A stretch of DNA of 64,000 nucleotides from Brachionus manjavacas (taxonomy: Eukaryota > Rotifera > Eurotatoria > Ploima > Brachionidae). Positions 1 through 64,000 of the stretch are shown piece by piece; the stretch's first letter is position 1; every line of letters begins with the position of its first letter. The stretch lies in NCBI GenBank assembly GCA_019054805.1, contig JAHQIY010000004.1, forward strand, positions 310,001 through 374,000, in the 5' to 3' direction. The notes beneath the pieces are model-generated. The model was not told where the DNA came from. It ran no database searches and was given only the letters and a program-made list of their open reading frames with translations. The position numbers were made by a program, and so were the translations under genes.

Positions 1-160
1 TATTCTTGAGTTCGTCAATAAGCAAATTTTTTATAAATGCATAGTAAAAATAACCAAAAGGCTTTTTTATTAAATCTGCGCTATAATTTACTATTTTTTA
101 GAAACCTGCTTTTATTTAAAATTTATTTAAAGGATACAAATAAAATAAAAAATAAAAATG

Positions 161-166
161 TTTATT
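161..166 (-). terminator. poly(A) signal of the EB/lectin-like gene
   Basis: An AATAAA on the minus strand lies about 120 bases downstream of the stop codon at 286-288 of the large minus-strand gene. It is the first clean signal past the stop. The rest of 1-285 is A+T-rich and shows no other feature. Confidence 0.5.
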
Positions 167-285
167 GATAGATTGTTGATTATTTATCCACTGCTTTTCA
201 GAAAGCAAATATTTGTAAAATTAAAATACAGCTGATCTATCTGTCAAAGACAATTAATTTTCAGATGATTCTTTCGATTATCTTT

Positions 286-3200
286 TTAATCATCCTCAAC
301 ACAAATTACTTTTAACTGCGTGCTTGAAGAAATATCTGTGTTAAAGCTATCAATTCTAAAATTCTTTATCCTTCCATCATCGTCATCCATAATCCAAAAG
401 GCATCTGTGATGCTGTTGTATCTGAGATAACTTGTTAATTCACTTTCCATGCCGTTCCTTATTTCTGCTAATTCCCATTCTTCTGAGCCTACATCTAAAT
501 TTTCACAATAATCTTCAGCTTGACTTGCGGTTCTAGTAGCTTCAGTAAAAAAATAACATTCTCCCCCGTAAAATACAGCCGCTTCAGGACATCTTTTGTT
601 ACAATTATTTCCATCTCTTCTTTCAAAAAATTGACATCTACACATATTGTCGAGGCAAATGAACTCGTCCCTACATTCACTAGTAAAAGTGCAGGAAGAC
701 GAAAATGATTTTCTATTCACACATTCGAATCCATTCCAGTATTGATCATTTTTTTTACAATCACAAATTTTTCCACTCTGATTCGAAGGACAGTTGCATC
801 TTTGAAGATAATCTGTGCACCTTAAACCCTTGGATTCATCGCATTCATCACTTTCAACACACTCTATGGTGTAAGTGAATTTACATTTACTATCATTGGT
901 GTCCCATGTGTAAGTCTGATTGGGACATGAGCACTCGTTATTCAAGCAAACGAGATTTTTTCGGTCAGAACATTCATTTTGTCTGTCGCAGTGTCCATTC
1001 AAACTTTTCTTCGGCACACATTCATTTGTCGTGTTCTTAAAATATTCATCTTGTCCACAAGTACATTCATAATAACTGCTGCATGTCATCTCGCCTAAGC
1101 ACATATCACTTTCTTCACATTTCTCCAACTCACCCAATTGCCTGACACATGATTTGACATCTTTGCTTAAGTAATTTCCTTCGCGACATCTACATTTTCC
1201 ATCGCCTGCACACACTGTCAATTCTGAATCCAAGCATTCATTATTTTCAGTGCAATCTTCCAAATGAGTCTTTTTAGGCCTGCACTCGTTTGTATCCCAA
1301 AATTCTCTTTAAATAAAAAAAATGTTTTAATAAATTAAGGAATTTTCAAGTCATCTCTCAAAAGTTTAAAAACAAAATTTATCAAAAGATGAAAAGTCTC
1401 AAACTTCTACAATAAATTATATTTCAGAAATTATACTTAAAGACAAAGATATAAATATACTTTATGTGCAAGGTTTTTGGTTCTTAAAGTGCTAGAAATT
1501 TTTTATGAAATTAGATCTTATTTGAGAGTGAATTTTAAATTCTTAAAAATTGTAATTGAAATTTTTTTAGTTGCATTTCGTAGTAGATATTTAAAAAAAT
1601 TTTAAATTGAAAACAAAAAATATCCAATTTCGTTTATCTTTTTTTCAATTTAAACTTCTGATTTTTTTTAAATTAATGCTCTAAGATTCACGTTGCCAAA
1701 AGTTTGACAAGTAAAAAATATGTTCTTGTTAAGCAAATTAATTTTGTACATTTACTTAAAAGACTTTAATAATTAAGTTTTTCCTTAATTTATTAGCAGA
1801 AAGAGGCTATCTTGTTTACCTTTACCTTTACGTTTCGACCAAAAGTGATCTTCTTCTTTAGGATCTAAAATCTGAGAATAATTAAAATAACCGAGTTAAC
1901 CCGATTACATCTAAAATTGTATATAACTATGCCGAAATTTAACCCTCAATTAAGAATTTTAACCTCTTTTACCCATTTAACCCAAATAAGGAATACATTT
2001 TTCATTTTTTAATTTCTTCATTTTGTGAAGTGACATGTAATAAAAAATATATCACACATATCATTTGATTTCTCTTTTCGAGTTCTTCATGTTAACATAT
2101 TTTTTTAGAAAATATCTTTTAAAATGAAGGAGATATATGATTTTTTCAAATTTGGCCACCCTATTAACTCATAACCCCTTTAGACCTCCCTACCATATAA
2201 TAATAGTTTAATTATTTATTTTAAAAAACAATAAAAATGATCAAAATAAGCTCCTTATCATTTTCTATCTCTTTTATCCTGTAAATTTGGTAACTCACAA
2301 TTTTTTCTACAAGAATCTTGTTTCAGATCAAAAGAAGACTTGATAATGGCAAAAATTTCAATATTCTTGTTTATGTGTACAATTTATTAAATTTTTTAAT
2401 TGTAAAAGTACCAAGCTACCAAATCAAATTCTTATTGATTTGGCTGCAAACGATATAGCATTTTTTAAATATTTTACTTTCTAAAATTTTGCTTTTTAAA
2501 CATACCCAAAATTTAAAGTTGTTAATGTAACCATCCGAATTGAGTGACATGTCTTTAAAATAGAATACTTTATTTTAGTGACATGTTATTTAACATTGAA
2601 CACTGTTTCAAAAAAATTTAAAATTAGATTTTAGTTAAAAATTAAATAAAAATAACAATTCTAAATTACTGATATAATGAGAAAAAATATCGAAAATTAT
2701 AAAATCAGCCAGTTTAGCAGAATTCCTTACTCTAATAGCCAAAATAGATGAAGCTGATACATCCAATAATTCAGGGAGCCGATATTTAGTGATAATTCAT
2801 GCTCAATTATTTATTCAGTGTATCAGAAATTATTTATATAATTGGATTGCTTATAATGCTCTTTGATTTAAAATTTACTCAAGCTACTTTTTGTCTAGTT
2901 ATAGGTCTATCAAGTAATTTTAAAATTAATAAGTAATTTATTGAATCAGAAATTAAAGTCTTTCTATTGAGAAAAATGTGAATAAATGTTCGCCTTTATC
3001 GAACGTTAAATTTAATTAATTTTGAATCGTGTTTTTAATCATTAAAATCAGTTTAAAAAAACTTATTAAATTTTTGTTTATTATTAACTTAAAAATTATT
3101 TGAAAAATTGAAAAGCTATCATTTAATAATTAAATAAATTATGATGTATTAAAAAAAAATTTCATCGATAAATCATCGTTTTCAATGTGACAGGGAAATA

Positions 3201-6200
3201 ATGACAAGATTAATGTGATGCAAGCTTAAGCCCTTAATTTTGGTCCCAAGGGTAAATCTCTTGAAAACTTTGAGCCACCTGCAAAAGTCATAGTTGTCTA
3301 AAGTTAGAGTGGTATCTCCAATGAAGATATGGTGATGAATGGTATACCGAAGAGATGTATAGTCCCAAAAATTGCTTCAACAAATCTTCAAAATCCTACT
3401 CTGATTTTTGATCAAGCAACATGTCACGTTATCAAAAATCTTAGGGATGATTTATCTCTAAACAGCATCACAAAAATCTACATACCATAAAGACCCACAA
3501 ATTTACTTCAGCCGGCTAATGTTAGTTGGATGAGGCCACTCAAAAGAGAATACCATGAGAGATGGCAAAATTAGTTAATAAATGAAGAACACATTTTAAA
3601 AATTTTAAATAATGAAAAATATCTTTTTAATTTTGCTGTTTTATCTTGTCTTTAAATATTTTCATGATATTTTCATTTGAAAAGAAAAGTTCATTTTTTT
3701 CAAATAGATATTATATTTTTTTGAATTGTTGTAAATCTTAATACTTAAATTTATTCAGTTCTGTTAAGATCTGGTGGTTCGCGGATATATAGATTTGCGT
3801 TATATAAAGAGTGTATATAGTAAAGTAGAAGTAGAGCAATTAAAAAACTTAAAACAAGTTACTTTATTTGATTTAATTAAACTTAAAAATTAACCGTTCA
3901 ATTTTTTTTGTCATTTGTAATTTTAAATAAAAAATTCTATATAAACAGTTTTGTCACCTTTTAGTTTTATCCCCACTTGATACCAGAGGCATTCGGGGTG
4001 AAATAAGTGAGATTTTACTGTAATAAAGAAAATAACTTAACGATAATAACTTTATTAATAAATGGCCACTTCTAGCCTAACGAATAATAATTACAAAAAA
4101 ATTAAAAAAGAAAACAAAACAAAATAATTTCAAAGTTTTTTCTTCTAATCTCGGATGTCTAATATTTTACACAGTGTTAAATACTATCAACTTGCTAAGC
4201 GCATGAGATCATAGTATTGCACTATGAAACTGTAGACATTTAAGTTGGCTACAGTTGGTGTTGTAGTTATTGAGAGAACTACAATGGTCTAAAAAGACAA
4301 ACACGGCAAAACCTTTTTTTAAGAAATTAACTCCAAATTTTCATAAAAAAGCTAACTTTCAAAAAATCAAAATGAATATATATCTTTTTAAATATATCCT
4401 AAGTGACTGATTAGAAATTTTGATTGTAAAAAAATAAATTAATTTAAATTACTTTGAAAAATCGGAGCAAACACAAGAAGAATTAATGCAAAGAGTTTTT
4501 TGACTATTTGTTCTGCATTGATAGTCATGTGTGCATGGAAAATTGAACTCTCTAGCATCAGTGCACTGTGATCCATTCCAATATTGCTCAGGAATTGAAT
4601 TTCGGCTACAGTCACACATCTTACCCTCTGATTCAATTTCACAATTACAATCTTCATCGATGCACATCAAATTTTCGTCTGTGTTGCACTCATTGTTATT
4701 GCTGCATCCTTTTTGACCATACGTAAGCAAACATTTGGATTCAGTAATTGACCATGTGTAGGACGATTTGCAAACGCAGTTGTTCGACTCACAAATCAGA
4801 CCTTTACTAGACCAGCATTCTAAATCTTTATCACATCTTTGGTTAATTAGTTTTTGAGGAATGCATTTATCTACATAATAATTATTTCCGTCACAAACAC
4901 AATGTGAGTTATTACAAATCATATCTTTTAGACACATTTCTGTTGAAAAACATGCTTCCAATTCTCCTCTTCTATCCACACAGACATTTACATCAAAATA
5001 TTTAGTCTCCTCACAAACACCTTAAATATTTTTTTAATTAATCTAAATTTTTGCCAAAACGAATTAATAATTATAAACAAGATTTACACTGTGTTCCATC
5101 ACAAGAGAGCAGCTGTGACTCCATGCATTCAAAAGAATTTGTACACGTGCCAAGATTTGATTTTTTCATCAAACATTTTTGTCCATCCCAATAGTGTAAA
5201 TCTGGACATTCACATGTATTGCTAAATGGAGAGCAAAAAGTATTCTCAGTCAATGTTTTGCAATGTTCATTAGTCGAACAGCCAGATCGGTAAGTCTTTG
5301 CTTCAATACATTTTGATCCATCCCAGTAATGTTCATCATTTTCTTCTTTTGTACAATCACAGGTACGATAGGATGGTCCACTTTGGGCTGTCAATTGACA
5401 CTTCAATTTTTCTGAATCATTACACTCAGAGTCACCAGTACATATTGACTGCTGATAAGTCAACCTGCATCCATGAGAGCTTGACGACCAAGAGTATTTT
5501 GAAGATGAGCACAAGCATTTGCCACTCTGACACCTAAGACCCAAATCTTGTCTACATTCATGGTCTTTATTGCAAGTAGCCTCAAATATCAATTGATTAG
5601 TGCATGATGATGTCACATTTTTAAAGAAATAATATCTAGGACATCTACCCCCAAATGGGATCGAGCAAAACATTGGCTCTAAGCACATCTCGTCATTAGA
5701 ACAAGGTTCGAGTTCATTTAATTTTGGCTCACATTTTGACTCTGAGAATTTAAAATACTCATTTTCGGCACAAGAGCCTTCAAAAAAATATGATGTAAAA
5801 AATATTAAATATTGAATATTTTTTTCTTAATGACTGGGATAGTGAAAAATTTTTCTTATGATTTATTTTAGTGTTGGGATCCGTACAAGCGGACACTTAA
5901 ATTTAAGTGGCTAACCGCATAAAATTTAGCCGTATTTTTTAGGCCAGTTTTTTGGCCGCCCGTATTTTTTGGACCGTTTATTTTGGCGGTCCAAAAAATA
6001 GACCCCCTAGCTGACCGGCCAAATGACCGCAAAAACCGTCCGTGTATTGGACCGGTTTGTCTTGACCGTATCCAACACACAAGTGGCTTTGCCAAAATTT
6101 ACTAATTAAATGATGCCAGAATATTTTTTACCATCAAAATAGGAAATCTTGAAAACATGATTAATAATAATAATAATAATAAAAAGCTACAGCAGACTAA

Positions 6201-8279
6201 CTGCGGAGCAATGCTATATCTAGCCTTGCTATGGTAGCTGTCTGATTTTAAAATATGTCTTTAAAAGATTATGTTAATAGGAAAAAATTAATTATTTTTG
6301 TTTCAAAAAGATATCTAATTTGTTTTTGAATTCATTCTTAGATTTTGCATTTACAATCACTATCGGTAACTCGTTCCACGCATTCATCATGAGTAATAAG
6401 TACCAAAAAGAAATCGAAAGATGGCTTTTCAGATGGGAAATGAAAATATCTATTGAAATTGAAGTCATGTTACATAATTTTTGTTAAAAAACTAAAATTA
6501 GAATCAATCTTGACCTTAACACTTGAACGCCCGGGGTTTTTTAACCCCTTTTTTATCTCAAAAAGTTAATAATTGCTTAAAAAAATAATATTTTTTGAAT
6601 TTATTTTTTCTAATTTGAAATTTAATTTTAATTGTGATTTTATTTTAAAATTATAAATTTTAAAAAATTACATTATAAAATAAAAAATATACATAAACAC
6701 CCGGAGGGAAGAAATTGCTATCTAACAAATTCTTCTTTTTTCAAATTTAAATTAAATTTTTTTTTAACTTTTTTTAACATTTTCCACAAAAATCAATAAA
6801 AATATACGCAAATTTGCGTTAAAAAATATAATTTTTTTTATTTTTAATCTTCTATTAATTTTGAAAAAAAAAAATAGGAAAAATTGCACAAATTTGGTTT
6901 TTACAAAATTTTACGTAAAAATCGGTTAGTTTGCTTGTTCATTTTAGCTATTTTACATAAAATTGCTTTATTTTGATAAATTCGCGTAAATTTTGGTAAA
7001 ACTACTGGAACAAATCAGTACTGTATTAAAATCTTAATTTTTTTAAGAAAACCTCAAAATTCTTCAATATTTTGGGCATTTTTATTTTTAAATGTTGAAA
7101 TTTTACCTTTTTTTGCGTAAAATAGGGTAAAATTCCAAATCCAGAACACAACTGTATATTGTTAAAGATGTTAAAAATCAACAATTATTAATAAACTATT
7201 TAAAAAGTTAACTTGTATTTATCATTCATTAACCCGCCTTCCAAATATCTTTTTGTTAATATTTTGAAACAACTGTGAAATTGAGAGTTGAATTTATTTT
7301 CTTTTTTCTTTTACATTAAATTCACTTTTATTCTCTTCTTTAAATTAACAAGGTATTAACCAGTCTTATAGATAGGGACACTAGTCTGTTGATTTACCTT
7401 ACAATTGTAAAAAAATTCAAAATTTTCGATTCAAATTTATATCTCTGAAAATATTAGTAATAAAAAAAGAGTTAATTTCTTTTTTTTCACAGAATTTTGT
7501 TACTTTTGAAACCCTAAATGGTTCCAAAGTTGTTTATTGGAAATTTTTATAAGAAAATTTTTCAGATTAAAGAATGAGGAGATTTGTTGAAAAAAAATTA
7601 CATTTAGAGTTTTGACAACGAGTTTTTTCGGAATCCAAGCATTCACTCGATACCCCACAGCTTTGATTGTAAGTTTTCTTTGGCATACACTTATTTCCGT
7701 CATAATAAAATCTGAAAAAATTATTATTTATTTAGCTTTCGAAAAACATTGAAAAAACCTTTCATAGTCTGAACACTTGCACATTTGAGATTGGCAAACA
7801 AAAGTGGATTGACATTCATCTCCATCACATGCTTCGTTGAATGCCTTTCTCAGGCTGCATCTATTTATTTTAGCATTCCAGTATCTATCATTTGAACAAG
7901 AACACTTAGAACCAATACCACATACAAGAAATTCGTCCTGTTTACAATGGTCATCTTGCCTACAAATTCCATCTAGTGAAGAAGCACTGTAGCATTTATC
8001 CAGGTAAAATTGATTCTCTGGACACAAGCAAGTACCTTCGATGCATTCGAGTCCAAGCTTGTTTTCACAAGATCGGGATGAACAGCTTTGATTGTACAAT
8101 CCTTTTGGTTGTGCTGTAAGAGCTATGCCAAGTGAGGCAGCCAAAATTGCTACAAAACCTGTGAACAAAATAGCGGCAGTAACCACGACCCATTTAGGAA
8201 AACTTATCTTTCCATTGTTTAATTGTTCAAGTTTAAGGGCAGCTTTGGATTTTTTGGGAGAATACTTTGGAAAATACAT
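286..8279 (-). CDS. Type II membrane protein with serial EB-like cysteine-rich modules and a C-terminal C-type-lectin-like domain (5 exons)
   Basis: I join five minus-strand exons: 8279-7759, 7711-7602, 5777-5088, 5020-4453 and 1306-286. All junctions are GT-AG and all phases agree (2, 1, 1, 2), giving 2910 coding bases, about 969 residues. Residues 1-29 are basic and cytoplasmic; about 30-54 form one hydrophobic anchor (rich in V, A, I, L) with no cleavable signal, so a type II topology is likely. The extracellular part repeats a pattern of CxxxxxC pairs followed by YWDGxKC-like and KK/KxxNxxC motifs, as in EB modules of invertebrate surface proteins. Residues from about 869 resemble a long-form C-type lectin domain: the CPEAAVFYGGECYFF hairpin, AEDYC, LAEI and a terminal VICVEDD. 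The usual third cysteine and the Ca-binding loop motifs are not visible, so sugar binding is doubtful. The two large introns (3.1 and 1.8 kb) carry TE debris, while the others are 47 and 67 bases. The split could instead be several genes, but the exact phase match argues for one. Ligand unknown. Confidence 0.82.
3330..3574 (+). pseudogene. pogo/Tigger-like DDE transposase fragment
   Basis: This lies inside the 3.1-kb intron (1307-4452), antisense to the host gene. One frame reads through motifs of the DDE_1 family: LIFDQATCHVI near 3400, then an in-frame TAA at about 3484, then TNLLQPANVSWMRPLKREY and a final RW before a stop. The third acidic catalytic residue region and the QP-[AD]-V motif are as in pogo-like transposases. 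It is short and carries a stop, so it is a dead relic. The rest of this intron shows no coding signal. Confidence 0.7.
4235..4283 (-). repeat. Dispersed TE end shared with 17343-17403
   Basis: The minus strand here reads TAGTTCTCTCAATAACTAC, then AGCCAAC and TAAATG. A diverged copy lies on the plus strand at 17343-17403. TAGTTCTC at the start would suit the end of an LTR or LINE, but I cannot define the other end. Confidence 0.35.
5871..6078. mobile_element. Short GC-richer MITE in intron 2 of the EB gene
   Basis: About 208 bases, clearly richer in G+C than the surroundings, bounded by imperfect inverted ends (GTGTTGGGATCCGT on the left; reverse complement of the right end GTGTTGGATACGGT). 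The interior has short inverted GGACCG/CGGTCC and GGCCAG/CTGGCC-like blocks. No target duplication is evident. It sits in the 1.8-kb intron 5778-7601. Confidence 0.5.
6880..7155. repeat. Degenerate copy of an ACGTAAA-rich fold-back MITE
   Basis: This part of intron 2 is filled with TTTTACGTAAA and GGTAAAA motifs. It ends with CCAAATCCAGAACACAACTG followed by TA, which resembles the right end of the intact elements at 29273-30402 and 32410-33545. The left end is not clear. Confidence 0.45.
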
Positions 8280-8660
8280 TTTAAAAAAAAATGAATATTA
8301 AAATAAATTTTTATTGATGGACTTAAATACTTAATTCGAATGTTTGTTTCGATTAAATTTTGTAATTTTTGATAACTTTGGAATTAATTGAAATGCAAAT
8401 TTTGTTTACATTTTGAATAAAGTCAACTTTTGCATGTTTTCATAACAAGCCTTTTTTATCCTCCAAAAAGCCTTTTAAGTAAATATTAATATCTCAATAC
8501 TTTATCAAATTTTTTTTATTATAAATTCAAAATTTTATTCATAAAACTTTCAGAATTAAAAATTTAAATCGAAAATAAACAAAAAATTTAAAAAACTGAA
8601 ACATATTTCGAATGACATTTTTTTTAAACTTTTTTTTACTTTAAAAACCATTAAAAATAT

Positions 8661-9014
8661 GGCAATCTGAAATATTAGTACAAAAATTACAGTACAAAAA
8701 GTAAAAACGCTATAATTTTTTTTCTAATTGTGTAAAAATGATTCTGTAAACAGTACAATATTGTACAAATTTTTTAGAAACGAATACCAAGCTCTGCAAA
8801 AACTCTGCAATTTATTGCATATATTAATCATATATTTTTTGATGGTGTGCATTTTACAGAAAAATGCAGAGTTTTTGCAGAGCTTGGTATTCGTGTCTTA
8901 AAAAATTTGTACAACATTCTACTGCTTACAGAACCATTTTTTCACAATTAGAAAAAAAATTATAGCGTTTTAACTTTTTGTTCTGTAATTTTTGTACTAA
9001 TATTTCACATTGCC
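8661..9014. mobile_element. Fold-back (hairpin) element upstream of the EB gene
   Basis: Two inverted arms of about 150 bases (8661-8810 and 8865-9014) flank a loop of about 54 bases. The arms share blocks such as GGCAAT, GAAATATTAGTAC and GCTCTGCAAAAACTCTGCA with few mismatches. There is no coding capacity. The element begins about 380 bases upstream of the start codon at 8279, so it could affect that promoter. Confidence 0.75.
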
Positions 9015-10248
9015 AAAAATATTAATCTCAAATTTTTTTTTCTTCCATTCTCTGTAAATCTGAATAAATTTTGGCTGTAAATTTTCTAAAAAATTTAAAA
9101 ATCTTATTTTTTAAAAAAAATCTTCATTCTGAAAAATCAAGAGAACGAATTATATCTTTATTTAAACTTGTTTTGTAAAACCTTGCAAGCTTCCCCATAG
9201 AGATCTGTTGTAAAATGAGTGAGATAATAAGTAGAAAAATATGTTTTCAATTTTTTTTAATTAGAAATCCGGCGTAATATAAAAATTCGAGATATTTTGA
9301 AAGGATTTAAACTAAATAGTTTTTTAATTGTTTTATTAATTAATTTAAAATGATTGAAAAATTAAAATATTTTCAATTAGAATTTAAAGATTAGAATAAA
9401 AAAAGTGATGCTATTTTAAAGTCATATTTTTGTTCCTATTGAAATGTTTGAATACAAAAAAGTAAAAATTTAATAAAATTCATTCCAATGTTATCTAAAA
9501 AAATAATTTTACTGAAGTTTATCTTCGATCACTAATCACATAAGATCGCAACTAAATTATTAGAATAAAAAGAGTAATAATCTTTTTTTTAAAATGATTT
9601 AAAAGTAAAAAAAATATAATTAGAGTAAAATACAGATTAGAGTTCAAATTGAACAAAAATTTTTCATTTTTTGACAAATTAAAATATACTGCAATATTTT
9701 TCATAAGACTAACTAAAAAAAAATTAAAGCATTCCAGATTAAATTGAAAAAATTCCAACCATTTTAGACAACAAAATAACAATTGAATTTTTCGATTTAA
9801 AAAAAAATTATTAACAGATTCAATTCAATTTTATTCAAATTATATTTTATTCAAAATATTTCTGAATTTAAATTTGAAAACTCTTTTGTCATTAAAATAC
9901 CGTTTTTAAAGATTTTGGTAAATTCAATCTTGTAAATTTCAAATTTCATATTTGAGTCATATTAGTCTTTAAGGTAAAAAAATTCTTGATCGAGTAAATG
10001 ATTTAAATTTTTCAATTATAAGGATTTCAATTTACTGGGTTTATTTACCTTAAAAACAATGAGTTAAATTCAAAAATTTCAAGCATGCTAGGCAAAATCG
10101 CAATATAATTTTTCGATCAAAATAATAAATTGCGTTTTTTAATAGTCTTTAATTTATTAACATGAATTCATATCTAAACTAATACAGATTCAAACATAGA
10201 TTCTTTTATTAGGATGCTTTTTAGAAAAAAAATTTAATAAAAAGATTA
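9015..10248. other. A+T-rich intergenic stretch, nothing recognised
   Basis: Only homopolymer-rich sequence is visible. Short open frames here are built from Phe, Leu, Asn and Lys codons and look like chance. Confidence 0.6.
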
Positions 10249-10574
10249 ATTAAATGCAGACTTGTGCAAAAGTCAACAAAAAAAGTCATTTTAAAGTCTT
10301 TTAAAAGTCAACTTGACTTGGAAAATTTTGTGAACTCAAGTCTTTTGACTTGACTTGAATTTTTTTTGTTGAAAAAAAAGTCAGCTGACTAATTTTTTTT
10401 AATTGTTAATGATGAAAGTTATAAGTCTTAACATTCTCTTTAAATTTGCATTTTTTTAAGTATAGAAAATTTTAAATTTTTAAATTTTCGTAATTTTGCA
10501 ATTACCGTTTGCTATATTTTTAAAATATTATTTATATAATATTAATTATTTTTAAAACTTTTAATATTTTAGAG

Positions 10575-10705
10575 TCGAAAAAGTAAGCCCATAGGCTGGT
10601 AGCGTGTTTGGGGTTCACGTGAACTGTTACAGGGTAACGTGAACGAGGAGAAATCCGAAAAAAGGACTGCTTGCGGGAACAGAGGCCTCCCCACCTTCTC
10701 ATATA
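10575..10705. other. Unexplained GC-richer island
   Basis: About 130 bases stand out from the A+T-rich flanks. They contain GGGTTCACGTGAAC, then GTAACGTGAAC (a short inverted repeat), and a C-rich end GAGGCCTCCCCACC. The GGTTCACGT block is loosely like a Pol III B box, so a SINE or small RNA gene is possible, but no clear A box or tRNA fold is seen. Confidence 0.3.
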
Positions 10706-10973
10706 AATAATTTAAACAACTTTATTGACATTGATTCTATGTATAATATTATCTAGACTAATATTTAACTGCCAAAGCTGTCTTTACACAATGATTTTAG
10801 AATCTCTTGCCTTAAATTACCAATTAAAAATTTTTATGTTCATTGAAAAATGAAAGTTTATTTTTATCGTATTTTTTTTTCAATTACAATTATATTTTTT
10901 TTCCGTGCGGCAATTAAGATCACAAAATCACAGGTTTGTTCTAAAAATTAGTAAAATTAGAATAAAAAAATTA

Positions 10974-11765
10974 TTAGAATGGTTTGTTAGTTATTTTATT
11001 TTGTTTTTTAAATTTAAGAAATTTTAAATAGATTTTTAAAAGCTCAAAATTGCTATATAAAAGTGTTTTGGATTCCAAATTTCTGGCAGTTAATCTTGTT
11101 CTGTGTGGTCTGTTTATATAGCCTGATTTTGAGAATAAACGTTCAACAGGACATGAAGAAGCAGGAATTGAAGAGAATTTTAAAACAAGTTCAAACAAAC
11201 GAGGAAATCTAGTCTTGTATTTTTGCCAAAATTGATTTAAACTAGTATCTGGATCATAATCGATATTTAAATAGACATCGATTTCTCGTTTGAATAATAT
11301 TTGTTAATTTGAGTAAAAGAACTCGTTTCATCGTCTGAACAGGAAGTTCTACTATCCTCTTCTGAATCTGTATTCATATTAAAATCGTTAAAATCGTCAA
11401 TAACAAATTCATCATCGCTAACTTAAATGAATCGAAATAATTATAGTTTTAAATTAAATCTTTTAAAATACCGAAATTAATCAAATTTTACATTTTTACC
11501 ATATGTGATCCATTATCGGTTACTTTTTTGACAATTTTATCTCTCGAATTTTATAACATCGGTTATAAATTAATTTTCATTATAAATTTTCATCAATAAA
11601 ATGAGCAGTTAAACTAAGAAATGATCTTAATCTACGATCAGTACAAATATCAAATGTCAAATATACGTATTTTGCCAAATTTAATGATAATCTTAGACTC
11701 TCATTTATTGATGTTTTAGCTTGCCTTTGCATTCTTAAAATTGTTTTCTTGTAATCAGAACCCAT
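10974..11765 (-). pseudogene. hAT transposase C-terminal part
   Basis: Minus-strand frames encode an N-terminal piece at 11765-11580 (containing LTFDICTDRRLRSFLSLTAH, where hAT transposases have a D-W-T/S-like catalytic segment). An acidic serine/aspartate-rich linker follows, then at 11198-10974 a hAT dimerisation domain with SSIPASSCPVERLFSKSGYI. The frames are not joined by one reading frame, and the N-terminal BED zinc finger is missing. It probably belonged to the surrounding 7-kb hAT. Inactive. Confidence 0.75.
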
Positions 11766-12419
11766 AGATTACCTAACAGATTCATAAAATTTCTAAACGC
11801 TAAATAATATTTTAGAATTAAATTTTGAATATTAAAAAAATTGAAATCTAATGAATTAAAGAATCAAAATAACTAGTGTTAAATTATTGAACATTTAGGT
11901 CTATTTCATTCACAAAGTTAACGAAATTTAAAATGTGACACTTAAGAGAATCAAATCAAACTTTACCAACTATATTGACCTTATTATATAAAGAATTTTA
12001 ATAAAAATAAAAAACTATCGATTTTCAGAAAATTTCGTTTAAATAATTAATAAAAACTTGGACGAAAAAAAAGTCGTTCTTTAGATAAATATCAAGAGTA
12101 ATTCAAAACTCATTAATCTTAAACCCTGAAATTATTATATAATTAAACGATTATTTAAAATTTAAATTTTTTTCTTTAATGAATTTGGTCTTAAAAATAC
12201 CTTTTAAAATTCGGGCTGGTAGACCAGCTTGAAATTTAAAACCGAACCGACTTTAAATCCGGTTCCAGATTTCAAGTCGGTTTAAGCCGGTTTATGTCGA
12301 TTTTGAAAATAAAAATAAAAAAAAAATTAACTAATTTTAAAACAGTTTATTGAAAAAAAATTCTCATTAAATATTTTTCTATTAAAAAAAATTACTTTTT
12401 TTCCACGAATTAAAGCAGA

Positions 12420-13051
12420 TTAATCTTTTAACGCTATTTGAATCTAATGATGTGCGGTCTTTTGTGATGGTTAATCCAGCCTTTGAAAAAGTTTGTTCAG
12501 AAGCAACACTTGTAGGGCTCATACTTAAATAATCTTTTGCAATCAGTCTAAAGATTTTAAAGCTTGAACGAAACCACCATTGTATTGGATCAAAATCATT
12601 AGAATTTTCAATGCGAGGCTTTTTTAAATAATCTGAAACTTCACTTGATGTTTGAAAATCGGAAATAGGATTATTTTTTTATAAAAATTATGTCTATGAT
12701 AGACAAAGGCTTATCTAAAATTTTAAATTTGAATTAAAAATTTGCTTTACATTAGAGATTATTTCAATACCCTTTTTTGCATTTCTGTCAAATTGATTAT
12801 ATTTTTTTGCTATTTTTTATATATATATTTTCTAGTGATCGAACAGCGATTTTTCTATCATTTTTTTTTGAAAAGTCACATTTAAATCGAGGATCTAATA
12901 TTGTGCATATTAAAGCAGCTGGTTTTATCAAATCCCAATAATCTTCGATCATTAGTTTCATCAATTCTATTGTTAGTTTTAAGCTTGAATATTTTTTTTC
13001 TTTCAATTTTGTGTCTAAATGAGCCATTAGCTCGATGAATAGTAGATACAA
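12420..13051 (-). pseudogene. Second, different hAT transposase fragment (nested)
   Basis: At 13051-12797 the minus strand encodes a segment with CTILDPRFKCDF, the A-x-x-LDPRFK motif of hAT transposases. After a break, 12660-12420 encodes FDPIQWWF, then AKDYLSMSPTSVASEQTFSKAG, a second type of dimerisation domain distinct from the SIPASSCP one at 11.1 kb. Frameshifts separate the parts. CCGGTTC/CCGGTTTA-rich sequence at 12210-12300 may be the terminus of this inserted element; no matching opposite end was found. Confidence 0.7.
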
Positions 13052-13896
13052 TTGATTGCAAGAATTATATGAATCTTCAGACAGATCTAGTGTACCTAAA
13101 TTAAATCATTTAAACAAAGTTCAAATTCTATTTTACCGTAATATCATATGCAACAAAAAAAAGTTTACATTTTATCAAATATTAGTATTTAGCTTTTAAC
13201 TAGTTGTATTAGTTTGCAAGACATTAGCTACTTTTAATTTAAAAAAATACTTTGATTAAACGGCTCCAATAAATCTAAAACAATAATTGCTTTTTCAAAA
13301 TCATCGTCATTCTAAAATTTTCTTATCTAAACCATGTTCAATAATTGTCTAGAATAAACTTTTATTGCAGCTAACAAAAAACTAAAATTCAGAAATAAGT
13401 TGAAGCTTCTTGTGTGAGATCTCAGATAGAAAAGAAATTATTTTTGAATTTAAAAAAAATGGTTCTAAAATTGCACTAAAAATAAAAAGGTCAAAAAATT
13501 ATTTTATTATTCGCTGAGGTCGGACCAATTTTGAAAGACTCAATATTACCTGTGAAATTTAAATTATTAGTTTACTGCTAAAAAAATTGTCAAATATATT
13601 TATTTTTTGTTTATTTTACTTAGTTTTTTGCTTAAAAACTTATTTGTAACTAATAATGTTAATTTTTATTAGTTTTTTATCAAAATAATTACTTTAATAT
13701 TTACCACTTTTTTTCAAGTTTAATTTTAATAAAATAACTAATTTTGTTTTTTTAACGCTTGTTTTGCTTTGTCGATCCTAGCAGCTTTCTTTTTTGGTTC
13801 AATTGCTGTTTATATGTAACGCTTTGGAATAGTTAGGAGATTTTTATTTACCGCTATTGAGATTAGATGATAACAAAGGTAATTTTTTAGATAGAA

Positions 13897-15147
13897 TCAG
13901 CAGCTACATTTACTTGTTGCCCAATTATCCGTGTTAAAATCAATTATTTTTATTTTATCATTATACTCCATTAGTAAATCAAAATTTAGGCCTTTGACTT
14001 TTGAATAGTTTTTATTTATATAATCACTGCAAATTAAGACTTCATTTTCTTTTGTTGTCAAGATAAACAAACTAGACCTTTTACCAAAGCGCTTTATAAT
14101 TGAATCTGTTGAATGCAAAAAATCATAAGCCATTCCCCATGTTTTGGCGCTTACATTATACGATTTACTAAACTCTCTTTCAGTTAATGAATCTTTAGAC
14201 CAGTTACGAAGCATGTCATATGCGTTTCTTAGATAAGAATTGACTGCTAGACGTTCTCTTAACGTATGTATAGACTTAATTTTACCATTTACACTTTCTA
14301 AAGCATTGTCAGTTGAAGGTGTATGTTCGCCTTGTGTTAAACCTTCATACCATCCTGAATTTGTTGAATCAATCCACTCTTCGGTTTAAAAGTATTATGC
14401 AAATAATTGTTTATTTGAAGTTTAGTTGGTATTTTAACCCCTGGTACGTATAACGGATTAATCACATCTGGATCGTCGTCAAATTTTTTTTTCTTTAAAC
14501 TGAGATACTTTTTCCCGAAGGGAATATAAATTATTATTAGCTGTTTTGACTCGGGTTTGATATAGAATTCCTATTTGTTCTTTTGTTACTTGGTTAATTC
14601 CATAAACTTTACCATCGTCATACTCAACTGAAGAATGATCATATGGAATATCACTATTTCAAAGCGATACATTTTCTTCTTCGTCATGAAAAAGAATATA
14701 CAATTTAGAACGGCACATTTTTGTACTTTAACTGAAACAATCCTTAGTACCATCATTTGTTTTATGCATTCTAATTCTAGACCAATTGTTTTCTATATCA
14801 TCTTTTAGAAAGATATACGCTTGATCAGTGCTTTCAAATTCACGAGTATATGTATAGTGTGCTAGAACTCTTGTTCTTTTTCAATTTTTATTTATTTCCT
14901 CTACCAAATCACCGTCAGATTCAACTTCTACTGGTGGCGTATTTATTTGAACATCTGTAAATTCTTCTTCTTCCTCACTACGTTCTTCTACTTGTTCTTC
15001 GTTTTCAACTTGACCAACATTAATACCATTTAGAGTGATATAATCGTTTAATCTTTTTATTAATTGAGCCTTAGTACCTTGATAAGATATTTTATATTCT
15101 TTGCATTTTTCTTTAAGAGTAATCACTAAATACGATGAATCAAACAT
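13897..15147 (-). pseudogene. MULE-type transposase gene with an N-terminal SAP domain, internally deleted
   Basis: The minus strand starts at ATG 15147 with LKEKCKEYKISYQGTKAQLI, a SAP (DNA-binding helix-extended loop-helix) motif. A Glu-rich linker follows, then frames with REFESTDQAYIFL and DHSSVEYDDGKVYGI typical of the N-terminal part of invertebrate MULE proteins. About 14400-14214 reads EEWIDST, GWYEG and TPSTDNALESVNGKIK, followed by 14214-13897 ending in WATSKCSC, the start of a SWIM zinc finger. The central DDE catalytic region that should lie between the two halves is missing, and there are frameshifts. It is nested inside the 7-kb hAT. No termini are resolved. Confidence 0.7.
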
Positions 15148-15412
15148 TTTGGCATATGATAAAATATTTCAAACTCAGAATAATAATTTATAATGTAAAA
15201 GAATTATTTTTTTCAAACAATAAAAATACTAAGCAAAAAATAATAATTTTAAGCAATAAACTAAGTAGTGCAAAAAAAAATTTTTGCTAACATAAGACAA
15301 TTTATTTTCTTAGCAAAAAAATAAACAATAGACAGTAAACTAATAATTTTGAAAATACAGGTAAATAACAGCCATTTTGAAAGAAGATAAAAGTGTTTAA
15401 TTGTCAAAAAAC

Positions 15413-16003
15413 TAGTGTTGACAATTGACTCTAATCGATTGACAAAATTCATAAATCGATTTATTTTTTTTAGCTGATTATTTAATCGATTTTTTTTGTT
15501 AGTTGACATTTATATCGATTTTTAAAAAAGCTGATTCAAGTAAAAATGCAAAACAAAGAATTGGACAGCATCATAATATATTATTTTTCTAAACTTTCAT
15601 ATCCCTATTTAAATAAAAAATACCATAAATTAAATATTTAAAAACTCAGTGTTTCCAATTTAAAAATAAAATAAATTATTAAAAAGTCATAAAAAAAAAT
15701 TATTCGATTTAATAATCGACTAAAAATAAATAGTCGATTTAAAGTTAGTCGATTTGTTACCCTGAATAATCACTTATTCATCAGCTTGTCAACTGATGCA
15801 CAAAGATAAGTAAGAATTATACTTGTCACGTATCTCAGAAGTTAGACGCTTCAAAATGCTGACATATGCACTAAGCTCACATCTTGACTTAGATCTTCAG
15901 AACGTTCACTATCTTAAACAAAGCTTTTAAAGATTAAACATTGTTTATTATAAATTGGTTACAGATTATTGAATCGATTATTGATAATCGATTGCCAACA
16001 CTA
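15413..16003. mobile_element. Non-autonomous TIR element rich in ATCGATT motifs
   Basis: The left end TAGTGTTGACAATTGA is matched by the inverted right end TAGTGTTGGCAATCGA. The interior is full of ATCGATT/AATCGAT and TAGTCGATTTA motifs near both ends. No exact target duplication is seen (the flanks CAAAAAAC and CATAAAAA agree only loosely). There is no coding capacity. It is nested in the 7-kb hAT. Confidence 0.6.
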
Positions 16004-17373
16004 CATAAAAACTTTTCCAGTACACAAAATAAAAATTTAAAATAATAAATAAACCTTTTCACAAAAAAAAGACAATTTGAAATTGTAACTATAAACTAAA
16101 AATTAAATAAAGAAAACAAGACAATCAGTTTTATTTATAAGGATTAAGAATCAAAAAATTCATCAATCATATTGAATAATAAATGTTTAAAAAAAAGAAA
16201 ATAAAAATTTGCACAACAAGTTAATAGACAATTAATTTAACGCATAAAAATAAAGTAAAAGTGTGAAATTTTTTACTCTATTTTATTTCTCATTTACTTT
16301 TAGTTCGATTACAGTTACATTACATAAAAGTGCTTTGGTCTTTTTTATGATTTTAAAAGAATTTAACTAAAATTTATTTAAGCTTTTTTTTTTTTTTAAT
16401 TCTGAATCTTTTTAGTGGAATTTGTAATTGATTTTTTACAAATGATTCACTTTGCAGACCTTGAAAAAAATATATTTTGTTCGTTTTCATGAAAAGTAAA
16501 ATTAAAAAAATTAAAAAAAATTAACAATTACTCATATTGGATAAATCAGTAAACCTAATGTTTAAAATTGAATTTTCTTTTTTAGATCCAGATGATATTC
16601 TTGAGTTTTTAAGCTCCATTTGAAGGAATAAGAATTGTATTTATATTAAATAGTTTAAAGTGTTCTTTCTAAGCTTAATAAAACGTTTAAGTTTAAAAAA
16701 CAAATAATTTTGTTTTTGATCTAAAAGACATTAAATTAAATAAAGTAATTTAAATTTTCTTGTAAATTTTAATTTTTTTAAATTCTAATGTCTAAATTTT
16801 ATAATTGAATCCTTAAAAAAATAGTAATAAGGAGCAACCATTAATTGTAGAGGCTTAGTTAAAAGAATCACATATATATTATAATACTCTTGATTGACAC
16901 AAATGAGATCAAATTTTTGTACCGGATAAAAAAAATAAATGTTTATATTATCAAACTAAAACCAAATTAACATAAAGTTTTTATTTAGAAAAAATAAAAA
17001 AGCGACATCTTTGTTAATTTTCTCAACTAGACCATGATTTTATGATTTTTGAACAACTCTAAGATTAATTTTTTTTTTCGGTCTACTGCACAACATTACT
17101 TAATAATGAATTATCGCTACACTTATGCAAGACGCCTGGAATAAAATTAAACTTGAAGTCATTTTTCAAAAAAATAATTTCAAGTCATTTGACTTGATTT
17201 GACTTGACTTTAACTTTCTGACTTTTGAACAACTCTGATTAAATGTTTAAAATTACATTGTTTTGTTGACCAAAAGATATTTACCACAAGGCTTTTGTAA
17301 TGTTACATTTTTACTCTTGAACCTTTATTCTCCTTCTTAACTTTAGTTCTCTCAATAACTACTACGACAATAG

Positions 17374-17765
17374 TTGGCAACTCTAGCCAACCTAAATGCC
17401 TATATTGAAAAAATGAAAGAACACAATCTCCATGCAACATTCCTGCGAAGGATTGATAACTTCCTCAGTTACCGATCTTTTAAAGTCAGCCACAACGGTC
17501 ATTCATCTGAAGATAAGCTTATTAACTGTGGAGCACCACAAGGCAGTTGCTTATCACCAACTATTTTCATTTTGTTTTTTAGCGATATAAATATAATTCC
17601 ACCTGATGTTAAAATAGCCTTGTTTGCAGATGACCTTTGTATTTGGGTATCCAAAGCTTCTAAAAAATATATCCAAAAAATTCTTCAAAACTCAGTTGAA
17701 AAAATTATTGAGTACTGCAAAAAGTAGGAATTTTTAATCAACGAAAAGAAGGAATCCGCCTTAAT
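17374..17765 (+). pseudogene. LINE reverse transcriptase fragment (5' part)
   Basis: The frame encodes FLRRIDNFLSYRSFKV, then NCGAPQGSCLSPTIF (RT motif with PQG) and LFADDLCIW (catalytic FADD box), ending at a TAG at about 17725. The next codons (FLINEKK) still fit the family. It lacks the fingers domain and the endonuclease. It begins next to a repeat block shared with 4.2 kb and is interrupted downstream by the MULE remnant at 17770-18676; the rest continues at 18677. Confidence 0.8.
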
Positions 17766-17769
17766 TCGG

Positions 17770-18676
17770 AATATTTTCGACAAATGAAATTTTGACAAGT
17801 AAGTTTCGACAAAACAAATTTAAGAAAACTATTATTTCGACATAAGCTAATTTTTTTTCGACAAAATATAATTCGACAAAAAAAAAATTCGACAAGTTAC
17901 ATTACGACACAAAAAATATCACACTCATTTATAATTACAAATGGATGCTATCACGCAACAATTACAAAATTTAAGCTTAAACATAATTACTTCTTCAAGA
18001 AAAAAGAAGAACGGTGAAGATAGCTATCTCTTAATAGATGATGACTTTTACGAATAAAAAGTAGCTTACGAGGCACAAAGTGGAAAAATAACATTGCAGG
18101 GATTAATCCCAAATGATTTAAAATGTTTATTTACTTACTTTGAAGAAAACTATATAGGGGCCAAAAAACTAACCAAAGTGTCGAGTAGAAAAGATCCGAG
18201 ATTTGATCGTGAATTATGGAATTTTTATACCAGAACTTGTTTAGGGCTTCCTAGAACAAATAATAATCTAGAAGGCTGGCATAACGCACTCCAATCAACT
18301 ATAAAATCTCATCCGCATCTTTTGAGTTTAATTACTAGTTTAAAATTAGAACAATGTAACACTGAAAATGAATATGTTAAGTTGTGTACTGGTCAAGTGA
18401 ACAAAAGAAAGCCGTTTTTTATAAAATTAGAAGATCAAATTGGTAAAATTGTATCGGATTTTTCACCAATGAAAATTATAGATTATTTGTACAATTTATC
18501 TTTATTAATTAAATATTAATTTTTTTGTCGAATGATGTCGAATTAAAACTTGTCGAATTTTTTTTTTGTCTAATTAATCACTTGTCGATATATTACTTGT
18601 CTAAATAAAAATTGTTCAAATTTACCTTTCTGAAATTTACTTGTCGAATTATAACCTTTCGAAAATTGTTTGTCGA
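17770..18676 (+). mobile_element. Internally deleted MULE (Phantom-like) flanked by TTCGACAA repeats
   Basis: Both ends are arrays of a TTCGACAA-like motif: direct at about 17770-17910, inverted as TTGTCGAA at about 18525-18676. This is a long, repetitive terminal inverted repeat. Between them, ATG 17941 starts a short frame (to an in-frame TAA at 18055) that then continues as 18094-18519. That part encodes FTYFEENYIGAKK and GLPRTNNNLEGWHNAL, the C-terminal signature of MULE transposases. The catalytic middle is missing. The element sits within a LINE, so it is the younger of the two. No clean target duplication was found. Confidence 0.75.
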
Positions 18677-19340
18677 GTTAATGAGATACCGAAAAGAAGA
18701 CCTGCTATACAACATTTACCAGAGCTTGGCATCGAAAGAACTACAAAAAACGTATGGAATGAAACTAAAAATCGGAAACAGTCAAATCCCAATTGAACCC
18801 AATCCGACATTCCTTGGTATAAAATTAGATCTAAAGATTGACTACAAACAACATCTAATGATAATCAACTCAAAACAAATCTTCTAAATTAACCTTATCA
18901 GGAAGGTTAGGAGCTTAAAGTGGGAGTCTTCAATAAAAATCAATAGAATGCCTTAAATGTCTCTCTTAAGATCACTTTTCGACAACTGCTTTATAATACT
19001 TCAATCGGGTACCCAGAAGATTAAATCCGGAATTCAAAAAATGCAAAATCGGATTTGAAAATCATCAAATATTTCCCGCTAAGACAAGTCCTTTCTGGTT
19101 CACAACACTAACAGAAACAACTCAAAATACAAAACTCCATTCGATATTATACCTTCCCTTATTATACCTTGCCAAGTACATAGCTGAATTTGATTAACAA
19201 TCTAAATACAAATTATATAAAAAAAAAATTTAAATAATTTTTTTTAATTAAACTAAATTTTGTAAAATTAAAATTGCTTACAAAAGGGCTAAAAAGAAGG
19301 CCATGCAATTCGGAGCTGCTCTGGAAATTCCCCTTTCCTA
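18677..19340 (+). pseudogene. LINE reverse transcriptase fragment (3' part), split by the MULE
   Basis: The reading continues the fragment at 17374-17765. It contains MKLKIGNSQIPIEPNPTFLGIKLDLKIDY (thumb region, written here only in part: FLGIKLDLKID), later RSLKWESSIKIN, LLRSLFDNCFIILQSGTQKI and QNRI, as in the C-terminal part of CR1/jockey-type RTs. Several stops and frame changes show decay. The 3' end is not defined. Confidence 0.7.
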
Positions 19341-20789
19341 AATTATCTTTTAAATAAAAAAATAAAATGAACATCAGCACAAAGAAACAAATAAGGAAGA
19401 AACAAACAAATAATTTGTTAGGAAACGCGTGATAAAATTTTTGAGATTCTTCAAATAGGTATTACGAAGGAAAAACAGATTCTAAATAAAATCAGACATC
19501 TAAGCTTGCCTATGATCACGAAAAGACAATTAAATCTGGCACTAACTTAAACTACAAATCTGGCAATTCGAAACCTTTTCAATGCTTGATTCATAATTCT
19601 TTGAAATGTTGCTGGAATGAATTTTATTTTAATCAGAGATAGATAAACAATATAAAATATAAATTTTTTTTGACAATAAAGAATTTATATATTTGTTATT
19701 AATTAATTTTATCTTAACAAAACTTATATTTTTCTAAATGTTAAATGTCAAAAATTTTAGATCTTTCTTAAAATGTGATCATACGAATGTTGCTGGTTTT
19801 GTGAACACTAATAACTAAATCGATGATAATAACAATTTTATTTGTGATGACTTTAGTTTGTTAATAGATCAACTTATGTTAAGGATGTCATTCTTTCATG
19901 GCCCTTTAGTTCTTATGAAACATTTGAATCGCTCGTCGATAACTCTTTTTTTTATTGTTTTAAAAGCCGGCCAGAATAATTTGCCTATCAAAAGATTATG
20001 GTCTGTTGAGTTGAAAGTTGAATCAGTTCTACTCCACTTTAATCAAAAATTAAAAAGCGATTTTGGTTATGCTTGGCTTTGAGGTTTTCCGAGAATTAGT
20101 TAACCATAATTTGTTTAATTTGAATTATTAACAGAGAGACAGCTTCGTCAATTTTCTTTCAAATGCGACAATTTTGCTCATTATTCATAGAGACAAAAAA
20201 ATCACATAAGTCTCTTAAAACATTAATTTATTTTTAGAAAATTTGTTTTCAAAGAAATTATTCCACTTTAAAATTAAAAATTGAAATAGCTAATTACACT
20301 TATTTACGCACCAGTATATTAAATTCATTTGGCGACTTTTTCAATATCTTCTATTTTCTACTTTTTCTGAATTCAGTGGTAGAACATTCTCTCCTTGATG
20401 TTCGCTTGTAATTTGTTCAACCAGGACTATTTGGTATCTTCTTACTCTTTTGTTTATGAATTGATCGAACTTTGATTTCAAGATTGTTTTTTGGGTGGTT
20501 TGGGTTTTTTGATCTATTAGCATAATTCTAAAAATTCCCTGTTTGCTAGACCTTGTCTCTACTAGGTATATCCATTTCTCAACTTTATCTCTATCATTTC
20601 CATATAATATTAGTAAAACGTCGATTTAAATCTTTATAGTTCGTGTTTCCCTAAGTATTGTTTCTGTTTTTGGATGGTTTGGGTTTTATTAAAGAGAATA
20701 AATCTCTTTACTAGATTAATGGATAATGGTTATTATTCTCTTAATTAGATTTTATTTTTAAATAATAAAAGCAAAGGAAAGCTGTCTTT
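19341..20789. other. Intergenic stretch with unassigned short frames
   Basis: Open frames at 19858-20082 (+) and 20341-20523 (-) have no motif I recognise. The first contains GQNNLPIKRLW and could be a decayed TE piece. No other structure is visible. Confidence 0.4.
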
Positions 20790-20912
20790 TGTTTAAAAGT
20801 GCCAAAATAAACTCCAAGTCATTAAAAAATAATTCTAAGTCTGGAATTTTTTTTTTTTAATTTTTTTTTAAAGTCTATTTGTCTTGAGACTTGTGACCTT
20901 TAAACAACTCTT
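20790..20912. mobile_element. Mini hAT-like element with AAGTC subterminal repeats
   Basis: A stretch of about 120 bases starts TTTGTTTAAAAGTGCC and ends GACCTTTAAACAACTCT, with AAGTC/GACTT repeats inside. It closely resembles joined ends of the hAT at 10257-17237. It has no coding content. The exact ends and a target duplication are unclear. Confidence 0.45.
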
Positions 20913-21005
20913 CATGTAACGTTTCATAGAATGTCAATTTTTAGATAAGAGCATTAGGATAAATCAGAAACTGAAACGTTATCATTGCGAACTATCCGTC
21001 TTGAT

Positions 21006-22129
21006 TAGTGATGGGAGTTTTCTCTTTAGTTTAGTTAACTAAAATTTAGTCGACTAGTTTATAGCCAACTAAAATTTAGCCAACTAGTTTTTATTTAACT
21101 AAACTAAAATTATTAACTAAAGTTTAATTTTTAAAATCTATTTTTTTTTTTAGAAAATTTTTACTAAATAAAAGTTATAACTAAAGCAATTAGCATGATT
21201 TTTCGGTAGCAGAAACTCAAATAAATTAAAATATGAGTAAATTATCAATTAATGATTCTTTAAACCTTTGAATTTAATTGATTATAAATTATGGAATCAA
21301 CAAATTAAAAAAAGTTATGTTTATTTTATTAATCAACTAATAGAATAAATAAATAACATTAAATAAAGACTTAAATTAATAACATCTGGTTTTGTTACCT
21401 ATCCGCTTTTAAAAAAATTTCACATAAAAAAAATGTATAACTGTCTAAATTAAGGAATGTTTCTTTTAATTAAAATTCAATAGATTAATTATCAAAATAT
21501 TAACTAAAAATTAAAAAAAAATTATATAATGTCAAATCAATGTTTTTAAATATTTTTTTGTCTCACTATTCCTTAGATATCTCGCTTTCTGCATAATATC
21601 CCGCTATTCCTAAATTGTCTCACTACTTCAAAGATATCTCACTTATTTTATTACAACTTTTTTTCTAAATATCAGACTTGTTTATGACTCAGAGTTTTAA
21701 GTCTGAGTCACAAAAATTAAAGTATTCAAAAAATTCATTTTGCTCAGACTTTTTTTTTTTAAATTCATTGACTTGACTTGAGACTTCTAATTTTAAACAA
21801 GTTTTTTAATATCATACTAATCCCGAGTAATCTCAAATCACAAATAACATCCCTTTTTTCACATTTTTTTGTACCCTTAGTCTAACTAATTCGACTAAAC
21901 TAAGTTTTAGTCGACTAAAAATAAGTTAACTAAAATTTAGTCGACTAGTTTCTAGTAAACTAAAATTTAGCCAACTAGTTTTTAGTCGACTAGTTTTTAG
22001 TTTACTTATTTTTAGTTAACTAATTTTTAGTCGACTAAAAACTAGTTGGCTAAATTTTAGTTAACTAAAAATTAGTCGACTTAATTTTAGCCGACTTAAC
22101 TAAATTAGTTAAGTTAGGACCCATCACTA
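21006..22129. mobile_element. Non-autonomous hAT-type element with GTCTTGAT target duplication
   Basis: The ends are TAGTGATGGG on both sides (inverted). A perfect 8-bp duplication GTCTTGAT flanks them at 20998-21005 and 22130-22137, diagnostic of hAT. Within about 120 bases of the left end and 260 bases of the right end, the sequence is an array of TTAGTCGACTA, TTAGTTAACTA and TTAGCCAACTA variants, each a small palindrome. There is no transposase. A second small element with CAGACTTGTTTA and AAACAAG ends lies inside at about 21673-21807. Confidence 0.85.
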
Positions 22130-22236
22130 GTCTTGATCCGAAGTTTTTTACTAAAGGTGAGAACCTTTACGAAAAAACAAAAGAAGCTCAGACAGAGCCT
22201 TTGATTATTTACAAGATTGTGAATTTTTAAATCAGT

Positions 22237-22785
22237 AGTGGGGCATCTTGAAGTTGATGATCAATTCAAAATATCATTTCAATTCAGAAAGTTTATCTTT
22301 AGATATTAAATTTAATCTTTGATTTGATTTAAATAATTGTAATGTAACTTGCTTTAAATGTAGTGTAGATTTTGAAAATAAAAAAAATTGAAAAAACATT
22401 TTTTCAATCCATTGAAAATCGATTTTAATATTTAAATGTATTAACTGATTTTTAGAGATTTTTAATTTCAAAAGTATTTGTGTTTAGCATTCAAAATTAA
22501 ATTTAAAAAAGAAGTTCAAACAAGAAATTCAAAATAAGTAATCAAATTAAGTTAAACAATACAAAAAATTAGTTAACTAAATTGAAAATCGATTTTATCA
22601 ATGAATTGAGAAGATATTTTTTCAATTTTTTTTTATTTTTAAAATCTACATTGCATGTAAAGCATGTTACATTAAAAGTTATTTAAATTAAATTAAAGAT
22701 TAGAGTAATTATCTAAAGATAAACTTTCTGAATTGAAATGATATTTTGAATTGATCATCAACTTCAAGATGCCGTACTGGGCTTT
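22237..22785. mobile_element. Fold-back element with arms of about 230 bases
   Basis: The left arm begins CAGTAGTGGGGCATCTTGAA and the inverted right arm begins CAGTACGGCATCTTGAA. Both continue with GTTGATGATCAATTC and ATATCATTTCAATTCAG, with scattered mismatches. There is no coding capacity. The flanks do not show a clear target duplication. Confidence 0.7.
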
Positions 22786-23292
22786 TTCAAACAAATGTGA
22801 TAAGAAATTTTAAAATAAAATTGAAATATTTTTGTTATTTGTCTTTATTTTTAAATAAAATTGCGGTATTAAAAAAAATCTTTTATTTTTGAATTTTTAA
22901 AAAAAAATTTTTTTGAATTTATAATTTAATTTAATTTATCAGAAAATGAAGAATTTTAGATAATTTGGAGGTGAAATTCATAACGATTGAATCTAAAAAC
23001 GTTCGAAGTGTTTGTTCAAATGAACTACGTCAATTTTTTTGTAAATATTTATAAAATATTAAATTTCGGTAGCTGTTTTTTTTTAAATTAGTCATTTTTA
23101 ATTTGACATCCATGTCTTTTTTTCAAAATCTCTAAAATAATATATATACTAAGCTTAAATATTTAACTTTGATTAAATTTTCTATTGAATTTCTCAATTA
23201 CACCTTACTTATATATTAAAATGAAATTACAGAGTTTTAGTAAATTTGAAAAATTCCAAAAATCATCTAATTAGTTTTTTTTAATTTGAATA
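22786..23292. promoter_or_regulatory. Upstream region of the LRR gene
   Basis: About 500 A+T-rich bases separate the fold-back element from the start codon at 23293. No defined promoter motif can be supported; the promoter is presumed here from position only. Confidence 0.25.
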
Positions 23293-26034
23293 ATGCTTTT
23301 TATTTTATTAATATTTTTTTTTTGCGAAAATACAATTGCTGATTTAAGATGTCCATTCGAGTCTTGTTCGAGCACTTATGATAGCAATGGATGCGCAATT
23401 TTATGCGAATCACAAGAATTTCCTTCTAAAAGTCAAATAATTGATAATAGAATATTTAAGTTGAGCTTCACCAATTTGAAAAATATACCCAAAGATGCAT
23501 TCGATGGCTTGGAGATAACCACATTGGAAATTGAATCTCAAAATCTGCAATTTGTTGATGAAAAAGCGTTCGCTAATGTTCAAAAACTAGACAATTTATT
23601 CCTCAGCAATGTGCAAAACTTTTCAATGTATTCAGACAAAATTCAATTATTATCTAACATGACTTTGGCATTTTCGGTGAAAAATGCCGGATTAACAGAA
23701 TCAAGTGTAATGTCTTTTTTGGAAAGCTTAAAAACATGGAAAAGGTTAAATCGTCTTTCAATAAACAACAATCATTTGGTCCGTTTTAATTACGATTTTA
23801 ATAGCTTTTTTCCGAATTTAAAAACACTCACTTTGTCACACAATTCAATTCAGACTTTCGATATCAAATGTCAGAATTTAAGTTCCCTTGACATGAATGG
23901 TAACCAAATAGCTAAATTAGACAAACAAATGTTTTTAAACATGCCCAGTTTACAAAATTTACAACTAGATTCGAACAAAATATCCAAATTATACAACGAT
24001 AGCTTTTCATCTACACAATTTCTAGTTTCAATCGATTTAGAAAACAACACAATTAATGACATTGAAGAAAACAGTTTTTGTAATTTAACATCTCTCAAGA
24101 GATTAAAGTTGTCCCACAACAACTTAAAATCGACTTTTCTTTATTGTCTTGAAAATGTGACATTACTGCATCTTTCTAATGTAGATTTCGATGGCGAAAT
24201 AGATCAAAAACGAATCGGGAACCCAATTAGTGCCTTTCTGCTGGATTTGTCTCACAACAAAATAAAAAAGATAAGACTAGAAAGAATGAACAAATTGAGA
24301 AAATTACTTTTGAGCTCGAATGAATTAAATGATTTGACCTTGGACACAATTCGAGCTTTTCCTAATTTAAATGAATTATTTATTTCAAAAAACAAGTTTA
24401 CCGAAGAAATTTTAGAAAAATTTAGCACTTTAAAAAAACTGACATACCTTTATTTATCAGATAATTATTTGTCGAAAATTAGGCCCAGTGATTTGAAGGA
24501 AAATATAAATTTGTACAAACTAGAAGTGGATCATAATCAAATAGAGCATGTTAAATTTGCGGCTTTAGAAAAAATGGGCATAGTGAACTTGGGAAGTAAT
24601 AAATTGAGGGAAATAAATGAAGAATCATTTTCCAATTTAAAATACCTAGATGAACTGTTCATTGATTCAAATAAGATAGAAAAAATACATGCAAAAGCTT
24701 TTGAGTTTAATGAGCTTCTTTTTAAATTAGATTTATCTAACAATTTTTTGACAACTACGCCTGATATTAGAATGCTATCATTTTTGAAAATTCTAAATTT
24801 GAATAACAACAAAATAGCCAACTTGCCAAACAATGCATTTGAACGATACCAGTGGGCACAAATTAGTATTTTTTCCAAAATAAGAATTGACTTGAGAAAT
24901 AACAATATAAGTAGCTTTTCAAGTAAATCATTTTGTACTCAGGATGCATGTTCATTGGGATATCTTGGCTTTGAATTGCTTTTAGACGACATCAATCAAA
25001 TGAACAAATGCATGCTTAGCCAAATAAAATCAGACAACACCAGAATTTGGTCAACTCAAAAGCCTAGCTGTGAACATTTGCTTATGGCCAAACGTGAAAA
25101 CATTAAACTAAATGGCGATATTTCGCTATGTCAAAATGTATCCATTGATTTAGATACGCAGTGCTACTCAAACTCGAAATTTAAATGTCCCAAAAGTGAA
25201 GAGTTAGTTAGGTATTCGACATGGATCACAGGAGATCCCCATTTATATTCGTACAAAAACAAATATGAGCTCTGTTCAACTGGCCAAGACGCAGTTTGTT
25301 TTCAATACGGAGATTTTCAACTGTTGTGTAGTGACTCTCATGCAGGAGGTGCGAATAAGCTAGCAACAGTTTTGGTTAAAGTGAAATTCATCTACAAAAT
25401 AGATGAATCTGTGAGTGTTTCATTTGAAGCAAATAGTAGCAGTTTTCCGGACCTTTTTGATAATGGCAAAACCATCATTAGCAAGAATATTGACAATTTG
25501 GCCCTATTAAACAATGCCAAAGACGGCATGAAAGTTATTTTTATCCCTAAAGCAAATACACACATTTTTATTTCAAGATCGAATTCTTATTATTCAATCA
25601 CACTCAGATCAACTCACGAAACTTATTCAAAGAGTACAGGATATATGTATGAAGGGTGTCGGTTACAGGACCAATCTAGTTCAACAATCCAAAAACAAAA
25701 TTTTCAGAATAAAAATTCTGAATGCGACTCCGAATGCTCAAGCATTGTGTTAAGTGCTAAGGATGAAAGCTTCCCAGAGGAAATAATTCGTGATGTGTGC
25801 CTATTTGATTGCTATGAAATCGGAATTAATTCAACATCAGTGATTAAAGCTTTGGTAGAAAATATAAAGACTTTCATTTCGAGCGATTCGAAGACAAACC
25901 CTGAGTCTACTTCAACATTGATCACCACAACTCTTACTAACCCAACAAAAGATAATAAGGGTTTTCATCTAATTGGAAATAAGTCGTTAAGATTCGGTTT
26001 GATTTTTATAACTATATTATTTATTTTTTATTAA
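23293..26034 (+). CDS. Secreted, probably GPI-anchored LRR protein with an RGM-like C-terminal half
   Basis: One uninterrupted frame of 913 codons starts at ATG. Residues 1-16 form a hydrophobic signal peptide. A cysteine cluster (RCPFESC) and about 18-20 leucine-rich repeats follow to about residue 560 (for example LDLSHNKIKKI and LNLNNNKIANLP). From about 640 the protein changes. TGDPHLYSY at 646-654 carries the GDPH motif of repulsive guidance molecules, where RGMs are cleaved. ATVLVKVKFIY (near 691), FPDLFDNGKT (near 715) and IFISRSNSYYSITLR align in order with the RGM C-terminal domain. CLFDCYEIG at about 836-844 matches the conserved CVFDxxxTG block near its end. A Ser/Thr-rich stretch and a terminal hydrophobic tail (about 901-913) suggest a GPI signal, as in RGMs. 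The usual RGM N-terminal domain is absent; LRRs take its place. The RGM assignment is by motif order and would need a profile search. A role in cell-surface recognition or BMP/neogenin-type signalling is inference. Confidence 0.85.
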   Translation: MLFILLIFFFCENTIADLRCPFESCSSTYDSNGCAILCESQEFPSKSQIIDNRIFKLSFTNLKNIPKDAFDGLEITTLEIESQNLQFVDEKAFANVQKLDNLFLSNVQNFSMYSDKIQLLSNMTLAFSVKNAGLTESSVMSFLESLKTWKRLNRLSINNNHLVRFNYDFNSFFPNLKTLTLSHNSIQTFDIKCQNLSSLDMNGNQIAKLDKQMFLNMPSLQNLQLDSNKISKLYNDSFSSTQFLVSIDLENNTINDIEENSFCNLTSLKRLKLSHNNLKSTFLYCLENVTLLHLSNVDFDGEIDQKRIGNPISAFLLDLSHNKIKKIRLERMNKLRKLLLSSNELNDLTLDTIRAFPNLNELFISKNKFTEEILEKFSTLKKLTYLYLSDNYLSKIRPSDLKENINLYKLEVDHNQIEHVKFAALEKMGIVNLGSNKLREINEESFSNLKYLDELFIDSNKIEKIHAKAFEFNELLFKLDLSNNFLTTTPDIRMLSFLKILNLNNNKIANLPNNAFERYQWAQISIFSKIRIDLRNNNISSFSSKSFCTQDACSLGYLGFELLLDDINQMNKCMLSQIKSDNTRIWSTQKPSCEHLLMAKRENIKLNGDISLCQNVSIDLDTQCYSNSKFKCPKSEELVRYSTWITGDPHLYSYKNKYELCSTGQDAVCFQYGDFQLLCSDSHAGGANKLATVLVKVKFIYKIDESVSVSFEANSSSFPDLFDNGKTIISKNIDNLALLNNAKDGMKVIFIPKANTHIFISRSNSYYSITLRSTHETYSKSTGYMYEGCRLQDQSSSTIQKQNFQNKNSECDSECSSIVLSAKDESFPEEIIRDVCLFDCYEIGINSTSVIKALVENIKTFISSDSKTNPESTSTLITTTLTNPTKDNKGFHLIGNKSLRFGLIFITILFIFY

Positions 26035-26388
26035 ATAATATATATCATTTAAAAATCATTAATTAATTTTTTTAAAAGTAATAAAATAAAAATCCAATTA
26101 ATTTTCGTTTTTTATGGCATTTTAAATTGAAAATGACTTAGCATCGTTGCATAATCATCGTGAATATTTAGAAGAACTGCTTTTAGATGAATATTTTCCC
26201 TCTATTAGTGATATTTTAGATAGGAAAAGTAGAATTAAGGCGAACATGGCTTAATTATACATAAAACTGATCAGAGTAAAATAAGTGACTTGTTTCTCAA
26301 TGAATTCAGTTTCGAAGAACTTATGTTGTATTTCAACAAGACCACATGGAAAAAAATGAAAACATTAATCTAATTAAAAATTGTTCTT

Positions 26389-26559
26389 TGTAAATGTCCA
26401 GTCTGTCGAGAATTGTGTCTTGATAATTCTAGTGAATGTGACCACTGCAAATATTGGTACCATTTCAAATGTGCTGAAGTTGGCGTTTTTAACAGAAAAG
26501 GTAAAAGTAAGACTTGGTCGTGTTCTAAATATGACCAATATTGTAATCAAACAAAATAA
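26389..26559 (+). pseudogene. PHD-finger fragment
   Basis: The frame reads CKCPVCRELC, then CDHCKYWYHFKC, then TWSCSKYDQYC before a TAA. The spacing C-x2-C, C-x2-C, H-x2-C and W-x-C matches a PHD zinc finger. Upstream (26130-26250) another frame reads HREYLEELLLDEYFPSISD, broken by stops. PHD fingers occur in ORF1 proteins of CR1-like LINEs, so this is more likely a TE remnant than a host exon, but no RT is adjacent. Confidence 0.55.
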
Positions 26560-26639
26560 TTAACCTTTTTCATCATTCATGACGATTTTATTAAAGTTAT
26601 TAAAACAAAAAAGTATACTCTAAAATAAAATATTTTTAT

Positions 26640-26800
26640 TCCACATATTCCGCAATAAATTCCGCAAAATAAAATTTAAATACTAAAATGCGGAATTCTG
26701 CGTTTTAGTAGGCCATATTGTAGAATAAAACACTAAAATTCAGTGCGGAATTCCGCAAAAATATTCCGCTTTCCGTATACCGCGTTTTAGGGGTAACCTC
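26640..26800. repeat. Cluster of GCGGAAT/ATTCCGC motifs
   Basis: At least five copies of ATTCCGC or its complement GCGGAAT lie in both orientations in about 150 bases, among TACTAAAAT and AAAACACTAAAAT. This looks like the paired ends of a tiny non-autonomous element, but the borders are not clear. Confidence 0.4.
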
Positions 26801-27838
26801 TATTAAATCATCAAACTCTTGTTGTTATTTATCGTCATCTAACCACCTGATCATATTTTTGATAAAGATTTTTTTCTTTAATTACAAGATTAGGAAAATT
26901 GTACATGTAATAAAATTTAGATAATAATTTAAATATTTTTTTAATTTTGAAAAGAATTTTGGACAGTTTTGGAAATTAGATAGTTAAACTGATAAAATAA
27001 ATGTCTTACCCAAAGACAATTATCTTGAAAACAAAGTAACTTTATAATATTTAAAAAGATGTCGCTTTTAAATATAAAATTTAGCTCAGGTCAAGTCAAA
27101 GATAAAGATATGATGATTGTGAATAAAATTTATAAAATATTGGGTTCGATTTTTATTCTCAATTTCAATTTGAATGAGTCAAAAATTTTTTTTTTCAAAT
27201 GAGCGCAATGAAGTTTTATCTTTAGTTCAAATAATTTTTTCTTTTTTCAAAATAGTATCTCTCGGTCTATCTTGATCCCTATAAATTAGATTTCTTGTAT
27301 AAAAAGAAGTTTCAAAATAAAATTTAAATTCTTTAATTTGAATTATATTAATTGAAATAATAAATAGAAATAAAATAATTGATTACCTTTAAATTTTATT
27401 TTTATCACATTTTCCTATTTAAAAAAAATAAATTAGCTACTGAAATAATTATTTCCCTATTTTTAATGTAACTTATTTATAATTAACTGTATTTTTATAA
27501 TTATATATCCTTTTTTATTTAACTTTTTATCGCCTTCGTGGCGTTTTTTGAATAATTAACAATTAATATTAAAATTTTTTATTCTTATCATTCTTCTTAA
27601 TTTTATTTCAAAAAACATTCATCTAAAAAGCAAAATAAAAAATATTATGTGTATAAATGGAAGCGACGAAGACGCTAAAAAATTAAAGCCTAAACTTTAA
27701 TAAAAAAATATCGTTCTATTGTTAAAAAATTTTATATAAATTTTTATGCTTAAAAGTCTAATTAGACAACAATCCAAAGGTTGATTTGTGTAAACATTCG
27801 AGGTTTATAATGAAACTAAAGCTATTTGATTAAAAAAA
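26801..27838. other. Intergenic, upstream of the transporter
   Basis: A+T-rich with no coding signal. The blocks at 27529-27545 and 27660-27690 contain CGCCTTCGTGGCG and AGCGACGAAGACGC, the only G+C-richer spots. They could be promoter-proximal, but nothing firm supports this. Confidence 0.3.
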
Positions 27839-29230
27839 ATGATTCAAAAAACAGAACTTAGAAGCAAAGTTTTTCAAGACACTAAAACAAAACCTGATGG
27901 CGGCTACGGCTGGATCATTCTTTTGTCTATTTCAGTAATTTAAAAAAAAATTTAAACAAAATTAAAAATATTCTTTTAAAACAAGCTAAATAATTTTATT
28001 CTAATCGGATGCATGTACTCACTTGGTATCATTCTGAAAGAAGTCAAAGCTGATTTTGCAATAAGTCAGAAAAAAGCTAACTTACTGCCAAGCTTTAACA
28101 CTGGCTTCATGTTTCTCAGTGGGCCCCTAACGTCCGCTTTAGCGGCTCAATTCGGCTGTCGAAAAGTCATAATGCTTTCTGGGCTAGTTCACAGTTCAAT
28201 GTATGTCATTTCACCTTTAATGCCACACTTTAATCTAGTCCTAGTCTCGTTTGGCATACTAGGAGGTATTTCTTACGGATGTACTTTTTTGACCGGCTTC
28301 AACATACTTGTCGAGTATTTCGACAAAAAATTGGGCATTGCAAACGGTGTAGCTGTGGCATCAAGTGGACTTGGTTCATTTGCCTTTGCTCCATTGACAG
28401 GACATTTGATCAAAAGCTATGGATGGAAAATTACAATGTACACAATGGGATCAATAACTTTTGTGTGTGTTCTTTTCGCAGCTTTTTTAAAACCGCTAAA
28501 AAGTGATCAAACAACAAAAGCTTTTGAATTAGAAAATTTGCACGATAAAAAAAATCTGGACAAAAAAGATTCAGCATTGGGAAATTTTTTCAAAGAGATT
28601 ATTAACTTTAATTTGTTAAGAGCAAACAAATCCTTTGCCTGTGTGGTAATAAGCAATTTTTTTGTATTTTTTGCCTTTTTCATTCCGTTCATTTACATTC
28701 CGATCCGAGCCCAAAATCTCGGAATCGAAAACTATGCATGGATTATTAGTGTAATAGGAATGGCCAATATACCTATTAGAATCCTATTCGGCTTTTTGTG
28801 TGATAGAAAGTTTCTCCGAGCCATTCATATGAACAGTTTTTGTCTGCTGCTAGCGTCGGTGCTGCTATTTGGCTACAATTATTTGGATAGCTTTACACTT
28901 CAAATTGTTTTTGGTGTTTTCTTTGCCGTACCAATGGCTGGCATTAACTGTTTGCCTACCAAGTATATAGTTGACGTTGCTGGTTCAGATAATTTTAGAA
29001 ATGCAAATGGAATAATTAATTTGTTTCGGGGATTTGGGGCTTCGCTGGGACCGTTTTTAGCTGGTTATTTTCTAAAATATTTTTTATGATTTAAAGAAAA
29101 TTCGATTTTTTTTCTAGGTACTCTATGCGAACAATTAAAAAGCGATTATTATGCTTTTGTTTTTTCAGGTTTTTCATTTTTAGTAGCTTTTTGTTTTAGT
29201 TTAATTTCAGGTATGATGATAAAAAATTGA
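27839..29230 (+). CDS. Monocarboxylate-transporter-like MFS protein (SLC16 family), 3 exons
   Basis: Exons 27839-27934, 27986-29063 and 29118-29230 join with GT-AG introns of 51 and 54 bases in phases 0 and 1, giving 1287 bases, 428 residues. Residues 19-25 read PDGGYGW, the hallmark at the start of the first membrane helix in SLC16 transporters. The middle exon carries most helices plus the loop motif GCRKVIMLSG (MFS loop 2-3 type). A central hydrophilic loop (QTTKAFELENLHDKKNLDKK region) separates the two six-helix halves. The second half contains GFLCDRKFLR. The last exon supplies the twelfth helix (FVFSGFSFLVAFCFSLISG). The length fits the family. It probably moves small monocarboxylates or related acids with protons across the plasma membrane; the substrate cannot be told. 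AATAAA follows the stop within about 15 bases. Confidence 0.88.
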
Positions 29231-29272
29231 AATAAAAATAAATTTTTAAATTTTTATTATTTATTTAATGTA

Positions 29273-30402
29273 CAGTGGTGTTCCGGATTTAGTAATTTAC
29301 GATAATTTACGTAAAAAACAGTAAATTTACCGAATTTTACGTAAAATATTGTAAATTTACGTAAATTTACAAAAGTAAAAAAACGTAAATTTACTTGATT
29401 TTACGTAAAATTTGGTAAATTTCGATCATTTTACGTAAATTTATGTAAAAAAAAAATGTCCAAAAAATTGAAATAATTTGGCACTTTTAAAAAAAATGAA
29501 TTTTTGTTATCCTTCAATATTTATATCCAAAATTATGAAAAAAAAAATTACCATAATTTACGTAAATTTTGGTAAAATGTAATCAATTTAATGGTAAAAA
29601 ATAGTAAAAAATGGTAAAAAATGATTATTTAAAATTTTAAATTAATTTGAAAAAAAATTTTATTTCAATTTTTTACGTTAAAAAAATATTATAAGTTAAT
29701 ATTGCAAACATCTCATAGAGAGCGCATCTGGGTATTTGAAATTGTTAAAGAGAAATACCAGGTCAAAAAAATCAGAGAAAATTCTAAGCTATTTCTAAAG
29801 ATTCTTCAAAAAATAAAAAAAAAATAAAAAAGCTATTAAATAATTTTTAAATCATTAATTTTTGAAGGAGCTTTAGAAATAGCTTAGAATTTTCTCTGAT
29901 TTTTTTGACCTGGTATTTCTCTTTAACAATTTCAAATACCCAGATGCGCTCTCTATGAGATGTTTGCAATATTAACTTATAATATTTTTTTAACGTAAAA
30001 AATTGAAATAAAATTTTTTTTTCAAATTAATTTAAAATTTTAAATAATCATTTTTTACCATTTTTTACTATTTTTTACCATTAAATTGATTACATTTTAC
30101 CAAAATTTACGTAAATTATGGTAATTTTTTTTTTCATAATTTTGGATATAAATATTGAAGGATAACAAAAATTCATTTTTTTTTAAAAAGTGCCAAATTA
30201 TTTCAATTTTTTGGACCTTTTTTTTTTTACATAAATTTACGTAAAATGATCGAAATTTACCAAATTTTACGTAAAATCAAGTAAATTTACGTTTTTTTAC
30301 TTTTGTAAATTTACGTAAATTTACAATATTTTACGTAAAATTCGGTAAATTTACTGTTTTTTACGTAAATTATCGTAAATTACTAAATCCGGAACACCAC
30401 TG
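29273..30402. mobile_element. Palindromic 1.1-kb MITE, copy 1 (TA target)
   Basis: The ends CAGTGGTGTTCCGGATTTAG are perfectly inverted and flanked by TA at 29271-29272 and 30403-30404, as for Tc1/mariner-type insertion. Essentially the whole element is one inverted repeat: each arm of about 500 bases is packed with TTTACGTAAA and GGTAAAA motifs and a block ending in GCGCTCTCTATGAGATG. There is no coding capacity. It sits about 40 bases past the transporter stop codon, so it may fall in the 3' untranslated region. Confidence 0.9.
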
Positions 30403-30404
30403 TA

Positions 30405-31300
30405 TGAAAAGTTAACCTATTCTGAGAAGAATTTTATTTTTATTTGATTTGTCTATTACTATTTAAAAAAAGCTACTAGTCAATTATAAATAAAAAAATC
30501 TATTTATTTTCCAAATATACCTAAAAACGGGTCCTGTTAAAACCCTGACCTCCATTTTTTTTGCAAAGCAAAGATATGAATATTTCTCTATTTTTTGAAA
30601 ACTAAATTATTTTTTCTTCAAAATTTTTATTTTTTGTGAAAATTGAATATTTTTTTATTTTTAGAACCTGACACCCTACTCACCTTCAATTTTACCAGCC
30701 CCCAAGTAATAACAACTGTGAATTTCAATTGAGGGATCTAAGATGTTCTGGAGTAAAGGATTTTGAGTTGACATAAGCACTCATTTGTAACTAAATACCA
30801 CTTAACTAGCTCTTTAACACCATTATTCATCTGTTTATCATATCTATTAAACCATTCATTTAAGATGTCTTATCAATTAATATGTTCATTCATATAAAAT
30901 GTGATGTATAAGCAAATGGAGTTTGTTACTCTGATTTACAAAGTTTGCAATAAAATATTAAATTTTTGTGAACCGCATAGAATGCTGAAAAATATGTAAA
31001 AATTAATGTCTTCCAGAATATTGAATTTCCAATGTAGATGAATTTCTTGGAAACAGCCTTCTCTTTTGACAATTCAATCATCTTCTAAAAGCTATACTCA
31101 TTTTCAACATCTGTTACTCCAGATAAATGAATTTTTTCATTTATTTTTATTTTTCGATTCTTGAAGAATTTTCTTGACTTTTCAAAATTAGGATTTTTTT
31201 CTTCTTAACTTGATTTTAATTCACTCTTAGCATCACTTTCGACCTCAGTTTGTTCAGCAGTCTCTTTTGAACATAAATGGACAAGGTTATTAGGTTTTTC
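30405..31300. other. Intergenic, no clear feature
   Basis: The minus strand around 31100-30950 has stretches that read like decayed coding sequence (SKEKAVSKKFIYIG), but with stops and no known motif. Nothing else is supported. Confidence 0.35.
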
Positions 31301-31356
31301 ATTGAAATCTCCTTTCCTGATTATGGAGTTGAACTAATGCACAACGCAGCTCGATT

Positions 31357-31833
31357 TTATTTATGACTAAAACATGTCCCACAAGTCGTTTTTCCGCAAT
31401 CATTGCAAGTAAAATTGGACTTGTTCTCATTGCACAATCTAACCTGGCATTTTTTTCTATCACTGTATATTGATTTTTTTGACGATGGTGGCGTTGTCGT
31501 GGTGGCTGAATTGGAGACACGTTTTCTGAAAGAAGATGGAGTACTCGGAATATTGGGTGTTTTAGGTGCCCTTGTTTTGGTCGATGAATTTTCTACTTTT
31601 TCCAAAATCTCATCCACTAGTTTTTTCAAAAAAGTTTGTCTTTTCAGAAATACTTTTTTTTATGCGAGAAAATAAAATTTTATTTTATTCAAAAACATAA
31701 TTTATTTATTCATTTTTACGTAGTTTTTGGGTCTAGAAGGAATTAAGTCAAATAAAAAAATAAAAAAAAAGTTATAGTCTTTAGAATGGACAAAAGGGTC
31801 AGAAAAACCCGACGGGCTTTCTAGTGTTAATTA
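31357..31833 (-). pseudogene. piggyBac transposase C-terminus with adjacent terminal repeat
   Basis: At 31629-31357 the minus strand encodes a Ser/Thr/Pro-rich linker. A cysteine-rich end follows (KKCQVRLCNE, FTCNDCGKTTCGTCF), the C-terminal zinc finger that closes piggyBac transposases. At 31800-31833 the minus strand starts TTAACACTAGAAAGCCCGTC, a piggyBac-like terminal repeat next to a TTAA. The catalytic domain is absent between them, so this is an internally deleted copy. The opposite end below 31357 was not located. Confidence 0.65.
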
Positions 31834-31910
31834 ATTTTTTTTCTTAAGCTGGTAAATAATCCATTAAATAGAGTAAAAATATTAATGTTCAAAGATTTAA
31901 TTGTTTTTAA

Positions 31911-33780
31911 GGGTCTATTGCGTTATGTGATCACTGGTTCACATAAAAGGTGAACCAACTTACCCAACCTAAATAGGTGATCTGTTGTGTTCACTTATTA
32001 GGTGAACCAAAAATATGTGTTCAAAAAAAATTATTTCGAAAATCAAAATTTATTTTTTAATTTTTTTGAATTATAGGTGAGCCAAAAAAAAAATAGGTGA
32101 GAAAATTATTAGTCATGTAAAAAAAAATAAGCGAGCCAAAAAAAAATTTTTTTATTGATTCTTATGCTTGGCAGTAATGTGTCTCTTGAGACCATTTTTA
32201 TCAAAATAATTTCCACAAAAATCACATTTTATAGGTTCTTTTTGCTATTTAAAGTCATTTTTACAATTTCTTCTGTAGATGAAGAAAATTTGTTTTCATA
32301 ATTTTTTTTCAATAGTTAAAGCCTGACGCTTAACATCAGATATTTTGACATTTTTCAAACTTTCATCTAAAGTTTTGGAATTTTTTTAAAATAAGATGAC
32401 TATTTATTACAGTGGTGTTCCGGATTTAGTAATTTACGATAATTTACGTAAAAAACAGTAAATTTACCGAATTTTACGTAAAATATTGTAAATTTACGTA
32501 AATTTACAAAAGTAAAAAAACGTAAATTTACTTGATTTTACGTAAAATTTGGTAAATTTCGATCATTTTACGTAAATTTATGTAAAAAAAAATGTCCAAA
32601 AAATTGAAATAATTTGGCACTTTTTAAAAAAAAATGAATTTTTGTTATCCTTCAATATTTATATCCAAAATTATGAGAAGAAAAAAATTACCATAATTTA
32701 CGTAAATTTTGGTAAAATGTAATCAATTTAATGGTAAAAAATAGTAAAAAATGGTAAAAAATGATTATTTAAAATTTTAAATTAATTTGAAAAAAATTTT
32801 TTATTAGGTTGGTTATAATTTTTCAAACACTTAAAGGGTGAAAAATTAATTTTAATTTTCTTTAATTTTTATTATTTTTGTTGAAAGGCAAAGATTTAAG
32901 TAGAGAGCGCATTTGGGTATTTGAAATTGTTAAAAGAGAAATACCAGAAAATTCTAAGCTATTTCTAAAGCTCCTTCAAAAATTAATGAATTTATTTTTT
33001 TTTATTTTTTGAAGAAGCTTTAGAAATAGCTAAGAATTTTCTCTGATTTTTTTGACCTGGTATTTCTCTTTAACAATTTCAAATACCCAGATGCGCTCTC
33101 TATGAGATGTTTGCAATATTAACTTATAATATTTTTTTAACGTAAAAAATTGAAATAAAATTTTTTTCAAATTAATTAAAAATTTTAAATAATCATTTTT
33201 TACCATATTTTACTATTTTTTACCATTAAATTGATTACATTTTACCAAATTTTACGTAAATTATGGTATTTTTTTTTTCATAATTTTGGATATAAATATT
33301 GAAGGATAACAAAAATTCATTTTTTTTTAAAAAGTGCCAAATTATTTCAATTTTTTGGACATTTTTTTTTTACATAAATTTACGTAAAATGATCGAAATT
33401 TACCAAATTTTACGTAAAATCAAGTAAATTTACGTTTTTTTACTTTTGTAAATTTACGTAAATTTACAATATTTTACGTAAAATTCGGTAAATTTACTGT
33501 TTTTTACGTAAATTATCGTAAATTACTAAATCCGGAACACCACTGTAAAGCTAAAATTTTGAAAAATCAAATTTTTATTTACTTTGTCATAATTTTTTTG
33601 GTAAGTATCATTTTAGGCGAACACAATTTAATTTAGGTGATCATTTTGAAAAAAATTTTAATTAATTAGTACACATATTTTTGGTTCACCTAAAAAGTGA
33701 ACACAACTGATCACCTATTTAGGTTGGGTAAGTTGGTTCACCTTTTATGTGAACCACTGATCACATAACGCAATAGACCC
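31911..33780. mobile_element. Outer TIR element carrying a nested palindromic MITE
   Basis: The ends GGGTCTATTGCGTTATGTGA are inverted copies of each other and continue for about 70 bases with GGTTCACATAAAAGGTGAACC and CCTAAATAGGTGATC. The flanks GTTTTTAA and ATTTTTAA are an 8-base duplication with one difference, suggesting a hAT-type insertion. The element shares TAGGTGAACC/GGTTCACC motifs with the repeat unit at 36.6-49.2 kb. A second element (32410-33545) is inserted in it. There is no transposase. Confidence 0.8.
32410..33545. mobile_element. Palindromic 1.1-kb MITE, copy 2 (TA target)
   Basis: It has the same ends and interior as 29273-30402 and is flanked by TA at 32408-32409 and 33546-33547. 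The central part differs by small indels and a replaced loop segment near 32805-32900. The close similarity to copy 1 indicates recent spread. Confidence 0.9.
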
Positions 33781-34675
33781 ATTTTTAATATTTTCATGTT
33801 CAATGAAATTACGACTTTTAATCAGGAAGTAAAGAAATGATAATTCTGAAAATTTGAGATTCTTTTTTAAAAACGCTGAAAAGTAGTTTAAGCCAAAAAT
33901 ATTAAGATTAAGAATGTAAAAACAATCGAATTTGGGTCTGAAAATTTGGCTTTAAATATTTCCTTCTTTCTCTATTAGAGAATTTATCTATTCCAGAGAT
34001 TCATTAAATACTGATGAATTGATTTTTTAGTCTAATTTTTTTTCTTTTTAAAAAATTCTAACTAGACTAGGTTTTGAACTTTGATCATTTTTTTTTCATT
34101 TTTTATCATTTACTTTCCAAACTTGACTATTTTAACATTTAATTTTTTGGACATATTTTATTTTAAAACTTTTTAAGATAAATTTAAGTATTTTAAAAAT
34201 TATTTATTTAATTGATTCTTTTTAAGGTCATTTTTTGAGTGTGAGTGATAGACTCAAAATTCAGGTCTTAACATGTTTATAACAAAAAAATTATTTTTAG
34301 CTATTGCTCTGAATTTCACAACATTTAGTAAAAAACAATGTTGTTTAAATTAATTAAATATCAAATTATTGAAAATACCATAATACATATTGACTTACCT
34401 TGATGTTTAAAATCAAAAAATGCTTTATTTAATCAAAGATTAAAATATTTTGAAACAATTTTTTTTTATTTTCTTACATTTCTCTACAAGATATGTTCAA
34501 AATATAAAAAAAGATTATTTGCTCCTCTAGAATCCTGTTGAAAATAATTGTTAGCTAAATTTTTGGAAAAATTTAAAGTAAAATGAAACTCGATCGGCAA
34601 GTATTTATTTTAGAAAAAACAGGTATAAAATGTCGCCAATTTAAATTGAAAAGCTAAAAGACTCTTTTTACGAAA
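33781..34675. other. Intergenic, upstream of the hydrolase
   Basis: A+T-rich, no coding or repeat signal recognised. An upstream non-coding exon or promoter for the hydrolase may lie near 34560-34670, but no motif proves it. Confidence 0.4.
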
Positions 34676-36094
34676 ATGATCGAAAATTCTTTAGTTGGAG
34701 TTTGGAATGGTACGATTTTCTTGCCAACAATGCCAATAATACTTCTGGCACATTTTTTCCTAAATGGTGACGAAATGGCTGGATATTTGGATGTGACGAC
34801 CCAGCAGGTCAGCAAAATAAGGATTGACATATTTCAGAATAAAAATGAAAGAATAATTTTTAATGCAACTTCAATTGACTTTTCATTTTACGGAAGTGGA
34901 AACAGCTCAAAATTAAAAGGAACAATTAGCAGCTTTTCGACCTATTTTCCTGTTCAATTTGAAAAAATCAAAAATGTGTCCGAGTACGCGGTCAAACGAC
35001 CTCAAACTCCAAAAGGACCCTACAACTATTTTGTAGAAGAAGTGGCAATCAAAAACAAAAAAGCAAACGCAATTCTATCGGGCACATTTACCTATCCACA
35101 AAATCAAAAGCCTATTGCAGCTGTGGTACTGTGTCACGGCTCAGGTGGTCAAGACCGTGATGAAACAGTCTTTGACCACAAACCTTTCAAAGTAATAGCT
35201 GACTACTTGACTAAAAACAACATAGCTGTTTTGAGATACGATGAAAGGGGCATTCGAAATTCAACAGGTTCTTTCTTCAATGCAGATGATGCCGATTTTG
35301 CCGAAGATGCCATACTGGGAATTGAATTTCTAAAAAACAGAAAGGAAACTGGAGAGTCGCGTCTTGGACTTGTAGGTCACAGCAAAGGAGGTTTAACCTC
35401 GATCATCGCCTCTAACCGTTCTAGCTTAATCGAGTTTATTGCTCTATTAGGCTCGCCTGGTGTCACTGGTGAAGAAATACTCTACGAGCAAACCAAACTC
35501 ATTCTCCAAACTCAAAACATTTCCAAAAGTACTTATGAAATAAGCCTTCAATCTGCTTACAACAGCTATCTGATAATCAAAAATGAGCCCAATGATTCAA
35601 TTGCTAGGCTTAAGGTAGACGAATATTTCAAGACACGCTTGATTAATGCTACAGGACAAAACAAGACAGACTTAGAAAACGCAATGTCAAGCATTTTGAT
35701 GAAATTTAACCAAATTGTTTCTCCTTGGTTTAGAAGCTTTTTGGTCTTTGACCCGGTCAAAATTTTAGAGCACACTAAGATCCCGGTGTTGGGTGCATGG
35801 GGCACAAATGATATTCAAGTACCGCCGCACCAAAATATTGAGCCGATGCGCACTGCTTTGAAAATGGCCAAAAACAAGCATTTTAAGTTGATTACTTTTG
35901 ATAGATTGAATCATTTGTTTCAAAATATAAAGACCGGTTCCATTGAAGAGTATGGGCTGATCGAAGAAACTTTTTCAGTCCAAGTCCTAGAAGTTCTCAA
36001 GGATTGGATTATCAAAGAATCGGTGTCGAAAATTGATTCTTTTTTTGGTCTAATTCGATATGTTTTATTTGTTTTGTTTAAAATTTTGATTTAG
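34676..36094 (+). CDS. Alpha/beta hydrolase of bacterial type
   Basis: A single exon of 472 codons. An N-terminal beta-rich domain (residues 1-100: GVWNGTI, GYLDVTTQQV, FYGSGNSSKLKGTI) precedes the hydrolase core. The oxyanion loop is HGSGGQDRD at 154-162 and the nucleophile elbow is GHSKG with Ser236. The likely acid is Asp379 in WGTNDIQVP and the likely base His413 in LNHLFQ, so the triad is complete. DYLTKNNIAVLRYDERG is typical of this group. The arrangement (N-terminal domain plus this hydrolase) is, from memory, mostly bacterial, for example in Bacteroidetes. No signal peptide is clear. The end (FFGLIRYVLFVLFKILI) is hydrophobic and could anchor the enzyme or be a lineage-specific tail. 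The substrate is unknown; an ester or peptide-like amide is plausible. The absence of introns fits a gene acquired from bacteria, but does not prove it. Confidence 0.85.
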   Translation: MIENSLVGVWNGTIFLPTMPIILLAHFFLNGDEMAGYLDVTTQQVSKIRIDIFQNKNERIIFNATSIDFSFYGSGNSSKLKGTISSFSTYFPVQFEKIKNVSEYAVKRPQTPKGPYNYFVEEVAIKNKKANAILSGTFTYPQNQKPIAAVVLCHGSGGQDRDETVFDHKPFKVIADYLTKNNIAVLRYDERGIRNSTGSFFNADDADFAEDAILGIEFLKNRKETGESRLGLVGHSKGGLTSIIASNRSSLIEFIALLGSPGVTGEEILYEQTKLILQTQNISKSTYEISLQSAYNSYLIIKNEPNDSIARLKVDEYFKTRLINATGQNKTDLENAMSSILMKFNQIVSPWFRSFLVFDPVKILEHTKIPVLGAWGTNDIQVPPHQNIEPMRTALKMAKNKHFKLITFDRLNHLFQNIKTGSIEEYGLIEETFSVQVLEVLKDWIIKESVSKIDSFFGLIRYVLFVLFKILI

Positions 36095-36644
36095 ATTGAT
36101 GAGGATTTGAGCTTTTAAAATAAAATAGACACTGCAAAAAAAATTTAAATTAGAATTTTGTTCCGTCTAATGAACAAGAATTTAAATACACAAAAAATTT
36201 AAAATTTTTTTTACTGTAGGCTTAACTATTCAAACATCAATTAAAAAGTGTACTAAATTGATAAATATCAAAAAGTGTTTTTTTAAATAGAATTCGTTAA
36301 TTATGATTCAACAAAATTAAAAAATATAAGACTGAAAATATTTTATTTTATTATTAGACTTTAACTTAATGATTATTTTGTAAGATGGATAGTAAAGAGA
36401 AAATTTTTGATACTGATGAAACAAAATTTATTTAGGGTTATTTTACACAGTTCTCGCACACATAAAAAAATAATTAAAATTAATATTCTTATAATTTATG
36501 TTTATGTTTAAAAAGATTCAAATAAACTTTTTTTAAAAAGAATTTTTTTGTAATTAATAACATAATTTAATTAATGATAGCATCTTTTTTAGTTATATTT
36601 TTAATATAAACTTTTTGACAACATAAAACGCTTATAAAAATTTA
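36095..36644. other. Intergenic, downstream of the hydrolase
   Basis: A+T-rich with no recognisable feature; TAAAATAAA-like signals near 36116-36124 could serve polyadenylation. Confidence 0.35.
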
Positions 36645-37981
36645 GTTATCACGATGTTAACATAACCGGTATGATACCAAATGATAACATATTATGTTAT
36701 CACCTGATAACACTATCGACTAGACCCGTGAATTTTAATTGAAGAAAATTATGGTTTAATTTTTTTTGTTTGAATTACAAAATGTATCTAATGTTGAAAT
36801 AACATTGAAAAAGTGCGATGTTTCAAAAAATTTTATTTAGTTTCAAATAAAAAAATAATTTAAAGTTAATATCGCAAGCATTTTCAGATTTGAAATTAAA
36901 CTCTTTAGTGAAATAGAATGACTTTAATTTTTATTTTTAAAAAAATATTGAAAATCCTTTTTTAAATTTTTAAATAATTCATTCATTTATTTTTTCCCGA
37001 GCAAATGCTCATTCAGACTGGTAACATATGAAAAAACTAAAAATTTAGTTAAGTAATATAAAATTAACTAAATAAAAAGAATAAAAATGAGCATTCAATA
37101 ATTCATTTTGATTAAATTTTATATTCAATCATTAAAAAACTGGATCTAGTCGGTTAGGTGAACCAAAGTTCACTTATTATCCGAAATAATTTGTTCTCAA
37201 GTTTTGTGAACTATTGGTTCACCCGATTTTTTGTTCAAAATAGAATTATACGAAATATTTTCAGATTATGCGAATAAATTGAATAAAGCTAAAAATTAAA
37301 TAGAATGCCTTATTCTCGAAACTGATATAAAAATTAGTTAATAGTTTTTTAGGTTATTTTTTTTTTGGATGAGCTTTAGAAATAGCATTTGCTATGATCT
37401 GGTTGACTTGGTATTACTCTTTCCATAATCCCAAATACCTAAATGCGCTCTCTTCTTAAATGTTTGACTTTCAGCATAAATGATAAAAATTAAAAAAAAT
37501 TAAAATAAATTGTTCACCCTTTAAAAGTTTGACTTTGAGAAATATATACATCTATTTCGCAAATTTTCCTACTCCGCCCAACTTTAAATTTTCAATGTAA
37601 TTATCTTTTCTATCTTATTTTTATCATTACATTAGCTTTTTAAATTAAATGAACTAATAGTTCATAAACCTGAGAACAAGAATCGTCCCAGTAACAGGTG
37701 AATCATAGTTTACCTATCGGACTAGACACAAAAAACTTTGTTTTCTTCTTATAAAATTTTGACATAAGTGATAATTTACTTTCGTTTGGTCGTATATATT
37801 TTTTGAAACCAGATTTATTTATGTTTCATTTAAGTATACTTTTTAGACTTTTTACTTTAAGCACTTAGGTCAATACATTCCTAAAAATGAGATACCAAAT
37901 TTTGGTTGATTCATGACTTGGTCAAACCAAAAGTGATACCCACAAATTTAATTTATATATTTAAAGCTTATTTAGTCAACT
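36645..37981 (+). repeat. Repeat unit copy A (interrupted at its 3' side by the LINE)
   Basis: This unit starts GTTATCACGATGTTAACATA and matches 47533-48870 almost base for base. Its last 888 bases (37094-37981) are repeated on the other side of the LINE at 43649-44536. Inside the unit, TCTAGTCGGTTAGGTGAACC (about 37146) and the inverted TCTAGTCCGATAGGTAAAC (about 37730) look like the two ends of an inner TIR element. A 19-base palindrome, GATAACATA-T-TATGTTATC, sits at about 36682. There is no coding capacity. Confidence 0.85.
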
Positions 37982-38183
37982 TTCAATTTCAATGTGCCCA
38001 GAGCAGACATTAGTCTTTCATGCGAACATGTCGGACACACTCATTTATTTAAGAAATAAAAAAGTGAAATTTTAATATAAATTGAATGTTTTGATTTATA
38101 AAATTTAATAGTTTAATAAGTAAAATAAAATAAAATAAGAAGAAAGAAAAGAAGAGAGAAGGATGATTTAGTTTTATTTTAAG

Positions 38184-41100
38184 TTATTTTTTGTATTTTA
38201 CATATTTAAGAAAATTATAGATGTAATCTATGTCAAATTTTGGAAAAATTTTAATAAACTCAATAAAGTGTAGATTTACATTATTAATTTTTCTTTGTCT
38301 GAATTGAGAAAAATTAAAATCTAGATCATTCTGTGTAAAAGAGTTGATAAATTTAGAAAAAAAGAAAGAAAATGTTAATTCACCAAAAGAATTAAATCCT
38401 AAACTTCTTGGTGTAAAAAATTTATTGCTGTTTCTTAAATTATATGGTTTGTTAAAAGATTCATTTGTAATTAGTTGAGTTTTAAGTGGAAGAGGCGATT
38501 CTGGGTTCTTTAAAATCTTATAAGAAAAACAGCAAAGCTTAATGATCAGCCTATGTTGAAAACCGTATAGACCTAGAATTTCAAGATTATTATTAACTGT
38601 ATTGAAATCATTAGAATAATTAACTTGGGCTTTGAAGTGAATCAATTTAAAAAGTGAAATATAATATGAGTTGGATAGAGATTGAATAGCTGGTTTGGGA
38701 AAATAGATGGCAAGTGATAAACAATAATCAAAGTGTGGCAAGATGAACGTTTTAAAGAATTGTATTTTGACTGGCTTTGAAAGAAAGAATAATTGCTTTA
38801 TTGAATTTAGCTTTTTATTAATAGTAGCTTTTAGATTGCTAACGTGACTATTAAAATTTAATTTATTATCTATTATAATACCTAAAAGCTTGAATTGAGG
38901 TACAACCTCAATTTTAAATGATTTAAAAGAAAATGATGCTGGTACTTCTAGGTTTTTTTGTTATGGATAATCATTATTTTAGTTTTATCCCAGTTAATAT
39001 CAAGACGATTTAATGAGCACCATTTGTACAGTAGTTCTAAACAATTTTTGAAGTTTTCTGTTAAATCCTTTAGATTTGAACTGCAGAAAATGATAGTGGT
39101 ATCATCAGCAAATATCTTACAGTTAATGTTATGATTTTTAAGAAAAAAAGCTAGGTCATTTATGAAAATTAAGAAAAAGAGAGGACCTAACACATTTCCC
39201 TGTGGAACTCCAAGGTCGATTTTAGAGAATTTAGAAAGGGTGCCACCGAAAGAAACCGCTTGTTTTCTTCCAAAGAAATAATTTTTGATAAGATCAAGAG
39301 CGTTTTCATTAAGCCCAATTCTCTTTAATTTGCAAAGTAAGAGATTTGGATCTACTAAGTCGAAAGCCTTGCGGAAGTCAATAAACAAGAGAAGTGTAAT
39401 AAATTTTTTATTGCGTGCTGCGTTAATTTCTGAAATAAGTTCATGTAAGGCTGTTTCACAAGAGTGATCTTCGCTGAATCCATACTGGCATGGAAATAGA
39501 ATTTTATTTGTGGTCAAGTAAAGAGATAATTGTGATGCTATTATCTTTTCAAAAATTTTTGATATTACAGGTAGAACAGAAATTCCTCTGTAGTTGTTAA
39601 TGATTTCGATTGGACCTTTATTTTTATAGATAGCTGTAACAATTGCGCATTTCCACTCACCAGGGACTCTGCAATAAGTGATACAATCATTGATAAGGTC
39701 AGTTAATACAGGACCAAGAATTACTGCTGAATCTTTAAAGATTTTGACTGAAATATCTGAGATACCAGGACCATTGTTAGGATCCAAATTACTTATTATT
39801 TTTACAACAGACTCGACCGATATTAACTGAAAATCAAAAGTTTTTCTTTTAATTTACTAAAGGGACACATGTAAGACAGTTCATTAAAGGTTTCATTTAT
39901 GGAAGCTATACAGGTCTTTTTATCAAATACTGAATCTGATTTTGTATCGGTGAAAAAATTATTCAAAAGCTTGCTAATTTCTGAGGCCTCAGAAGCGGAG
40001 CTCTTACCGTTGATAATGAAATTAGGAATGGTACTGTTTTGTTTGTCAGACTTTAATTTTATTGTTGATCTATAGAATTCATAAAATTTTTTTGAATTTT
40101 GAAAATCATTTAGTTTTTTATCCTTAAAATACAGAATTAATTTTTGTTCGGTCATAGTTTTTATTCGTTTTTTTGTTTCTACATATGAAAAATAAAAAGA
40201 GCGATCTTGTGTGTTTTTCCACGACTTATAAAAACCATCCCGTATTTTAGAAAGAGTATTAATTTCTTTGTCTGACCATGGGCTTAAAGAATTTTTATTA
40301 TCAATTTTAGCTTTTTTATTTGGTGCAATTGAATCTATTATACTTAAAATCGAGTTTTTTAGGGAGTTCCATCTATCATTTGGTTGATCAGATGTAGATA
40401 AAGAAAGAAAAGATCGAGATTTGAAGTCATGGTGAGATATTTTCTCTGCGATTTTAGATAGATTATTCTCAGATAAATTTCTAACAGATTTATAAAAGGA
40501 GGTACTTTTAATTGAGGAAATATCTAGTGTAATTACTAACATTCTATGATCGCTTATAGAGTTATCAATGGATGAAGTCGATTTTATTAGATTTTGGTTA
40601 TGCAAAACGAGATCTATTTGAGTAGCACTTGTTATGAATTTATTTTCTTTCTGGAAAAATTTGGTTGTGACTCTAGTTGGACCTAAGACGAAATTTTTTA
40701 GTCCATAACTTGAAAGGAAACATTTTAAGATTTCATTTTTTCTTAAAGAATCTATATTAAAATCTCCAATAAGAAAAAGGGGATCTTCGATGTTTATGGT
40801 TAAGAGGAAATTTCCAACTTTATTAAGATAATCACTATCATTAATATATCTGTTAGGGGCCTTATAACATGAGAGAAAATTAAAGCATTTTTTTTTAAAT
40901 AAATTTGTAAATAAATACTTTCAATTGATGTTAAAATTTTTGTTTTCCTTATAGTGTATTCGCATCGAATATAGACAAGAACACCTCCGCCTTCTTCATT
41001 TTCTCTATCGAAACGTATAATATTGTAGAAGGAATGTTTAAGAGAGGATAAAGGATGGATGAAATCATTAAGAAATGTCTCATTTAGCATCACTATATCA

Positions 41101-41270
41101 AAAATTTTTGAGTTAAGGACTGAGAATATTTGGTCTTTTTTATTAAAAAATCTGTTAACATTGAAATGGAGAATAGAAAAATTACTTGACGCTTTAGTTA
41201 CTTCTATAAGATCTTTAACAAAGTCGGAACTAATAAATTCTGAAGATTGGTTTAATTTATCTCTATCTAG
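38184..41270 (-). pseudogene. LINE AP endonuclease and reverse transcriptase (frameshifted)
   Basis: The frame continues directly from the UGA (followed by CUAG) with SNFSILHFNVNRFF, MLNETFL and GGGVLVYI, the start of an AP endonuclease. The first ATG (41090) is already inside that domain. GDFNID (about 40760) and SDHRMLVIT (about 40560) complete the nuclease. The RT follows, with GISVLPVISKIFEKI, FIDFRKAFDLVD, GVPQGNVLGPLFF and FADDTTI (about 39105). A C-terminal domain ends at 38184. Three breaks all fall in A runs: near 40895, near 39840 (five A where the sister copy has six) and near 38955 (seven A, six in the sister). They may be decay or assembly errors. Confidence 0.85.
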
Positions 41271-42773
41271 TCATGAAGAACAAGAGCTAGAAAATAAATT
41301 ATCAATTCCTTTTATAGAGAGAAGATTTTTTGAGAAAATTTCATTAAAAATAAGCTTACGAAAAGCGGCTACTTGATCCTGTTTAAAGGTCAATTGGGCA
41401 TTAACGATAAAATATCGAAAAAAAAGACAAATGAAAATACCGCAGTCATAGAGGTTTGTCTGAATTGGAAAAGAAACATTTGAGTAACACCAGTTATCTA
41501 TGGTCAGGTTAAGATCCTTAAGTATTAATGATAAAAATCTGTTTACCTCCTGATAATAAATGTTGCTGTTTGTACCTAGAGAGTCATATAAGATTATTGT
41601 TGATTTTGAGAAATCCAGAATTATTAGTCGCCAGTGATTCATAAAACAGGTAGGAATTATAAAAAATTTATAATTACTTACTTTATTGAGCTTTAATCTG
41701 CATTTTCTATTATTGATATATAAAGAGAAAAGAGATGCAGAAAATGAAAAAAAACTTTTATCCGAAGAAAAAAAAGAAATAATAAGGTTAAAATAAAAAT
41801 CTATTATGTTGTCATTTACCCATTTTGTGTTGTTAAGCGTTAATAAATCATGGAACGTTAAATTTGTGTTGAATCCTGATACTGCTAAGTTATAGTCATC
41901 TTCCCAATTTGTTTTTGGTTCCAAAATTGCATTTTGATCTATCGTACAACCAGCGTACACATTCCGGGCTCCTGCGATTGTGTGCTGAGATTTTTTGGTG
42001 TGGCTCAGGTTGATTTCCGATTCTGATGCACAAGTTGTTATTGAATCTGTTGATGAGTACTGAGAGTCTACAACTATAGTGGTTGCTCCGGGTCGAATAG
42101 ATACAGCTGAGTCTGTCAAGGCCTTGTTGACTGCTTCCTTGGTTTCTCCTGTTCTACTGGAGTCCGCTATGTCTGACAAAGATTTGTCGACTGCTGCTTC
42201 AGCCATTCCAGAGAATCTGGAGTAGGCTGATTCAGTCGAACCCTTGTTGACTGCGGTTGTAATGTGGTTGTTTTGATAAACTGGTTCGGTCCGGTATAGT
42301 TGTATCAGATCGTTAGTCTTACTGGTCTTTGAGTCTGTTTTTGCAGTCGGGTTCTGGTTGACTGTAGTTTCGGTCTCTCTGGGAAGACCGGTGCCGGTTG
42401 ATTTGGTCAAAGCCTTGTTTAATGTAACTTTGGTTGCTCCGAGGCTGTTATGATCAGCTGAAATGGAATTTTTCTGGTTGATTGTAGCTCCGTCCGCTTT
42501 AGGACTACTCAAGTCAGCTGATTTGGTTAGGACTTTGCTGACTGATGCTTTGAATATTCCGTGATGACTCGAGACAGCTGAATTGGACAAAGAATCATTG
42601 TTTACAGATTTTGATTGAATTAGCCTTGTTTGATTAGGTTGTGGTGGATTAGTGAAGGTTTTGATTGGTTTTGAGTATTGTTGCTGTGTAGTTCTAAAAT
42701 TTTGATTAAAGATGGAGAAATCTGAGTTTTGAGGAATTGTGGATTTAAGTTGAATGGAGTTGTTGCTTAGTTG
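41271..42773 (-). CDS. Ulp1/SENP-like cysteine protease region of the LINE, in frame after the ORF1 UAG
   Basis: Exactly in the ORF1 frame, 500 codons stay open from the codon after UAG to a UGA at 41273-41271. The first in-frame ATG is at 42206, 189 codons in, so independent initiation at its start is unlikely. The first part is Gln/Asn/Pro-rich. Then come several degenerate repeats of about 24 residues (VNKALTDSAVSIRPGAT type). The last 200 residues form a C48 peptidase domain: KWVNDNIIDFYF, then His in MNHWRLIILD (41636), Asp in ILYDSLG (41585), Gln in PIQTN (41462) and Cys in LYDCGIFIC (41444). All catalytic positions are present and correctly ordered. Ulp1-type proteases cut after Gly-Gly of SUMO-like proteins; here it could process the element's own polyprotein or act on host SUMO conjugates (inference). 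Confidence 0.85.
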   Translation of the reverse strand, partial: QLSNNSIQLKSTIPQNSDFSIFNQNFRTTQQQYSKPIKTFTNPPQPNQTRLIQSKSVNNDSLSNSAVSSHHGIFKASVSKVLTKSADLSSPKADGATINQKNSISADHNSLGATKVTLNKALTKSTGTGLPRETETTVNQNPTAKTDSKTSKTNDLIQLYRTEPVYQNNHITTAVNKGSTESAYSRFSGMAEAAVDKSLSDIADSSRTGETKEAVNKALTDSAVSIRPGATTIVVDSQYSSTDSITTCASESEINLSHTKKSQHTIAGARNVYAGCTIDQNAILEPKTNWEDDYNLAVSGFNTNLTFHDLLTLNNTKWVNDNIIDFYFNLIISFFSSDKSFFSFSASLFSLYINNRKCRLKLNKVSNYKFFIIPTCFMNHWRLIILDFSKSTIILYDSLGTNSNIYYQEVNRFLSLILKDLNLTIDNWCYSNVSFPIQTNLYDCGIFICLFFRYFIVNAQLTFKQDQVAAFRKLIFNEIFSKNLLSIKGIDNLFSSSCSS

Positions 42774-43607
42774 CTAATGTCGGAATTCTGGGTGCAACAC
42801 CCACACAAGTGTTTCATTTCTAATTCCCCAGAACCATCTTTTGCTGTTTTCGTCTTTCTTGTATCTGAGTGTTTTTCCATTGCCATCAGTTTCAATGTGG
42901 GGTAAGGCGTTGTTTTGCTCTTTCTTTTTGTCCCTGAGAGCCTTGTCAAGTTTGCATTCGGCTAGGGTTTTATCTTTGTTTAGAAAAATACCTTTGAATT
43001 GTGTGGATTTGTACAGTTCTCGTGATCGAGATAAAGCCTTGTTTCTGCTTTCCGAGTCTTGCAATTCTACCACCAATATCGAATTTTTAACTGAATTGGT
43101 TTCCTGGGCAGTTCTTGGTTTGATTCTGTTGATGCGTATACATTTTTCTTCAGCAATGCCGACTTTGTCTAAGATTTGGTGTACCTTTTCTTTGTCATGT
43201 TTTTTCTTTTCGTTTGATATTTCACTGATACATTCATCTAATCCACAAATAATGAGATTATTCTCAATTTTATTTCTTGTTTTGAATTCTTTTGCTACTT
43301 TTGATATAATTACGAGATCAGATTCATTGTTCTGGTTGCTATTATCGACCAAACTTGCTAGTGTGCATACTGGAATTGTGTGGGCTGTTTGTTGAGGACC
43401 TTTTTCAAGTTCAGAAATTTTTTTATGTTGTTCATTAATCGTCAGTTCTAAACTTTGATTTTTTGATTCGAGGGTGCTGACTCGAGCTTGAAGAGATCTA
43501 AAGGCCGAAACCAAATCAACAAGGTACTCGCTTATCTTACCAGGTCCCACTCCGAAATTGCCCTGACCAAGTCCAGGCCATTCTTTGAGGAGTTCGTTAC
43601 TATTCAT
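42774..43607 (-). CDS. LINE ORF1 protein (coiled coil plus RRM-like domain)
   Basis: A true ATG at 43607 opens 277 codons. Residues about 35-75 form a heptad-rich coiled coil (SLQARVSTLESKNQSLELTI region). From about 115 the protein matches the RNA-binding fold of LINE ORF1 proteins: NNLIICGLDE, KVGIAEEKCIRINRI, SILVVELQDSESRNKAL and IFLNKDKTLAE. It would bind the element RNA as a trimer or oligomer. The stop is UAG and is followed by CAACUA; the same frame stays open for a further 500 codons, so this may be the N-terminal product of a longer readthrough protein. Confidence 0.85.
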   Translation of the reverse strand: MNSNELLKEWPGLGQGNFGVGPGKISEYLVDLVSAFRSLQARVSTLESKNQSLELTINEQHKKISELEKGPQQTAHTIPVCTLASLVDNSNQNNESDLVIISKVAKEFKTRNKIENNLIICGLDECISEISNEKKKHDKEKVHQILDKVGIAEEKCIRINRIKPRTAQETNSVKNSILVVELQDSESRNKALSRSRELYKSTQFKGIFLNKDKTLAECKLDKALRDKKKEQNNALPHIETDGNGKTLRYKKDENSKRWFWGIRNETLVWVLHPEFRH

Positions 43608-43648
43608 TGAAGTTTTTTAAAAATTTCTTTTTTTCAATTTTTTTTGTT

Positions 43649-44866
43649 TTCAATAATTCATTTTGATTAAATTTTATATTCAATCATTAAAAAACTGGAT
43701 CTAGTCGGTTAGGTGAACCATAGTTCACTTATTATCCGAAATAATTTGTTCTCAAGTTTTGTGAACTATTGGTTCACCCGATTTTTTTGTTCAAAATAGA
43801 ATTATACGAAATATTTTCAGATTATGCGAATAAATTGAATAAAGCTAAAAATTAAATAGAATGCCTTATTCTCGAAACTGATATAAAAATTAGTTAATAG
43901 TTTTTTAGGTTATTTTTTTTTTGGATGAGCTTTAGAAATAGCATTTGCTATGATCTGGTTGACTTGGTATTACTCTTTCCATAATCCCAAATACCTAAAT
44001 GCGCTCTCTTCTTAAATGTTTGACTTTCAGCATAAATGATAAAAATTAAAAAAAATTAAAATAAATTGTTCACCCTTTAAAAGTTTGACTTTGAGAAATA
44101 TATACATCTATTTCGCAAATTTTCCTACTCCGCCCAACTTTAAATTTTCAATGTAATTATCTTTTCTATTTTATTTTTATCATTACATTAGCTTTTTAAA
44201 TTAAATGAACTAATAGTTCATAAACCTGAGAACAAGAATCGTCCCAGTAACAGGTGAATCATAGTTTACCTATCGGACTAGACACAAAAAACTTTGTTTT
44301 CTTCTTATAAAATTTTGACATAAGTGATAATTTACTTTCGTTTGGTCGTATATATTTTTTGAAACCAGATTTATTTATGTTTCATTTAAGTATACTTTTT
44401 AGACTTTTTACTTTAAGCACTTAGGTCAATACATTCCTAAAAATGAGATACCAAATTTTGGTTGATTCATGACTTGGTCAAACCAAAAGTGATACCCACA
44501 AATTTAATTTATATATTTAAAGCTTATTTAGTCAACTATGATTATGTAAGGTTTTATTTGAAAACAATGTTCTTTTAAAAAGTTATAGCAAAAAGAATCA
44601 GAAAACAGAATTTTTTTGGAATTTTACAAAGTGGTCATTTTTTGTTGGTTTTTAAAAATATATTTTTCGAATATCTTTAATATTAACTTACAGCAATGGA
44701 AACTTGGAAACTCTTGGAATTTGTTGGAAACTGTTGGAAACTCTTGGAAGCTCTTTTTTTTTCATTACGAAAAAATAGAAAATGATAGAGAAATGATCTA
44801 TGGCTCATTTTAATCAGCATAAAATTTCACATCAGAATATATTAATATCAACAATTGATAAAATTC
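43649..44866 (+). repeat. Repeat unit copy B (3' part, after the LINE)
   Basis: It starts with the same 888 bases that end copy A, then continues beyond the LINE insertion point (TCAACTATGATTATG) to TTGATAAAATTC. Copy C has the same continuation to 49170. B has extra TTGGAAACT repeats at 44700-44750 (TTGGAAACTCTTGGAATT type), fewer in C. Confidence 0.85.
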
Positions 44867-45270
44867 AAACCTTCGAGGACATTTTTAGTCAAAATTCGGT
44901 CAAGGTGTTTTGGGTTAACACAAACGGTCATTTATTATTGAACACCCGTTATGTTCAAAACCTAGCCCACTTCCAAATACAGAATTATATTTGTTTCTAG
45001 CTTTTATTGTTTTAGGCGTTGAAAGACCTTCCTTTTTTATATTGTGAGAGCACATTAAAGTTAATGTATATGTTTAAACCAACACAAAGCTTAATATTTA
45101 TTTTTATATTTCTTCGTGTTTCATGCTTTTCTTTATGTTTCATAAGCTTATTTAACTTGATCACTAAGAGTGGATACTTTCAAATACGATTTTATAATTA
45201 ATAAAAGAAGAAAACAATTTTATTTAAACCCGGAACACTATTTATCATATAAAATTTACATATATTCTGA
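44867..45270. other. Spacer between repeat B and the inverted LINE
   Basis: About 400 bases unique in this window. No coding signal; short open frames read as chance. Confidence 0.4.
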
Positions 45271-47532
45271 AAGCGATCACAGAATGTTAGTAATTACACT
45301 AGATATTTCCTCAATTAAAAGTACCTCCTTTTATAAATCTGTTAGAAATTTATCTGAGAATAATCTATCTAAAATCGCAGAGAAAATATCTCACCATGAC
45401 TTCAAATCTCGATCTTTTCTTTCTTTATCTACATCTGATCAACCAAATGATAGATGGAACTCCCTAAAAAACTCGATTTTAAGTATAATAGATTCAATTG
45501 CACCAAATAAAAAAGCTAAAATTGATAATAAAAATTCTTTAAGCCCATGGTCAGACAAAGAAATTAATACTCTTTCTAAAATACGGGATGGTTTTTATAA
45601 GTCGTGGAAAAACACACAAGATCGCTCTTTTTATTTTTCATATGTAGAAACAAAAAAACGAATAAAAACTATGACCGAACAAAAATTAATTCTGTATTTT
45701 AAGGATAAAAAACTAAATGATTTTCAAAATTCAAAAAAATTTTATGAATTCTATAGATCAACAATAAAATTAAAGTCTGACAAACAAAACAGTACCATTC
45801 CTAATTTCATTATCAACGGTAAGAGCTCCGCTTCTGAGGCCTCAGAAATTAGCAAGCTTTTGAATAATTTTTTCACCGATACAAAATCAGATTCAGTATT
45901 TGATAAAAAGACCTGTATAGCTTCCATAAATGAAACCTTTAATGAACTGTCTTACATGTGTCCCTTTAGTAAATTAAAAGAAAAAACTTTTGATTTTCAG
46001 TTAATATCGGTCGAGTCTGTTGTAAAAATAATAAGTAATTTGGATCCTAACAATGGTCCTGGTATCTCAGATATTTCAGTCAAAATCTTTAAAGATTCAG
46101 CAGTAATTCTTGGTCCTGTATTAACTGACCTTATCAATGATTGTATCACTTATTGCAGAGTCCCTGGTGAGTGGAAATGCGCAATTGTTACAGCTATCTA
46201 TAAAAATAAAGGTCCAATCGAAATCATTAACAACTACAGAGGAATTTCTGTTCTACCTGTAATATCAAAAATTTTTGAAAAGATAATAGCATCACAATTA
46301 TCTCTTTACTTGACCACAAATAAAATTCTATTTCCATGCCAGTATGGATTCAGCGAAGATCACTCTTGTGAAACAGCCTTACATGAACTTATTTCAGAAA
46401 TTAACGCAGCACGCAATAAAAAATTTATTACACTTCTCTTGTTTATTGACTTCCGCAAGGCTTTCGACTTAGTAGATCCAAATCTCTTACTTTGCAAATT
46501 AAAGAGAATTGGGCTTAATGAAAACGCTCTTGATCTTATCAAAAATTATTTCTTTGGAAGAAAACAAGCGGTTTCTTTCGGTGGCACCCTTTCTAAATTC
46601 TCTAAAATCGACCTTGGAGTTCCACAGGGAAATGTGTTAGGTCCTCTCTTTTTCTTAATTTTCATAAATGACCTAGCTTTTTTCTTAAAAATCATAACAT
46701 TAACTGTAAGATATTTGCTGATGATACCACTATCATTTTCTGCAGTTCAAATCTAAAGGATTTAACAGAAAACTTCAAAAATTGTTTAGAACTACTGTAC
46801 AAATGGTGCTCATTAAATCGTCTTGATATTAACTGGGATAAAACTAAAATAATGATTATCCATAACAAAAAACCTAGAAGTACCAGCATCATTTTCTTTT
46901 AAATCATTTAAAATTGAGGTTGTACCTCAATTCAAGCTTTTAGGTATTATAATAGATAATAAATTAAATTTTAATAGTCACGTTAGCAATCTAAAAGCTA
47001 CTATTAATAAAAAGCTAAATTCAATAAAGCAATTATTCTTTCTTTCAAAGCCAGTCAAAATACAATTCTTTAAAACGTTCATCTTGCCACACTTTGATTA
47101 TTGTTTATCACTTGCCATCTATTTTCCCAAACCAGCTATTCAATCTCTATCCAACTCATATTATATTTCACTTTTTAAATTGATTCACTTCAAAGCCCAA
47201 GTTAATTATTCTAATGATTTCAATACAGTTAATAATAATCTTGAAATTCTAGGTCTATACGGTTTTCAACATAGGCTGATCATTAAGCTTTGCTGTTTTT
47301 CTTATAAGATTTTAAAGAACCCAGAATCGCCTCTTCCACTTAAAACTCAACTAATTACAAATGAATCTTTTAACAAACCATATAATTTAAGAAACAGCAA
47401 TAAATTTTTTACACCAAGAAGTTTAGGATTTAATTCTTTTGGTGAATTAACATTTTCTTTCTTTTTTTCTAAATTTATCAACTCTTTTACACATGAAAGA
47501 CTAATGTCTGCTCTGGGCACATTGAAATTGAA
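45271..47532 (+). mobile_element. 5'-truncated second copy of the same LINE, opposite strand
   Basis: It starts within the endonuclease at GATCACAGAATG (SDHRM) and is almost identical to 40556-37982 of the minus copy. One frame runs 45170-46756 through the RT. A T run just before FADD (about 46684) has six T where the minus copy has seven, which shifts the frame and kills the catalytic box. Near its 3' end about 310 bases are missing relative to the minus copy (38024-38333 there), removing the last 50 codons. Its final ATTGAAATTGAA abuts repeat C directly. Confidence 0.9.
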
Positions 47533-49170
47533 GTTATCACGATGTTAACATAACCGGTATGGTACCAAATGATAACATATTATGTTATCACCTGATAACA
47601 CTATCGACTAGACCCGTGAATTTTAATTGAAGAAAATTATGGTTTAATTTTTTTTGTTTGAATTACAAAATGTATCTAATGTTGAAATAACATTGAAAAA
47701 GTGCGATGTTTCAAAAAATTTTATTTAGTTTCAAATAAAAAAATAATTTAAAGTTAATATCGCAAGCATTTTCAGATTTGAAATTAAACTCTAATAATAG
47801 TGAAATAGAATGACTTTAATTTTTATTTTTAAAAAAATATTGAAAATCCTTTTTTAAATTTTTAAATAATTCATTCATTTATTTTTTCCCGAGCAAATGC
47901 TCATTCAGACTGGTAACATATGAAAAAACTAAAAATTTAGTTAAGTAATATAAAATTAACTAAATAAAAAGAATAAAAATGAGCATTCAATAATTCATTT
48001 TGATTAAATTTTATATTCAATCATTAAAAAACTGGATCTAGTCGGTTAGGTGAACCATAGTTCACTTATTATCCGAAATAATTTGTTCTCAAGTTTTGTG
48101 AACTATTGGTTCACCCGATTTTTTTGTTCAAAATAGAATTATACGAAATATTTTCAGATTATGCGAATAAATTGAATAAAGCTAAAAATTAAATAGAATG
48201 CCTTATTCTCGAAACTGATATAAAAATTAGTTAATAGTTTTTTAGGTTATTTTTTTTTTGGATGAGCTTTAGAAATAGCATTTGCTATGATCTGGTTGAC
48301 TTGGTATTACTCTTTCCATAATCCCAAATACCTAAATGCGCTCTCTTCTTAAATGTTTGACTTTCAGCATAAATGATAAAAATTAAAAAAAATTAAAATA
48401 AATTGTTCACCCTTTAAAAGTTTGACTTTGAGAAATATATACATCTATTTCGCAAATTTTCCTACTCCGCCCAACTTTAAATTTTCAATGTAATTATCTT
48501 TTCTATCTTATTTTTATCATTACATTAGCTTTTTAAATTAAATGAACTAATAGTTCATAAACCTGAGAACAAGAATCGTCCCAGTAACAGGTGAATCATA
48601 GTTTACCTATCGGACTAGACACAAAAAACTTTGTTTTCTTCTTATAAAATTTTGACATAAGTGATAATTTACTTTCGTTTGGTCGTATATATTTTTTGAA
48701 ACCAGATTTATTTATGTTTCATTTAAGTATACTTTTAGACTTTTTACTTTAAGCACTTAGGTCAATACATTCCTAAAAATGAGATACCAAATTTTGGTTG
48801 ATTCATGACTTGGTCAAACCAAAAGTGATACCCACAAATTTAATTTATATATTTAAAGCTTATTTAGTCAACTATGATTATGTAAGGTTTTATTTGAAAA
48901 CAATGTTCTTTTAAAAAGTTATAGCAAAAAGAATCAGAAAACAGAATTTTTTTGGAATTTTACAAAGTGGTCATTTTTTGTTGGTTTTTAAAAATATATT
49001 TTTCGAATATCTTTAATATTAACTTACAGCAATGGAAACTTGGAAACTCTTGGAAGCTCTTTTTTTCATCACGAAAAAATAGAAAATGATAGAGAAATGA
49101 TCTATGGCTCATTTTAATCAGCATAAAATTTCACATCAGAATATATTAATATCAACAATTGATAAAATTC
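47533..49170 (+). repeat. Repeat unit copy C (uninterrupted)
   Basis: An intact version of the 1.64-kb unit: it equals copy A followed by the tail of copy B, with a handful of single-base and small indel differences. It acts as an empty-site reference for the LINE insertion in A/B. Non-coding. Confidence 0.85.
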
Positions 49171-50586
49171 GAAATGAAGTTAAAGCATGCAGAAAAATGT
49201 AAGCTATGGTTCTATGATAAATACTTATTTTAATGGAAGGTCAAATGAAAAATATCAAGAACATTTAAAATTTAAATACTAAAACAATTTAAAATTCAAC
49301 ATAATCATCAATTGATTTTTGATTTCCAATAGGGAAGCCAAAATAAATCAAACTTTGTACTTCTGAAATCATAGATCCATTTTATATAAAATCGGTTTTT
49401 TAATTTTTTTCAAAAAAGATCGAGTCTGAATTAGAGGTATTAAATTAAATCTTCAAGTCCTTAGCATATTTTTCACAATTTCTGAACAACATCTTAATTC
49501 GTTTTTTAGACTACATCATCGCAATAAGCAAGAAAGAACAAATTTGACTTAACAATCCCTGTCCCAACTTCCAAATCAGTAAAAAAAAAATTCCTTTTCT
49601 TTCAATTGGAAAATCAAATGGTCATTTATGTAAATTGTCACTGGAAAAATAAAAACAAAATTTTCTTAATATAAATTTTCAAAAAAATCTTGATTTTTAA
49701 TTTTGCTTTGTAAAATTTTTTTCATGCATTTGTGATTTTATTAAATAAAAAATCGGACAATTTTTGGTTGATTTTGACAATTTTTTTATTATTTTATGCT
49801 AGTTAGATTTAAAAAATGGTGAAACAAGCTGGCAACTTGAAGTTCATGATCATAAACAAATGATCAAAATTTTATTGATTTAAATCTTAATAAAAATGAT
49901 AAAATTAGATTGTCTTTAATTTTTTTTTAAATTAAACATATATTTTAATTTAAAAAAAAAAAAAAAAATTTCTCTAATTGACCATTAATTTAAAATTTTT
50001 TATTTTAAAACTCTAAAGACAAATTTAAAATCAACATTTAGGTATCAAAATTATGGCTCAAATAGACACTTTAAATGATATTTTAATATCAATTAAATAA
50101 TATTACGGCGAAACTAATTAGGAATTAAGAACAAAATTGCCAATGAGAGAAAAGTCTGCAAGTCGACATAAAAAACGATGATAAATCGATGAAAATTGAT
50201 TAAATTAACTTTTCTCAATACAAATACTTGAGAAAATTTTGAAAGTAAACATGGCTTTTACAAGTTCAATCAGATTTTAAACCGGTTATTTGAGTGGGGA
50301 ACATAAAAATTTTTTAGAAAATTTCTTTATTTTTTATTTTAAATAAAACTTAATTTTTATAGAATGTAAAATAATTCAATATTTAAATAAATTATCCATT
50401 TTTTCTTTTTATTATTGGTGTTTTACAAACATTTACGTAATTTTGGCCGAAAAGTCAATATAATTTCTTTTTCACTGAATTCTGCAAAAATTATTAAATT
50501 TAGTCCTGTTTATCACATAAATTATATTTTATTTATTTTTTTAATTTTTTTTTACATCACCTTTAAGTCGTTCATTAAAATAATTA
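49171..50586. other. Intergenic, nothing recognised
   Basis: A+T-rich with a long A run near 49955. No coding frame with conserved motifs and no repeat could be supported. Confidence 0.5.
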
Positions 50587-51543
50587 CAGTACCGATTTGA
50601 CAAGTGGATTTCTGGTAATTTTACGTAAAATTACTTTGTAACAAAATGTAAATTTACGTATATTTACGAAAATTTACGTAAAAATTGGTAAAAAATGAAA
50701 ATGTTAAAAAAAGCCCGATTTTTTGAATTTTTTATTATTTTCTAATAAATTTTGAAAAAATTAGTTTCTATTTATTAAATCAAATTTTACCAAAAGTTAC
50801 TTTTTTTTACTAATTTTTGCGAAAATTTATGTAAAAAAAGGTAAAATATGGTAAAAAAAGTACCTTTTGAAATAAAAATAAATTATTTTAATTTTTCCAA
50901 TAAACTAGCAGTCCGACCATCCGCAATTTTTGTCTATCACTATATTAACTACCTATAAAACAAAAAATAACATATATATAATCTTTTAAAATTTTAAGAA
51001 TTATTTCCTTTTTTTTAATGAACTTATGTAATTATTACATTTAGTAATTGTAAAATTTCTTTAAAATTAAAAGTATGTAATATAATATTATGCAATTTTT
51101 TTTAAACTTGGTTTTAAGGAAAATTAAAGAAAAATGTCTTAAAAGATTCAGCGTTTGATCTGGCCTGGGATAGAGCTAGAGATAACCTAAAAAACGCAAG
51201 GTCCAAGTCAATCAAGCCAAATTAATCGAATGATTAAAATATGCTATTAATTTAAAATATTCTTTTTGTCTCGATATCTTTTTTCAAAAGTTACTTTTTT
51301 TTACCATATTTTACCTTTTTTTACAAAAATTTACGTAAAAATTAGTAAAAAAAAGTAACTTTTGGTAAAATTTGATTTAATGAATAGAAACTAATTTTTC
51401 AAAATTCATTAGAAAATAATAAAAAATTCAAAAAATCGGGCTTTTTTGGCATTTTCATTTTTACCAATTTTTACAAATTTACATTTTGTTACAAAGTAAT
51501 TTTACGTAAAATTACCAGAAATCCACTTGTCAAATCGGTACTA
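50587..51543. mobile_element. Fold-back MITE of the ACGTAAA type, different ends
   Basis: The left end CAGTACCGATTTGACAAGTG and the inverted right end TAGTACCGATTTGACAAGTG are followed on both sides by GATTTCTGGTAATTTTACG. TA flanks both ends. The arms extend 250-300 bases with TTTACGTAAAAATT motifs. The centre (50900-51280) is not inverted. It has the same internal vocabulary as the elements at 29.3 and 32.4 kb but a different terminus. Confidence 0.8.
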
Positions 51544-51941
51544 TAAGTAAATAAAATCATCCAAAATTTACGGTAATTATGGTTATTTTACAATAAATAC
51601 ATTTTTTAGAAAACGATGATTAAGTAAATATGGTGAATTCATCGTAACGTAGCAGCATCACTGTAATATAAAGTCCTTCAGATAAAAAAATATCAAATAT
51701 TTTTCAAGTCTCATTTATCATAAATTCCAATTTTATTTTTCAAGGTATATTTTTTTTTTTTCATAAATTAAAATTTTAAATCAACCATGCAAAAATCTGG
51801 TTTCTATGCGAATGACTTCAAAATTTTTAATTTTATCAAAAGACTTAACAAATATTTTTTTCACTCGTTACTAAAAAAAAAAATAAAAATTAAATAAATT
51901 GAAAAGCAGAATAAATCATATTTGAATAATTTTTTAGATAA

Positions 51942-53049
51942 ATGAATTATCAATATAAAGTTCTTATTTTCATTTGTATTCTTGTTATTCTAAGTATTTA
52001 TAGATACTCTGAAATAAAATTTAATAATTTCAATAATTATAATCACCATTGGTTGTTCAATCAGCCTTTGGAAAATTTCAAATCAACTGAGGACTTGAAC
52101 ATCTATTTCGTAAAAACCCACAAAACAGCCAGCAGTGCCCTTCAAAATGTCTTAATTCGTTTAGCTGACAAACGAAATATGAGAGTTGTAAGTAATCTTA
52201 AACCAAGAAAGCCAATTTATAGGCAAAAAAAATTTAAATAATAAAATATTTTTCATCCATGGAAGACACAACTCAACTTTGGCTGAGAAAGCGTTTCCGC
52301 GTAATCATTCACTGTTCATGACCATTTTACGCAACCCTGCCGATCAGCTGATGTCTTCTATCAATTATTTTAGAGGCTTGAAAAATGAAAGAAAAAACAT
52401 TTTTGAAAATATCAAAAATGAAACTATGATGAAGAAATTTGCTAGAAAAAACAAAATTTTGTGTTTATTGAGAAATTCAGCGAGCTATGATTTGGGTATA
52501 GTGGATTGTGCCGAGTCGTACAAAGGCTCAGAACAAAGTCTAATCAACAGGTTCAAACAAGAGTTTGATTTTGTCATTTTGACAGAGTACTTCAACGAAG
52601 GTCTTATTTTGTTGAAGAAAATTCTCAATTTGTCTTACAAGGACATTGTTTGTTTGAGTGTTAACCAAGGCACCAAAAAAGTGGATGAAAAAGATCGGCA
52701 ATGGGCTGAGAGTGTCATTGAAGAAGTAAGCAATGCAGATATTGTTTTGTACAATTATTATCTCGAAAAATACAAAAGGCTGAGGGTTTTGTTAGCAAAA
52801 GAGTTGAATGAGTTGAAAAGACAAATTGAATTGTATCAAAATGAATGCACAGATGGAAGACAGGAAAAATATTTTTATGCTAATGTGCCATTTGTTGGTT
52901 ATGTTCTTAGAAAGAATCTCACCAGCCAGTTAAAGGACTATTGTTGGAAATTAACTATAACTGAATTGAATTTTTTGGATTATATTATAAATCATAAGTC
53001 CAAAAAAATTGGGGAATTTAACACTATAAGGACCAGGAGGTCAAAATGA
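51942..53049 (+). CDS. Galactose-3-O-sulfotransferase-like enzyme (2 exons, one frame problem)
   Basis: Exon 1 (51942-52187, 82 codons) has a type II signal anchor at residues 6-20 and the PAPS 5'-phosphosulfate loop KTHKTASS at 58-65. A consensus donor GTAAGT and the acceptor TTTATAG define a 35-base intron. Exon 2 (52223-53049) continues with KIFFIHGRHNS, then MTILRNPADQLMSSINYF (3'-phosphate loop) and a C-terminal domain, as in Gal3ST sulfotransferases. The frames of the two exons differ by one base, and the mismatch falls in a run of eight A right after the acceptor. One more A would restore it, so an assembly error is possible; otherwise the gene is broken. The product would be a Golgi enzyme sulfating galactose on glycolipids or glycans. 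The acceptor is unknown. Confidence 0.8.
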
Positions 53050-53330
53050 CCTTTTTTGTTAGTTTTTTGAAAATTTTTATCACTTAATTTTTTATTTTAC
53101 TTGTTAATTATTAGCAGCAGGCTTAATTTTTTCAAGTTTTTCAAGCCAAAAATATTAGAAATTTTTTTTTAATTTACTTAGATTAATTAGTGTCTTGCTA
53201 CACTAAGTATAAATGATTTTTAGCTTTTTGAAATATTTCTGGTACATCACACTCACAATAGAAGCTCAAAGCATGATGTCAAATCAATTCAGAAAAAATT
53301 GTATTTTTATATTTAATTATATATCTAATG

Positions 53331-53488
53331 TGTAGCGAAAAGTTGGATATGAAACCAACTTTCGGCTTACCCATTGTGGCTGTGGTGTCACCAGCAAATA
53401 AGCAAACTTTTATTTGCTACTCTTTGATTTTATATAGTTATCATCAATAAGTTACAAAGAAATGGGGTGAAGAGAGAATTTAGCTACA
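53331..53488. repeat. Possible very short solo LTR (TRIM-like)
   Basis: 158 bases begin TGTAGC and end GCTACA. They contain a hairpin GTTGG-n6-CCAAC, a second hairpin AGCAAATAA...TTATTTGCT, a TATATAG and an AATAAG. This is the layout of a miniature LTR, but there is no second copy in the window and no flanking duplication. Confidence 0.3.
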
Positions 53489-54069
53489 CGCTTGTTTACT
53501 TGTATTTGTTTTCTAAGCTTAAAGATCTTCTTTTTACCACTTTCTATTTTAACTTTACTTAACCACGGTCTAGAACCGCCGTTTTCGAAAGATTTATTTA
53601 TTTAGATAAAATACCAAGAAGACCAAGAAAAATACTTTGTCTCTTTCATTTATTCCAAACTTAATAAAATCAACTTTAAATCAATTTAGTGATCAATTTT
53701 TCTCTTTTTTCTTTTTTAATTAAATCAAAGGAGCGCTCAAAATAATCGCTTTAGGTCCTTTTAGTGGTATTTAAAATCCAGTCCTTCTAGTTTTAAAAAA
53801 TAGTTATTGTTAATTAAATGAAAAAGTTATGATTAATAGTTTTATTGAAAAAAATAAACAATTGTTAAGTTTGCTTTTTTTTTTTGAATTTTCTTTTTTT
53901 TTTTAACTAAATAAATTTTGTAGGCATTTTATCATTGATATTGATGTGAAAGTAAGCTTTGAATTGATTTTATTATTTTGCTTCAATAATATTTTTCGGA
54001 ATATTATTCCAATCATGCACTATACTATTTGACAAAAAATTCTCAAGACTTCTCAGCCAAAAAAGGCTG

Positions 54070-54480
54070 TTGACGAATTCACTTCTTCAAAGTCTCCTTG
54101 ATTTTTTGGAATTCAAACTAAATTTTAAACCTCAACGAATTTTTGTTCCATTATTTAAAAATAAAGGTGTCAGGTGTTATATAAACAATTATTGCAGGAT
54201 TTGTAGTATATCACCAATAGCAAAAATATTTGAAAAACTTTTCGCAAAACAGAATTCTTACTTTTTTGAATAGAAAAAGATTTTATTTGAATAGAACAAC
54301 AAGGTTTTAGATCTGGATATTCTTGTCAAAAAGTAATTCATGAGTGAATTAGAAAACAAAATAAAGCCAAGAAAAGAAATTCACAACTAGCAATTTTTTA
54401 TTGACTATAGAAAAGTCTTTAATGTCATAGATTCAAATTTATTATTTTTACAACTAATTTCATTATGGTTTTGATGATTC
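54070..54480 (+). pseudogene. LINE reverse transcriptase remnant
   Basis: The frame contains IFVPLFKNKGVRCYINNYCRI and SISPIAKIFEKLFAKQ, the RT fingers segment of jockey/CR1 elements. After a stop, other frames give QGFRSGYSCQK-like and FNVIDSNLLFLQL, matching FIDFRKAFDxVD. Multiple stops and frame changes show decay. It is not part of the sulfotransferase. Confidence 0.65.
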
Positions 54481-56297
54481 TTTTTTAGGCCTTCTATCAA
54501 TTACTTTGAAAAATGACCTCAGAAAGTAAGGAATTAAAATGCAAGCTGTTTTTCGTTTATCGGACAGCTTTTGAAACTTTTCACTATTGTTGTTTCGAAA
54601 GTGAAAAGGACCGGAGAGCCGGTCAGAGTCAGTCAGTTTTATTAAATTGAAATAGACAGCCTTGATAAAATTAAACATTACAACAATAAGTTTAAATGAA
54701 TGGTGAATTTTTAACAAAATTGATATAAACTTGAATAAAACTAGGAGTCGGAAACCGGTTCGAAGATGAAACCGGTTAAATTAACCGTTTTGTAGATAGA
54801 ACCGGTTTACTAAACCTTATCAATTGGTTTACTAGACATATCAATATTTTTAAGGTTCAAATTTCAACATTCAAATTTTGACCATTCGTACAATTTTCAT
54901 TCCTTTTATTCGAGTTTTGAAAAGTTTTATTTCCAAGATTTGATAAAAGTTTAGAGACTCTTTCGGGTGTTTTAGGCATCTCAAAAAATATTAAGAAAAA
55001 AAAATTAGAAAACTAATTATTTAACAAAAATTAAATTAAGTATTGAAAACATTTTACTAATTTGACCTATAATTCTGACGTTTTGCATAATAAAAAATTA
55101 TGATTATTCAAAAATTAGTTTCAAACTCATTTTATTCAATTTTTTTTGGCTTTAAATTCAATAAATAAAAAAAGTGGTACCAACATTTTGTTCAGAATTT
55201 TCTCTAGTTTCAGAATCTGTATAAAAAAGTAGGGGTCGGGGGGGTAAACCGCGGACTAGATACAAAAATAGTGAAAAAATACCATTTTTTTACCATTTTT
55301 TGCCAAAATATCGATCTATTGGTAAAATAATAGATAAAATTAACCATTTTGTTGATGAGACTATTTGCTTTCAGAATATATATATATTAATAAGGTTATG
55401 TCTATTAGAACATGAGATATTTTAGCTCAAAGGTAACTAACTTTTGTTTTTTTTTCGATCCTAGAGGGGGTCAAAAAATTTTTATTTTGACCCCACCTAA
55501 AAAACCGTTTTTCTAGGTTTTCAAGTATGCAGATTAATATTTTAAAGTCGGTTTGCTGAAATTCAGATAGTGCTGTAGTTTTGCTCCGCGCGAACCTTAC
55601 GACATTTACAAATTGTGGGATTATGATAATTGTCTCTTTTAGTTTAATTGAAAATCTTACTTTTTGGATTAAATTCTACATTTCTATTGGTTATCAAAAT
55701 ACTCATTTACTGAAATAACCTCACATTGTATCTATTGTATCAATATGAAAAGCTTTGCGGAGACATCAATGCAATTTAGAGGGATTAAACAAATTAAAAT
55801 TATTATTTAAGAGCGACAGGCTAAAGATAAAAGACAATGGAACAAATAAGACTAAGAAAATTGAGGATTGATCAATTAATTAACAACTCGAAATCATAAA
55901 TAATACAGTCAAATAATTTAAATTTCCCACGTTTTGCTTTGATATTGAACACTCTCTTCTTTTTTAAATGTCCAATAAAATTCAGTTTTGATAATTTTAG
56001 ATTTACACATGAATTAATTATAATAAATTAAAAACATTTTTGTGTCTTTTTTTACATGGGTTCGACTTTATATAATGAACTTTGAGTCCTATTATTACTA
56101 TGTGCTTGACGTGTACTCAGTTGATCAGCTCGATACTCATTTTGACCAGTTTGACAAGATGGTGCGTTCTTTTAAAGATGAGTTTCTCGTGCTCATTAAC
56201 GAACTTGCCAAAATTTTTTGATTAAAGAAACCAAATAGTCAAATATGTCCAGGAAACGCTTTTTTTTTAAAAAATTCTCATAAGTCAATTCATGTAA
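54481..56297. other. Mostly non-coding stretch with CCGGTT cluster and G-run
   Basis: 54740-54830 has several ACCGGTT/AACCGGTT motifs, similar to 12240-12300, probably another TE terminus. 55232-55250 has GGGGTCGGGGGGGT, unusual for this region. No gene is supported. Confidence 0.4.
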
Positions 56298-57500
56298 TAA
56301 TAATAATAAATTGAGTCATAGCAGGGAATCACCCTGCAAGCAATCCAAAACAACTTGAATCGCTATGATGACTGGTTGTGCGTTTGGCAAGAAGGAATGT
56401 GGGACGATGAGTTTTCTAGCTAAGGCCACTCCAGTCCTAGCGTAGACGCTTCTGGGGAGTGCCCAGGCCTTCGACTCACCGTCTCACTGACTGGGCCATG
56501 GTTGGTCGTTGAGGTTTAGGTGGTGGTGGTGTTCGTGCGGGCAAGATGTATGTCGAGGCGGGCCTTGAAGCTGTTAAGGGTTGGAGCGTTGACTGTCGAG
56601 GACGCAAGGTTGTTCCAAATAGATGCAACTCTGTTATTTAGGAAGTTTGTTCGCGCCGGGCAGTTGGATAGTTGGACAAAAAGGCGTTTTTTGTGACCCC
56701 TGATTGCGTTGGCTGGGCCGTGGCAGGCGATGGACGACATAAAATTGGTTGAGGCTAGCCATTTGACGTCAAGTAGTCCATTTGCGATCTTGTAGTGGGA
56801 GATGAGATCACCCCTTGATCTGCGTGATTCGAGGGTGGTTAGGTTCAGGATGGCGAGCCTGTCTTGGTAGCTACGGTCTCTGATGCGGCCTACTAGTTTG
56901 GTTGCTCTCCTTTGGATGTTTTCGATGATCCTTACATCTGCTCGTCTATGGGGATTCCATACTGAGGTGGCATATTCGAGGTGGGGTCGGACAAAAGCAG
57001 TGTACAGGGACTTGAAGGATTGAGGATTCCAGGCATGGAAGGCCTGGCGGAGTTGTCCAAGAATGGAGTTGGCTTTGGCCGCCGAGTGTTGGCAGTGGGT
57101 TCTCCATTTCAGGTCACTAGAGAAATATACGCCGAGGTCCTTTTCCGTTTTGATCTCTTCAAGTGTCAGTCTGGAACCGGTTTCAGCTGATTTCATGGTG
57201 AGCTTGAAAGAAGTGCAAAAGTGATTAGTTTTATTTTTGAAAACCATGAATTTGCATTTCTCGACGTTGAAACTCATGTGCCAGGTGTTAGCCCACGTCG
57301 CGAGCAGGTCTATATCGGACTGTAGTTGGGCAATATCAAGGCCGTTCTTGATGGTGGCAATGATCTTAGTGTCATCGGCAAAGAGCTTGCAGTGGTGGTG
57401 TACACCGTTTGGCATGTCGTTGATGAACAGGGTGAATAGTAGAGGACCAAGAACCGATCCCTGAGGTACACCGCTCGTGACCTGGCACCAGTCTGAAGAG
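56298..57500 (-). mobile_element. 5'-truncated L2/CR1-like LINE, GC-richer than its surroundings
   Basis: The minus strand reads TSGVPQGSVLGPLLFTLFIN, FADDTKII (catalytic box, about 57390), WHMSFNVEKCKFM, EKDLGVYFSSDLKW, VRPHLEYATSVWNP, QRRATKLV and LESRRSRGDLISHY, ending at a TAA at 56516. This is the palm, thumb and C-terminal part of an L2/CR1-type RT in one intact frame. The 3' end finishes with an (ATT)n tail at 56298-56312. Upstream it stops at a minisatellite. Its codon use is much richer in G and C than the other genes here, which suggests recent arrival or a different origin. Confidence 0.85.
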
Positions 57501-57574
57501 CTGGAGCCGATAACTAAAGCTGGAGCCGATAACTAGAGCTGGAGCCGATAACTAAGAGCTGAAGCCGATAACTA
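57498..57574. repeat. Minisatellite, four units of AGCTGGAGCCGATAACTA
   Basis: Four tandem copies of an 18-20-base unit with small variations lie exactly at the 5' truncation point of the LINE at 56298-57500. Confidence 0.85.
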
Positions 57575-58100
57575 TGTAGGTGCTCAAGCTGGCCAATTTG
57601 AACATATTAAAGAATGGCGAGGACCAACTCGACCATCACATCTGCGCTAAAGTTAAGAGAATATTGCAAAATATTCAAAGAGCAAATGAGATCTTTATCA
57701 ATTCAGTTAAAACAATGCTATAACCAGAGATAGGGACTCAGCAAATTCGTGATGACTGAGTCGGAGTCAGAATCTTTTGATTTTTAGTGACTCGACTCGA
57801 GTCTGAGTCAGTCCATTTTTTTGTGGTGACTTACGAGTCCGAGTCTGAGTCATGACTTATGAGTCAAAGTCTAAGTCATTTCAAGTCTTAAAGTCAAAAA
57901 AAAAAAAGATTTTTTATTCGAAAAAATTTTATTACAAAAAAGATTTTTTATTAATTATTGAGTTTTTTCATTCAATTAAAAGTTTAAAAAAAAACCTAAT
58001 TTAAATTATACAATTTTTTAAATGAATCATCATTTTCTTTCAAAAAAAATAAATTTTCGGCTAATACATTTGTCATTTGACGTCTGTGTTGACGCAATAT

Positions 58101-61100
58101 TTAACCAGTCTTGTTAAAAAATCTCTCAATTGAACCACTCGATGCCGGAATCCCTAAAAATTTTTTAGCAAGCTTAGCAAGTGTTGGGAAAAGTTTTTCA
58201 TTTTCTTTCCACCAAACTAGCGGCTCAATATAAGAATTACCTTTCTCTCTATTAATAAGCCGACACTGCCGCTGGAATTCAAAAAATTTTTTTAACATTA
58301 AATCGTATTCAAAATTTTGTTCAGTAAAACTGTTTTCATCATCATAAACTAAAACCCAATCGGAACTCGCTTTATTTTTCTTTTTCGTATTCGAAATCGA
58401 TTCTAAAGTTTCATTTTCGTCTACTCTTCAACCATTTTTTTAAGCCTATTAATCCGATACGATTTATCTTCCGGTTTTATCCAAGATGTACCATAATTTA
58501 TCTCGAGCATAGACGAAATTGCAAAAAGAGGTTCTGTAAATACATCTTGAAATATTGATTTAATCGAATCTATTAAGCTTGAACTTAAGTCTTCAAAATA
58601 AAAGTGCTTAGGCTTTACTGTTTTATCTTTAGACAAAATGAGTTCATGAGATGACTTTAAGTCAATTTTATGAATAACCGTTTGAAGTGCTGGTAAGACC
58701 TTAGATATGGTTGTTCCATCACCTTGAAGCATATCCGAGCATATTTCAAGCTCTTGTAATATTTGCGACAGCTCGTGCATACGCTCTCGATCTTTTTCGC
58801 TAAATTTTAATTCTTCATTTGAATTTTTTTAGTCTTTCTGCCTTTTTTACCACAGTTTAGTATCGTATCTATCTCTAAATTCGTTAATTTCGAAAAACTT
58901 TTAAGCATGTAAAAAACTGAATTCCAACGAGTTTCATTTCTTGTTTTCAAACATTTTTTGGCTTTTCTCAATAAGTCCATCACATGTGTTGAATGGCGTC
59001 CTCTGTTAATAATTATACTTATTTTTTTAATAATATCTCTCGCTTAGTTTAGCTTTAGCGCGTCTTTAATGGCTAATTGTAATCGATGAGCAGCACAGTT
59101 GATTCGCGAAACGTTATTCAGCTCATCACAAATTTCTTTGGCAATTTGGTCACTAGATATTTCTTCCTCTGTGTCTTGTTCAACGTCGTCCACTTCTTCT
59201 TCATTTTCTTCTGCCTCTCCTTCCCCAGACTCCATATCGAACCGAGGCTATATAAAAAATTGGTGAAACTTCAGAAAATATTTTATTATAATTAGATCCA
59301 TAATTATTTATTGAATTATATACTGTTGGTTGTTTTTTTAAACTTTATTTGAAAAAAAAAATTAACAAAACTTTTATCCTTTTTAATGAGAAATTTTGGA
59401 AAAAAAATTAAAAACGGAATAAATTGGCAAGTTTTTTTTTCTTTTTAAATGTTTTTTTGAATATTTTAGATATTTTAAGCTGTTTAATTTTGTATTTAAA
59501 CGGAAAATTAAAAAAAATAAATCGTAAAATACAAATAAAAAGAAAGATAGAATTATTACCGAAAAGTATTTTTTAAGATTTAATATAGATTTCTTATAAA
59601 TTCAAGTCTAAACGTTTTATGTTCGAACAAAAATTTTTAATTTTTGAAAGACTTGTATTTTAGAAGATATCAATATTAAATCTTAAAAAATACTTTTTGG
59701 TAATAATTCTATCTTTCTTTTTGTTTGTATTTTACGATTTAGTTTTTTAAAGCTTTCGTTTAATTGTAAGATTTTACAGTTTAAAAGATATAAAATTCAG
59801 AAAAAGCACTAAAAGAAAAAAAAAACTTGTCAGTTAAAAAAAAATGCGGTTTGAGTTATATTTTTTTCTCACAATTTTACTGATACAAATAATCATCTAT
59901 TCGCAACAGTCGAATTAAACTAATGAAATTTATTGTTCTATTGTTTTATTAACAGTTTAAAATTGTCGACAGAATTGTCAAATCTTAAAAAAAGACCGAT
60001 TTTTTTCACATCATACGTTATTGTTTAACAAAAAAATTAAAGAGAAAAAAAAATATTTTCGACCAATCAAAATCAACTTGCAATTGTAAACTTAAACAAA
60101 TTATAATATTTTCTAAAAAAAATTAACAATTAAAAATTGATATGCTTCACTTGTTTCACACAATTCCAAAAAGTTTTCAATATACTCGTCAATATGCTCT
60201 TTGTTAAATGCTCTAACCATATTAGAAGCCCCATCGCTCACGATCTTATAAATTTTCTTTCCAATTTTGTACTCATTTACTACATCTATAAAAGTGTTAA
60301 ATATTCTTTCGTTTATTATGTGAACCTTTTAATTGTTTTGAACAAATGTTGAATTTATTTATTTAGGATTGATTCTCCCATTTAGGATTGATTCCTGTTA
60401 CTTCAAAACCAATAAACGATCTCATTGAAGGATCAGTCCAAATGTCAGTCACCACATTCAAACTATCGATTTTTACGAATTCTTTAATTAAGAATTCTCT
60501 TAATTCTATTTTACATTTCGGTAAAATAGAGCTTTTTAGTGTTTGTGAATTGGGCGGTTTGTACCTTGGATCTAATCCATTTGAATAGTCGCGAAACTCT
60601 TTAGCGTCTACCAGAGTTATTGGTAATGACTTTGAGACAATTAAATGACATAATTTTAAGTCCAACCTAATTTTTTTCGGGTCGCTCGGTCTGTACTCTT
60701 CAAAATTTTTAATGCTTTTCAACGGGCTAAAGATTGGATTAGGCTCGATTTCGCTAAGTTTTCGTTTTGCTGACCGAACTGGTGACGGTTTTTGACAAAT
60801 TTCTTTAAGCAACTCTTCATGCTTAAGAATAAGCGAATTCGAGTTTTTTATGTGTCTTGATAAATTTGAAGTTGGATCTCCTAGTTTATAGGTGATGTTT
60901 TTGCTACATCCTTTGCAAGAAACCATATTATCGGGTGAATTTAAATTGTCTTCATTATAGTTGTAACAATTCAAAATAAGCGGTAGTTTTTTTGCAGTTG
61001 GAGTTTTTGGTTCTGTCGATTTTTCATGCGGGGTGTCTTGATTAGACATATTAGTTGAATCAAGAAGAATAGACGGAGTCGTAATCGTTTGATCTTGATC

Positions 61101-61118
61101 GGCTAATTCTGACATCAA
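58101..61118 (-). pseudogene. hAT transposase with BED finger, frameshifted
   Basis: 61118-60363 carries a BED-type finger (VSCKGCSKNITY, then SRHIKNS), and DIWTDPSMRSFIGFEVTGI, the first catalytic segment. KIVSDGASNMVRAF (about 60270-60220) is the second. 59235-59044 has an acidic linker and NCAAHRLQLAIKDAL. TRWNSVFYM lies near 58930 and the helical domain at 58780-58421. 58298-58101 ends with GIPASSGSIERFFNKTG, the dimerisation domain. All family parts are present in order, but at least four frame breaks and an inserted MITE (59410-59860) inactivate it. Confidence 0.85.
59410..59860. mobile_element. Palindromic MITE inside the hAT transposase
   Basis: Two inverted arms of about 200 bases share GGTAATAATTCTATCTTTC and TAAATCTTAAAAAATAC around a short loop near 59620-59650, with looser outer parts (GACAAGTTTTTTT). 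It separates the acidic linker from the SDGASN segment of the transposase. Confidence 0.65.
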
Positions 61119-61899
61119 ATTTTATTTTTACAATTTTTTAATTAAAAGCCTCTTTATATCTAAATAATTTTTCAAAAATAAGTTCTTATTTTTTTTGCGA
61201 ATATAATTGTTAAGCCGAAAATATCAAAGAGAAATAAAGAAAGTTGAAAAACTATAAAGTTAAAAAAAAAAAGAAATTTTTTTACAAATTAACACATGCT
61301 TTTTTTAAGAAATTTAATTGAATTTTATTCAAAGCGCTTTTTTATGTTCTCTTTTTTTTCACTAATTTATTTTTTTAGTCTTTATATTCATGAAGACCAA
61401 AAAAATAAATTAGTTGAAAAAAAAATGCAAATTCATAAGTAATTTAAATTAAATTTAAAAAATAATTGAAAATCTTGAATTTAGAGTCATTTTTTTTTAT
61501 AAATGACTCGACTCGAGTCTGAGTCAGTCAAATTCGGTTTGACTCGGACTTGAGTCAGAGTCAATTTTTTTGAAAAAAAAAATGACTCGACTCAAGTCAC
61601 TCGAAAATGACTCGAGTCTGACTCTGAGTCATGTATGACTTGAGTCAAATTTGCGATTCCCTACCTCTGGCTATAACAAAGCATTAACGCATATTTAGAA
61701 CGAATTAGTAAATTTTTGTTCTTTTTATTGCTTGATTTTTGAAATTTTTGAATTTCAGCTATAGTAATTTATTCCACGATTTGAGACAAAGTTTTTGAAC
61801 TGTGTCTGGTCCAAGATTTGATCTTTTTTATCTAATGTCAAGTTTGCTTGTTTTTTTAAAATACTTCGATTTCAGATTCATTATTTATAGATGTATTTG

Positions 61900-62297
61900 T
61901 AATTTTTGCAATCATTTTTCTACCAGAGATTAGAACGATGTTTGTAGGAAAAGTCGTACCAAGAGAGCATAATGGCTTTGGACTTAATCAGCTTAGAAGA
62001 CCGTAGAACAGGAGGCGATCTTATTCAAATGTTCAAAAAAGTCAAACTTCATGAGAAGATTGTGAACCTGGCTACAAGTTTGAATTTGAACCTGAGAAGA
62101 AAACATAGCATGAAGCTAGAGATAGAAATTTGCAAACAAGCAACATCAAGATATGAACAACAGAGTGGTTTCAAAGTGGAATGCTCTATCGCAAAGTGTT
62201 GTCAGCTCAGTTAATGGCTTTAAAGCGGGTATCGACAAAGAATTGGTATTGAACAAAGAAAGAAACGAAAGACTGCTACAGCTATTAAAAATCTAAA
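61900..62297 (+). pseudogene. LINE RT C-terminal remnant
   Basis: A frame gives ALDLISLEDRRTGGDLIQMF and RRKHSMKLE. After a frame change NRVVSKWNALSQSVVSSVNG and FKAGIDKEL follow before a TAA. These are the last blocks of an L2/CR1-type RT (compare LESRRSRGDLI at 56.7 kb). It is a different, A+T-rich copy and broken. Confidence 0.7.
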
Positions 62298-63389
62298 TGC
62301 CTGAAGGCGTTAGCATAGATTTCTATACTGCAGTCTTTTAATTACTACTACTTCTAAAAGAAGAAAATAATTACTTTTTAAAAATTTTAAATTTTGTTTT
62401 TTTTATTTGTTTGATTAAAGATAGAAAGCTTCAAAAAAAATTCAGATTCCTCATTGTGGTTTCTGCTCAAAGCTATTTTTCCGGGCAAATATTATTTTCT
62501 TTAACAAATTAAGGTTAAAAATGATGAATGAAAATCTAATAGAATGGGTATATATTATTTGATCAGTAATTTAGTATCTAGATCAGTGTTTGACAAACAA
62601 TAATCAGGAAAATATTAATATTAGTATTTAACTTAAATATTCTAAGTAAAGTCTTTTAATTTTTAAATGTTTATTTTTATTTACAAAATATAATAAAATT
62701 TTCAAAAAAAGCTCTTTTTTGCCTTGGTTTTCTCTTTTGTGTTTTTCACCAATTGATACATCTGTTGCTGCTGATTTCTGATTTCAAAATGTTCTGAGTC
62801 TTGTGAATAAATATTTAAAAATAATTATGATTTTCTTATTGACTCAAAAAAATTAAGTGAAAAAATTATTGCTTAGGGATGATAGATCTTAAATTTTTTA
62901 CAGCCATTTAATCAATGGTAAAGTAAGTTTTTGTTAAATTTTCGATTTGCAATTAAATGCAATGAAACGCAATTAAATTGCGCATTTGAAAATTTTGAGC
63001 AAAATGAGCAAATCGAAAATTGAACAAAAATGTTTCTTTGCCAAATTAATGGGGAAAAAAATTAATTTTTTTTTTATTACACTTTTCAGGTATGTTAAAA
63101 CTATACATTTTAAAAAAAGAACAATTTTGTTTTGTTAGTTGAAAAATATTTAAATCAAACTTTTAGATTTTACGTTTAATTTACTTTGAATTAAATTTAA
63201 ATTTTGTTTACAAATTTTGAAGACATTTACGGTAGCTGGATTCATAAAAGTCACTTATTTACATATTTATTATCGGTGAAGAAGCTGTTTTTTTAGATTG
63301 TTTTGTGCAGTTTGGAACAGTGAGTTAAATAGCGCAGGAGATATCGCTTAACTTAATTGATTCCTTAGCTGAGTTTAAAGAATTGAATC
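62298..63389. other. Intergenic, nothing recognised
   Basis: A+T-rich. 62935-63010 contains short inverted TTTTCGATTTGC / GCAAATCGAAAATTG blocks around GCAATTAAAT repeats, a small hairpin, but no gene. Confidence 0.4.
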
Positions 63390-63545
63390 TTACACATCGC
63401 TCTGAAGGGTTGGTAGGCTCAGGACTGCAAGTCGATCTTTTTAGCTCAGTTCTCTGTCAGCTATTCCCCCAAAAAACAGCTCAATTCTAGTGTAAACACT
63501 TTTAACAGATCTAGCGAACTCCATTAATTTGCATTTGTCAACATT
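63390..63545 (-). pseudogene. Decayed LINE fragment
   Basis: The minus strand reads NNVDKCKLMEFARS and, further on, DRLAVLSLPTLQS. These resemble the NVEKCKxM and RLxxLxLxTLES blocks of L2/CR1 RTs, with the middle deleted. Confidence 0.45.
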
Positions 63546-63704
63546 ATTTAATGAATAAATCATTTTAGTTGAAATAAATGAAGAGTTAATTAGTCAAATC
63601 AATAGATAAGGGAATTAGCCTGTTGATTAATCTTGAAACTTTTTAACTTTTTTTTTAAATTTTGAAAATTGAGAATATTCAATTCAAAATAGAACTAAGC
63701 CTTT

Positions 63705-63930
63705 TTTAACACTAGAAGTACCAAGGTGTCAAAATGAGTCTTTTTGATTTTTACTAAGCTTTAATTCAATAGTCTGAAAAGATTAAAACTTGAAATTGTA
63801 AAGTTATCATTAAATAAAGTAAAATTTTAAAAATTTTATAATAACAAATTCACATGATGCTTCATTTTTTTAAATTGACTATATACTACTAGAAGCACCA
63901 AAAAGGGTCAAATGACTCCTATTGAAATTT
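63705..63930. repeat. Two piggyBac-like terminal blocks
   Basis: TTAACACTAGAAGTACCAAG at 63706 and ACTAGAAGCACCAAAAAGGG near 63888 are similar direct blocks. Each is followed by GTCAAA and a nearby TGACTC or TGAGTC. They recall the terminal repeat at 31.8 kb (TTAACACTAGAAAGCCC). No transposase is next to them in the window. Confidence 0.35.
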
Positions 63931-64000
63931 TATTCAATTTGAAAGCGTTGATTTTGTATTTTCTTTAAAATAAAATGAATAATATTAGATTTTCTGCTCT

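Follow-up and report, generated by a model that had tools for sequence, protein, structure and literature searches.

A rotifer LINE family whose enzymes are probably made as rare readthrough extensions of a shorter protein

Introduction

Leaky stop codons occur in distinct nucleotide contexts, of which UAG-CAR-YYA is type I, or tobamovirus-like, and UGA-CUA alphavirus-like; at UGA-CUA sites a 3' stem-loop boosts efficiency in some members. Both contexts are described as leaky, UGA-CUA alone at approximately 1.5-2.9%, and the ilarvirus CP-RT is a recent case (PMC11166343). The LINE reported here resembles the viral leaky stops described in that source in its contexts, its continuous frame, the lack of a conserved AUG and the comparative argument made for it (PMC11166343). 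It differs from them in being a LINE, in having up to two sites in series and in showing no coding bias beside the stop, and it is known from sequence.

NeSL elements carry a restriction-like endonuclease 3' of the reverse transcriptase (RT). Both NeSL and Utopia-1_TSP are likewise LINEs with a Ulp1-type cysteine protease ahead of the RT; Utopia is described with a restriction-like endonuclease 3' of the RT, whereas the rotifer LINE has an AP-like endonuclease (EN) between protease and RT, and stop codons between the parts (PMC4640811). Tca2 of Candida is also a retroelement, in which a UGA divides gag and pol, but it is an LTR element described with a potential pseudoknot after the UGA and one stop (PMC2194720). 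How EN-RT is produced from a two-part LINE mRNA is an old question, to which reinitiation has been the main answer (PMC5972666). SART1 and L1, which likewise make EN-RT from a two-ORF mRNA, are described as restarting translation (PMC5972666), whereas the rotifer LINE stays in frame and in most cases has no AUG. Here, we describe this element and its relatives.

Layout of the element

The window, a stretch of 64,000 nucleotides of Brachionus manjavacas DNA, contains one LINE on its minus strand, with the following parts:

37980..43641, minus strand: whole LINE, its ends taken from the C28 and C2 copies, with matches spanning 43640/43641 to 37984/37977
42774..43607, minus strand: ORF1, 277 codons from ATG 43607 to UAG 42776-42774
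42768..42776, minus strand: putative first leaky stop, UAG-CAA-CUA, fitting CAR-YYA and identical in the C28 and C2 copies
41274..42773, minus strand: middle ORF, continuing the frame of ORF1 for 500 codons, a Ser/Thr/Asn-rich linker followed by the protease
41337..41804, minus strand: Ulp1/SENP-type cysteine protease domain (Peptidase_C48), from a Pfam match and a SENP1 alignment
41267..41273, minus strand: putative second leaky stop, UGA-CUAG
40890..41270, minus strand: N-terminal part of EN, continuing the ORF1 frame, first 60 codons without AUG
39823..40920, minus strand: C-terminal part of EN and linker, in a different frame (frame change in the window copy)
38948..39853, minus strand: reverse transcriptase (RVT_1, PF00078), past a further frame change
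38184..38960, minus strand: C-terminal part of the RT ORF, without a Pfam match

A single frame holds ORF1, UAG-CAACUA, the Ulp1/C48 protease ORF, UGA-CUAG and the beginning of EN. The original prediction of one minus-strand frame from ATG 43607 with two stops, UAG at 42776-42774 followed by CAACTA and UGA at 41273-41271 followed by CTAG, proved correct. Past the UGA the frame is open to 40800, but similarity to EN departs from it near 40,900. Its statements on missing start codons also agree with the sequence, as no in-frame AUG occurs for 189 codons past the UAG and the first M past the UGA is residue 61, within EN (copy L022). The coding frame shifts again near 39,850 and 38,950. These EN-RT frame changes indicate that the window copy is inactive, and relatives in the same 114-Mb genome were therefore examined.

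With an AP-like EN upstream of an RT, the element is an APE-type non-LTR retrotransposon (LINE); the window, C28 and C2 copies are dispersed copies with common ends, differing flanks and no LTRs. Pfam places Peptidase_C48 (PF02902) at residues 324-479 of the middle ORF (E 4.5e-13) and, in the window, RVT_1 (PF00078) downstream (E 2.6e-33). The match of Exo_endo_phos (PF03372) past the UGA (E 2e-4, 21.5 bits) lies below the curated cut-off of 24.5 for the broken window piece; the EN of L051 matches the same family with E 2e-10, and in the C13 copy the EN frame is uninterrupted for 917 aa. ORF1 has no Pfam family over the cut-off, and its C-terminal RWFWGIRN block is similar to blocks in lineages B and I. 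The 258-aa C-terminal ORF gave no Pfam match, and thus no sign of a restriction-like endonuclease 3' of the RT. The catalytic H, D, Q and C of the protease are invariant in five aligned rows, and align with SENP1 (6nnq, E 1.5e-32). Between A and A', dN/dS is 0.22 for the protease and 0.10 for EN codons 60-199, low values which argue that both downstream parts are used.

Homologues in other genomes and unlinked relatives

No locus related at the DNA level was confirmed in viral contigs or in bacterial and archaeal genome contigs. A protein search with the protease gave seven C48 matches (P0003-P0009), among them a protein of Brachionus plicatilis terminating precisely at the UGA (P0003), three of B. 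calyciflorus ending shortly past the domain (P0004, P0005, P0007), a shorter one from the same species (P0006) and one resembling a host SENP (P0008). The search with EN gave at least three matches, with P0010 among the matches listed. No EN was found beside the C48 gene on C7 (L058) or the C48-like ORFs L072-L074, the decayed relative L075 and L076-L078 yielded no junction, and the 1-2 kb fetched upstream of the related EN ORFs L056, L057, L059 and L060 contained no protease.

The UGA between protease and endonuclease

The near-full copies in the window, C28 and C2 (about 99%) retain both stops with their contexts, as expected for other copies of the family. Across the 114-Mb genome, 24 of the 26 readable copies have UGA at the protease/EN junction, as does every one of the eight readable lineages; EN identity between these lineages is 33-72% over about 85 residues, mostly 33-50%. 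Persistence of the stop fails in two decayed copies, which have sense codons in its place (L007 CGA, L028 UUA). The next base is C in 8/8 readable lineages, followed as CUA in six and CAA in two; the proposal that the bases past the UGA are not random stands for these lineages but not for a heavily decayed ninth, I (L052), in which the protease ORF ends in UGA-UAA and further in-frame stops precede EN (with it, C in 8/9 and CUA in 6/9). Variants also occur within lineages, UGA-UUA in the A' copies L005 and L006 and CUG as next codon in one E copy. In intact rows the protease always terminates in UGA, never in UAA or UAG. The six lineages with Leu as next residue all use CUA, which makes up 46 of the 315 Leu codons in the ORFs of lineages A-F, so that the nucleotides are kept and not the residue alone.

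The 26 copies are fetched loci, the genome match lists giving lower bounds (at least these). Left out of the count are L012/L008 (similarity stops at UGA-CAG), L052, three loci with an unreadable junction (L055, L070, L075) and seven whose matches end short of it (L016, L018, L019, L024, L029, L032, L034); within it, the C17 and C23 pairs are duplicates, as are lineage E's five C2 copies. Shared ancestry of the lineages, together with tandem or segmental duplication of several copies, means that the counts are not independent. The original prediction had put the chance of both contexts at one in 131,000; the contexts are present, but the figure presumes equal base frequencies, and the window composition gives other values for a random stop (UGA-C, p 0.040; UGA-CUA, p 0.0025; UAG-CAA, p 0.0041). 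Conservation across relatives is stronger evidence than any such figure.

In seven rows with unbroken frames, the 202 codons read past the protease stop contain no stop in frame 0, while the two other frames have 24 and 25. Taking unbroken frames alone favours this test: it omits L041, G (L053) and H (L054), which entered the stop and context count, and also the near-duplicate L004 and L042, which has no EN block. AUG is absent between UGA and EN in six of the seven, lineage D having an in-frame AUG at the 12th codon. The synonymous-biased change that had been proposed around the stops was not found near the UGA, dN/dS being about 1.0 over codons 1-25 past it (few changes). Over codons 1-59 it is 0.63 in frame 0 and 0.91 and 0.20 in the control frames, again with few changes, and because one control frame is at 0.20 coding bias fails to single out frame 0. 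Folding of 80 and 150 nt 3' of the UGA in nine sequences (18 folds) revealed no RNA structure (z -2.05 to +1.34). Readthrough at the UGA is nevertheless a well-supported prediction.

The first stop, after ORF1

A putative leaky first stop is present in four families, as UAG-CAA in A, B and I and UGA-CAU in A'. UAG-CAR-YYA is fitted by UAG-CAA-CUA in the window, C28 and C2 and by UAG-CAA-UCA in lineage I, while UAG-CAA-CGA in lineage B misses YYA. Lineage F has UAA-ACA in one copy (L051), and the copies compared in lineages C, D and E have no first stop common to them. Over the 100 codons past the first stop, frame 0 has no stops in A, B and L004, versus 5-9 in the other frames. The following run free of AUG is 189 codons in A and 86-108 codons in A'; lineage B has an in-frame AUG in good context at the 10th codon past the UAG. 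Readthrough at this UAG is supported as a prediction, though not clade-wide.

Alternative explanations

Each stop may instead close an ordinary ORF, the next being started nearby by termination-reinitiation, as in SART1 (UAAUG) or L1. The AUGs of lineages B and D speak for this, as does a deposited Brachionus plicatilis protein that starts the protease at the former. So do the AUGA overlaps that A, L005, C, E and F show at the UGA, and the EN protein P0010 (ENA record), whose predicted initial M lies 29 residues ahead of the ILHLN block. Against it stand the long AUG-free runs past the first stop in A and A' and the six of seven rows without AUG before EN. No SART1-type stop/AUG overlap opening the next ORF was found, since the AUGA in A is out of the EN frame and closes after three codons and L004, B and D have none. 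Reinitiation, which also leaves the kept UGA-CUA and the common frame of the seven unbroken rows unexplained, is unlikely. We consider quite unlikely, too, that EN-RT is made from a non-AUG codon, an IRES or a separate transcript, with the common frame inherited by chance. Initiation of L1 ORF2 is described as unconventional (PMC5972666), and a protease-less related EN lineage also has no AUG ahead of EN, but such starts would neither hold frame 0 open up to the protease stop (7/7 unbroken rows) nor preserve CUA.

The exclusive use of UGA at the end of intact proteases would suit selenocysteine, and a stop could also be spliced or edited out; these routes are highly improbable. Against selenocysteine, no Rfam family, SECIS included, reaches the gathering score in 36500-49500, lineages A, B and I have UAG as their first stop, and the residues around the UGA lack the conservation expected of a Sec site. 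That the stops are ordinary pseudogene mutations of dead copies is scarcely credible. The copies read do have other lesions or truncations: EN-RT of L033 is interrupted by two nonsense codons, and L031, L040 and L041 each have single stops that are absent from sister copies. Such lesions, however, are confined to one copy or known from one copy, and a UGA at one position in eight lineages contradicts this reading.

Flanking repeats

Near the window element lie three copies of a direct repeat and an inverted fragment of the same LINE:

43652..44540, minus strand: 889-bp direct repeat 5' of the element
37097..37981, minus strand: direct repeat on the 3' side, 99.7% identical to the 5' copy
47989..48876, minus strand: third copy of this repeat, 99.8%
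45271..47493, plus strand: inverted fragment (EN-RT part), 99.8% identical

Long direct repeats flank all six insertions whose flanks were read. They measure 0.7-1.9 kb, their targets are varied and some are in tandem arrays. The R9 LINE of bdelloid rotifers, likewise a rotifer LINE with a long flanking duplication, reportedly has an 'exceptionally long' one of 126 bp. If made at insertion, the kb-scale repeats would test models of second-strand cutting.

Proposed expression and significance

Expression of EN-RT as a readthrough extension is the probable explanation for this APE-type LINE of a Brachionus-like rotifer. Most ribosomes would terminate at the UAG and yield the ORF1 protein, part would read through UAG-CAACUA and add the Ulp1/SENP-like protease, and still fewer would pass UGA-CUAG and add EN-RT, so that product amounts would fall from ORF1 to ORF1-protease to ORF1-protease-EN-RT. 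We infer both the readthrough and its efficiency. For the graded polyprotein originally predicted, the layout, the frame and UGA-C in 8/8 lineages hold, while the first stop is not clade-wide and the three products are inferred. The protease may serve in polyprotein processing or in the removal of SUMO-like tags. It is quite possible, if somewhat doubtful, that this LINE clade has converted the usual two-ORF layout into a graded polyprotein of viral type, in which one leaky stop or two successive ones delimit a SUMO-protease-like enzyme, and that its insertions create target duplications of kb scale from which tandem arrays arise.

If the readthrough reading is true, leaky stops would be another route to the EN-RT of LINEs, and leaky stops of the viral type would reach an animal LINE. 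It would also raise the question of why a Ulp1-type protease precedes the nuclease.

Organization of the element

The window element is a minus-strand LINE whose ends were taken from copies on contigs C28 and C2. The original prediction had placed ORF1, UAG, a protease, UGA and the start of an endonuclease in one frame, and this layout is borne out, as the frame from ATG 43607 reaches 40800.

Features of the window element (all minus strand)
43641 to ~37980: LINE, whole element, ~5.66 kb
43607: ATG opening the single frame (frame reading)
42776-42774: first stop, UAG, next CAACTA (sequence)
Between UAG and UGA: middle ORF, 500 codons, same frame as ORF1
41273-41271: second stop, UGA, next CTAG (sequence); frame open onward to 40800

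A Ulp1/SENP-type protease (PF02902, E 4.5e-13) makes up the end of the middle ORF, and all four of its catalytic residues align with SENP1. The protease is followed by an AP-like endonuclease (EN; PF03372, E 2e-4 and 0.046 for two broken pieces of this copy) and a reverse transcriptase (RT; PF00078, E 2.6e-33). Frame shifts near 40,900, 39,850 and 38,950 mark the window copy as a dead element, so that readthrough can be tested in its relatives only. PMC4640811 describes Ulp1-type proteases for NeSL and for one Utopia LINE.

Relatives in the genome

The genome (114 Mb, 61 contigs; the window is on C4) was searched with the window DNA, three proteases and one EN, and the matches were sorted into lineages A (the window family), A' (83-89% at the DNA level) and B-I. 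Over ~85 EN residues, identity is 91% for A/A', 56-72% within {B,D,E} and within {C,F}, and 33-51% for the remaining pairs including G and H; a second measurement over 111 codons gave 30-67% among A-F.

Starting at position 41939 of the window, a little upstream of the protease domain, and going on downstream, the A' loci L004, L005 and L012 are ~88% like A; against window 41939-43640, by contrast, their ORF1 has no DNA match and the linker only short repeat-like matches, a pattern that looks like an exchange of the 5' module. A Brachionus plicatilis protein deposited as 'Sentrin-specific protease' (P0003; 96% identity over 97% of the lineage B protease ORF) ends exactly at the UGA, and is probably a transposon protein carrying a host-gene annotation. 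A match this close makes it most likely that the genome belongs to a Brachionus rotifer. Four loci of a related EN lineage (L056, L057, L059, L060) have no protease in the upstream stretch fetched, and an open stretch without AUG ahead of EN.

The stop between protease and endonuclease

At each locus the end of the protease ORF was taken as the stop and the downstream bases were then read.

Second stop and following bases
A, 5 copies: UGA-CUAG
A', L004: UGA-CUAA
A', L005 and L006 (tandem pair): UGA-UUAA
A', L007 (decayed): CGA-CUAG, sense codon in place of stop
A', L028 (decayed): UUA-CUA, UAA just before
A', L023 (70% relative, decayed): UGA-CUAG
B: UGA-CUAA
C, 2 copies: UGA-CUAU
D, 2 copies: UGA-CAAU
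E: UGA-CUAG in 6 copies, UGA-CUGG in 1
F: UGA-CAAU
G: UGA-CUAG
H: UGA-CUAU
I (L052, decayed): UGA-UAA; further in-frame stops before EN

UGA stands at the junction in 24 of 26 copies, leaving out lineage I as decayed. With A and A' counted as one, UGA and C at +4 are each found in 8/8 lineages and CUA in 6/8 (9/9, 8/9 and 6/9 with lineage I added). The predicted UGA-CUA context recurs in most lineages; the decayed copies L007 and L028 have sense codons in place of the UGA.

For a random stop trinucleotide in the window's own sequence, the probability of UGA-C is 0.040 and that of UGA-CUA 0.0025. Eight independent lineages would give 6e-12 (UGA-C, 8/8) and 7e-15 (UGA-CUA, at least 6/8), which are not real probabilities since the lineages are related. 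Judging from the EN divergence, a neutral hexamer should have been lost. In all six lineages with Leu directly after the stop the codon is CUA, which accounts for 46/315 Leu codons in ORFs of this kind (p ~1e-5 if independent, 6e-5 if A' with its UUA is added as a seventh lineage, 0.003 if three deep groups are counted).

The synonymous-biased change around the UGA proposed as a check was not seen: codons 1-25 past it, compared between A and A', have 2.5 synonymous and 9.5 replacement changes (dN/dS 1.0) and no purifying bias. Over codons 1-59, frame 0 (0.63) is not singled out, given control frames of 0.91 and 0.20. Between A and A', dN/dS is 0.10 in codons 60-199 and 0.22 in the last 200 protease codons, and the stretch adjoining the UGA is probably a weakly constrained spacer. 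No 3' RNA structure was found past the UGA (fold z -2.05 to +1.34).

The stop between ORF1 and protease

First stop and following codons
A, 3/3 copies: UAG-CAA-CUA; no AUG for 189 codons after
B: UAG-CAA-CGA; AUG is the 10th codon after
I (L052): UAG-CAA-UCA
A' (L004, L005, L012): UGA-CAU-UUG; no AUG for 86-108 codons after

Over the next 100 codons, stops in frames 0/+1/+2 number 0/5/9 in A, 0/5/8 in B and 0/7/6 in L004; frame 0 has one stop each in L005 and L012, at different places, and two in L052. The expected UAG-CAR context was recovered in A, B and I, but C, D and E have no ORF1/protease stop common to the copies read. One lineage C copy has a stop within repeats, while the other lacks it and has a frame change before the protease; the two D copies have one stop each, at differing positions; and in L048 (lineage E) the ORF1 end continues into the protease start. 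The first stop thus comes and goes and, where common to copies or families, is of a leaky kind (4/4: A, B, I, A'). In lineages C, D and E, the interval from ORF1 to the protease contains tandem repeats of ~28 to 45 residues, differing in sequence (L031, L067+L035, L040, L041, L042-L050).

Direct repeats around the insertions

Both flanks were read for six insertions, and every one of these sits in long direct repeats, either of 0.7-1.9 kb or in the form of tandem units of 7-9 kb.

Flank repeats
Window element, 37097-37981, 43652-44540, 47989-48876: 889 bp, 99.7%; three copies in window
C28 copy: ~1.72 kb, 99.1%; directly preceded by the 3' end of a further element copy
C2 copy: ~1.9 kb, 99.3%
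Lineage B on C8: 698 bp, 98.7%
C17 tandem array of element and flank (L079-L081): unit ~7.24 kb; repeat at least 1.38 kb, the fetched stretch starting inside it
C23 tandem array of element and flank (L082-L084): unit 9.2-9.4 kb; repeat limits beyond the fetched stretch
Loci of the C28, C2 and C8 insertions: L002/L061/L063/L064, L003/L062/L065/L066, L033/L068/L069

Lengths all differ among the window, C28, C2 and C8, and flank-repeat divergence (0.3-1.3%) is similar to that between element copies (~1.1%). The pattern fits kilobase-scale target duplications at insertion with later unequal exchange; alternatively, the tandem duplication of element and flank may have arisen after insertion. Between two of the three window repeats lies a piece of this LINE's EN-RT part in inverted orientation (45271-47493, 99.8% identical). 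About 690 bp of the flank repeat (window 43660-44346) is a dispersed repeat with at least 37 places beyond the three window copies, 83-92% identical, among 40 of 1031 candidates scored; the window's flank was the one looked for at other places.

Expression of the endonuclease and reverse transcriptase

Seven rows (A, A', B, C, D, E, F) keep an unbroken frame, and their 202 codons between the protease stop and the EN block have 0 stops in frame 0, 24 in +1 and 25 in +2, indicating that the ORF is open right up to the protease stop in all seven; only D has an in-frame AUG there. EN-RT could be made from an internal or non-AUG start, the shared frame being inherited chance. We regard this as very improbable, as internal initiation would not need an ORF open up to the protease stop. 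Comparison of the lineages makes it likely instead that readthrough of UGA produces EN-RT and, in the window's family, readthrough of UAG the protease.

In the mostly non-subscription literature searched, including passages of PMC5009743, PMC4640811, PMC5972666, PMC2861651, PMC11166343, PMC3846280 and PMC6555955, no LINE was found whose parts are linked by readthrough. According to PMC11166343, UGA-CUA alone gives ~1.5-2.9% readthrough, and the case made there draws on comparative evidence of the same kind as for these rotifer stops. Two serial leaky sites without 3' structure would bring EN-RT to perhaps a thousandth of the ORF1 level. LINEs need little ORF2 product, and such a level would be in keeping with this.
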